A DNA stretch of 39,574 nucleotides from an uncultured Acholeplasma sp. (GCA_937868795.1 CALMNM010000133.1:1-39574), one strand, 5' to 3'; counted from the stretch's first letter, positions 1 through 39,574 are shown. Numbers and translations are program-made. The notes: a model not told the origin generated them from the sequence alone.

Positions 1-969
1 AATTAAGTATTGATCCGCGAGTACGATGGCGAGTGCATTCTCTAAGACGATTCCCGCTCTTCGAGCGATGGCCACATCATGACGACCACCAATCAAAAGT
101 TCAGTGACTTTCCCTTCTCTAAAATCATAGGTTTCTTGACCTTTTCCAATCGATGAAGTCGGTTTAATCATGACACGGAAGACCAATGCGTTTCCATTAG
201 AAATCCCCCCTGTGACACCCCCACTATGATTGGTTTTGGTTCGACCCTCTTGATCAATGATCAAATCATTGGTTTGGCTTCCCATGAAATCTATCCCACG
301 GAACCCTAACCCAAATTCAACCCCTTTGACAGATGGAATAGAAAACATCATTTTCGCAATTTCAGCGTCTAATTTCTGAAAGAAAGGTTCACCTAGACCC
401 ACGGGAAGACCTAAAGCTTTCACTTCGATAATCCCACCAACAGAGTCTTTTTGCTCAGCAATGCTAAGTAAGTATTCGTCAATTTTTGTCATGTCGGTTA
501 ACGTTCCTAGTTGAACAAGTTCATGAGAAAGTTTAAAGGGTACCACCATTTTAGCAACAGCTCCAGCAGCTACAATCGCCGCGGTTAAGCGTCCTGAAAA
601 ACGTCCTCCTCCTCGATAATCATGAAAGCCATGATATTTCTTACTTGCAACAAAATCAGCATGACCCGGGCGGGGATGATTCTTTAAGTGTTCATAATCT
701 TGACTCTTGATATTGGTATTTTCAATCATCAAATGAATCGGCGACCCCGTGCTTTTTCCGTTGAAGACACCTGAAAGTATGTTGACTTCATCCGCTTCTT
801 TTCGTGGTGTCGTTCCAATCGCACCGGGTTGTCTTTTCTTCATATCTTGATCAATCAAACGATGATCGATAGTTATCCCTGCTGGCATACCATCAATAAT
901 CACACCAATGGCGGGTTGATGCGATTCACCGTATAGGGTTATTCTAAATAACGTTCCGTAACTATTCAT
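1..969 (-). CDS. aroC: chorismate synthase (3' part missing)
   Basis: Converts 5-enolpyruvylshikimate-3-phosphate to chorismate, the last common step of aromatic biosynthesis, using reduced FMN. The reading frame starts with ATG at 969 and stays open for 323 codons to the window edge, so roughly the last 40-60 residues lie outside. The N-terminus reads MNSYGTLFRITLYGESH, typical of the family. RPGHADF and the RGGGRFSGR signature (about 600-690) are both readable. It overlaps the end of aroE by 8 bases and is the last visible gene of the aro operon. Identification is firm; only the C-terminus is unseen. Confidence 0.96.
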   Translation of the reverse strand, partial: MNSYGTLFRITLYGESHQPAIGVIIDGMPAGITIDHRLIDQDMKKRQPGAIGTTPRKEADEVNILSGVFNGKSTGSPIHLMIENTNIKSQDYEHLKNHPRPGHADFVASKKYHGFHDYRGGGRFSGRLTAAIVAAGAVAKMVVPFKLSHELVQLGTLTDMTKIDEYLLSIAEQKDSVGGIIEVKALGLPVGLGEPFFQKLDAEIAKMMFSIPSVKGVEFGLGFRGIDFMGSQTNDLIIDQEGRTKTNHSGGVTGGISNGNALVFRVMIKPTSSIGKGQETYDFREGKVTELLIGGRHDVAIARRAGIVLENALAIVLADQYLI

Positions 970-1747
970 GATAGATCACTTCCTTTAACTCTTTTAGCCA
1001 TGTATCTGTGAGTTCTATGGTTCGATTAAACCAAATCTCCTCACTCTTTAAAGCCTGAATGATCAACATCATCAACCCGTTATACGCTTTTTTGGCATCT
1101 TGCATCAATGTGGTAACTTCGGGATTATAAATTAAATCGATCACTATCTTATCTTTAACTAATTGTTTTGGTAACACGGATTCTTGATTTTTAGGATATG
1201 TCCCAATCGGGGTTGCATTGATAAATAGATCGACATCCTCTTCTTTGATGTCTTGATACGTGATGACCCGTTTGAACATCTTTATTTCTTCGGGCTTATT
1301 TCTGGTGACTACCGTGACGTGGGCACCTAAATCTTCCAAGACGATATATGCTGCTTTTGCTGCGCCTCCTGATCCTAAAATATAGACGCGTTTGGCTTTC
1401 ACATCGATATGATGGTACGTCAACAATCCTAAAAAGCCATCGTAATCTGTATTGTCTCCTACGATCTGTTCACCCTTCATATAGATAGTATTCACCGCTT
1501 GGATGCGTCGTGCCTTAGGGGTAAGAATATCGATATGGCGCATCACACTTTGTTTATGAGGAATCGTGACATTGAAACCTCTAAACACCCCACGTCTTAA
1601 ATGTTTAAAGAGGTGAGGGATATCTTTTTCATCCATGTCTAATAGGTCATATTGGAGCTCAAACCCTAGTTTTTTTGCCATAAATTGATGGATGAGTGGT
1701 GATTTACTGTATCCGATGTTCTGACCAATCAAACCATAACGGTCCAT
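962..1747 (-). CDS. aroE: shikimate dehydrogenase
   Basis: NADP-dependent reduction of 3-dehydroshikimate to shikimate. At 261 residues it has the normal length. Substrate-domain motifs are SKSP (14-17) and NVTIPHK (59-65, K65 the catalytic lysine), with N86-T87 and D101 also in place. The nucleotide-binding domain shows GSGGAA (125-130) and TRN (148-150), then NATPIG (177-182). The start codon overlaps the stop of the chorismate mutase gene by one base (TAATG), so the two are probably translationally coupled. No aroD or aroK is visible; they may lie beyond aroC. Confidence 0.96.
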   Translation of the reverse strand: MDRYGLIGQNIGYSKSPLIHQFMAKKLGFELQYDLLDMDEKDIPHLFKHLRRGVFRGFNVTIPHKQSVMRHIDILTPKARRIQAVNTIYMKGEQIVGDNTDYDGFLGLLTYHHIDVKAKRVYILGSGGAAKAAYIVLEDLGAHVTVVTRNKPEEIKMFKRVITYQDIKEEDVDLFINATPIGTYPKNQESVLPKQLVKDKIVIDLIYNPEVTTLMQDAKKAYNGLMMLIIQALKSEEIWFNRTIELTDTWLKELKEVIYHE

Positions 1748-2001
1748 TAGCGTTGTTGCTCCTTCGATAAATGAAATACATGTTTTAAAAAGGATTCATA
1801 AAAGGGCCATAAACGATCATCTTGAAGTGCTGCTCTACGCTTCTCTAGGATGATTTGTTCACGTGATGGATCAAAAACAGGAAGATTCAGTTCTTTTTTA
1901 ACTTCACCGATTTGCTGACTAACGGCCATTCTGCGTTTAAATAAAACCATCATGTCATCATCAATCTGATCGATGGTTTGTCTTAACGATTCAAGATTCA
2001 T
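1747..2001 (-). CDS. chorismate mutase, AroQ type, monofunctional
   Basis: Rearranges chorismate to prephenate, feeding TyrA encoded in the same operon. It is an 84-residue all-helical protein with the AroQ pattern: LESLRQTIDQID at the start, LFKRRM, IGEVKK and DPSREQIILEKR. The ATG at 2001 is preferred over the TTG one codon upstream because AGGAGG lies eight bases before it. It overlaps the 3' end of aroA by 11 bases. It is not fused to DAHP synthase or prephenate dehydratase, as AroQ domains often are. Confidence 0.92.
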   Translation of the reverse strand: MNLESLRQTIDQIDDDMMVLFKRRMAVSQQIGEVKKELNLPVFDPSREQIILEKRRAALQDDRLWPFYESFLKHVFHLSKEQQR

Positions 2002-3250
2002 CAATGCATCCTCCTAAGTGACGATAGTCTTCAAAAAATGTTGGGTATGATTTTTCAATTGCTTCAGCACCAGTGATAGTGATTTTCCCTGAAGCCTTTA
2101 TGGATAAAATGGCGAGTGCCATGACAATTCTATGATCGTTACATCCATCTAATACGACATCCCCTAAAAGAGATTCTCTACCTTCTATCCATACTTCATC
2201 CTCTGTTGAGGTCACGTGAACTCCTAATAATCGGAGTGCTTTTTCCATGGATTCAATGCGATCGGATTCTTTAACACGGAGTCGTTTTGCATGGGTGAAA
2301 TGGGTGGTTCCTTGAGAAACTGCTGCAAGTGCCATCAATATGGGACCCAAATCCGGAATATCAGAAAGATCAATCTCAATCCCGTGTGTCTGTGAAGGAT
2401 AAATGGTGACTTGATGATTCATATTATCAAAAACTAATGTAGCACCCATCTGTTGCAGGATGGATGTAACCTTTTTGTCACCTTGTTTCGATTGATCATA
2501 AAGATTGTTTAAACATATAGGTCCCGATAACACACCGGCGACCATGAAAAATGCTGCTTGCGAATAATCACCTTCGACCGAGGATTCACGAACTTGATAG
2601 GTTTGATTTCCTGGAACGTAATAGAATGGCGGGACATCAATAATCTTAATACCAAAAGAGGTTAACACATCGAGTGTTAAATCGATATAACTCTTCGATT
2701 CTAGAGGTGTTGTTATCTCGATCACAGAATCTTCTTTTAGAAGAGGTAAGGCAAACAACAATCCTGTGATGAATTGTGAAGAGACATCACCTCTCACTTG
2801 ATAACGTCCAGGCTTCAGTGGACCTTTAACGGTTAATGGTAATTCTTGGTTAACTGGCTGTTCAAATGTGAGATGTTTCTTTAAAAATACATCCTTGTAG
2901 ACATCAAGAGGACGTAACGGGAGTCTTCCTTGGCCAATAAAGGTAATCTTTTCTTCAAATAGCATGGCCAGAGGAATCAAAAATCGTAATGTGGATCCCG
3001 ATTCATGACAATCAATCACTTTTTGATCATACTCTTTGAGTCCACCATAAATGAAATCACCGTCAAATGAAATCCCAAAATGGGAGAGTGCTTCTTTGGT
3101 TGCGACTAAGTCTTCTGATGCTAAGACATGATGAACTCGACTCAATCCATCCGCTAAACTTGAAGCGATGACGTAACGATGTGACAATGATTTTGAAGAA
3201 ATGACTGAAAGATTTCCCTTGAGTGGTTTTGGATCGATCGTTACATTCAT
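1991..3250 (-). CDS. aroA: 3-phosphoshikimate 1-carboxyvinyltransferase (EPSP synthase)
   Basis: Transfers enolpyruvate from PEP to shikimate-3-phosphate. The 419 residues match the two-domain family length. Visible sites are K20-S21, R25, the ESGSTLR segment (83-89), LPLRPLD (110-116), the catalytic D300 in IPDLGP, RVKESDR (325-331) and NDHR (371-374). The SGST form of the PEP loop resembles clostridial and streptococcal enzymes rather than the E. coli NAGT form. The start overlaps the aroB stop by four bases (ATGA). Confidence 0.96.
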   Translation of the reverse strand: MNVTIDPKPLKGNLSVISSKSLSHRYVIASSLADGLSRVHHVLASEDLVATKEALSHFGISFDGDFIYGGLKEYDQKVIDCHESGSTLRFLIPLAMLFEEKITFIGQGRLPLRPLDVYKDVFLKKHLTFEQPVNQELPLTVKGPLKPGRYQVRGDVSSQFITGLLFALPLLKEDSVIEITTPLESKSYIDLTLDVLTSFGIKIIDVPPFYYVPGNQTYQVRESSVEGDYSQAAFFMVAGVLSGPICLNNLYDQSKQGDKKVTSILQQMGATLVFDNMNHQVTIYPSQTHGIEIDLSDIPDLGPILMALAAVSQGTTHFTHAKRLRVKESDRIESMEKALRLLGVHVTSTEDEVWIEGRESLLGDVVLDGCNDHRIVMALAILSIKASGKITITGAEAIEKSYPTFFEDYRHLGGCIDES

Positions 3251-4260
3251 AATAAATCCTCGGGTTTTAGAATCACGATTTTAGCTTCACCAGGTTTAGG
3301 AACCACGATAAACTTCAATCCTTCAGCGGTCATTTTCTTATCATGGATGATGTGATCTTTATAGTCTTCTTTTGCTAGTAGGGGTTCTTTGATGAGTTTT
3401 CTCTCAAGAAGTAGCGCTTTGACTTCATCAAAGAGTTCAGGTTTGGTTTCATTCATCATGATGCCAATCTCTAGTGCGATCAGCATACCATAACTGATCG
3501 CTTCGCCATGAAGATAGGTTTCATAGTGATGTTTCTTTTCAATCGCGTGACCAAAAGTATGACCAAAATTGAGTTTCATGCGATCTCCATGATCATAAGG
3601 GTCACTTAACACCACTTCTCTTTTAACTTGAATTGCCGAAGCAATCTCAGTTTCTCTAACGCGTTCATGGGTTAACAGATATTGATAGAGTTTTTTATCA
3701 CCAATCAGACCCGCTTTGATCATCTCTGCAAGTCCGTTATGATATTCTCTTTCCGATAAGGTTAGTAATAACTCTGGATCAATGATGACGAGTTTAGGTT
3801 GATAAAACGCCCCAATGAGGTTTTTTCCTGTGGGTAAATCGATCCCTACTTTTCCACCAATACTGCTATCGACTTGTGCTAACAATGTCGTTGGAATTTG
3901 AACATAAGGTATTCCACGATAAAGTGTAGAAGCAACAAACCCCGCCAAGTCACCCACGACACCACCACCAAAGGCTAAAATAAGGTCCGTACGTTTAATC
4001 CCTTTTTCGATTAAAGTATCGATGACATTACGGTATGCTTCAAAGGATTTGCTCTTTTCACCAGGTTCGATGACCACGAATTGAACTTGGTACTCGCTCA
4101 AAATATGTGCTAACTTTAAATGATACAAGTCATAGACGTGCCGATCAGTAATGACAAAAAGACCTCGGCCTTGATAGATTTTTTTGAGGTGTTCTGGAAG
4201 ATGATAAATGATGTTGGATTCGAGATAAATCTCGTAATCTGCCATACTAATTGAGATCAA
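3247..4260 (-). CDS. aroB: 3-dehydroquinate synthase
   Basis: NAD- and metal-dependent cyclisation of DAHP to 3-dehydroquinate. At 337 residues it is slightly shorter than the usual 350-360. Motifs are GEKSKS (68-73), GGGVVGDLAGF (98-108), DSSIGGKVGID (131-141) and GKN (145-147). Metal ligands are predicted at E179, H234 in NFGHTFGH, and H251 in LHGEA. The start is TTG at 4260, with GAGG seven bases upstream; the first internal ATG (4245) has no ribosome site. It overlaps tyrA by 14 bases, which suggests coupled translation. Confidence 0.96.
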   Translation of the reverse strand: MISISMADYEIYLESNIIYHLPEHLKKIYQGRGLFVITDRHVYDLYHLKLAHILSEYQVQFVVIEPGEKSKSFEAYRNVIDTLIEKGIKRTDLILAFGGGVVGDLAGFVASTLYRGIPYVQIPTTLLAQVDSSIGGKVGIDLPTGKNLIGAFYQPKLVIIDPELLLTLSEREYHNGLAEMIKAGLIGDKKLYQYLLTHERVRETEIASAIQVKREVVLSDPYDHGDRMKLNFGHTFGHAIEKKHHYETYLHGEAISYGMLIALEIGIMMNETKPELFDEVKALLLERKLIKEPLLAKEDYKDHIIHDKKMTAEGLKFIVVPKPGEAKIVILKPEDLL

Positions 4261-5077
4261 AGGATTTCCTCTTTTCTTTCGCTTCTTTTAAAAACATCAT
4301 GAGTGATGCTTGATCATTCTCCTGGATCATTTTTTTAACACGATTAAGTGTATTTTCAAAAAGATCTAGCGTATGGAGAAGCACCTCTTTGTTTTCTAAA
4401 AAGAGTTCACTCCACATCACTTCATTGATCTTTGCGATTCTAGTTAAATCCCTAAAAGAATCTCCTGTTGCTTCCTTGGTATGTTCGAGTGGATCGGTAT
4501 GCATCAAGGAGACTGCGATCACGTGTGTTAACTGAGAAGTAAAGGCCACTAATTGATCATGTGTTTTTGCATCTGTCACTAATAGTTTACCAAATTTCAG
4601 ATCGTTTTTGATGATGTTCAAAAGAACTTCATCATGATCGACACTTCGTGATCCTTTAACGACCATCAAATTGGCTTTATGAAACATCTCTTTATGTCGT
4701 TGATTAAATCCCGAGGTTTCTCTACCTGCCATGGGATGCATCGATGTATAAGATATACCAGGTTTTAATATCTTTTCAATCTCTGTCATCATCCAGGTTT
4801 TCGTCCCACTGACATCTGACAAAACTTGACCCTTATTAAAGCGATGTTGTTCATGCATGACAAACTGAACATTATCTTTGGGATAGAGTGCCAAAATGAT
4901 TAAATCAACGTCACCTATCTTATCGAGTGTTGACTGTTGATGCAAAAATCCAAGTCGAATCCCTTTTTCTACCCATTCAGGATTTTGATCATAGCCATAA
5001 ATTTCGTGACCTGCCATGTGCAACCCTTCGGCATAGGATGCACCGATCAATCCTAAACCAACGATAAAGATTTTCAT
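4247..5077 (-). CDS. tyrA: prephenate dehydrogenase
   Basis: Oxidative decarboxylation of prephenate to 4-hydroxyphenylpyruvate, the tyrosine branch. The 276-residue protein has a Rossmann fold with GLGLIG (7-12) and D30 (NAD preference), DVSGTK (88-93), HPMAGRE (114-120) and the helical dimer domain with SQLTH (181-185). There is no C-terminal ACT domain, so feedback control probably lies elsewhere, at the leader attenuator and the DAHP synthase. It overlaps aroF by four bases. Its position as second gene fits the tyrosine leader peptide. Confidence 0.94.
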   Translation of the reverse strand: MKIFIVGLGLIGASYAEGLHMAGHEIYGYDQNPEWVEKGIRLGFLHQQSTLDKIGDVDLIILALYPKDNVQFVMHEQHRFNKGQVLSDVSGTKTWMMTEIEKILKPGISYTSMHPMAGRETSGFNQRHKEMFHKANLMVVKGSRSVDHDEVLLNIIKNDLKFGKLLVTDAKTHDQLVAFTSQLTHVIAVSLMHTDPLEHTKEATGDSFRDLTRIAKINEVMWSELFLENKEVLLHTLDLFENTLNRVKKMIQENDQASLMMFLKEAKEKRKSFDLN

Positions 5078-6093
5078 TTCATTCTCATCCCAAGCACATC
5101 AGCTACTTTTTCTAAAGATTCCATCATCGTTTGGAATTTCTTGATCTTTAAACTTTGTGCCCCATCAGAAAGTGCATGTTCGGGATCATGATGGACTTCA
5201 ACAATGAGTCCATGCGCACCGACAGCAAGTGAGGCTAACGAGAGTTTTTCGATCATATTCCAACGACCTGCTGCATGCGATGGATCGATAATAACGGGAA
5301 GATGTGATAATTCTTTGACGGCGAGAACCGCGCTGATATCCAGTGTATTTCTTGTGTATTTTTCATACGTGCGAATGCCGCGTTCGCACAAAATAACCTG
5401 TTCATTTCCACCAGCCATGATATATTCGGCACTCATTAACCATTCTTCAATCGTGGCAGACAATCCACGCTTTAACAAAATGGGTTTTGTTGATTTGCCT
5501 AACGCCTTGAGTAGATGAAAGTTTTGCATATTTCTTGCCCCGACCTGAATGACATCCACATATTCTTCAAATACGGGTAATAAATCTGCAGAGGGAATCT
5601 CGGTGACGATTTTCAACCCGGTTTCTTCTCCGATTTTTTTAAGTAGTTTTAATCCTTCAATCTCCAATCCTTGAAACGCATACGGAGATGTTCTTGGTTT
5701 ATATGCACCACCTCTTAAAAGATGGGCGCCTGCCTTTTTCACGCCTTTGGCAATCGTTCGTAGCTGTTCTTCGGATTCTACAGAACAGGGTCCTGCCATG
5801 ACCACAAACTGGTCACCACCAATTTCGATGTCATCCCCCAGTTTGATTATCGTATCATGTTTTTTAAAACTTCGACTTGCCTTCTTAAAAGGAGTCGAAA
5901 CACGTGTGACTTCTTTTACCCCTTCAAACGCATATAAATCTGAAGGATCCAAAGAGGATGTATCCCCAATAATCCCAAACACACGGACTTCGTCCGATGA
6001 GACATCTTTAATTTCTAACTTCTTTGCTTGCAAAAATTCAACAATTTTGTCGTACTCGCGTTTAGTCGACCCTTTTTTCATCTGGACAATCAT
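5074..6093 (-). CDS. aroF: 3-deoxy-7-phosphoheptulonate (DAHP) synthase with N-terminal regulatory domain
   Basis: Condenses PEP and erythrose-4-phosphate, the committed step of the shikimate pathway. The 339 residues form an N-terminal ferredoxin-like domain (about 1-70) and a TIM barrel of the type I-beta class. Metal ligands are C103 (GPCS), H273 (PSH), E299 (VEVH) and D310 (SDGAQS); RGGAYKPRTSPY (127-138) is the PEP site. The layout closely matches the Thermotoga maritima enzyme, whose N-terminal domain mediates tyrosine inhibition; that property is inferred here. It is the first gene of the aro operon, preceded by GAGGAG and the tyrosine leader region. Confidence 0.95.
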   Translation of the reverse strand: MIVQMKKGSTKREYDKIVEFLQAKKLEIKDVSSDEVRVFGIIGDTSSLDPSDLYAFEGVKEVTRVSTPFKKASRSFKKHDTIIKLGDDIEIGGDQFVVMAGPCSVESEEQLRTIAKGVKKAGAHLLRGGAYKPRTSPYAFQGLEIEGLKLLKKIGEETGLKIVTEIPSADLLPVFEEYVDVIQVGARNMQNFHLLKALGKSTKPILLKRGLSATIEEWLMSAEYIMAGGNEQVILCERGIRTYEKYTRNTLDISAVLAVKELSHLPVIIDPSHAAGRWNMIEKLSLASLAVGAHGLIVEVHHDPEHALSDGAQSLKIKKFQTMMESLEKVADVLGMRMK

Positions 6094-6118
6094 AATGTCA
6101 TCTCCTCAATTTTGAAAT

Positions 6119-6146
6119 AAAAAAATCCCTGAGGAACCCCAAGGAT
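6119..6146 (-). terminator. intrinsic terminator inside the aroF leader (attenuator)
   Basis: On the minus strand a ten-pair stem (ATCCTTGGGG with CCTCAGGGAT, two G-U pairs, small loop) is followed directly by seven T. It lies between the leader peptide and aroF, so it would stop transcription before the structural genes. Its 5' arm is complementary to upstream RNA (6163-6174), giving a mutually exclusive antiterminator. Confidence 0.85.
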
Positions 6147-6196
6147 GATGTTTAGTCATGAATTGGCTGTTCCTTCATACCAGAAAAAGGAATGCC
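6132..6196 (-). promoter_or_regulatory. alternative pairings of the tyrosine attenuator
   Basis: AGGAAC-AG-CCAA (6163-6174) can pair with TTGG-G-GTTCCT (6132-6142), which destroys the terminator: the antiterminator. The same upstream segment can instead pair with GGC-A-TTCCTT (6187-6196), a competing hairpin that releases the terminator. GCTGTTT within the leader peptide frame (6231-6237) is also complementary to GAACAGC (6166-6172). AGGGAC just after the leader stop can pair with GTTCCT. Which pairing couples to ribosome position is inference. Confidence 0.7.
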
Positions 6197-6207
6197 TTCG
6201 CAGTCCC

Positions 6208-6255
6208 TTATCTCCGATAATAATAATAGTAAACAGCATTTTTTGAATTAAACAT
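6208..6255 (-). CDS. tyrosine-rich leader peptide of the aro operon
   Basis: A 15-residue frame, MFNSKNAVYYYYYRR, starts with ATG at 6255 and ends with TAA. An AGGTG ribosome site lies six bases upstream. Five successive tyrosine codons (TAC then four TAT) lie upstream of a terminator hairpin and a gene set that makes tyrosine. This is the arrangement of classical amino-acid attenuators such as trpL and pheL: a ribosome stalled for charged tRNA-Tyr would alter folding downstream. It is too short for routine gene calling and should be annotated as a leader, not a functional protein. Confidence 0.9.
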   Translation of the reverse strand: MFNSKNAVYYYYYRR

Positions 6256-6277
6256 TGAAATCACCTTTCTTTGTTTG

Positions 6278-6292
6278 GTGATATAGTATCAC
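6278..6292. promoter_or_regulatory. perfect dyad overlapping the aroF -10 box
   Basis: GTGATA-TAG-TATCAC is a perfect six-base inverted repeat with a three-base centre. It covers the proposed -10 hexamer of the aro operon promoter, so a protein bound here would block initiation. The regulator is unknown. Confidence 0.55.
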
Positions 6293-6312
6293 ATTTATAG
6301 GGGGAAAAACAA
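6283..6312 (-). promoter_or_regulatory. promoter of the aro operon
   Basis: TTGTTT (6307-6312), an 18-base spacer and TACTAT (6283-6288) on the minus strand. Transcription would begin near 6276, giving a leader of about 180 nucleotides before aroF that contains the leader peptide and attenuator. Confidence 0.6.
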
Positions 6313-6350
6313 GATAATCCCGTTTTTTTTCACAATTTTCATTTTGGGTA

Positions 6351-6379
6351 TTGTGTTTCGCACAGTAATGGTGTATTCT
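6351..6379 (+). promoter_or_regulatory. promoter of the padR operon
   Basis: TTGTGT (6351-6356), a 17-base spacer and TATTCT (6374-6379), with TG two bases before the -10 hexamer. It lies 33 bases upstream of the padR start. Confidence 0.65.
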
Positions 6380-6401
6380 AGTAGTGTGTCAAACACAGTA
6401 A
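6352..6401 (+). promoter_or_regulatory. duplicated operator, TGTG-N5-CACAGTAA
   Basis: TGTG-TTTCG-CACAGTAA (6352-6368) and TGTG-TCAAA-CACAGTAA (6385-6401) are two copies of the same partly palindromic site, offset by 33 bases (about three helical turns). The first covers the -35 box and the second lies at the expected transcription start. This is a good arrangement for autorepression by the PadR protein encoded next; the binding partner is inferred. Confidence 0.65.
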
Positions 6402-6411
6402 GGAGGATCAC

Positions 6412-6729
6412 ATGAATACACAATTCAAAAAAGGCATTCTCGAAATGTGTATCTTGAGCATTATCTCCGATCATGATATGTATGGTTTTGAAGTGATTGA
6501 AACATTATCAAAAGAGATTGATGTCAACGAGAACACAGTTTACCCCATTTTAAGAAGACTTACGGGTCAAGGTATGTTTGAGACGTACACTGAAACGACC
6601 AATATTGGTGCACCGCGTAAGTATTATCGTATCACCGATTATGGAAAAAAGAAACTCAACGAGTATGAAACCGAATGGCGTTCATTTCTTCAAGGAGTCT
6701 TTACATTGTTAGGAGGGAATCGTTCATGA
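6412..6729 (+). CDS. PadR-family transcriptional regulator
   Basis: A 105-residue winged-helix protein. It has the PadR opening (KGILEMCILSIIS, then MYGFEVIE), the recognition helix region VNENTVYPILRRL, and the wing segment PRKYYRITDYGKKKL. The short C-terminal helix would dimerise, as in subfamily-2 PadR proteins. The start is set by AGGAGG six bases upstream. It overlaps the following membrane protein gene by four bases (ATGA). PadR genes paired with a HAAS/DUF1700 gene are a common Firmicutes pair that senses envelope or antibiotic stress. The ligand here is unknown. Confidence 0.93.
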   Translation: MNTQFKKGILEMCILSIISDHDMYGFEVIETLSKEIDVNENTVYPILRRLTGQGMFETYTETTNIGAPRKYYRITDYGKKKLNEYETEWRSFLQGVFTLLGGNRS

Positions 6730-7820
6730 AACAACAGTATTTAAATGCATTAAAAGAAGTTCTAAAAGAATATCAAGCATCCCAAAAGGACATCGATGAC
6801 ATTGTCAATGATTACAGTCAGCTTTATGATGATGCTTTGGCATCAGGGAAATCCGATGAAGAGGTCTGTGACATGCTAGGGGAACCCAAGGATGTCGTCG
6901 ATGAATTGAGAGATACTCTTCAACGAAAAAAAGAAAAGAATATTAAGACTAAGATTATCGCAGTGATGCCGTTTATAAGTCTTCTTACATTCTTCATTTT
7001 AGGATTTTATGCCGATCTTTGGCATCCAGGATGGATGGTGTTCCTAGCTATACCCATGACCGCTATCATGTTGCAGACACGCCTTAGAGAAGGACTTGTC
7101 GCATTAATGCCTTTCTTATCGGTCATCGCTTTTCTGATCCTTGGTTGGGGATTTGACCTTTGGCATCCAGGTTGGCTGGTCTTCTTATCCATACCGATGG
7201 TTGCGATTCTACTCTTCACAAAAGCGAAAGAATTACCCGTTGCCATTTCACCTTTTGTTGCTACCATTGCTTTCTTATTCTTAGGTTTTTATTACAACCT
7301 ATGGAATCCAGGTTGGCTTGTTTTCTTGATCATTCCCATGCTTGGTATCCTTTTTGAAAAGAATCTTGTTAAGATGATCGCCTATGAACTTTCATTTGCA
7401 CTCGCTATTGCCTTTTATCTCTATATGGGTTATGTTTATGGTTCCTGGGGATATGGTGCATTAGGATTTATTCTTCCCGTTGGCATGAGTTTAATTCTTG
7501 GTGATATGCGCTTTGAATTTGGTTTAATGAATGCTCATGATCGCAAGCGTGCGCTTATCATGACAGGCATTGTTCTTTCTACAGTCGCAGCATTCTTGGC
7601 GCTTGGTTTTATTTTCAATGGTTGGCCATGGGCTTGGCAAGTCTTTTTGGGAATCCCCATCTTTGCAATTATCTTCTTTGATAAGTTTAGACTTACGGCA
7701 CTTATGCCCTTCTTTGCAGTCATTATCTTCTTCTCTGTCGGTTATTTTGCGAACGCATTCCATATTTCATGGCTTGCTTTCCTCTTGATTCCCATAGTCG
7801 CTATCTTCGAAAACGCATAA
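6726..7820 (+). CDS. HAAS/DUF1700-type membrane protein with six internal repeats
   Basis: A 364-residue protein of unknown function. Residues 1-70 are a soluble helical domain with the HAAS-like pattern (LKEVLKEYQASQKDID, then SDEEVCDMLGEPKDVVDEL). The rest is membrane. Six copies of a unit of about 47 residues begin near 92, 139, 186, 234, 293 and 338. The best conserved are LGFYADLWHPGWMVFLAIP and LGWGFDLWHPGWLVFLSIP; later copies are degenerate. Each repeat probably contains two membrane helices. The ATG at 6726 is chosen because TAGGAGGG precedes it and it overlaps the padR stop; an upstream in-frame start lies inside padR. It is probably regulated with, and signals to, PadR. Confidence 0.82.
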   Translation: MKQQYLNALKEVLKEYQASQKDIDDIVNDYSQLYDDALASGKSDEEVCDMLGEPKDVVDELRDTLQRKKEKNIKTKIIAVMPFISLLTFFILGFYADLWHPGWMVFLAIPMTAIMLQTRLREGLVALMPFLSVIAFLILGWGFDLWHPGWLVFLSIPMVAILLFTKAKELPVAISPFVATIAFLFLGFYYNLWNPGWLVFLIIPMLGILFEKNLVKMIAYELSFALAIAFYLYMGYVYGSWGYGALGFILPVGMSLILGDMRFEFGLMNAHDRKRALIMTGIVLSTVAAFLALGFIFNGWPWAWQVFLGIPIFAIIFFDKFRLTALMPFFAVIIFFSVGYFANAFHISWLAFLLIPIVAIFENA

Positions 7821-7842
7821 AAAAAGGCCAGAGAATGGCCTT
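7817..7842 (-). terminator. terminator of the rRNA methyltransferase gene
   Basis: Perfect seven-pair stem AAGGCCA / TGGCCTT with a five-base loop. On the minus strand it is followed by a run of seven T. Confidence 0.85.
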
Positions 7843-7876
7843 GGGTATCCAGTCATGGATGCCCTTTTTATTTTTT
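7843..7876 (+). terminator. terminator of the padR operon
   Basis: GGGTATCCA / TGGATGCCC (nine pairs, one G-U, four-base loop) followed by TTTTTATTTTTT. It sits directly beside the minus-strand terminator, so convergent transcripts are separated by back-to-back hairpins. Confidence 0.85.
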
Positions 7877-8776
7877 CTTTATCTTGGCAATAAAGAAGCC
7901 TTCATAGTGTGAAGATGGGGCGATTAACATCACGTGATGAAGTGTTGAAGGTAATGTCATCATATCATCACTTTTTAGTCCTTCGATGGGTAACAGTTCG
8001 ATGGGATGCTTTTTCATCATTTTTTGGATGACATCTTCATTTTCTTTTCTTAAGATGGAGCATGTCGAATAAACCATCGTTTGACCTGACTTTAATAATC
8101 GTAAGGCTTTATCGAGCAAAGCCACCTGTGTTTCGTGAGATTTTTGAATGAGTTTATCCGAAAAATAGTGATACGTTTTTTCATCCTCGATGAGAATGGT
8201 GCCACTACCACTGCATGGGGCATCGAGTAAGATTTGATCAAACCTGAAAAAATCATCAAGTCTTCGTGCATCATTGATGATAAGCTGGACATTTTTTGTC
8301 CCTTGTTTTTCCAAATTATATTTTAGCTTCTCTGCCCGTATGGGTTGTGCTTCACACGCGGTGATAAAGGCTTGATTATGCGTCAGTGATGCGATTTGTG
8401 TGGTCTTACCTCCTGGAGCTGCTGCCATATCTAAAATATCAGTTTTTGGTTTTGGATTTAAGACAAGCGGTGGAATCATTGAGGATAAACTTTGCAGATA
8501 AATATCGCCCTTGTGATAGATTTCAAGTTGTTCTAAAACGCGCTCATCACCTTCGATTAAGATCATGGCGTCTTCATACCAGGGAACATCTAGAACATGA
8601 ATATGATGATGATTTAGCATGCGTTTCACATCATCTTTTGTCGTTTTCAAAGAATTAACACGAAAAGAGACGACACGATTCCCTTTGATATTTTCAAAGA
8701 TTTGTCGTGTTATATCTTCACCATAATCGTTGATCAGGAGCGATTTAAATAATGCGAGTCCATTATTTTCTGACAT
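7868..8776 (-). CDS. rRNA cytosine-C5 methyltransferase, RsmB/RsmF (NOP2/Sun) family
   Basis: S-adenosylmethionine-dependent m5C methyltransferase acting on RNA, probably 16S rRNA. The 302 residues comprise an N-terminal RNA-recognition part and the catalytic Rossmann fold. MAAAPGGKTTQ (117-127) binds the cofactor, DAPCSGSG carries C188 (product-release cysteine), and YSTCS carries C239 (nucleophile). It is much shorter than E. coli RsmF (about 480 residues) and lacks a C-terminal PUA-like extension, so the exact target base is uncertain. It is transcribed alone from a strong promoter and ends in its own terminator. Confidence 0.9.
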   Translation of the reverse strand: MSENNGLALFKSLLINDYGEDITRQIFENIKGNRVVSFRVNSLKTTKDDVKRMLNHHHIHVLDVPWYEDAMILIEGDERVLEQLEIYHKGDIYLQSLSSMIPPLVLNPKPKTDILDMAAAPGGKTTQIASLTHNQAFITACEAQPIRAEKLKYNLEKQGTKNVQLIINDARRLDDFFRFDQILLDAPCSGSGTILIEDEKTYHYFSDKLIQKSHETQVALLDKALRLLKSGQTMVYSTCSILRKENEDVIQKMMKKHPIELLPIEGLKSDDMMTLPSTLHHVMLIAPSSHYEGFFIAKIKKK

Positions 8777-8802
8777 AGGAATCCCTTTCTTCTACAAAAC
8801 AC

Positions 8803-8831
8803 ATTATACAGGATAATAATCATTCTAACAA
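8803..8831 (-). promoter_or_regulatory. promoter of the rRNA methyltransferase gene
   Basis: TTGTTA (8826-8831), exactly 17 bases, then consensus TATAAT (8803-8808) on the minus strand, about 27 bases before the start codon. Confidence 0.8.
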
Positions 8832-8869
8832 TCATCAGTACGTCTTTACCTCGAGTTCTTCAATCTTAA

Positions 8870-8890
8870 ACACATCTAACAAAGATGTGT
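8870..8890. promoter_or_regulatory. perfect dyad upstream of the kinase/phosphatase operon
   Basis: ACACATCT-AACAA-AGATGTGT, a perfect eight-base inverted repeat. It ends two bases before the -10 hexamer and occupies the -35/spacer region, where no good -35 is seen. It is therefore a candidate operator for an activator or repressor. Confidence 0.65.
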
Positions 8891-8892
8891 GA

Positions 8893-8898
8893 TATAAT
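8893..8898 (+). promoter_or_regulatory. -10 box of the kinase/phosphatase operon
   Basis: Consensus TATAAT, 33 bases before the first gene. No convincing -35 hexamer is at the right distance; the dyad lies there instead, which suggests factor-dependent activity. Confidence 0.6.
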
Positions 8899-8931
8899 AT
8901 GAACAAGATTTTGTGATGGGGAAGGTATGAC

Positions 8932-9627
8932 ATGCAAAAGAATCCAGTCATTGGTAATGTCAATAAGATTCTCATCGGTGCAATCCTCTGGGGGGCTTTT
9001 TACTTACGCTTATTTTTTGATGAGTCTTCTTGGAACCAAACGTTTTTTGGATCGACATTTCCGGGGCTCTATCAAAGTGAAGTTATTTACGGTGTTCAAA
9101 TCGTTTTTTTTAGCATTCTTAACCTAAATTTATATCATTATACAGTTGGTAAACGTCATGCTGTCCTAGATATTTCCCGCTTTTTCAGAGTGTTTATTTT
9201 TTCAGCTCTCGTCGTCTTAGCGGTTCAAGCAGCAACCCTATTCCTAGACATACCTTTCCATTATGGAATTATTGGTTATCTTTTTGGTGATGGTGTGTTT
9301 GCTTCTTCCATGGCAAATCAGTCCTATCTCGTCTATGGTCTTTACACATTATCATCCATGCTTATGGTGTTATACATCGCAGGGATTTTAGTTTATGCGT
9401 ATCAAATCACTAAAATGAAACTTGCTTTTCCTATGGTTTATGTCATTAGATTTTTTATCGCATTAGGACTTTATGCCCTTGTTTTAGGGTACTCAAGTCA
9501 AGGGTTTGATCTTTATCACATGGGGTTTATGATGGTCTACGTGCTTTCTGCACTTTTGGTTTATATTAAGACCAAATACAGTTTAAAAGCACTCATCTTA
9601 TCCATACTTTTATTATTCATTCTATAA
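8932..9627 (+). CDS. polytopic membrane protein, first gene of the TerY-like operon
   Basis: A 231-residue protein not recognised as a known family. About seven hydrophobic segments can be seen, roughly at 13-30, 52-70, 86-106, 130-157, 165-187, 194-212 and 217-231, with few charged residues between them. There is no cleavable signal peptide. ATG 8932 is favoured over an out-of-frame ATG at 8927 by GGGGAAGG six bases upstream. The next gene begins 19 bases downstream, so it belongs to the same transcript. A role as membrane sensor or anchor for the kinase module is inference from position only. Confidence 0.7.
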   Translation: MQKNPVIGNVNKILIGAILWGAFYLRLFFDESSWNQTFFGSTFPGLYQSEVIYGVQIVFFSILNLNLYHYTVGKRHAVLDISRFFRVFIFSALVVLAVQAATLFLDIPFHYGIIGYLFGDGVFASSMANQSYLVYGLYTLSSMLMVLYIAGILVYAYQITKMKLAFPMVYVIRFFIALGLYALVLGYSSQGFDLYHMGFMMVYVLSALLVYIKTKYSLKALILSILLLFIL

Positions 9628-9646
9628 CATAGAAAGGGGTTTATGT

Positions 9647-10345
9647 ATGAACGATTTTAAAAACGATTTCGAATTTGAAAAAGAGGTTGTCGATGAAGCA
9701 TTGCTCGATAATCCCGAACCGCGTTGCCCTGTCGTTTTACTGCTTGATACCTCCTACTCCATGACAGGAAATCCGATTAACCAACTCAATGAAGGTGTAT
9801 TTGCCTTATATGCTGCCTTGAGGGATGATGACCTCGCGTCAGTTCGTGTGGATTTATCCGTCATTTCCTTCGGACAATCGGTCCAAGTGTTGCAGAATTT
9901 CGCTACCGTTTCTGAATCACAAGCACCTGAACTCAAAGTGAATGGGATGACTCCTATGGGTGAAGCGATTGTGACGGCACTTAGAAACATTGAAAACAGA
10001 AAAAACGAATACCGTACCGCAGGTATCTCATATTATCGTCCCTGGCTTTTTGTCATCACCGATGGTGAACCTACAGACTCTGTCATGGAAGCATCCTCGA
10101 TGCTCCAAAATGCAATTGCTGGTAAGAAGGTTATTTTCTTTGGTATCGGTGTTGAAAATGCCAATATTGAACGCTTACGTCAAATCGCAGGATCTCATGA
10201 CCGTGTCTTTAAACTCAATGGACTCAACTTTAAGGAGCTCTTCCAATGGGTATCTTCATCATTATCATCTGTTTCTTCAAGCCGTGTTGGTGATACGATC
10301 AAACTTGAAAAGCCAAGTGATGATGTCTTTGAATTTGAGGTTTAG
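9647..10345 (+). CDS. von Willebrand factor A protein, TerY/YegL-like
   Basis: A 232-residue cytoplasmic VWA protein with an intact metal-ion-dependent adhesion site: DTSYS (34-38), T102 in the MTPMGEA loop and D139 in ITDGEPTD. The PVVLLLDTSYSM and NGMTPMGEA pattern is that of TerY and E. coli YegL rather than of Mg-chelatase or batA-type VWA proteins. It is followed directly by a PP2C phosphatase and a kinase, the VWA-phosphatase-kinase triad described for TerY-linked systems and for E. coli yegL-yegK-yegI. Its expected role is metal-dependent binding of a phosphorylated partner or of the kinase. AAAGGGG lies seven bases before the start. Confidence 0.88.
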   Translation: MNDFKNDFEFEKEVVDEALLDNPEPRCPVVLLLDTSYSMTGNPINQLNEGVFALYAALRDDDLASVRVDLSVISFGQSVQVLQNFATVSESQAPELKVNGMTPMGEAIVTALRNIENRKNEYRTAGISYYRPWLFVITDGEPTDSVMEASSMLQNAIAGKKVIFFGIGVENANIERLRQIAGSHDRVFKLNGLNFKELFQWVSSSLSSVSSSRVGDTIKLEKPSDDVFEFEV

Positions 10346-10347
10346 TC

Positions 10348-11100
10348 TTGGTTAAAGTCTATGGTGCCTCTGTTGTAGGTACATCTCATTTGAGTTCTGA
10401 TACGCCCTGTCATGATTCTCATGCCTACCGCGTCCTCCCGGAAAACCTTGGCATCATTGCTTGTGTATCCGATGGGATGGGAAGTGCAAAAGCTGCAGAA
10501 ATCGGAAGCCAAACGGCCTCTTCTTTCGTCGTCGATTACTTAGAAAAGATGCTCGATCCTAAGATGAGTGATGATGAGATAATTCTCTTGATCAAAGAGG
10601 GCTATGTCGAAACTTATGATGTACTCCTCATGACAGCAAGCCAACATCAACTCCACATTAAAGACTTAAATGCCACACTTCTTGTCTTCGTGTCTATAGG
10701 AGATCGTCAGTTTTATGGTCAGGTCGGGGATTGTTCCATGATTGGACGTCTTAATGATGATTATCAAGTCATCGCCGAACAACAGCGTGGTGAATACGCC
10801 AATGCCACCTTTTCGGTTTGTGATGAATCATCCATTGAACAAGGCATCTATGATAAAATTTCTGGTTTTTTTCCAGAAGTGGCACTCATGAGTGATGGTA
10901 TTGAATCGATCTCGATTTCTGCGAAAGATAAAGTCGTATCTAAACTATTTTATGATCCCTTTTTTAAAGTTTTTTCTCATGAGAATTATCATCAAAAAGA
11001 TGTTGAAGCTGCACTCGTTCGCTTTTTAAATTCTGAGCGCATTTCTAAGAAAACCGATGATGATAAGACCTTGTTATTTATTTCATTAGGAGACCTATGA
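10348..11100 (+). CDS. PP2C-family Ser/Thr protein phosphatase, PphC/YegK-like
   Basis: A 250-residue metal-dependent phosphatase. Family positions present are D23 in the N-terminal CHDSH segment, D42-G43 in CVSDGMG, T110-L111, G127-D128 in GQVGDCS, D183-G184 in MSDGIES, and D237-D239 near the C-terminus. The divergent N-terminal motif is typical of the short YegK-like subgroup. The start is TTG at 10348, two bases after the VWA stop, with GAGG seven bases before it; no ATG fits the N-terminus. It overlaps the kinase by four bases. It presumably reverses phosphorylation by that kinase. Confidence 0.88.
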   Translation: MVKVYGASVVGTSHLSSDTPCHDSHAYRVLPENLGIIACVSDGMGSAKAAEIGSQTASSFVVDYLEKMLDPKMSDDEIILLIKEGYVETYDVLLMTASQHQLHIKDLNATLLVFVSIGDRQFYGQVGDCSMIGRLNDDYQVIAEQQRGEYANATFSVCDESSIEQGIYDKISGFFPEVALMSDGIESISISAKDKVVSKLFYDPFFKVFSHENYHQKDVEAALVRFLNSERISKKTDDDKTLLFISLGDL

Positions 11101-13694
11101 AGAAATATTTCCTCGAGGATGGATCGAAAATCTTAATCGATGATTCGAAGCCGCTAGGAAGTGGTGGTGAAGGCAGTGTCTATAAACTTGCCAAAAACCA
11201 AAACATCTTGGTCAAGATTTACACTGACCGTGCGTTAGAACGCATGCCGGATATCGAAGATAAGATTAAAGCCATGGTGAATCAGAAGCCTGGTCTTTTA
11301 GACTATAATGGGCTTACCATCATCGCTTGGCCAAGCTATGTGGTTTATGATGAGTTCCATCGTTTCGTAGGATATGTCATGCGGCGTGTTCAAGCGAAGA
11401 ATCAGCTCTCTCACGTCATTACGCCCGGGTTACAAAAAGCGAAATTTCCTAATATCACCTACTATGACCGCGTGGTTATCGCCATTAATCTTGCCAAGGT
11501 CATGGGATTCTTGCATCAAAATAACACCGTGATTGGTGATATAAACACTTCTGATTTCTTTGTCTATCCTGGCTTTGAGATCGGTCTTGTTGACACTGAT
11601 TCATTCCAGGTCACCGCGAACAATCGCTTGTTTCATTGTAAAGTCTTCACCCCAGACTACACACCTCCTGAAGTCATTGATGCGAAGAAAAAGAGTTCAG
11701 TGGAAGTCAAGCGTATTCCCAATCATGACAACTATGGCTTAGCCATCTTAATCTTTCAGATCCTTATGATGGGTGTCCATCCCTTTTCTGCGCGTATTAA
11801 GGGCACCTTAGGCTTTGATGGAAACGCGATTAACTACAATATGGAACACGAGATATTTCCTTATAATACCTTGAACGGGAATATCACACCGCCGAAAAAT
11901 GCGTTTCCCTTCTCCCTATTACCCAAATACATTCAAGAACTCTTTAATCGTGCCTTTGCAAAGCATGCACTTTCCGACATTGATCGTCCCACGACAGAGG
12001 AATGGGTAGAGAAATTAAAACTCCTTAAGGAGAGTTTAAAGAAGTGTCGAAAGGATAAAACCCATTTTTATCCCAATCATTTTCAGAAATGTCCGATTTG
12101 TGCAAGAGAACAAACCAAAGATTATGATTATCTTGTCGATTACTTTAAACAGATTTCACGTAAATATGTCAAATATGAAACCCATAAGAAACCGATTATC
12201 GTCGATGAAAATTATGTCTATGATGAGACAATTATGGGGAAGTTATATACACTTAAAAAATCGAAAGATCTCGCCTACTTCTTCGATCCTAAACTGATCG
12301 ATAAATATCGACTTATCGAGCGGATAGAGGCTCTTTCTGCTGATTCCACAAAAAGACGTCTTCGATTCATCCCGATGCCTAAACTTTGGATCATGCAAGA
12401 TCAAAAGATCATTGGTTATACCGTGTCTGCACTTCCGCACCTTTACCGTGTCACGACCTTACTCAAAGGAAATAGATTAGGTAAATTAAAGGTCACAGAA
12501 AAAGCGAAACTGATCATGGCTAAAGAGATTTCTCACATGTTTAAGACGCTTGAAAAGATTAAATCACCTGTTGAACTATCCGAAATCTTTGTCGATCAAC
12601 ATTTTCATCCCTATTTGCCTGATCCTGTCCTCCTTGGAACAAGCGATCAAACCATCGTTCCGATGGCATTCCAAAAGGATGAATATTTACCTCAAGAGTA
12701 TTATTTGATGACACATTATCAACAATATCAAAAAATGCTTGAAGAGGAAGCTCGCAAAAAAGAGGAAGAAAAAAGAAGAATCGCCGAAGAACAGCGACAA
12801 AGAGATTTGGACCTTATCCGTTCACCTTTAGAACCCAAAGTTCCCAAAGTTAAAATAAAAGAGGAGAAACCTTTTGAACTCAAACCCACAGAACCTGTGG
12901 TCTCTTTTGAGTTTGAAAAGTCCCATAAAGCCATCATCGATGATCCACTTCTTGAAGAACTCGCGCCAGAGATTCCAAAGAATATCCCCTACGATCCCAA
13001 CTCAAAACAGACGACACGATTCCATCTTGCCGTCATCATTCACACCCTCATTCAAGAAGGTCACCCCTATCGTGCAACCTATAAGTTATCACAAAAGCCC
13101 ATCAGTTACTTCGTCGATAATAACATCTTCATCCATAAAAAAAGTTCAACTGGTGTTGAAATTGATGAAAAGACAAAGCCGATAGAAATATTCCCCAACT
13201 ACTATCAAAAGACGATGAAAAAAGCATTATTCATCAAGGATCCAGAACAAATAGGTCGACCTTCTCCTAGCCAGTGGCAGCGCATATTAAGACGGATGCA
13301 ATGGGGTTACACCAAATGCAAAGTCTCTGAATATCATGATTACCCCAAGCAACTGATCCGTTGTCCTTACTGTGAGATGAAAGATAAGCACGATCATGAC
13401 CACTTAAGAGCGTTTGTTCGCGCTCATAAGCGTGGGTTTACGTTCAACTATTTGGCCTTCAATCGTTTGCTTAATTACGTGGTCTTGTCAGCTTCTCTCG
13501 TTGGCTTGATCTATCTAGTCAATGTGTATGAACTCAATGATTTAAGCACGTGGATCAACGAGATCAATCTCGTACAAAAATGGGAAACCGTCAAAGCGTT
13601 TATCCATTTCGATGAGATTTTAGCGCTTTTACGCCAAGGTGTTGACTGGCTTCTCGCATTATACGAGAAAATCTTCGGAGGTGTCCCATCATGA
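11097..13694 (+). CDS. YegI-like protein kinase with tandem pseudokinase copy, two zinc modules and a membrane anchor
   Basis: An 865-residue protein. Residues 15-310 are a protein-kinase domain: glycine loop LGSGGEG (20-26), K40, catalytic D148 in GDIN, and D166 in VDTDSF. The usual N of the catalytic loop is D153, and the HRDxK lysine is N150. A zinc module follows (C317, H323, C332, C335). Residues 372-535 resemble the N-lobe and catalytic region again, but the lysine position is Y394 and the catalytic aspartate is E496. A charged coiled coil (about 541-600) interrupts it. A second C-lobe (641-735) and a second zinc module (C741, H747, C756, C759) follow, then one membrane helix (about 793-811) and an amphipathic tail. 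It overlaps both neighbours by four bases. Confidence 0.88.
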   Translation: MKKYFLEDGSKILIDDSKPLGSGGEGSVYKLAKNQNILVKIYTDRALERMPDIEDKIKAMVNQKPGLLDYNGLTIIAWPSYVVYDEFHRFVGYVMRRVQAKNQLSHVITPGLQKAKFPNITYYDRVVIAINLAKVMGFLHQNNTVIGDINTSDFFVYPGFEIGLVDTDSFQVTANNRLFHCKVFTPDYTPPEVIDAKKKSSVEVKRIPNHDNYGLAILIFQILMMGVHPFSARIKGTLGFDGNAINYNMEHEIFPYNTLNGNITPPKNAFPFSLLPKYIQELFNRAFAKHALSDIDRPTTEEWVEKLKLLKESLKKCRKDKTHFYPNHFQKCPICAREQTKDYDYLVDYFKQISRKYVKYETHKKPIIVDENYVYDETIMGKLYTLKKSKDLAYFFDPKLIDKYRLIERIEALSADSTKRRLRFIPMPKLWIMQDQKIIGYTVSALPHLYRVTTLLKGNRLGKLKVTEKAKLIMAKEISHMFKTLEKIKSPVELSEIFVDQHFHPYLPDPVLLGTSDQTIVPMAFQKDEYLPQEYYLMTHYQQYQKMLEEEARKKEEEKRRIAEEQRQRDLDLIRSPLEPKVPKVKIKEEKPFELKPTEPVVSFEFEKSHKAIIDDPLLEELAPEIPKNIPYDPNSKQTTRFHLAVIIHTLIQEGHPYRATYKLSQKPISYFVDNNIFIHKKSSTGVEIDEKTKPIEIFPNYYQKTMKKALFIKDPEQIGRPSPSQWQRILRRMQWGYTKCKVSEYHDYPKQLIRCPYCEMKDKHDHDHLRAFVRAHKRGFTFNYLAFNRLLNYVVLSASLVGLIYLVNVYELNDLSTWINEINLVQKWETVKAFIHFDEILALLRQGVDWLLALYEKIFGGVPS

Positions 13695-13885
13695 TGTTTT
13701 ATATCACCCTTGGACTGGGTATATTCTGGCTTTTCATGAATGTTTTATGGACCATTCTTCTCTTCATCCGTAAAAAACAGAATGTTCAGATCCCCCAAGA
13801 AATTAAACAAACCATCAAAAGAACGATGCGCTTCAATATCTTCTATGTTTTTCTCTTCGCTTTGTTGGGGTTTATCTTCTTATGA
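13691..13885 (+). CDS. small two-helix membrane protein
   Basis: A 64-residue hydrophobic protein with two predicted membrane helices (about 4-26 and 47-63) and a basic loop between them (RKKQ to KRTMR). No family is recognised. It overlaps the kinase gene and the next gene by four bases on each side (ATGA), so it is made from the same mRNA. Together with the next gene it may form a membrane partner for the anchored kinase; this is inference. Confidence 0.7.
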   Translation: MMFYITLGLGIFWLFMNVLWTILLFIRKKQNVQIPQEIKQTIKRTMRFNIFYVFLFALLGFIFL

Positions 13886-14121
13886 AAACACTGATCAATT
13901 TAGGCTTGCTAGGAATGATTGCTCTTTACTATTTTGATCAACCCTCATTCCTCCGCATTGAAGCCCCCTTCGTTCATATCATTCATTATCTTCTCATTAT
14001 TTATATCGTATGGATTCTCTTTGCTGATTTCTTTAAATCATTAAAGAAACGACTTGCGGAACGCTTTGGGTTCACACTGAAAAAATGGAAACGAAAAGTG
14101 AATAAACTAAGACATAATTAA
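13882..14121 (+). CDS. small membrane protein with basic C-terminal tail
   Basis: A 79-residue protein with two hydrophobic segments (about 3-18 and 31-49) and a strongly basic cytoplasmic tail (KSLKKRLAERFGF, then KKWKRKVNKLRHN). It is unrecognised. It is the last gene of the kinase operon: its stop is followed immediately by the terminator. Its length, start overlap and clean frame support a real gene. Confidence 0.68.
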   Translation: MKTLINLGLLGMIALYYFDQPSFLRIEAPFVHIIHYLLIIYIVWILFADFFKSLKKRLAERFGFTLKKWKRKVNKLRHN

Positions 14122-14148
14122 AAAATGAGCCAGTTTGGCTCATTTTTT
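14122..14148. terminator. bidirectional terminator between the kinase operon and pdxR
   Basis: TGAGCCA / TGGCTCA stem with a three-base loop, flanked by A-rich and T-rich tracts on either side. It works for both strands. The pdxR stop codon lies inside the stem. Confidence 0.85.
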
Positions 14149-15507
14149 CTTGAAGATAACATCGATCAGTTGTTTCATATGATTTTCGATGGATTCTAGG
14201 GGAATCCCAGAGTACCCGATGACGAGTGTGGGGTATGGGTAGAGATTTTTGCTTTTTGAGTCAAGTAAAGATAGATTGATTTTATGGGCTTTTAAACGAT
14301 CAATCAGGCGTACTTCAGCTTCATCCGTATGAATTTCTAGTAGGAAATGCAATCCTGTTTCAAAACCATGAATTTTTAAATTTGGATAGGCACTGATGAT
14401 AGTTATAATTTTCTCTAATTTTTCCCGATACCGTTGACTCATTCGGTGAATATGACGTTCAAAATACCCTTCTTTCATAAACTTGTGAAGGACATATTGT
14501 TCAAAGGTAGGTACGGTACAACTGTGATACGATGATAATTCACGATAGCTTATCATCAAATGCTTGGGAAGAACCATATAACTCATACGAAAGGAAGGTG
14601 CTAGACTTTTCGTGAATGTGTTCATATAGATGACCCGATCGTTTTGATCGACCCCTTGCAACGCGGGTATAGGTTTCCCTGAAAAACGAAATTCACTATC
14701 ATAATCATCTTCGATAATGTAAGCATTTTGTGAGGTTGCCCAGTTCAATATTTCGATTCGTCTTGAGATAGGCATGACCATACCTGTAGGAAATTGATGG
14801 GATGGGGTTAGATGTATGACGTCTGGTTTGATATTCATTAACTCATGGATATTGAGTCCTTCTTGATCTAAATTAATATAGGATAATTTGACATCATTCG
14901 CTTTAAATAGTTGTTCGATTTTTTTAAAGCCGGGTGATTCCATGGCATAATGCTTTTTTCTCCCTAAAAGTTCAACAATCATCCCTATCAATGATGTACT
15001 TCCTGAACCGATGATAATCCGTTCAGCATGCACATTTATCCCTCTGTACAAGGATAAATACTTTGCAATTTCTTCTCTGAGTTCTCTCAATCCTTGATTA
15101 GGTGTGTGATTATACATTTCATGATGATTTTCTGAAATCACTTCCCGGGATAGTTTCGCCCATGTGGCATTGGGAAATAAGGATGTATCCACCACATTGG
15201 TGAGAAAACTCATGTGATCATCATCACTCGCTTCATGTTCAAGATCATGAATGGTTGGGTATTCTTTGATGCCTTTTCCTACAATCATTTCAACTTGTTT
15301 ACTGACAAAATATCCCTTCTTCTCCATGGAGTAGAGATACCCTTCAGCAATCAACTGTTCATAAGCTGCTTCAATGGTTAAAGGACTCATATTCAGTGTT
15401 TGAGCAAGTTTGCGTTTCGAAGGTATTTTTTGATGGGCTTGATAGGTGCCTTGTTGGATTAAGTTCTTGATTTCATGATAGACTTCCATATATTTTAAGG
15501 ATTTCAT
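14140..15507 (-). CDS. pdxR: MocR-type GntR regulator of vitamin B6 synthesis (PdxR)
   Basis: A 455-residue fusion of a GntR winged helix (about 5-70; IPSKRKLAQTLNMSPLTIEAAY) with an aminotransferase-fold domain that binds pyridoxal phosphate. PLP-site residues are GSGSTS (167-172), H237 in TPSHQFPTG, D268/D270 in EDDYDSEF, and K300 in TFTKSL. It is divergent from pdxS-pdxT, the classic setting of PdxR, which senses PLP and controls PLP synthase. The intergenic region holds repeats suitable as its sites. It does not look like a metabolic aminotransferase because of the HTH fusion and gene context. Confidence 0.92.
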   Translation of the reverse strand: MKSLKYMEVYHEIKNLIQQGTYQAHQKIPSKRKLAQTLNMSPLTIEAAYEQLIAEGYLYSMEKKGYFVSKQVEMIVGKGIKEYPTIHDLEHEASDDDHMSFLTNVVDTSLFPNATWAKLSREVISENHHEMYNHTPNQGLRELREEIAKYLSLYRGINVHAERIIIGSGSTSLIGMIVELLGRKKHYAMESPGFKKIEQLFKANDVKLSYINLDQEGLNIHELMNIKPDVIHLTPSHQFPTGMVMPISRRIEILNWATSQNAYIIEDDYDSEFRFSGKPIPALQGVDQNDRVIYMNTFTKSLAPSFRMSYMVLPKHLMISYRELSSYHSCTVPTFEQYVLHKFMKEGYFERHIHRMSQRYREKLEKIITIISAYPNLKIHGFETGLHFLLEIHTDEAEVRLIDRLKAHKINLSLLDSKSKNLYPYPTLVIGYSGIPLESIENHMKQLIDVIFKKK

Positions 15508-15518
15508 GGGGACTCCAT

Positions 15519-15575
15519 CTGGTATGCTTATATTTTCTCATTCTGAATATTTATGTATACCAGTTAATAGTATAC
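15519..15575. promoter_or_regulatory. repeats in the pdxR-pdxS control region
   Basis: CTGGTAT (15519-15525) and ATACCAG (15557-15563) form an inverted repeat. GTATAC occurs twice, at 15555-15560 and 15570-15575, fifteen bases apart. The 100-base gap between divergent genes has no other content. These are the likely PdxR binding sites; a TATACAAT-like -10 for pdxS overlaps the last one. Confidence 0.6.
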
Positions 15576-15610
15576 AATAAAACTGTAAATGAGACAAGGA
15601 TGTGATTCAA

Positions 15611-16489
15611 ATGTTCCAAACTGAACGTTATAAACTCAATAAAGAACTTGCTCAAATGCTCAAAGGTGGCGTCATTATGGACGTCTCTAATCCTGAGCAA
15701 GCCAAAATTGCTGAAGCCGCAGGTGCGGTAGCTGTCATGGCACTCGAAAGAATTCCTGCAGATATTAGAGCTGCGGGTGGTGTATCGCGTATGAGCGATC
15801 CTAAAATGATCAAAGAGATTCAAAAAGCGGTATCTATCCCCGTGATGGCGAAAGTCCGTATCGGTCATTTTGTGGAGGCACAAATTTTAGAAGCCATTGA
15901 AATTGACTATATTGATGAGAGCGAAGTGTTATCTCCGGCAGATGACATCCATCACATTGACAAACGTGAATTTAATGTTCCCTTTGTCTGTGGTGCAAAA
16001 AATCTCGGTGAAGCATTAAGACGCATCGCTGAAGGGGCTGCCATGATCAGAACCAAAGGCGAACCAGGAACCGGTGATGTCATTCAAGCGGTTCGTCACA
16101 TGCGTGAAATCCAAAAAGAAATCAGACGTGTTCAATCGCTTCGTAAAGATGAACTCCCTGTTTTACAAAAAGATTTAGGGGTTTCATTAGAACTCATTGA
16201 ATTTGTCCATGAACATGGTAAGCTTCCGGTCGTGAACTTTGCTGCAGGTGGTATCGCGACACCCGCAGATGCTGCACTGATGATGCAGCTTGGTGCTGAA
16301 GGTGTCTTCGTTGGCTCAGGAATCTTTAAATCTGGAGATCCAAAAAAGCGGGCAGAAGCCATCGTCAAAGCTGTTACCAACTTCAATGATCCAAAGATAC
16401 TTGCTGAAGTTTCTGAAAACCTTGGCGAAGCCATGGTGGGTATCAACGAACAAGAAATCGAATTACTCATGGCTGAGCGAGGTAAGTAA
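15611..16489 (+). CDS. pdxS: pyridoxal 5'-phosphate synthase, lyase subunit
   Basis: Makes PLP from ribose-5-phosphate, glyceraldehyde-3-phosphate and ammonia supplied by PdxT. The 292-residue TIM barrel has GGVIMDV near the N-terminus, [12 protein letters not shown], the Schiff-base lysine in [19 protein letters not shown] and [15 protein letters not shown]. The ATG at 15611 is chosen: AAGGA lies ten bases upstream, whereas the in-frame GTG at 15602 is too close to it. Length and N-terminus then match the B. subtilis protein. Two bases separate it from pdxT. Confidence 0.96.
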
Positions 16490-16491
16490 TT

Positions 16492-17061
16492 ATGGTGATA
16501 GGCATCCTCGCTGTCCAAGGTGCCTTCATCGAACATCGACATATGCTCGAGCAACTTGGTGTGTCTTCCTTTGAAATCAGACAAAAAAATGATTTGCTTA
16601 AACCCATGGATGGTATCATCCTTCCCGGTGGAGAGTCCACCACAATGGGTAAACTTTTAAGAGATTTGGGTATGCTTGATCTCTTAAAAGAAAAAATCGC
16701 CCAGGGATTACCGACATTCGGAACCTGTGCGGGACTGATTCTCCTCAGTCAGAAAATCGAAGGAGAAAAAAATCCTCATTTGGGATTGATGGATATCGTT
16801 GTTGAAAGAAATGCGTATGGTAGACAACTCTCAAGTTTCTATACACACGATCTTTTTAACAAAATGAAGATTCCTATGACCTTTATCCGAGCACCCTATA
16901 TTAAGGAAATCGGTCAAGGGGTAGAGGTGTTATCCATCGTTTCTGGCAGAATGGTTGCAGCTCGACAGAAAAACATGCTTGTCACAGCCTTCCATCCTGA
17001 ACTCAATGATGATTTAACTGTTCATACGTACTTCTTGGAGATGGTTTCATCTTCAAGTTAA
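16492..17061 (+). CDS. pdxT: pyridoxal 5'-phosphate synthase, glutaminase subunit
   Basis: Hydrolyses glutamine and channels ammonia to PdxS. A 189-residue class-I glutamine amidotransferase with LAVQGAF at the start, PGGEST in the oxyanion region, the nucleophile cysteine in GTCAGL, and the His-Glu pair in FHPEL. It lies directly downstream of pdxS, with a GAGG site inside the pdxS end. The ten-helix dodecamer with PdxS is the known complex of the family. Confidence 0.95.
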   Translation: MVIGILAVQGAFIEHRHMLEQLGVSSFEIRQKNDLLKPMDGIILPGGESTTMGKLLRDLGMLDLLKEKIAQGLPTFGTCAGLILLSQKIEGEKNPHLGLMDIVVERNAYGRQLSSFYTHDLFNKMKIPMTFIRAPYIKEIGQGVEVLSIVSGRMVAARQKNMLVTAFHPELNDDLTVHTYFLEMVSSSS

Positions 17062-17111
17062 GTATAAGGGATTGATCGATACATCCCCCCCGTTGATCAA
17101 TCCCTTCATAC
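17062..17111 (+). repeat. long hairpin with a C-rich loop after pdxT
   Basis: A nearly perfect stem of about 15 pairs (GTATAAGGGATTGATC against GATCAATCCCTTCATAC, one bulge) closes a loop containing seven consecutive C. It starts right after the pdxT stop and has no T run. It may protect the mRNA 3' end or help terminate together with the next hairpin. Confidence 0.6.
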
Positions 17112-17138
17112 AAAAGGGCAAACCTTATTTGCCCTTTT
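17112..17138. terminator. bidirectional terminator between pdxT and mscL
   Basis: Perfect eleven-pair stem AAAAGGGCAAA / TTTGCCCTTTT with a five-base loop. On the plus strand CCTTTTTATTT follows; on the minus strand the stem itself ends in four T. It serves pdxST and mscL. Confidence 0.85.
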
Positions 17139-17147
17139 CCTTTTTAT

Positions 17148-17630
17148 TTAACCTTGTTTTTTTAAATTCTTTTCTAGTAAAACCTTGATATCTGCGAGTA
17201 AATCTTCAACTTTAGGTTTCTTTGCTTCAAGTTGTGCTTTTTCTTGAGCGATTTTATCTGCTTCTGCCTTTTGAATGGCTTCGTCTTCAAGCCGTTTTTT
17301 ATTGGCGAGTTCACTCGCTTTGGTAAATAACTTCACAATAATAAAGACGACTAAGGCGATGATTAAGAAATCAATCACGTTTTGGATGAATAGCCCATAA
17401 TAAATCGCATTTTCTGCAGTTCCTGTGAGTTCATCGGCTGCAGTGATGACATATTTATAATTGGCGAAACCATTTTTACCTACCACTAAACTGATCACAG
17501 GCATCAATACATCTTTAACAAGACTTGCAATGATCTTCCCAAAGGCACCACCAATGATGACAGCAACCGCTAAATCGAGCACATTGCCCTTTGTGATAAA
17601 CTTTTTAAAATCTTGGAAAAATTTCTTCAT
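17148..17630 (-). CDS. mscL: large-conductance mechanosensitive channel
   Basis: Homopentameric channel that opens under membrane tension to release solutes in hypo-osmotic shock. The 160 residues contain the N-terminal amphipathic helix (FFQDFKKFITKGN), TM1 with VLDLAVAVIIGGAFGKIIASLV, and TM2 (FLIIALVVFIIVKLF). The C-terminal cytoplasmic helix is longer and more charged than in E. coli (136 residues), with an Ala/Lys/Glu-rich coiled-coil stretch. The start at 17630 is fixed by AGGAGGG six bases upstream; a longer in-frame version adds 12 unlikely residues. It is a single gene with its own promoter. Confidence 0.94.
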   Translation of the reverse strand: MKKFFQDFKKFITKGNVLDLAVAVIIGGAFGKIIASLVKDVLMPVISLVVGKNGFANYKYVITAADELTGTAENAIYYGLFIQNVIDFLIIALVVFIIVKLFTKASELANKKRLEDEAIQKAEADKIAQEKAQLEAKKPKVEDLLADIKVLLEKNLKKQG

Positions 17631-17651
17631 AGTATACCCTCCTATGCCCAA

Positions 17652-17657
17652 ATTATA
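17652..17657 (-). promoter_or_regulatory. extended -10 promoter of mscL
   Basis: TGGTATAAT on the minus strand (TATAAT at 17652-17657), an extended -10 with no clear -35, 21 bases before the ATG. Confidence 0.6.
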
Positions 17658-17679
17658 CCACTTCATAAGGTGTGTAGAT

Positions 17680-17704
17680 AAAAAAAGAGACCCGAAGATC
17701 TCTT
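17680..17704 (-). terminator. terminator of the walJ-rlmH-HAD-degV operon
   Basis: AAGAGATC-TTCG-GGTCTCTT: an eight-pair stem with a TTCG tetraloop and seven T on the minus strand, eight bases after the degV stop. Confidence 0.88.
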
Positions 17705-17711
17705 GATAAGA

Positions 17712-18560
17712 CTAGATTTTAATATAACCCACACCCAAAGCTTTGGGTCCGGTATGCGCGCCAACCACTGGAGTTAGATATGCAACGACAACCTCACGTT
17801 CTGGGAAAGCTTTATTAATTTCTTGTTTAAACCAATCGATGTACTCATCTGCGTGCGCATGAGAAATATAGGTAACAACGTTGAGTCCTTTAGTTTCTTC
17901 AATATATTTTTCCATCACACGTTGATGGGCTTTATGAATGGTACGAATTTTTTCAACTGTAGCCACTTTTCCTTCTTCATCAATTTGCAGGACGGGTTTG
18001 AGTTGAAGCATGGTTCCTAATGTTCCTTGAAGTTTGGATAAACGTCCATTTTTGACCAAATAAAGAAGAGTATCAACAGCAAAATAAACTTTATTATTAT
18101 CTCTAATCTTTTCGAGATGTGGAAGAATTTCAGCGACCGTCTTTCCTTCACCTGCTAAACGATGTGCTTCTAACGCCATGAAAGCTTCGGCATACGCTAA
18201 CGTCAATGAATCAAAGACCGTCACCTTAAGTTTGACTTCTTCAGCATTACGTTTAACAGCTTCATAAAGACCTGAAAGTTTGGATGAGATGGTGATGACA
18301 ATCGCTTCTTCATAGCCTTCTTTTTCAAGTTCTTCAAAATATTGAATCATTGTACCCGGAGATACATACGACGTGCGAGGAATATCATCTGGATCGTTTT
18401 TGATGCGTTCGTAAAATGTTTTCGCGTCGATACCAACATAATCATCATATGCTTCATCGGTACCAAAATGAATGACAGAACGTAAGATACGGATATCCTT
18501 TGGATAGTCAAGATAATCAAGACCGGCATTACTACATGCAAGAATCGCTATTTTACTCAT
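17712..18560 (-). CDS. DegV-family fatty-acid-binding protein (first of two)
   Basis: A 282-residue protein of the DegV/FakB fold, which holds a fatty acid so that FakA kinase can phosphorylate it. Family landmarks are IPRTSYVSPG (the usual P-x-TSQPS loop), ITISSKLSGLYEA, FAVDTLLYLVKNGRLS, LKPVLQIDEEGKV and the C-terminal TPVVGAHTGPKALG. It departs from the consensus at two lipid-head positions: the N-terminus reads LACSNAGLD rather than the usual TDS-type start, and the loop has SYVS in place of SQPS. It is last in an operon with HAD, rlmH and walJ. AAAGGAG precedes the start. Confidence 0.88.
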   Translation of the reverse strand: MSKIAILACSNAGLDYLDYPKDIRILRSVIHFGTDEAYDDYVGIDAKTFYERIKNDPDDIPRTSYVSPGTMIQYFEELEKEGYEEAIVITISSKLSGLYEAVKRNAEEVKLKVTVFDSLTLAYAEAFMALEAHRLAGEGKTVAEILPHLEKIRDNNKVYFAVDTLLYLVKNGRLSKLQGTLGTMLQLKPVLQIDEEGKVATVEKIRTIHKAHQRVMEKYIEETKGLNVVTYISHAHADEYIDWFKQEINKAFPEREVVVAYLTPVVGAHTGPKALGVGYIKI

Positions 18561-18590
18561 ATTATAATCTCCTTTGAAACGTGATGTGCT

Positions 18591-19214
18591 CTATCTTATT
18601 TTATCAAGAATTTCCGATATCTGGTTGATATTTTTGTATTTTTGTAGTCGTGAAGGGTGCTGATGCCCTTTGGTGAACAAAATGATGTCACAACCTAATC
18701 GCTCCGCAACTTCTGCATCATGCAATGTATCTCCGACCATCAAAATGTCATTTGGATCGATGTTGTGTTCTTTAATAAATGCTAAAGCCACTTGAACTTT
18801 TGACGTTGCATAGATGTTTTGTGTTCCCAGGATGTGCGTGAAAAGATGTGCGATGTTGAAATGCTCCAATTGAATGGCTAGGTTTTTTACTTCTGATGCA
18901 GAAAGTAAGACGTTGGTATACCCCAAGCGTTCACATGCCATGATGGTTTCAATCACACCGTCATGCAGCTTGCAATCTAGGCTTCTGGGCTGATAACGAT
19001 CAATGAACCTGTGTGCAAGCACATCAAATGGGGTCTTTTCTAAATCATAAACAATCTCATAATACGCCCTTACCGGAAAGGTGAAGATATGCAAATAATC
19101 TTCAAGTGTCACTGGAGGTCTTTCTTCTTCAATAAGCATCTCTGATAAGATGGCATGACATAATTCTACATCATCGAGTACGGTTCCATTAAAATCCCAA
19201 AAGATATATTTCAT
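18591..19214 (-). CDS. HAD-superfamily hydrolase with Asn in motif I
   Basis: A 207-residue protein with a phosphoglycolate-phosphatase-like fold and a helical cap (about 15-85). Motif I is DFNGT (7-11): the nucleophile D7 is kept but the general acid/base Asp is N9. Motif II is LLSAS, motif III a lysine in the TSKVQVALAF segment, and motif IV GDTLHDAE. The D-to-N change may lower or redirect phosphatase activity; some HAD subgroups carry it naturally. The substrate is unknown. It sits seven bases after rlmH and 30 before degV, so it is co-transcribed. Confidence 0.85.
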   Translation of the reverse strand: MKYIFWDFNGTVLDDVELCHAILSEMLIEEERPPVTLEDYLHIFTFPVRAYYEIVYDLEKTPFDVLAHRFIDRYQPRSLDCKLHDGVIETIMACERLGYTNVLLSASEVKNLAIQLEHFNIAHLFTHILGTQNIYATSKVQVALAFIKEHNIDPNDILMVGDTLHDAEVAERLGCDIILFTKGHQHPSRLQKYKNINQISEILDKIR

Positions 19215-19221
19215 AATACCC

Positions 19222-19665
19222 TCACTTGTGATAGGGATGATGTTTTAAGATCATCTGTCCACGATAGATTTGTTCAATCAATATCAGACGCATCAATTGA
19301 TGCGGAAAGGTCATCTTTGAAAAAGAAAGTTTGAGATTTGCACGTTCCATGACTGACGATGACAAACCATACGAACCACCAATGATAAAAACTAGATCCG
19401 CTGAATGATATGTCATCTTTTCGTCCATAAATGATGCGAAATCTTCACTTGACATCATTTTTCCATCGATCGCTAAGGCGATGACGAAATCTGTGTCACT
19501 GATTTTACTTAAAATGCGCTCCCCTTCAACGTTCATTCCTTGCATGGTGGGCTCATCGGGTACTTCGATCATCTCAAATTTCATCTGGAGTTGTTTGATG
19601 TAGTACTGAATTTGTTCACTGATCCCTTTTTGGTTCAATTTACCCACAGAGATAATTTTAATCAT
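19222..19665 (-). CDS. rlmH: 23S rRNA (pseudouridine-1915-N3) methyltransferase
   Basis: SPOUT-class methyltransferase that modifies helix 69 of 23S rRNA in the assembled ribosome. The 147 residues are slightly short for the family (155-159). The cofactor knot is seen as IGGSYGLS (95-102), followed by MTFPHQLMRLILIEQIYR (118-135) and the terminal YHK (145-147). It overlaps walJ by four bases; walJ and rlmH are also neighbours in many Firmicutes. Confidence 0.95.
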   Translation of the reverse strand: MIKIISVGKLNQKGISEQIQYYIKQLQMKFEMIEVPDEPTMQGMNVEGERILSKISDTDFVIALAIDGKMMSSEDFASFMDEKMTYHSADLVFIIGGSYGLSSSVMERANLKLSFSKMTFPHQLMRLILIEQIYRGQMILKHHPYHK

Positions 19666-20432
19666 AACTTAATCACCGGTAAACTTTCTTGAGAGGCATA
19701 AAAAACTTCCACCTTCGTAGGATCATCAAAAGCTTTCACAATCGCTTCTTCGATATCATCAATCGCATTACAATCTTCAGATATATGGGCAACAACCCAT
19801 TTGCTCACACGACCTTGAATGAGTTGATTCATTAAATAACATGCATCCTCATTGGATAAATGTCCCTTTTCACTGGCAATCCGCTTCTTTAATAAAAAGG
19901 GACGCGCAGATTGAAATAGCGTAAATGGGTTATGATTGGCTTCGAGAACATAGAGATCCGCATTTTTCAACAGAGGGTAATAGGTCTGATCAACGTATCC
20001 TGAATCGGTAAGATGGACAATCTTATGCTCATCATTTTCAATGACGAATCCTACAGGCTCTTTGGCATCATGGGATATCATAAACGGAGTGACCTTCAAA
20101 GATCCGAACAAAAAAGGTTGATCCGCTTCGATAATATGGGTCTGATGAAACTCACTCACGATGTCTAAAGGGAGTGCATTGAGTGTTCCTTTGGTAAGGT
20201 ATACATCTTCAATCGCACCATACTTTAAAAGCATTTTCAAACCCATGGTATGATCATGGTGTTCATGAGTGATAAAAAGGGACTTGACGTCGAAAATATT
20301 CTCGCCATAATCCGCCATTTTTTGTTTCATCTTTTGATATGAAATTCCTGCATCGATAAAAAGTCTGATGTCTTCTACCTTTAGGTAGGTGACATTTCCT
20401 TTTGAGCCACTTGCTAAGACAAATACTTCCAT
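19662..20432 (-). CDS. walJ: metallo-beta-lactamase-fold hydrolase, WalJ/YycJ-like
   Basis: A 256-residue cytoplasmic metal-dependent hydrolase. The metal site HEHHDH (56-61) follows SGSKGNVTYL and FIDAGIS (25-31), which are typical of YycJ. Later ligands are the H in SHDAKEP, the D in LTDSGYV and the H in VAHIS. In Bacillus and relatives this gene ends the walRK cluster and affects cell-wall or DNA-repair phenotypes. The walR-walK pair is not in this window, although rlmH is adjacent as usual. It is first in a four-gene operon. Confidence 0.9.
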   Translation of the reverse strand: MEVFVLASGSKGNVTYLKVEDIRLFIDAGISYQKMKQKMADYGENIFDVKSLFITHEHHDHTMGLKMLLKYGAIEDVYLTKGTLNALPLDIVSEFHQTHIIEADQPFLFGSLKVTPFMISHDAKEPVGFVIENDEHKIVHLTDSGYVDQTYYPLLKNADLYVLEANHNPFTLFQSARPFLLKKRIASEKGHLSNEDACYLMNQLIQGRVSKWVVAHISEDCNAIDDIEEAIVKAFDDPTKVEVFYASQESLPVIKL

Positions 20433-20496
20433 ATTGGGTCACCTTCCTTTATCTTATCATAAAAATGTGTGAGATTTACGAATAAAATGAAAGTGG

Positions 20497-20525
20497 TTGC
20501 AATACCCCCTAAAAAATGCTATATT
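20497..20525 (+). promoter_or_regulatory. promoter of the SurA/PrsA-like lipoprotein gene
   Basis: TTGCAA (20497-20502), a 17-base spacer, TATATT (20520-20525). It lies 39 bases before the ATG, with AAGGAG as the ribosome site. Confidence 0.75.
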
Positions 20526-20564
20526 ATACTTGCTTGTATGAAATACATTGAAGGAGTGAACACA

Positions 20565-23510
20565 ATGAATCAACTCAAAACACTAAGAAAACTCGCGGTA
20601 ATTGTGCTATTATCCGCTGGTTTACTTACGTTAGCTGCATGTTCTGGCAGTGAAAAAACTCCTTACGGTAGTCTCTCTGATGACGCTTATCTTACGATTG
20701 GTGATATCACCGTAACGGAAAAAGAACTCTACGATCAACTACGTATGCAAGGCGCATCTATTCTCGCAACCATGATCGATGAAAAAATCTTTGAAGATGA
20801 AGTATCCGCTGTCCGTCAACTACTCTTAACGGGTGATGAAGATTTGAACACCTATTTTGATGAAACGGTCAATAGCGCCATACATGGTATCTCTGATCTT
20901 GAAGATCTAGAAAACCTCTACAACGATTATCCCGACCGTTTTGTTCGTAACTTAGAACAATTTGTCGATTCCTTATATTTATTGGATAACAACATTGATA
21001 GAGCAGCTGTGTTAGCAAGTCTTGAAGCATTACCTGAGAATTTCAAAAATTACGCAAGTATTCCTCTTCTATTAGACAACTATGATCTTAAAGCTACCCA
21101 ACGCTATTATGCGAAAGGACTTCTTGAAGCTGACGTCTTAGATGAAGAAAATACGAACTACATTGAAGAACAAGACCTCGTGACCTATTATACGGCTAAC
21201 AAACAAGGTCGTTATGATGTCGATGCACTTGTGATTCGTTTCATTAACTTAAATGAAGCCAATGCCGCATTATACCAAACCAGTATCAAATCTGATTCAA
21301 AAGGTTTATGGTATAAGATTCCCGATATCCGTATCGCTGTTGGACAACCTGGTTACGTCGATTTAACCGATGAAACCCCCACAGGTTATGGTCACATCGT
21401 GGACATTCTTGATGATTTAGGTTTACTTGGTAAACTCGGTGTCGATCGCGAAGATCGTTCACAACTCAGCGTGGCAGATTATGAAAACTACTACAAACGT
21501 TATGTCATCTCAACCACAAGAGAAACTGGTTTACCTGATGAAGCTTTAACTGCAGCACAAGTTAAAGAAGAATTTGTTAATATCTATAACATTTTAAATC
21601 CAGCCAATAAAGTTGAGATTGCGATTGATGGTTCTATCGTAGGTCAAGCAGGTTCTGAATTTGATGCAACCTGGACTTATGATGACTTAAATGACGTTAA
21701 CTCTAGTTTAAGAAATCACGTCTACGTCACCCTAACTGCTGAAGCAAACATGGAAGACATCGAAGATTTGGCGACTGAAAAACCATTCTCTTCACGCGTT
21801 CAAACATTCGGAAGTGCACGTTACTTAGTGTATAAACTTTCTGATGAATCCGCTTCTGAAGAAGGCATCTTAATCGAAGATCCTGAAGATCCCGATTTAG
21901 AAATTTTCGCTGATACCCCTGAAGCAACCACAGTGAAAGATGAAGTCTTTGCCGACTTATTCGATAGCAAACTCACTTCTGGTTATATTACCTCTAAAGT
22001 TTCTGCCCTTTATGATGAAAAAGAACTCGTCATCTATGACCGTGTGGTTCGTACATTCTATGAACAATCGTATGGTTATGAAGGTGAAGCGAAAGATAAG
22101 AGCGGTGATGTCATTGCTGTCATTGATGGTAAAAACATTTTAGTGGATGATTTCTATGCTCGTTTAGAACAATCTTATGGTATTAACTTATCATTAGACT
22201 TAGTTTCTAACAAAGTATTATCTGAATCTGACACGTACACTGTCACCGAAGAAGATATGGATACCTTCCAACAACAGTTCGAAGATATCATCAGCCAATT
22301 CTCTGCTGATAACTTCGCATCCGCTGGCTTCCCAGCATCGATGGGTCGTGAAAAGTTCTTACTTCTTGCGTTTGGTTCAAAAACCAACACAGAAGCTGTC
22401 AACCAACTCTATGTATACCCAGAACTTAGACAACAATATTTAGATGATCTTGAAGCACATTACAGTACTGAAGATTATACTATCTATGAAAGACTTGCTG
22501 ACTTAGCAGAACTCCAATACAACAACTTCAAGTCGATCAATGTCAGCCACTTGCTCGTTTACTTCGATGAAAATGGCGATGGTTCTCCTGATAATCCTCA
22601 AGATTACTTAGATAAGCTTGATCCAGCATCCGCACAAGATGTCAAAGATGGTTTAGTTGAACTCGTTGAACTCATCTATGATCGCCTTGGTAATTACACT
22701 GGATTTGCTGCAGGTTTAACCGCAATTGCAACTGAATTTAACAACTCGGGTCGTATCTTACGTGGCAGTGTCACCCCACCATTCGATTATCAAATTGAAC
22801 AATTATGGGCTGAATACCGTCAACTTGGTTTCTACCTCAAGTATGAAAACATTTCAAGTGCAATCACCAATACTTCCAACTTGATCACCGGACAATCTGT
22901 CTTAGATCCAGTCTTCTACAACCGTGCGATGGTTTTACATCAACAATTAGAAGAAATGCCCGATGATGATTCCAAATTCCCACTCTTAGACCTCTATGGT
23001 ACTGTCATTACAGAAGCTGCCTTAGATGAAGTCATGTCGGATTTCGGTTGGCACTTAATTCTTGCAACCTCTACAGGTACCAAGACTTCTGCAGTCTTTA
23101 GCGCAGCTGATGATGAAGATGGTAAGTATGTTTCTTCTTCTGATGAAACCTTAAATGTTTATAATGAAGATTCAGAAACCTTAACCGCATCACAAATCGA
23201 ATTCTACTTAACTGAACAAAAGAGTGATGAAGGCGTCGTTCTTCCCACCGCTGTTCAAACAGCAATCAACAACTACTTAACTCCTGTGCTTTCTCGTTAC
23301 CAGGGAACTTACATGCAAAGAGAACTCATTTTCCAACTTGTTCAAGATGTTGAATTTGTGAATCCTGCAAGTGCACTTCGTTTCCAAACTGTACGTGAAA
23401 TCAACCTTCGTCAATTAGATTCATATCTACTCTCGATGAATGGTGTGTATGATCAAAACTATGCTGACCTTTATGGCAGTTGGTTTGATGTTCTTCACTC
23501 AGGTTTATAA
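20565..23510 (+). CDS. very large SurA/PrsA-like foldase lipoprotein
   Basis: A 981-residue predicted extracytoplasmic lipoprotein. It has a signal peptide with lipobox LAAC (C26), then a SurA-N-like segment beginning LTIGDITVTEKELYDQL. A parvulin-like stretch follows near 220 (RYDVDALVIRF). A second SurA-N-like segment begins near 514 (VIAVIDGKNILVDDFYARL), with a second parvulin-like region whose ends are visible as INVSHLLVYF (about 657) and FGWHLILATS (about 826), separated by an unusually long insertion. Thus two PrsA-like modules in tandem. It probably assists folding of secreted proteins; isomerase activity is not proven by sequence. ATG 20565 is fixed by the ribosome site and signal peptide. 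Confidence 0.8.
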   Translation: MNQLKTLRKLAVIVLLSAGLLTLAACSGSEKTPYGSLSDDAYLTIGDITVTEKELYDQLRMQGASILATMIDEKIFEDEVSAVRQLLLTGDEDLNTYFDETVNSAIHGISDLEDLENLYNDYPDRFVRNLEQFVDSLYLLDNNIDRAAVLASLEALPENFKNYASIPLLLDNYDLKATQRYYAKGLLEADVLDEENTNYIEEQDLVTYYTANKQGRYDVDALVIRFINLNEANAALYQTSIKSDSKGLWYKIPDIRIAVGQPGYVDLTDETPTGYGHIVDILDDLGLLGKLGVDREDRSQLSVADYENYYKRYVISTTRETGLPDEALTAAQVKEEFVNIYNILNPANKVEIAIDGSIVGQAGSEFDATWTYDDLNDVNSSLRNHVYVTLTAEANMEDIEDLATEKPFSSRVQTFGSARYLVYKLSDESASEEGILIEDPEDPDLEIFADTPEATTVKDEVFADLFDSKLTSGYITSKVSALYDEKELVIYDRVVRTFYEQSYGYEGEAKDKSGDVIAVIDGKNILVDDFYARLEQSYGINLSLDLVSNKVLSESDTYTVTEEDMDTFQQQFEDIISQFSADNFASAGFPASMGREKFLLLAFGSKTNTEAVNQLYVYPELRQQYLDDLEAHYSTEDYTIYERLADLAELQYNNFKSINVSHLLVYFDENGDGSPDNPQDYLDKLDPASAQDVKDGLVELVELIYDRLGNYTGFAAGLTAIATEFNNSGRILRGSVTPPFDYQIEQLWAEYRQLGFYLKYENISSAITNTSNLITGQSVLDPVFYNRAMVLHQQLEEMPDDDSKFPLLDLYGTVITEAALDEVMSDFGWHLILATSTGTKTSAVFSAADDEDGKYVSSSDETLNVYNEDSETLTASQIEFYLTEQKSDEGVVLPTAVQTAINNYLTPVLSRYQGTYMQRELIFQLVQDVEFVNPASALRFQTVREINLRQLDSYLLSMNGVYDQNYADLYGSWFDVLHSGL

Positions 23511-23515
23511 TTCAT

Positions 23516-23546
23516 AAAACGGCTAACTCGATTAGCCGTTTTTTTC
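23516..23546 (+). terminator. terminator of the lipoprotein gene
   Basis: AACGGCTAA-CTCGA-TTAGCCGTT followed by T run, six bases after the stop codon. Confidence 0.9.
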
Positions 23547-23557
23547 ATCCCTAAATA

Positions 23558-23581
23558 AAAAAGCGGTGAAAACCGCTTTTT
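23558..23581 (-). terminator. terminator of the cca-yhaM operon
   Basis: AGCGGT-TTTC-ACCGCT extended by A/T pairs, with a T run on the minus strand. It overlaps the last bases of yhaM. Confidence 0.82.
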
Positions 23582-24506
23582 ACTTTTTGATCGAATGTTT
23601 ATAGAATTTCATTTTATCCATGACAGATAGCATCGAAGTAAATGTGCCTTCCATGGTTTCGTCAAAGGCTTCTCCTAAGACAGTGAACTTCGAATCGATG
23701 GTATCGATGAACCAAAGGAGTAAAGCTTCTCCAGTTTGAGGACGCTTTGGTGATCCAAAATTATATTGACCATGGTGAGAAATAATCATGTGTTTAAGCA
23801 TTAAAACTTCCTCGGTATTCTCTAAGGAGAATTCACGTGCTACACGGTCGATATCCACTGTCTGCATCACTAAATGACCAATCAGGAGTCCTTCTTTTGT
23901 GTATTCTCCGTCAACACCACTGATTTCATTAATCTTGGACATATCGTGAAGAATCGTTCCTGCATAGAGTAAATCACGATTTAAATAAGGATAGACGTGA
24001 ATGAAGGGATCGATAAGTTTTAACATCGTATAGGTATGATGGGATAAGCCACCCACATAGGCATGATGAAATTTGGTGGCTGCTGGATGAAGGTAGAAGG
24101 CTTTTTCGTTTTCTTTGTAGATCTTTTTGGTGATTTTCTTGATCACTTCATTTTCAATCTTATTTAAGTAAGATTCAATTCCACGCTTGATCTGCATCAT
24201 GGGAAGCGGTGCATACACATAAAACTTTTCTAAGATTTCTTCTAAGGCTTCATCGTTTAGCACTTCTTCAGCGGGGGTAATTTCTAAGCATTTTAAAACA
24301 AGTTCATCTTCGATTTTTACCACAGCTAATGCCTTAAACTGATAAACTTTCCCCATTTGCAGAAAAGGAAGCTGTTCAAAATCAAGTTTTAAGTTGATGT
24401 GCTCACCTTGGGTGGTCATCACGGTGGTATTGGAAAAATGGGCACCGGTATTGATCGATTCGACTTTGGCGATAATCATGTAGGTTTGATTGACATTGAG
24501 TTCCAT
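23580..24506 (-). CDS. yhaM: 3'-5' exoribonuclease, YhaM family
   Basis: A 308-residue RNA- and ssDNA-degrading enzyme: an N-terminal OB fold (about 1-90) and an HD-type metal phosphohydrolase domain. HD residues are visible in GGLSHHTYTML, GTILHDMSKI and MIISHHGQYN, followed by the conserved PKRPQTGEAL and FIDTIDSKF. Length matches B. subtilis YhaM (314). The ATG at 24506 has AAGGAG seven bases upstream; longer in-frame starts lie inside cca. It is four bases after the cca stop, so the tRNA-end repair enzyme and this RNase are co-expressed. Confidence 0.93.
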   Translation of the reverse strand: MELNVNQTYMIIAKVESINTGAHFSNTTVMTTQGEHINLKLDFEQLPFLQMGKVYQFKALAVVKIEDELVLKCLEITPAEEVLNDEALEEILEKFYVYAPLPMMQIKRGIESYLNKIENEVIKKITKKIYKENEKAFYLHPAATKFHHAYVGGLSHHTYTMLKLIDPFIHVYPYLNRDLLYAGTILHDMSKINEISGVDGEYTKEGLLIGHLVMQTVDIDRVAREFSLENTEEVLMLKHMIISHHGQYNFGSPKRPQTGEALLLWFIDTIDSKFTVLGEAFDETMEGTFTSMLSVMDKMKFYKHSIKK

Positions 24507-24510
24507 AATA

Positions 24511-25659
24511 TCACTCCTTTTGCTCGGATATAGCATAAGCACGCAGTGCTTCTTTTTCATTGACTAATCGTCGGTTTAAGATTTCAATCACCATCTTGGT
24601 TTGGAGTTGTTTGACCCAAGCTCCTGCTTTCTTCCCTACCGCCTCAATCATTTCAGTCGCGGATAGCTTTAAATCAAGATCGCTTTGAATGGGAAGTTGT
24701 TGATATTCTTTTTCGATGGTTTGCTTGAGATTGGGGGCGTATCCTAAGATATAGGCGATCCGGTTACCTAATAAACAAAAGTCTAAGCCATAGGTATAGA
24801 GGGTATAAGGATCATAGGGTTGTGGCTGCTTTGCTAAATATGCACCCGTTTCATAACGATGGCGATGCTTATTGGAAAACTTCCATTCGTTAGGTATGCT
24901 GCCATGTAACGCGAATGACAGGGTGAAAAAATTATCGATGTAAGGCATATCTTCAAGGGTATTCACATAAAGTAAGCCCTCTTTTAAACCAGGTAATACT
25001 TCATGAACCCCTGTCGTAATCATCGTATGAATGGCTTTTTTTAAATAGGGTCCTTTAAACATTTTAATCATTTCCATGAGGACACGTTCATTGGAAATCT
25101 CTAAGATTTTTCCTCTTAATGTATGAATCGCTTCTCTTGTTTCTTTATCGATTTGAAAGCCTAATTTAGCCTGGAAATAAAATGCACGCATGATTCTTAA
25201 CGCATCTTCATTAAATCGGTCGATCGGATTTCCAATGGTTTTAATCATTTTCGCTTGAAGATCAGCTTTTCCACCAACATAATCAATAATCTCTAACGCT
25301 TCTGTCATGAGCATTCCATTGATGGTAAAATCACGACGTTTTACATCATCTTCTACGGTCGCTTCAAAGCTCACTTCTTCGGGATGACGATTATCTTGAT
25401 ATTCAGATTCGATACGATAGGTCGTCACTTCAAAGGCATTCGTGCCTAAATAGACTGTGACTGTGCCATATTTAACCCCAGTGGGTTTTGTTTTAAAGAG
25501 TTTTGAGACCTGATAAGGCTTCGCATTGGTCGTGATGTCGATGTCAGAAACAGGCATCTTTAAAAGATAGTCTCTGACGACACCACCTACCATATAGGCT
25601 TCATACCCATTTTGTTTTAAGATACTAATGACTTTTTTTGCTAAGTTGATATTGCTCAT
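24511..25659 (-). CDS. cca: CCA tRNA nucleotidyltransferase (class II)
   Basis: Adds or repairs the 3' CCA of tRNAs. The 382 residues have the class-II N-terminal catalytic core: GGVVRD (25-30), metal carboxylates in SDIDI (D39, D41), RRDFTINGM, and the DxxR-type segment EDALRIMRAFYF. A more variable helical body and tail follow. The start is set at 25659 (MSNINLAKKV) because the upstream in-frame ATG forms part of the TATAATG of the -10 box. Confidence 0.93.
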   Translation of the reverse strand: MSNINLAKKVISILKQNGYEAYMVGGVVRDYLLKMPVSDIDITTNAKPYQVSKLFKTKPTGVKYGTVTVYLGTNAFEVTTYRIESEYQDNRHPEEVSFEATVEDDVKRRDFTINGMLMTEALEIIDYVGGKADLQAKMIKTIGNPIDRFNEDALRIMRAFYFQAKLGFQIDKETREAIHTLRGKILEISNERVLMEMIKMFKGPYLKKAIHTMITTGVHEVLPGLKEGLLYVNTLEDMPYIDNFFTLSFALHGSIPNEWKFSNKHRHRYETGAYLAKQPQPYDPYTLYTYGLDFCLLGNRIAYILGYAPNLKQTIEKEYQQLPIQSDLDLKLSATEMIEAVGKKAGAWVKQLQTKMVIEILNRRLVNEKEALRAYAISEQKE

Positions 25660-25671
25660 TCTTTTCACCGT

Positions 25672-25686
25672 TACCATTATACCATG
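25672..25686 (-). promoter_or_regulatory. extended -10 promoter of cca-yhaM
   Basis: TGGTATAAT on the minus strand. The -35 region is poor, so the extended -10 probably carries the promoter. The ATG embedded in TATAATG cannot be the translation start. Confidence 0.6.
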
Positions 25687-25770
25687 GTTTTTTGACCCTT
25701 ATTCTCAATTAAGTCGTTAATCTTTTCATATATTTAAAAAGATGGTAGGATGATAGATGAGGTGATTGTT

Positions 25771-26292
25771 ATGCGGGAAGTGATTTTATATATTGCGATG
25801 TCATTGGATGGATTTATTGCTGGCAAAGAGGATGATTTATCCTTTCTAGATGGATATGATGATTATCAAATTCCTCAAAAAGCTTATCAAGATCTTATGG
25901 CTGACATTGATACGATCATCATGGGACGAAAGACCTATACCTGGTTACTAAATCACATGGATAGTTGGCCTTATCCGGATAAAGAGACTTATGTCATCAG
26001 TAAAACGGTGCATGAAAATAAGGAATCCATCTTTTTCGTCAATGATAGTGTTTCACTGATTCGTTCTTTGCAAACTCGACCCGGAAATCATATTTGGCTT
26101 GTCGGTGGAAGTGAGATCATCGACACGTTGATGAAACAAAACCTGATCGATCAATACATGATCACTCTGATACCAAAAATCATTGGGTCAGGCACCCCCT
26201 TATTTAAAAATCAACAGGATGTGACATTAAATCTTATCGATGTGAAGTATGAGAAAGATCTTATCATGATAAGCTATCGTCCAAAAAAATAA
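25771..26292 (+). CDS. DHFR/RibD-C-like reductase
   Basis: A 173-residue protein of the RibD C-terminal/dihydrofolate-reductase-like fold, similar to YwjB and YyaP. Landmarks are LYIAMSLDGFIAGKEDD at the start, IDTIIMGRKTY (NADPH side), IWLVGGSEII and IPKIIGSGTPLF. The family reduces pterin- or flavin-related substrates with NADPH, but the substrate is unknown and a trimethoprim-type DHFR role should not be assumed. ATG 25771 is chosen because GAGGTG lies six bases upstream; the earlier ATG at 25750 has its G-rich site too close. It ends in a shared terminator. Confidence 0.85.
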   Translation: MREVILYIAMSLDGFIAGKEDDLSFLDGYDDYQIPQKAYQDLMADIDTIIMGRKTYTWLLNHMDSWPYPDKETYVISKTVHENKESIFFVNDSVSLIRSLQTRPGNHIWLVGGSEIIDTLMKQNLIDQYMITLIPKIIGSGTPLFKNQQDVTLNLIDVKYEKDLIMISYRPKK

Positions 26293-26317
26293 CACAGCGC
26301 TTGCTGTGTTTATTTTT
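26283..26317. terminator. bidirectional terminator between the reductase and the second degV
   Basis: AACACAGC-GCTT-GCTGTGTT (26291-26310), with TATTTTT on the plus side and seven T on the minus side. It touches both stop codons. Confidence 0.85.
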
Positions 26318-27167
26318 CGTCTTTTATAAATACGCCAATACCGATCACATCAGGACCAATATGGGCACCGACCACAGGTGTTGACGGTGCTTCATAAAGA
26401 CCTTCTAAACCAAGTTCATCACGAAGTGTCTGAACAAAGTGTTCATGAAGACCTGGATTTCCAGTATATAAGATATAGGCTTCATAGGGTCGATCATTCA
26501 CGTAGTCTTTCACCTTATCAGCAATCATCGATAACGCATTCTTAATATTTCTTACCTTTTCAACGGATACAATATGCCCTGTGTTTTGAACCTGCAAGAT
26601 CGGTTTAATTTTTAAGAGTTTTCCCATAAAGGCTTGAGCTCCTGAGAGTCTTCCGTTTAAAACTAAATGAGTCAGTGAATCGACAGCAAAGAAGATCGTG
26701 TTTTTTTCTCTCATCTTTGTAAGTCTCTCCTCAATCTCATCAAGTGACTTTCCTTCTTGTAACATCTTATCCGCTTCTAGTGCAAAAATACCTTCAGAGA
26801 AGCACACCGTTTTGGTATCAAAAACACGAATCTCCATTTTATCTTTCAGTTCTTCACTGGCCAGTTTAATGGCATTATGGGTACCCGAAAGCACGGATGC
26901 AAGTGTCGTCACAAAGAACGTATCATATCCCTTTTCATAGAGGTCTTCAAAGAACTGAATGACTTCTCCAATCGAAGGTTGACTCGTTTTAGGAACCATA
27001 TCCGGATGATCATGAAGCATCTGATAAAACGTATCTGCTTTAAGTTCAGAACCATCTAAGTATCCTTTATCATGGATAAAGATTTTAATGCGTAAAATCG
27101 CCACTTGGTGCGGTTTGTCATAATAATCCAACCCACCCGTAGATGTGTCAACAATTAATGTTTTCAT
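26310..27167 (-). CDS. DegV-family fatty-acid-binding protein (second)
   Basis: A 285-residue DegV/FakB-type protein. It keeps the expected loop PKTSQPSIGEV, TLASVLSGTHNA, FAVDSLTHLVLNGRLS, KIKPILQV and TPVVGAHIGPDVIG. It is clearly paralogous to the protein at 17712-18560 but closer to the consensus; its N-terminus reads LIVDTSTGGLDYY. Having two lets a FakA kinase accept different acyl chains, as known for FakB pairs; no fakA is in this window. Start at 27167 (GGGG five bases upstream) rather than the ATG 12 bases earlier. It is monocistronic. Confidence 0.9.
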   Translation of the reverse strand: MKTLIVDTSTGGLDYYDKPHQVAILRIKIFIHDKGYLDGSELKADTFYQMLHDHPDMVPKTSQPSIGEVIQFFEDLYEKGYDTFFVTTLASVLSGTHNAIKLASEELKDKMEIRVFDTKTVCFSEGIFALEADKMLQEGKSLDEIEERLTKMREKNTIFFAVDSLTHLVLNGRLSGAQAFMGKLLKIKPILQVQNTGHIVSVEKVRNIKNALSMIADKVKDYVNDRPYEAYILYTGNPGLHEHFVQTLRDELGLEGLYEAPSTPVVGAHIGPDVIGIGVFIKDEK

Positions 27168-27228
27168 GGTAACCCCCATGCTATCTAAGCATTACTATGC
27201 TATCACAAATTGAAATAAAAATAAATAT

Positions 27229-27240
27229 GCTATACTGATA
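27229..27240 (+). promoter_or_regulatory. extended -10 just before the YigZ-like gene
   Basis: TGCTATACT (TATACT at 27231-27236), with TTGAAA upstream at 27210-27215 (spacer 15). Transcription would start near 27242, only a few bases before the ATG at 27247, leaving little or no leader. Confidence 0.55.
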
Positions 27241-27246
27241 TTGGTG

Positions 27247-27855
27247 ATGAAATTGCGTTATTTGAAAGAAAAAGTCAGCATCGAATTTGAGATTCAAAAG
27301 TCGAGATTTATCGGACTCATTTTTCCCTTGCAGACACAAGAAGATAAGGCCGTGATTTTGCAAGACTTACGTAACGAATATCCCAAGGCAACCCATTACT
27401 GTAGTGCTTCCCTTCTTGGCGAACATCAGGAACAACAAACCGCTGATGATGATGGCGAACCTTCAAGAACTGCAGGGGTGCCCATTTTAGACGTTTTAAA
27501 GCACTATGATGTCACCAACATCCTCTGTGTCGTCATTCGTTATTATGGGGGGATTAAGCTGGGTTCAGGGGGGCTCGTTCGTGCGTATACCAAAGCGGCG
27601 TCTGATGTCATGAAGGAGGCTCGCTTTTATCACCAAACGTTGGTTCAAACCTACACCATCACGTTTGCCTATCATCATCTCAATGACATCGATCATTACT
27701 TAACTGATCGTGCTGTGATCACAAAAAAAGACTTCTCGGATGTCGTAAGTTATCAGCTTTATCTCATATCTGAGACAACCTCCATCCAAGAAATCTTTCA
27801 TTTACTTATAGCATATCAACTTCAAGAACCTAAACTACTCTTCATTGATGAGTAG
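27247..27855 (+). CDS. YigZ/IMPACT-family protein
   Basis: A 202-residue protein of the UPF0029/IMPACT family, conserved from bacteria to eukaryotes, where the relative modulates translation control; the bacterial function is not established. Family motifs are KSRFIG, ATHYCSAS, ADDDGEPSRTAGVPIL, and CVVIRYYGGIKLGSGGLVRAY. A C-terminal ferredoxin-like domain follows. The start is unsure: TTG 27241, ATG 27247 or TTG 27253. No ribosome site precedes the first two, so the transcript may be leaderless. The stop lies inside its terminator stem. Confidence 0.88.
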   Translation: MKLRYLKEKVSIEFEIQKSRFIGLIFPLQTQEDKAVILQDLRNEYPKATHYCSASLLGEHQEQQTADDDGEPSRTAGVPILDVLKHYDVTNILCVVIRYYGGIKLGSGGLVRAYTKAASDVMKEARFYHQTLVQTYTITFAYHHLNDIDHYLTDRAVITKKDFSDVVSYQLYLISETTSIQEIFHLLIAYQLQEPKLLFIDE

Positions 27856-27862
27856 TTTTTTT
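27832..27862 (+). terminator. terminator of the YigZ-like gene
   Basis: AAACTACTC / GAGTAGTTT stem with a nine-base loop and a T run. The stem contains the gene's final codons, and the T run overlaps the convergent cotH-like stop. Confidence 0.8.
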
Positions 27863-29393
27863 AATCACCAAAGTTCCCTTGAGCATATCGGGTGTATTCA
27901 AGTTCCTGTAAGATCCATAAACTGCGTTGTTCAAGATAATCCTTAAGATACTCGATTTGTTTTTCATGTGTATTTGCTTCAAGCATCTCGTTTGGATTAG
28001 GCCAAGTATAGATACCATATCGGGGCCACTTTTCAAAGTTATGTTCTGCTTGGTTAGCAAACGATTCACCGAGAATGGGAATCATGATCAGTAATTCAGG
28101 GAGCACTTCATTCATGTACCACTGGTAGCGAAGTTTAAACCGTTCTCTGATTTCAGGTCTCGCCATCATCAAACCAAATAAACGATTTTTCCAATCTCGC
28201 ATGCCATACCAATTTTCAGGACCATAATCGATATAATCCGCATTACCAAAAGCGAAGTCAAAGTCCCAGATAGGACCAAATTCGATACGTCCTCCTTGCT
28301 CTTTCATCATGTAAACAGAACTCCAACCCACATCGACATTTTTTGATATCTCATGAATTAAAAAGAAATCGATCGCATTATCTACATCCAGATATTCTTC
28401 ATAATCCCCGATGACGGTTAAGCCGTATTCCATGCGATACATGTAATTCTGCAAGAACTCTGCTTGCGCATCCAAATACGCAGGATCTTCTGGATCGGGT
28501 TCTTTGATTTCATAAGGATGTCGATCCACCAAAAACCAACCATTGCCTTCTTCTAATTGCCATTCATAGAAACGCATGTCAAGTTCAAAGAAATACCCTG
28601 TATCAATGACGCCAGGAAGTGTTTCAAAATAGAGTTTATTGGGATGGACTTCAACCTGTTCAGTTAAGACATAAAGGCCTTGATAACTATCATCGATATA
28701 GAGATCAATATAACGAATCTGTTGGGCATAATTGAGATGGGTGAAAAGCTGAGACATTTTATGAGCGACTGCATTTCTCATCAACGATGTATCGGCATAT
28801 TCTGCTAACAAAACATAGTTTTTTGCTTCAGGCATCCCAAAGATGGAGGTGTTTTTATCAAAACGCATCCGATAAGGCTTTTTCGGATAAGCATACCATG
28901 TCGAGTTTCCTCTACCTCTTAGTTTGACCTCATCGGTGGTTACCTCAGTGGTTGTGATGCCGTTTTTAATCCATTTTACTTCAACGCTAATGCCGATATA
29001 GGTGTCTAGCATGATCGTTTCGTTGGGAATATCACGGTGGATGTTGATTTGATAATGATTGTGTCCAGAGTCACTGGATAGCAAAGTCACAGTCTTAGTA
29101 AACTCAACCTCCGAGGTTCCTCTAGATACTTTTACTTTCACTTCAACTTCTCGATCATAAAAAGGCGATACGTACGTATACATGTCTTCTGAGATAACAC
29201 CATCCACATCATACATAACACGATAATCATCTTCGATGCTTAACTGAAAATCTGCGTTCAAATATTCAGGAATTTGATTGAGTAATGTATCTTCCATCGC
29301 ATTTAATTCCTCAGTAAAATCACGCCATGCTTCACATGCCGTAAGGGTGATGCTGATGAAAATTAAGAAGATAAATACGAAGATTTTTTTCAT
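27861..29393 (-). CDS. CotH-kinase-family lipoprotein
   Basis: A 510-residue predicted surface lipoprotein: signal peptide and lipobox LTAC (C20), a beta-rich N-terminal region, then a CotH-kinase domain. Landmarks are LRGRGNSTW (158-166) with PKKPYR, LYVLTEQVE (239-247), FFLIHEISKNVDV (343-355) and the metal-binding WDFDFAFG (376-383). The family is an atypical secreted protein kinase first seen in spore coat protein CotH. Outside spore formers it occurs as exported proteins of unknown substrate. AAGGTGA precedes the ATG, but the atp-operon terminator is only 12 bases upstream, so its promoter is unclear. Confidence 0.86.
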   Translation of the reverse strand: MKKIFVFIFLIFISITLTACEAWRDFTEELNAMEDTLLNQIPEYLNADFQLSIEDDYRVMYDVDGVISEDMYTYVSPFYDREVEVKVKVSRGTSEVEFTKTVTLLSSDSGHNHYQINIHRDIPNETIMLDTYIGISVEVKWIKNGITTTEVTTDEVKLRGRGNSTWYAYPKKPYRMRFDKNTSIFGMPEAKNYVLLAEYADTSLMRNAVAHKMSQLFTHLNYAQQIRYIDLYIDDSYQGLYVLTEQVEVHPNKLYFETLPGVIDTGYFFELDMRFYEWQLEEGNGWFLVDRHPYEIKEPDPEDPAYLDAQAEFLQNYMYRMEYGLTVIGDYEEYLDVDNAIDFFLIHEISKNVDVGWSSVYMMKEQGGRIEFGPIWDFDFAFGNADYIDYGPENWYGMRDWKNRLFGLMMARPEIRERFKLRYQWYMNEVLPELLIMIPILGESFANQAEHNFEKWPRYGIYTWPNPNEMLEANTHEKQIEYLKDYLEQRSLWILQELEYTRYAQGNFGD

Positions 29394-29404
29394 ATGTCAC
29401 CTTG

Positions 29405-29430
29405 TAAAAAAGCATAGGTTGTCCTATGCT
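29405..29430 (-). terminator. terminator at the end of the atp operon
   Basis: AGCATAGG-ACAA-CCTATGCT followed by six T on the minus strand. It begins at the DUF1146 stop and ends 12 bases before the cotH-like ATG. Confidence 0.85.
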
Positions 29431-29638
29431 AATTAAAGTAGTCTGTCAGTAATAAGGAAATTCGAACCATCACTTCTGCGAGCATGTGCCCCATGATGAG
29501 TGCGCCAAGAAAATAGGCAGCTTTAATTTCCCATAACTTAAATTTTTCAAAATGATTTTCAATATGGAGTGCTCTTAAAATCCGTAGTGAGATGGCAAAG
29601 AAGGTAATCAGAGACACAAAATAAATAAGATCATCCAT
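29429..29638 (-). CDS. DUF1146/YwzB-like small membrane protein
   Basis: A 69-residue protein with two membrane helices (about 3-22 and 40-62) joined by a charged loop. Its size, topology and location right after atpC match YwzB/DUF1146 of Firmicutes, which also follows the ATP synthase operon. Function unknown. Eleven bases after atpC with AAGGAGGG as ribosome site, so it is the last gene of the atp transcript. Confidence 0.78.
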   Translation of the reverse strand: MDDLIYFVSLITFFAISLRILRALHIENHFEKFKLWEIKAAYFLGALIMGHMLAEVMVRISLLLTDYFN

Positions 29639-29649
29639 GTAAGCCCTCC

Positions 29650-31418
<1,769 letters not shown>

Positions 31419-31429
31419 TCATTTCCTCC

Positions 31430-32272
31430 CTATACATTGGACCCATTGACCACGTCAATGAGTTCAGATGTGATTTCTTGTTGTCTTGCACGATGGTACA
31501 TCGTGTGTAGACGAGCCACGACATCATTCGCATTATCAGTCGCGTTTTTCATCGCGATCATACGAGATGCATGTTCGGATAGTTTCGCATCCGCCAGCGC
31601 TTCAAAAATATGTGATTCAATATAGATATCCATCGCTTGATCGACCACTTCTTCTGCCGGTATATCATAGATATAACTTTCATGGAATAGTGCGGGACGT
31701 TCATAATCAATCGGTAGCATCTGTTCACGGTTAATCGTTTGCGTCGCGGTATTGATATAGTGACTATAATAGATAACCACTTGATCAAAAGCACCTTCCA
31801 TAAACGCTTCCTTGATGAGATGTGCATAGGTACGATAAGACATCGTGGTAATATCATCACGGTTATAGATGATTTCCGTATTAATCATCTTAAATCCTCG
31901 CTTTTGGGCAAAATAAAATCCTTTTTTACCCAAAACAAAGACTTTAAATGATTTAGGGTCACGATCCTTCACTTCATCTAAAAAAGCTTTGAAGATGTTA
32001 TTGTGATAACTGCCACAAAGTCCTCGGTCAGAGGTCACCAAGATGAAGAGTGTGTGTTTATTTTCACTTTTTTCCATCATGCGGTGAGGTGATCCTAATC
32101 CCTGAAACGCATTTTCTAAGATCGAGTGAATTTTATCGACAAATCCGGAAGCATGGCTATGTAGTTCTGTGGCTTTTTTAATTTTGGATAGCGCGATGTT
32201 ATGCATCGCTTGCGTGATGGAAGCTGTTTTTTTAACTGCATTCATCCGCAATTTAATATCCTTTAATCCCAT
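31430..32272 (-). CDS. atpG: ATP synthase F1 subunit gamma
   Basis: Central rotor shaft, 280 residues. The N-terminal helix (LKDIKLRMNAVKKTASIT), the LVTSDRGLCGSYHNN segment and the C-terminal helix with MIAMKNATDNAND are diagnostic. The start overlaps the atpA stop by one base (TAATG). Confidence 0.97.
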   Translation of the reverse strand: MGLKDIKLRMNAVKKTASITQAMHNIALSKIKKATELHSHASGFVDKIHSILENAFQGLGSPHRMMEKSENKHTLFILVTSDRGLCGSYHNNIFKAFLDEVKDRDPKSFKVFVLGKKGFYFAQKRGFKMINTEIIYNRDDITTMSYRTYAHLIKEAFMEGAFDQVVIYYSHYINTATQTINREQMLPIDYERPALFHESYIYDIPAEEVVDQAMDIYIESHIFEALADAKLSEHASRMIAMKNATDNANDVVARLHTMYHRARQQEITSELIDVVNGSNV

Positions 32273-33777
32273 TAGATTAACCTCTTTAAATTCTGGATGA
32301 AGTGGTCAAGATCATGTTTTTCGGGAAGTGATTTCGTCTTCACTAAATGATCATGAATCTTTTTCCCAAGGTCATTCATCTTTAATCCTTGGCTGATTTC
32401 GGCTTCAAGTACTTTCACTTGATCAATCGTTAAGTCATCCATTAACCCTTCAGATAAAGCATAAATGGTGACGATTTGTGTGGGCATTTGTACGAGTTCA
32501 TGAACATCTTGTTTCAGAAGCTCCACGGTTTTACGTCCTCTTTCCAGACGTTTCTTCGCAGATGGATCTAAGTCAGATCCAAATTGAGCAAATGCTTCTA
32601 ACTCACGGTAATTGGCTAAGTTAATACGCAGAGTACCCGCGACTTTCTTCATGCCTTTCCACTGAGCCGCACCACCGACACGGGATACGGATAGCCCAGC
32701 GTTGATTGCAGGACGGATTCCTGAGTAGAATAGTTCAGCTTCTAAGAAGATCTGTCCATCGGTGATAGAGATGACGTTGGTGGAAATATAGGCTGAAATA
32801 TCACCGGCTTTCGTTTCGATGATGGGAAGTGCGGTAATCGATCCACCGCCAAGTTTATCATTTAAGCGTGCAGAACGCTCAAGAAGTCTTGAATGAAGAT
32901 AAAAGACGTCTCCTGGGTAGGCTTCACGTCCTGGTGGACGACGTAATAAGAGGGATAATTCACGATACGCGACCGCGTGCTTCGATAAATCATCATACAC
33001 GATTAAAACATCTTTACCTTGTTCCATGAAGTATTCTCCCATGGTAACACCGGCAAAAGGTGCTAAGTAAAGCAGGGTTCCTTCTCTGGATGCACCGGCA
33101 CTGACGACAATCGTATAATCCATCGCTTGATGCTGGTTTAATAATTGAACGAGCGCGGTCACAGAAGATTCCTTCTGTCCAATCGCGACATAAATACAAA
33201 TGGTATGTTTACCTTTTTGGTTGATAATGGTATCCACCGCTAAGGTTGTTTTTCCTGTTTGACGGTCACCGATGATGAGCTCTCTTTGGCCACGTCCAAT
33301 CGGGACGAGGGCATCGATGACTTTAATCCCTGTTTCCATGGATGCGTTAATCGATCCACGTTGCATAACGCCTTGCGCTTTACGTTCAACAGGTAAAAAT
33401 GCTTTGGCTTCAATGGGTCCTCTTGCATCAAGGGGTTCTCCTAATGGATTGACCACACGGCCTAAAAGTTCTTCTCCAACGGGAACTTCAAAAATGCGCT
33501 TGGTGGTCTTCACCATATCGCCTTCTTTGATCAGTTCACTGTTTCCTAAAAGAATGACCCCAACGGTATGTTCTTCAAGGTTAAACACTAAGCCTTTGAC
33601 GTGATGAGGAAACTCAAGAAGTTCACCCATCATGGCTTGCTGGAGACCATAGACTATGGCAATTCCATCGCCAACGCTTAGGACTTTTCCGATATTTTCG
33701 AGTTTGACATCTTGTTCATAAGATTCAATCTGCTTTTTAATGATTTCAGTCATTTCTTGGACTTTGATTTTTGACAC
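32272..33777 (-). CDS. atpA: ATP synthase F1 subunit alpha
   Basis: Non-catalytic nucleotide-binding subunit, 501 residues. P-loop GDRQTGKT (170-177), [11 protein letters not shown] near the N-terminus, [16 protein letters not shown], the [10 protein letters not shown] segment, and the arginine-finger region [15 protein letters not shown]. Length and motifs are normal. It lies eleven bases after atpH. Confidence 0.98.
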
Positions 33778-33788
33778 GTTGTCACCTC

Positions 33789-34301
33789 TTATATCATGGT
33801 ATAGAGTTCTTCAAGCTCACGTGCAACAGAGCGGTCCAAGGACTGCCCTTGATAAATGATTTGAATCCCGCCGATTAAATCTGGATCGACGTGTTTATGC
33901 AGTGAGAGTGTATGATTCGGAAACGTTGGTTTTAATACCTTGATGATTCTTTGTTCCGTTTCCTCGGTTAATGGTTTAGCTGTAATAATATTTAAATGCG
34001 CAATTTTTAAATGCTGTCTGACATGTTTTGTCCATACAGAATAGATCTCTTTATAGGCATACATATGATTTTTCTCAGCGAGCATTTTTAAAAATGAACG
34101 AAAGAGGACATGGTACTTGAGTTGATCAATGAAAGCACATTTATCCGTAAAGTGGATCATCGGTGAATCCATCATATCCACCCATTCGGGGCGGATGTCC
34201 ATTTCATCACGAAATTCTTCAAACTGGTAGTGGATGAGATCGACGACGTCTTGATCTTTAGCTAGCGTGAATAACGCTTTGGCATGATTCGACGTACTCA
34301 T
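33789..34301 (-). CDS. atpH: ATP synthase F1 subunit delta
   Basis: Peripheral stalk cap linking F1 to subunit b, 170 residues. Recognised by the N-terminal helical bundle and the C-terminal segment [22 protein letters not shown], and by position between atpF and atpA. Its start overlaps atpF by four bases. Sequence is divergent in the middle, as is usual for this subunit. Confidence 0.93.
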
Positions 34302-34840
34302 GATTTCATGTTCTCCTCAATAATTTCATCAATGATGTCTTGATGAACCGATTCATCGATTTCTCTTTTTACTATTTTTTCAGCAGCAACAAAGGCAATC
34401 TCTTTAATCGATTGCTTGATCTGTTCATTGGCTTGTTCGATTTCAAACTGAATATCTTTTTCCGCTTGATCGAGCTTACGTTTAGCTTCCGCTTTCGCCT
34501 GTTCAAGAAGAGCTTCTTGTTGTTGATAGGCTTCTTGAGTTAACTTTTCTTTTAACTCTCTCGTCTCTTCTTTCATTTGTTCATAATCTTTTGTCGCTTT
34601 TGCTTGGATTTCCATCGCTCTTGCACGTTCATTTTCAGCATCTTCCATCGCTTGATGGAGTGCTTGTTGTCTTTGATCGATAAAGGAGGTCACCTTTGAC
34701 CAAAAAAACGTCTTTACGATCCAGACGAGAACGAAAAATGCGATGAGGTTTAAAAGGACAATATCAGGACGATCAAAGGCTGAGTTTAGGCCATCTTCGA
34801 TTCCCTGAACTAATTCATCAAAAATCGCATTAAGATCCAC
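34298..34840 (-). CDS. atpF: ATP synthase F0 subunit b
   Basis: Peripheral stalk: one N-terminal membrane helix (about residues 25-46 of the frame) followed by a long, charged coiled coil and the C-terminal VAAEKIVKREID motif. About 180 residues. There is no ATG start. GTG at 34840 has AGGA ten bases upstream; TTG at 34849 is possible but sits too close to that site. It lies downstream of atpE with a short gap. Confidence 0.93.
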   Translation of the reverse strand: MDLNAIFDELVQGIEDGLNSAFDRPDIVLLNLIAFFVLVWIVKTFFWSKVTSFIDQRQQALHQAMEDAENERARAMEIQAKATKDYEQMKEETRELKEKLTQEAYQQQEALLEQAKAEAKRKLDQAEKDIQFEIEQANEQIKQSIKEIAFVAAEKIVKREIDESVHQDIIDEIIEENMKS

Positions 34841-34857
34841 AACAATCAAATCCTATC

Positions 34858-35166
34858 TTATTTGGATGAAAGAATAAACGCAATGATCAAACCATAGATC
34901 CCTGTTGTTTCAGCAACAGCTTGTCCAATGAGCATGGTCACGGTAATCTTTCCTTGTGCTTCGGGTTGACGTCCAACAGCTTCCGCAGCTTTACCTGCAG
35001 CGATTCCTTGTCCAATCCCTGTACCAAACCCAGTGGTGACCGCTAAACCAGCACCGACATACCCTAAACCACGGGCAAACCATTCATTGGCTTCTGCCAA
35101 TACGGGGGGAAGCGTATCCAAAAATTGTGCTACTGATGAGAAAACATGAAATAGTGTGTCTAACAT
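34858..35166 (-). CDS. atpE: ATP synthase F0 subunit c with Na+-binding residues
   Basis: Rotor-ring proteolipid. Helix 1 and loop read [11 protein letters not shown] to VGRQPEAQ; helix 2 has [12 protein letters not shown]53, V84, E86, T87 and Y91 match, with identical spacing, the Na+-site residues Q32, V63, E65, S66 and Y70 of Ilyobacter tartaricus, indicating Na+ coupling (inference from alignment). The protein is 102 residues, longer than the usual 70-90. The first 30 residues are an added hydrophobic/acidic segment that may be an extra helix or a cleaved leader. AGGAG precedes the ATG. Confidence 0.95.
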
Positions 35167-35195
35167 AGAAAATTCTCCTTTATCTCTTTAATAGT

Positions 35196-35873
35196 TTATT
35201 TTTCAAAATCCGCTTCACTGACTTTCATAGAAGCGAAGATAATGGTTAATAAGACAATAACTAATGTTTGAATCAATCCAAAACCAAGGTCAAAGACTAA
35301 ATGGAAAGCAGGGGTGACGACAATGGATAACCATCCTAATAGGTTATAAAGCAAACCCAAGAGAAGCGCACCAGAGGCAATGTTACCAAATAGACGTAAT
35401 GCCATTGAAACAATCGGAACAAACTCACTCACGATATTCAGTGGTGCCATCGGTGCCAGTGGTTGAAAGACCCCTAGGAAGTGTCGCCAACGTTGACTGA
35501 TGAGTCCTGTCGATTGAACCACGAAGAATGCGGTGAGTGACATCGAGAAGGTAATCGCAGAAAACTGAGTGGGTGAATCTACAGCGACTAAGCCCGTTAT
35601 GTTTGAGATGAAGACATAAATCGCCATGGTCAGTGCATAAGGTGCCACATGTCCCCAGTGTTTCCCCACATAGTTTTTAACAAACCCATTAAATCCTCCG
35701 ACAGCTAGCATAACCGTCGTGATAAGTTTCGAAGGTTTGGCTTTCACATCCAAGCGACTGATCTTTCGACCGATAATGATTGAGAATGTCGCAATCCCTG
35801 TCATCACAATCAGTGAGGTAATGAAGTAATGGGGGAGATTAGCAAGATAATTAATGATCAGATCCAGCATCAT
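35196..35873 (-). CDS. atpB: ATP synthase F0 subunit a
   Basis: Ion-channel stator, 225 residues with about five or six membrane helices. The essential arginine is in ALRLFGNIASG, and the last helix has FGLIQTLVIVLLTIIF. ATG 35873 is chosen because GGAGG lies six bases upstream; a TTG two codons earlier is closer than usual to that site. It overlaps the preceding atpI-like gene by 23 bases. Confidence 0.95.
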   Translation of the reverse strand: MMLDLIINYLANLPHYFITSLIVMTGIATFSIIIGRKISRLDVKAKPSKLITTVMLAVGGFNGFVKNYVGKHWGHVAPYALTMAIYVFISNITGLVAVDSPTQFSAITFSMSLTAFFVVQSTGLISQRWRHFLGVFQPLAPMAPLNIVSEFVPIVSMALRLFGNIASGALLLGLLYNLLGWLSIVVTPAFHLVFDLGFGLIQTLVIVLLTIIFASMKVSEADFEK

Positions 35874-36249
35874 CTTCAACCTCCTTTACTTCTGCTTTTT
35901 TAATCCAAGGGAGGTGGTATACAAAGACACCTATCTTCACGGATGAAATCCCTAAGATTAAAAATATATAACTATAAATCATCGTGTTGCCAGGCAAATC
36001 TTTCGTATCTAGCCATACGATGACAATGATAATCAAATAGAACACATAGCGAAGGAGAAGTTGAGCCATATAATTTTGGGCATTAAATTTTCCCTTAGTG
36101 ATACGGATCATTAAACTATGATTGAAAAGAGCAGTGGCTGAACCTAAAACAGCCCAACTTAAGTAGTCGGGAAAAAAGATGAGTGTCACTAGTGCTAAAA
36201 TGACGGAATAGATTAAGCCAATAATGCTAATGGTGTACATTTCTTTCAT
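35851..36249 (-). CDS. atpI: AtpI-like membrane protein of the ATP synthase operon
   Basis: A 132-residue protein with four hydrophobic segments (about 6-27, 30-50, 68-83 and 90-113) and an acidic C-terminal tail. Similarity to known AtpI is mainly in size, topology and position before atpB. AtpI proteins help c-ring assembly or Mg2+/Ca2+ handling, but the family is loosely conserved. Overlaps both neighbours. Confidence 0.75.
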   Translation of the reverse strand: MKEMYTISIIGLIYSVILALVTLIFFPDYLSWAVLGSATALFNHSLMIRITKGKFNAQNYMAQLLLRYVFYLIIIVIVWLDTKDLPGNTMIYSYIFLILGISSVKIGVFVYHLPWIKKAEVKEVEDDAGSDH

Positions 36250-36475
36250 AGCGTTCCTCGCTTTGAATCATTTTAATGAGTGTGACAAACCCAATCATCA
36301 CACCAAGCCCTAGTCCAATCCCTGTAAGAATGAGATATAGGTTAGTCTCTGGATTGATCTTATATCCAAGCCAATAACCGAACAGGGCAAGCCCTGCAGT
36401 CGTGAAAAAAAACTGCATGACCATCATGTATTTCATAAATAATGTTTTTGTTTTTGAAAGTTTATTTCGTTCCAA
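36227..36475 (-). CDS. atpZ: AtpZ-like small membrane protein
   Basis: About 82 residues with two membrane helices: [19 protein letters not shown] and [20 protein letters not shown], separated by NPETNLY. The G-rich pattern is that of AtpZ/AtpI-type proteins that precede F0 genes. The start is uncertain: TTG 36475 (overlapping upp by 14 bases, GGGGA upstream) or ATG 36436, which has no ribosome site. Downstream overlap with atpI is 23 bases. Confidence 0.7.
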
Positions 36476-37088
36476 AGAGGCGATCCCCACAATCTCCAAG
36501 TCCCGGGACAATATAGCCTACCTCGTTTAAATGAGAATCCATCGCAGCGAGATAAATCGGAACGTCTGGATGTTCTTTTTGCAGACGACTCACGCCTTCT
36601 GGACAACCAACTAACCCGACATAACGGATGTCAGTCGCTCCATGCGCTTTTAAAATCTCGATGGCTTTGCACGCTGAGCCTGCTGTCGCGAGCATGGGGT
36701 CGACCACAAGGACGACGCCATCAATAATATCTTTAGGGAATTTTTGATAATAGACTTGAGGTTCGAGTGTTTCTTCATCACGGTAAAGACCAATATGACC
36801 AATTTTCGCAGTTGGAATCATGTTATGAATGCCTTCCACCATGCCGAGACCGGCACGTAAAATCGGAACAATGACCACGTGTTTATCAAGTTCATAGGCA
36901 GTTGTTTCACAGATCGGTGTTTCAACGATGATGGGTCGTGTGGTGAAATCACGGGTGATTTCATAGGTGATCAGCCCACCTACTTCTGAAACGCTCTCTC
37001 TAAACTCTTTGGTTCCTGTTCGCTTGTCTCTGATCTTGGCCATCTTATGGTTGATCAAAGGATGATTAAGAATCACTACTTTACTCAT
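36462..37088 (-). CDS. upp: uracil phosphoribosyltransferase
   Basis: Pyrimidine salvage: uracil plus PRPP to UMP. The 208 residues match the family. The PRPP loop is [12 protein letters not shown], the uracil site [17 protein letters not shown] at the C-terminus, and ILRAGLGM is also present. It lies between rpiB and the atp genes, the common Firmicutes order. Confidence 0.97.
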
Positions 37089-37090
37089 GG

Positions 37091-37531
37091 CTATTCCTTC
37101 CCCTCTATGTTTTTAATTTTATCAAGACGTGGTTGGTGTCTTGGTTCAAACGTGGTGTTCATAAAGGTGTTGACAATCGAGATAGCCGTTTCTTCGGAGG
37201 TCGTTCGTCCCCCTAAAGCAATGACATTGGCATTGTTATGTGCCTTGGCAAGGTAGGCAGTATTGTCGTCATAGACAAGTGCTGCACGAACCCCTTTGAC
37301 TTTATTGGCAGCAATCGATATCCCGATGCCTGTTCCACAGAGAACGATACCAAAGTCATAGGTTCCATTCACCACGGCTTCGCCAACTTTTTTCCCGTAA
37401 TCGGGATAGTCAACGGATGCTAACGAATTCGTTCCAAAGTCGGTGACGTCGTGGTTCTCTAAGATGAGAAATGATTTGATTTTTTCTTTCAGTTCATAAC
37501 CACCGTGGTCACTCCCTATCGCGATTTTCAT
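37091..37531 (-). CDS. rpiB: ribose-5-phosphate isomerase B
   Basis: Interconverts ribose-5-phosphate and ribulose-5-phosphate. The 146-residue RpiB fold has [10 protein letters not shown] (7-16), YPDYG, the active-site cysteine in [16 protein letters not shown], and the C-terminal RHQPRLDKI. It is the first gene of the long rpiB-upp-atp transcript and makes the ribose-5-phosphate ultimately needed for PRPP used by Upp. AGGAGG precedes the ATG. Confidence 0.95.
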
Positions 37532-37563
37532 AGCGATCCTCCTTTATTTTTTACCTATTCATC

Positions 37564-37571
37564 ATTATAAC
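37564..37571 (-). promoter_or_regulatory. extended -10 promoter of the rpiB-upp-atp operon
   Basis: TGTTATAAT on the minus strand (TATAAT at 37564-37569) with no standard -35 at the right distance. About 33 bases before the rpiB start. Confidence 0.6.
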
Positions 37572-37585
37572 ATAAAATCCATCCT

Positions 37586-37604
37586 TTATCGTAAAATACG
37601 ATAA
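37586..37604. promoter_or_regulatory. perfect dyad at the -35 region of rpiB-upp-atp, just after typA
   Basis: TTATCGTA-AAA-TACGATAA, perfect eight-base arms. It overlaps where the -35 of the rpiB promoter should be, and it lies eight bases after the typA stop. It could be an operator, a weak typA terminator (only a short T stretch follows), or both. Confidence 0.6.
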
Positions 37605-37611
37605 GGGGAGA

Positions 37612-39435
37612 TTAGTTCTCTTCTCTCATTTCATTGTAGTATGCTTTTTTCCGTTCGTTGGCTCTTAAGATAGCTTTTCTTAACCGAATGGAGTATGGCG
37701 TAATTTCAATGAGTTCATCATCATTGATAAACGCAAGACACGCTTCTAAGTTCATGAAACGTGGCGTCTTTAGGACCACTGTAGAATCTTTACTTGCACT
37801 GCGCATGTTGGTGAGTTGCTTTTCCATGGTGACATTGACGACGAGATCAGTATCTTTGTTAGATTCTCCCACAATCATACCTTCATAGACCGAGACGCGA
37901 GGTTCTAAAAACATTTGACCACGATCTTCTAAACGTCCAATCGCATATGCGGTTGTCATCCCTTGATTCATCGAGACTAAAGCGCCGGTCCGACGATTTC
38001 CTACCGTATCATGCACCATAGGACGATAGTCAAGGAAAATATGAGATAAAATACCATAACCTTTGGTGGCGGTTAAAAATTGTGTGACAAACCCAATTAA
38101 ACCTCGAGATGGCATGATGTAATGAATTCTTGAGTAATCACCGTGTTGACTCATTGAGATCAGATCACCTTTACGATCCCCAAGCATTTCAATGATAGTC
38201 CCCATATAATCAGATGGGCAATCAATTTGCACATCTTCATAAGGTTCATGTTTGATACCATCGATCACCTTGACGATGACTCTGGGGCGAGACACTTGAA
38301 ATTCAAAGCCTTCACGGCGCATATTTTCAATCAGGATACCTAAATGAAGTTCTCCACGACCAGAAACGGTCCATGCTTCACTGGTTTGTATACGATCAAC
38401 GCGAAGCGAGACGTCTTTTTGGGTTTCTTTAAAAAGACGATCATCGAGTTTGGATGCGGTAACGTAACGTCCTTCTTTCCCAGCAAAAGGTGACGTATTC
38501 GTTAAAAATGTCATCTGGACAGTGGGTTCGTCAATATGAAGGTGAGGAAGTGCTTCTTCATCGCCTACTGAGGTAATGGTTTCACCGACATGAATATCGG
38601 GTAATCCCGCTATGGAAACAATGTCTCCAGCGTAAGCTTCCATGACTTCATTTTTGTCCATGCCTAAACTTTGTAGAATCTTTTGAATACGAAACTGAAT
38701 CACACTGCCATCCATTCGGATACATGAGACAAAATCGTTGACCTTTAGCGTTCCACGATAAATTTTCCCGATGCCCATACGACCGACATAATCGTTATAA
38801 TCGATTAAGGCGGGTTGGAATTGGAGGGGTGCATCTTTATCATCACTGGGTTCTGGAATCACTTTGATAATGGTATCTAAAATAGGATCCATTCTTAGTT
38901 CCGGAACGAGTTTAGCTTCATAGTTCGCTAACCCTTGAATTCCTGAAGCATAGACCACGGGAAATTCGAGTTGATGCACATCGGCACCTAAATCGATAAA
39001 TAAATCATAGACTTCATTGACGGTACGTTGGATATCAGCAAATTTGCGATCGATTTTATTGATGACGACAATGGGTAATAACTTAGCTTCAAGCGCTTTT
39101 TTTAACACAAATCGTGTCTGAGGCATGACACCTTCATAGGCATCGACTAAAAGGAGGACACCATCAACCATATACATGATGCGCTCAACTTCGCCACCAA
39201 AATCAGCATGTCCTGGGGTATCCAAGATATTAATTCGGGTGTCCTTATAAATGATCGCGGTATTCTTCGCTAAAATAGTAATGCCGCGTTCTCTTTCTAA
39301 ATCATTGGAATCTAGGGCGCGTTCGCCTAAGTTATCATGGATATCAAAGGTTTCACTCTGTTTTAAAAGCTGATTGACGAGTGTTGTCTTTCCATGATCA
39401 ACGTGAGCGATGATCGCGATATTTCTAATCTTCAT
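37612..39435 (-). CDS. typA: ribosome-associated GTPase TypA/BipA
   Basis: Translational GTPase involved in ribosome assembly and stress adaptation. About 607 residues. G1 is AHVDHGKTT (10-18), G2 lies in RERGITI, G3 in [12 protein letters not shown]4 in NKID. EF-G-like domains and the BipA-specific C-terminal region ([23 protein letters not shown]) follow. The ATG at 39435 with GAGG six bases upstream gives the standard [15 protein letters not shown] start; an ATG four codons earlier also has a purine-rich site and cannot be excluded. Confidence 0.97.
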
Positions 39436-39461
39436 TGTAGTCCTCATTTCTAACCTTTCCT

Positions 39462-39488
39462 ATTATATCTCATTTTATTAAAAATGAG
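39462..39488 (-). promoter_or_regulatory. typA promoter with dyad in the spacer
   Basis: TATAAT at 39462-39467 on the minus strand. Directly upstream is a perfect dyad CTCATTTT / AAAATGAG (39469-39488, four-base centre) that fills the spacer region; a weak -35 (TTACTC) abuts it. Candidate operator. Confidence 0.55.
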
Positions 39489-39492
39489 TAAG

Positions 39493-39520
39493 AAAAAAGC
39501 TAGAAAGTATCTCTAGCTTT
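39493..39520 (-). terminator. terminator of the gene upstream of typA
   Basis: AAAGCTAGA / TCTAGCTTT stem (nine pairs, seven-base loop), then T run on the minus strand. The stop of the partial frame upstream lies in the stem. Confidence 0.8.
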
Positions 39521-39574
39521 ATTTTTCTTCACTTAAAACACCGCTTAAACCAATTAAAGTAAATCTGTCTTTTC
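39519..39574 (-). CDS. C-terminal end of an unidentified gene (partial)
   Basis: On the minus strand an open frame enters from the window edge, reads KDRFTLIGLSGVLSEEK and stops with TAA just inside the terminator stem. The placement of the stop relative to the terminator supports a real gene end, but 17 residues are too few to name it. Confidence 0.45.
   Translation of the reverse strand, partial: KDRFTLIGLSGVLSEEK

Follow-up and report, generated by a model that had tools for sequence, protein, structure and literature searches.

A YegI-type kinase and a predicted pseudokinase in one protein, each followed by the same CHCC zinc module, in an Acholeplasma gene cassette

YegI/TerY-P kinases are widespread, and to our knowledge neither their control nor the role of their VWA partner has been settled. 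E. coli YegI is reported to be a Ser/Thr kinase of the membrane that undergoes autophosphorylation, its dephosphorylation being carried out by PphC (PMC13232886). TerY-P triads consist, according to the CoCoNuT paper, of a VWA protein, a PP2C phosphatase and a kinase with a C-terminal zinc ribbon (PMC11090510). Described bacterial pseudokinases include EssB/YukC, ActPs, CP1, DYD, DLHK and a Yersinia Yegi1 member (PMC12599244), and plant tandem kinase proteins such as Pm24 and Yr15/WTK1 (PMC6997164, PMC6170490) carry a kinase and a pseudokinase in one chain. A tandem kinase-pseudokinase of the YegI/TerY-P family, of which the initial annotation of the present locus had known no description, was not found described in the open-access literature searched.

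The window is a stretch of 39,574 nucleotides from an uncultured Acholeplasma sp. (GCA_937868795.1, CALMNM010000133.1:1-39574). An intact open reading frame of 865 amino acids is located at 11097-13694 on the plus strand, exactly as initially annotated, and its product was divided into two units of a kinase and a zinc module each, K1 (residues 1-345) and K2 (residues ~366-775). The coordinates of all features of this gene and its operon partners are provided in Table 1.

Table 1. Features of the tandem kinase gene and its upstream partner genes (window coordinates)
Feature	Coordinates	Strand	Evidence
Polytopic membrane protein, 231 aa, first cassette gene, no Pfam family	8932..9627	+	Hydropathy
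VWA-domain protein, YegL-like	9647..10345	+	PF00092 1.8e-16; 49% identical to E. coli YegL
FEFE word, VWA N-terminal tail	9668..9679	+	Pattern search, alignment
FEFEV, exact C-terminus of VWA protein	10328..10342	+	Same sequence in 15/15 tandem-associated VWA rows listed
PP2C-type phosphatase, PphC/YegK-like	10348..11100	+	PF13672 1.4e-34; 29% identical to E. coli PphC
K1, YegI-type kinase domain, residues 1-316	11097..12044	+	PF00069 5.7e-7; YegI 1e-53; kinase fold Z ~15 (residues 5-317 of full-length model)
CHCC zinc module 1, residues 317-335	12045..12101	+	Sequence alignment of homologues
K2 N-lobe to APE region, residues 357-535	12165..12701	+	Profile and multiple alignments, AF2
K2 charged insertion, residues 536-636	12702..13004	+	AF2 pLDDT, charge count
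FxFExS word, F604-S609, in disordered K2 insertion	12906..12923	+	Invariant positions, 17/17 homologues
K2 C-lobe, residues 637-740, R721 and W727 kept	13005..13316	+	hhalign vs K1 C-lobe 99.6%, E 2.6e-23; YegI 6e-12
CHCC zinc module 2, residues 741-759	13317..13373	+	Sequence alignment of homologues
C-terminal transmembrane helix, residues 781-810	13437..13526	+	AF2 helix 781-810; hydropathy peak 792-810

The locus has the composition of a YegI-type triad, namely a YegI-homologous kinase, adjacent VWA and PP2C genes, and a zinc module directly after the kinase. The same three proteins make up E. coli YegI-PphC-YegL (K1 is 31% identical to YegI over 356 residues; the other identities are given in Table 1), and YegI likewise has membrane segments and a C-x5-H-x8-C-x2-C knuckle right after its kinase. 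YegI differs in having a single kinase unit followed by a helix-hairpin-helix tail, whereas the tail of the present protein is formed by a degenerate second kinase-zinc unit; YegL is without the FxFE tails carried by the VWA protein here, and no fourth membrane gene lies beside the yegL locus. The knuckle follows the kinase in YegI-type proteins of E. coli, Pseudomonas, Sinorhizobium, Sphingomonas, Rhodococcus and Calothrix. The CHCC module is thus the ordinary zinc element of the family, and the unusual feature is the presence of two kinase-zinc units in one protein.

TerY-P triads share both the triad and the kinase-zinc fusion (PMC11090510), but here the kinase is doubled, and the neighbours checked (DAHP synthase, PadR, a HAAS protein, an RsmB-like methyltransferase and a MocR-type regulator) included no tellurite-resistance or restriction/defence genes. 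The locus was not assigned to the TerY-P stress/defence system, given the lack of defence, tellurite or DNA-processing neighbours, the varied flanks, and a PADLOC TerY match of only E 0.02.

The initial annotation had likened the arrangement to the JAK family, in which a kinase and a pseudokinase also share one chain. In JAKs the pseudokinase comes first and the kinase second; here the kinase is N-terminal and the pseudokinase C-terminal, the kinase is YegI-type rather than tyrosine-type, and there is no FERM or SH2 domain. Foldseek aligned the full-length model with JAK chains over ~775 columns at a low TM-score (0.18-0.22). With the order reversed and a YegI-type kinase, the protein was not classed as a JAK-type tandem (pseudokinase N-terminal to a tyrosine kinase), and the likeness is an analogy only. 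Plant tandem kinase proteins differ in being eukaryotic immunity proteins, and we know of none with a zinc module or a VWA/PP2C operon. The bacterial pseudokinases of PMC12599244 are similar in being kinase-fold domains with degraded motifs, and Yegi1 corresponds to the kinase family of K1 by name and by a DxD motif, but no kinase-pseudokinase tandem of this type is described there. The protein provides a bacterial counterpart to the eukaryotic kinase-pseudokinase theme.

The two halves were initially said to align in order, and comparison of their profiles bore this out from end to end. The K1 and K2 half-profiles matched with a probability of 99.7% over 301 columns (hhalign, E 2.8e-26 for a single comparison). 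When the insertion was left out, the profile score was 156.5, compared with a mean of 16.2 (sd 2.9, max 25.3) for column-shuffled second halves (n = 100). By BLAST, a first-half segment of one relative (L023) matched query residues 642-784 at 3e-11, and a C-half fragment (L014) matched query residues 213-344 at 4e-8. The C-lobes were strongly alike (Table 1), and the likeness of the N-lobes taken alone was weak (hhalign 44%). The CHCC ligands occur with identical spacing in both copies (C317/H323/C332/C335 and C741/H747/C756/C759), a Trp is located 14 residues before the first Cys (W303, W727), the RP pair is present in each (R297-P298, R721-P722), and DYTPPE/DEYLPQE and GVHPFSA/GHPYRA fall in register in the alignment, all in keeping with the original observations. 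The zinc ligands, W303/W727 and the RP residues except P722 showed little or no variation among the homologues covering them. The protein contains one kinase-plus-zinc unit in two copies, K1 and K2.

In K1, residues K40, D148, D166 (DTD), E192 and D211 were invariant. K1 keeps the YegI-typical catalytic set and is probably the active enzyme. The Pfam Pkinase model matched nothing else in the source genome (94% complete), and the module may therefore be the main Ser/Thr kinase pathway of this genome.

K2 was recognised by none of Pfam, NCBIfam and PADLOC and had no credible PDB-sequence match. Along with the weak N-lobe comparison, this would suit a second half that is not a kinase fold and has in common with K1 only the zinc module and the C-lobe helices. 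The predicted structure makes such a reading, which would also have contradicted the initial proposal, very improbable. AlphaFold2 of K2 alone (17 sequences, no templates) returned a confident two-lobed kinase (pLDDT 84.3, pTM 0.81), Foldseek ranked M. tuberculosis PknB/PknA first with all top matches being protein kinases across the full domain, and VIA-align of the K2 model gave Z ~15 across ~245 residues against many solved protein kinases. Residues 361-739 of the full-length model also matched kinases at Z ~15; the full-length Foldseek search was ambiguous on which half had matched, and this was settled by the ranges of the VIA matches and by the separate model of K2. The full-length model (pTM 0.53) did not demonstrate a contact between K1 and K2, a point against the mechanism favoured below. 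By sequence comparison, K2 segment 642-764 matches on its own the same YegI region as K1 (Table 1).

Catalytic residues of K2 have been lost, although not all in the manner first described. Y394 is aligned with the catalytic Lys K40 of K1, as had been proposed (Y, V, I, F or L in relatives), and the VAIK Lys is missing from every K2 homologue covering the position. The placement of E496 at the catalytic Asp position was wrong: E496 lies opposite K1 D153 and varies (E/A/Q/H). Both profile and multiple alignments show a three-residue deletion in K2 exactly opposite K1 D148-I149-N150, the HRD Asp position is deleted in all six K2 rows displayed, and the invariant Glu of K2 is E493, which adjoins the deletion. 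In addition, the glycine loop is absent, and the αF Asp D211 of K1 is replaced by T640 (I or L in relatives). The DFG-Asp is kept as D509 (equivalent to K1 D166; invariant in 17/17 homologues), and E192 and R297 of K1 correspond to E534 and R721, the APE-Glu/Arg ion pair, which was invariant where covered. The same applied to E493, D509, W727 and the zinc ligands, and the catalytic losses were common to the relatives.

Given the change of K40 to Y394, the catalytic-loop deletion and the retained counterpart of the E192/R297 pair, residues for ATP anchoring and catalysis have been lost while the fold-holding ion pair has been retained. K2 is, on its predicted structure, a pseudokinase with a protein kinase fold, and from the residue losses we infer that it lacks phosphotransfer activity. 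Alignment, predicted fold and residue losses thus support the initial description of a kinase-pseudokinase tandem in a YegI-type protein with the same zinc module after each unit. The two invariant acidic residues in the cleft region (E493 and D509), along with the precedents of SelO and SidJ (PMC12599244), leave some room for a repurposed K2 whose kinase fold serves a different nucleotide-dependent reaction. We regard this as improbable, since K2 is without a glycine loop, has a shortened catalytic loop and shows no invariant Lys where ATP would be anchored.

The tandem gene was found in 13 of the 88 genomes of the source family, Acholeplasmataceae (as two fragments on separate contigs in G045 and in broken frames in G076), and in five of the 49 genomes of an Izemoplasma family (G329, G492, G516, G502 and G406). 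The G076 copy (L032/L038, G076:C152:6351-7143) comes from a 67%-complete genome and is a pseudogene or an assembly error. Evenly drawn class and phylum samples contained, outside those two families, only weaker, kinase-only matches. A genome-contig scan with the full protein returned only Acholeplasmataceae/Izemoplasmataceae lineages, and tandem forms may exist in other phyla. Among 55 plasmid records no place covered 80% of the protein, the rows listed matching the K1 part only; viral contigs contained no K2 relative, and the phage collection contained one single-unit kinase. The initial annotation had allowed for the second half being absent from all close homologues, but it is present in all full-length ones.

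A tree built from 41 units placed the K1 copies in one group (98/96) and the K2 copies in another (100/100). This pattern fits a single origin that preceded the split between the tandem lineages of Acholeplasmataceae and Izemoplasmataceae. The results are consistent with a kinase-plus-zinc unit having been duplicated or fused once before these lineages diverged; because the K2 branch is so long (2.97 changes per column), the tree does not decide whether K2 was a duplicate of K1 or another YegI copy that became fused.

K2 is under purifying selection, with dN/dS values of 0.02-0.15 for K2 segments where dS was estimable (synonymous change unsaturated). The frame, the fold residues and the zinc ligands are kept in all 17 aligned relatives from the two families, as far as each covers them. 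Column identity was ~0.6 in K2 compared with 0.77 in K1; that is, K2 evolves faster, a pattern that fits regulation and also loose scaffolding. The same faster evolution, the lost catalytic residues and the broken frames in G076 could be taken as signs of a functionless duplicate in decay. Such decay is hardly credible and is already ruled out in the main by the low dN/dS values and by what all 17 relatives have kept.

The stop codon of the PP2C gene overlaps the start codon of the kinase gene (ATGA). Wherever the contig was long enough, the cassette order was fixed as membrane protein, VWA, PP2C and tandem kinase, and the flanks differed. At all tandem loci with enough contig sequence on that side, the membrane gene preceded the VWA gene, and in the source family it occurred in 12 of the 13 tandem-kinase genomes and in none of the 75 genomes without the tandem. 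The most conserved cassette member was the VWA protein (91-94% within the genus; against the Izemoplasma loci 79-84%, with the kinase there at 46-51%). Conservation so far above that of its operon partners suggests that the VWA protein has many constrained contacts. A sigma-70 promoter scan found sites in numbers not above those in shuffled sequences. A strong hairpin is located at 14120-14148, in the space where the kinase gene and the MocR-type gene converge.

The charged insertion that had been pointed out within K2 was recovered (42% charged residues). It was predicted as helix to ~573 followed by disorder (AF2 pLDDT <50 at 583-623) and was poorly conserved, with 41-50% identity in the columns flanking the FxFExS word. 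Within this word, F604, F606, E607 and S609 were invariant in 17/17 homologues. Tandem-associated VWA proteins begin with (F/I)EFEKE and end exactly with FEFEV in 15/15 rows listed, and neither end-word was found in YegL or in six plasmid VWA homologues. By pattern search, FEFE could be read at 16 places on both strands of the 2.0-Mb genome, three of them within this 4-kb stretch (0.03 expected), and three of the six places in ORFs of at least 60 residues are these words; this clustering was recognised post hoc and should be taken as a lead rather than as proof. FxFExS mimics the FxFE words at the N- and C-terminal ends of the VWA protein, and the K2 loop may therefore compete with the VWA tails. 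We read the two as addressing a single binding site.

Given that K2 is conserved and always accompanied by the same three partner genes, it probably controls K1 or docks partners for it. In the mechanism that we favour and consider fairly likely, K1 would be the active Ser/Thr kinase of this membrane-anchored protein, K2 would act in cis and without catalysis to set the activity of K1 and to dock the VWA partner, the PP2C phosphatase would reverse the phosphorylation, and the polytopic membrane protein would be the likely signal input. Alternatively, K2 could be a passive scaffold that holds the VWA, PP2C or membrane protein near K1 and leaves K1 activity unchanged. Its evolution rate is about that of the membrane partner, the FxFExS word is in a disordered loop as is typical of docking words, and EssB/YukC is a precedent for a bacterial pseudokinase scaffold (PMC12599244); an entire kinase fold and a zinc knuckle have been kept, however, which is more than a tether needs, and we consider passive scaffolding possible but rather unlikely. 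A more specific form of cis-regulation, in which VWA binding would displace the FxFExS loop beside the degenerate activation region of K2 and thereby switch the kinase on or off, with the dedicated membrane protein as input, is tentative and, as a whole, unlikely. The dead kinase-zinc copy and the matching VWA words point to possible sites of regulation or docking, and the specific candidate residues are F604, F606, E607 and S609 of K2 and the FEFEV end of the VWA protein.

Several further observations were made on VWA proteins and kinases. Other VWA proteins of the same class (L059, L063, L064 and L065) bear related FxF[DE] words near their N-termini, which counts against the favoured reading of the shared word. 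At two of these loci, L064 (G188) and L065 (G166), VWA genes occur in several copies, alongside one or two single-unit kinases, among further shared genes, an arrangement that resembles a larger signalling island. A Fusobacterium record of 2.1 Mb that is listed as a plasmid (L072, NZ_CP084075.1) encodes a YegI-like kinase whose N-terminus carries a long extension and whose kinase part is followed by Cys-rich repeats. Elsewhere in the window are a 1013-residue ORF without a Pfam family (20469-23507) and a CotH-like atypical kinase (PF08757, 4e-41) at 27864-29393.
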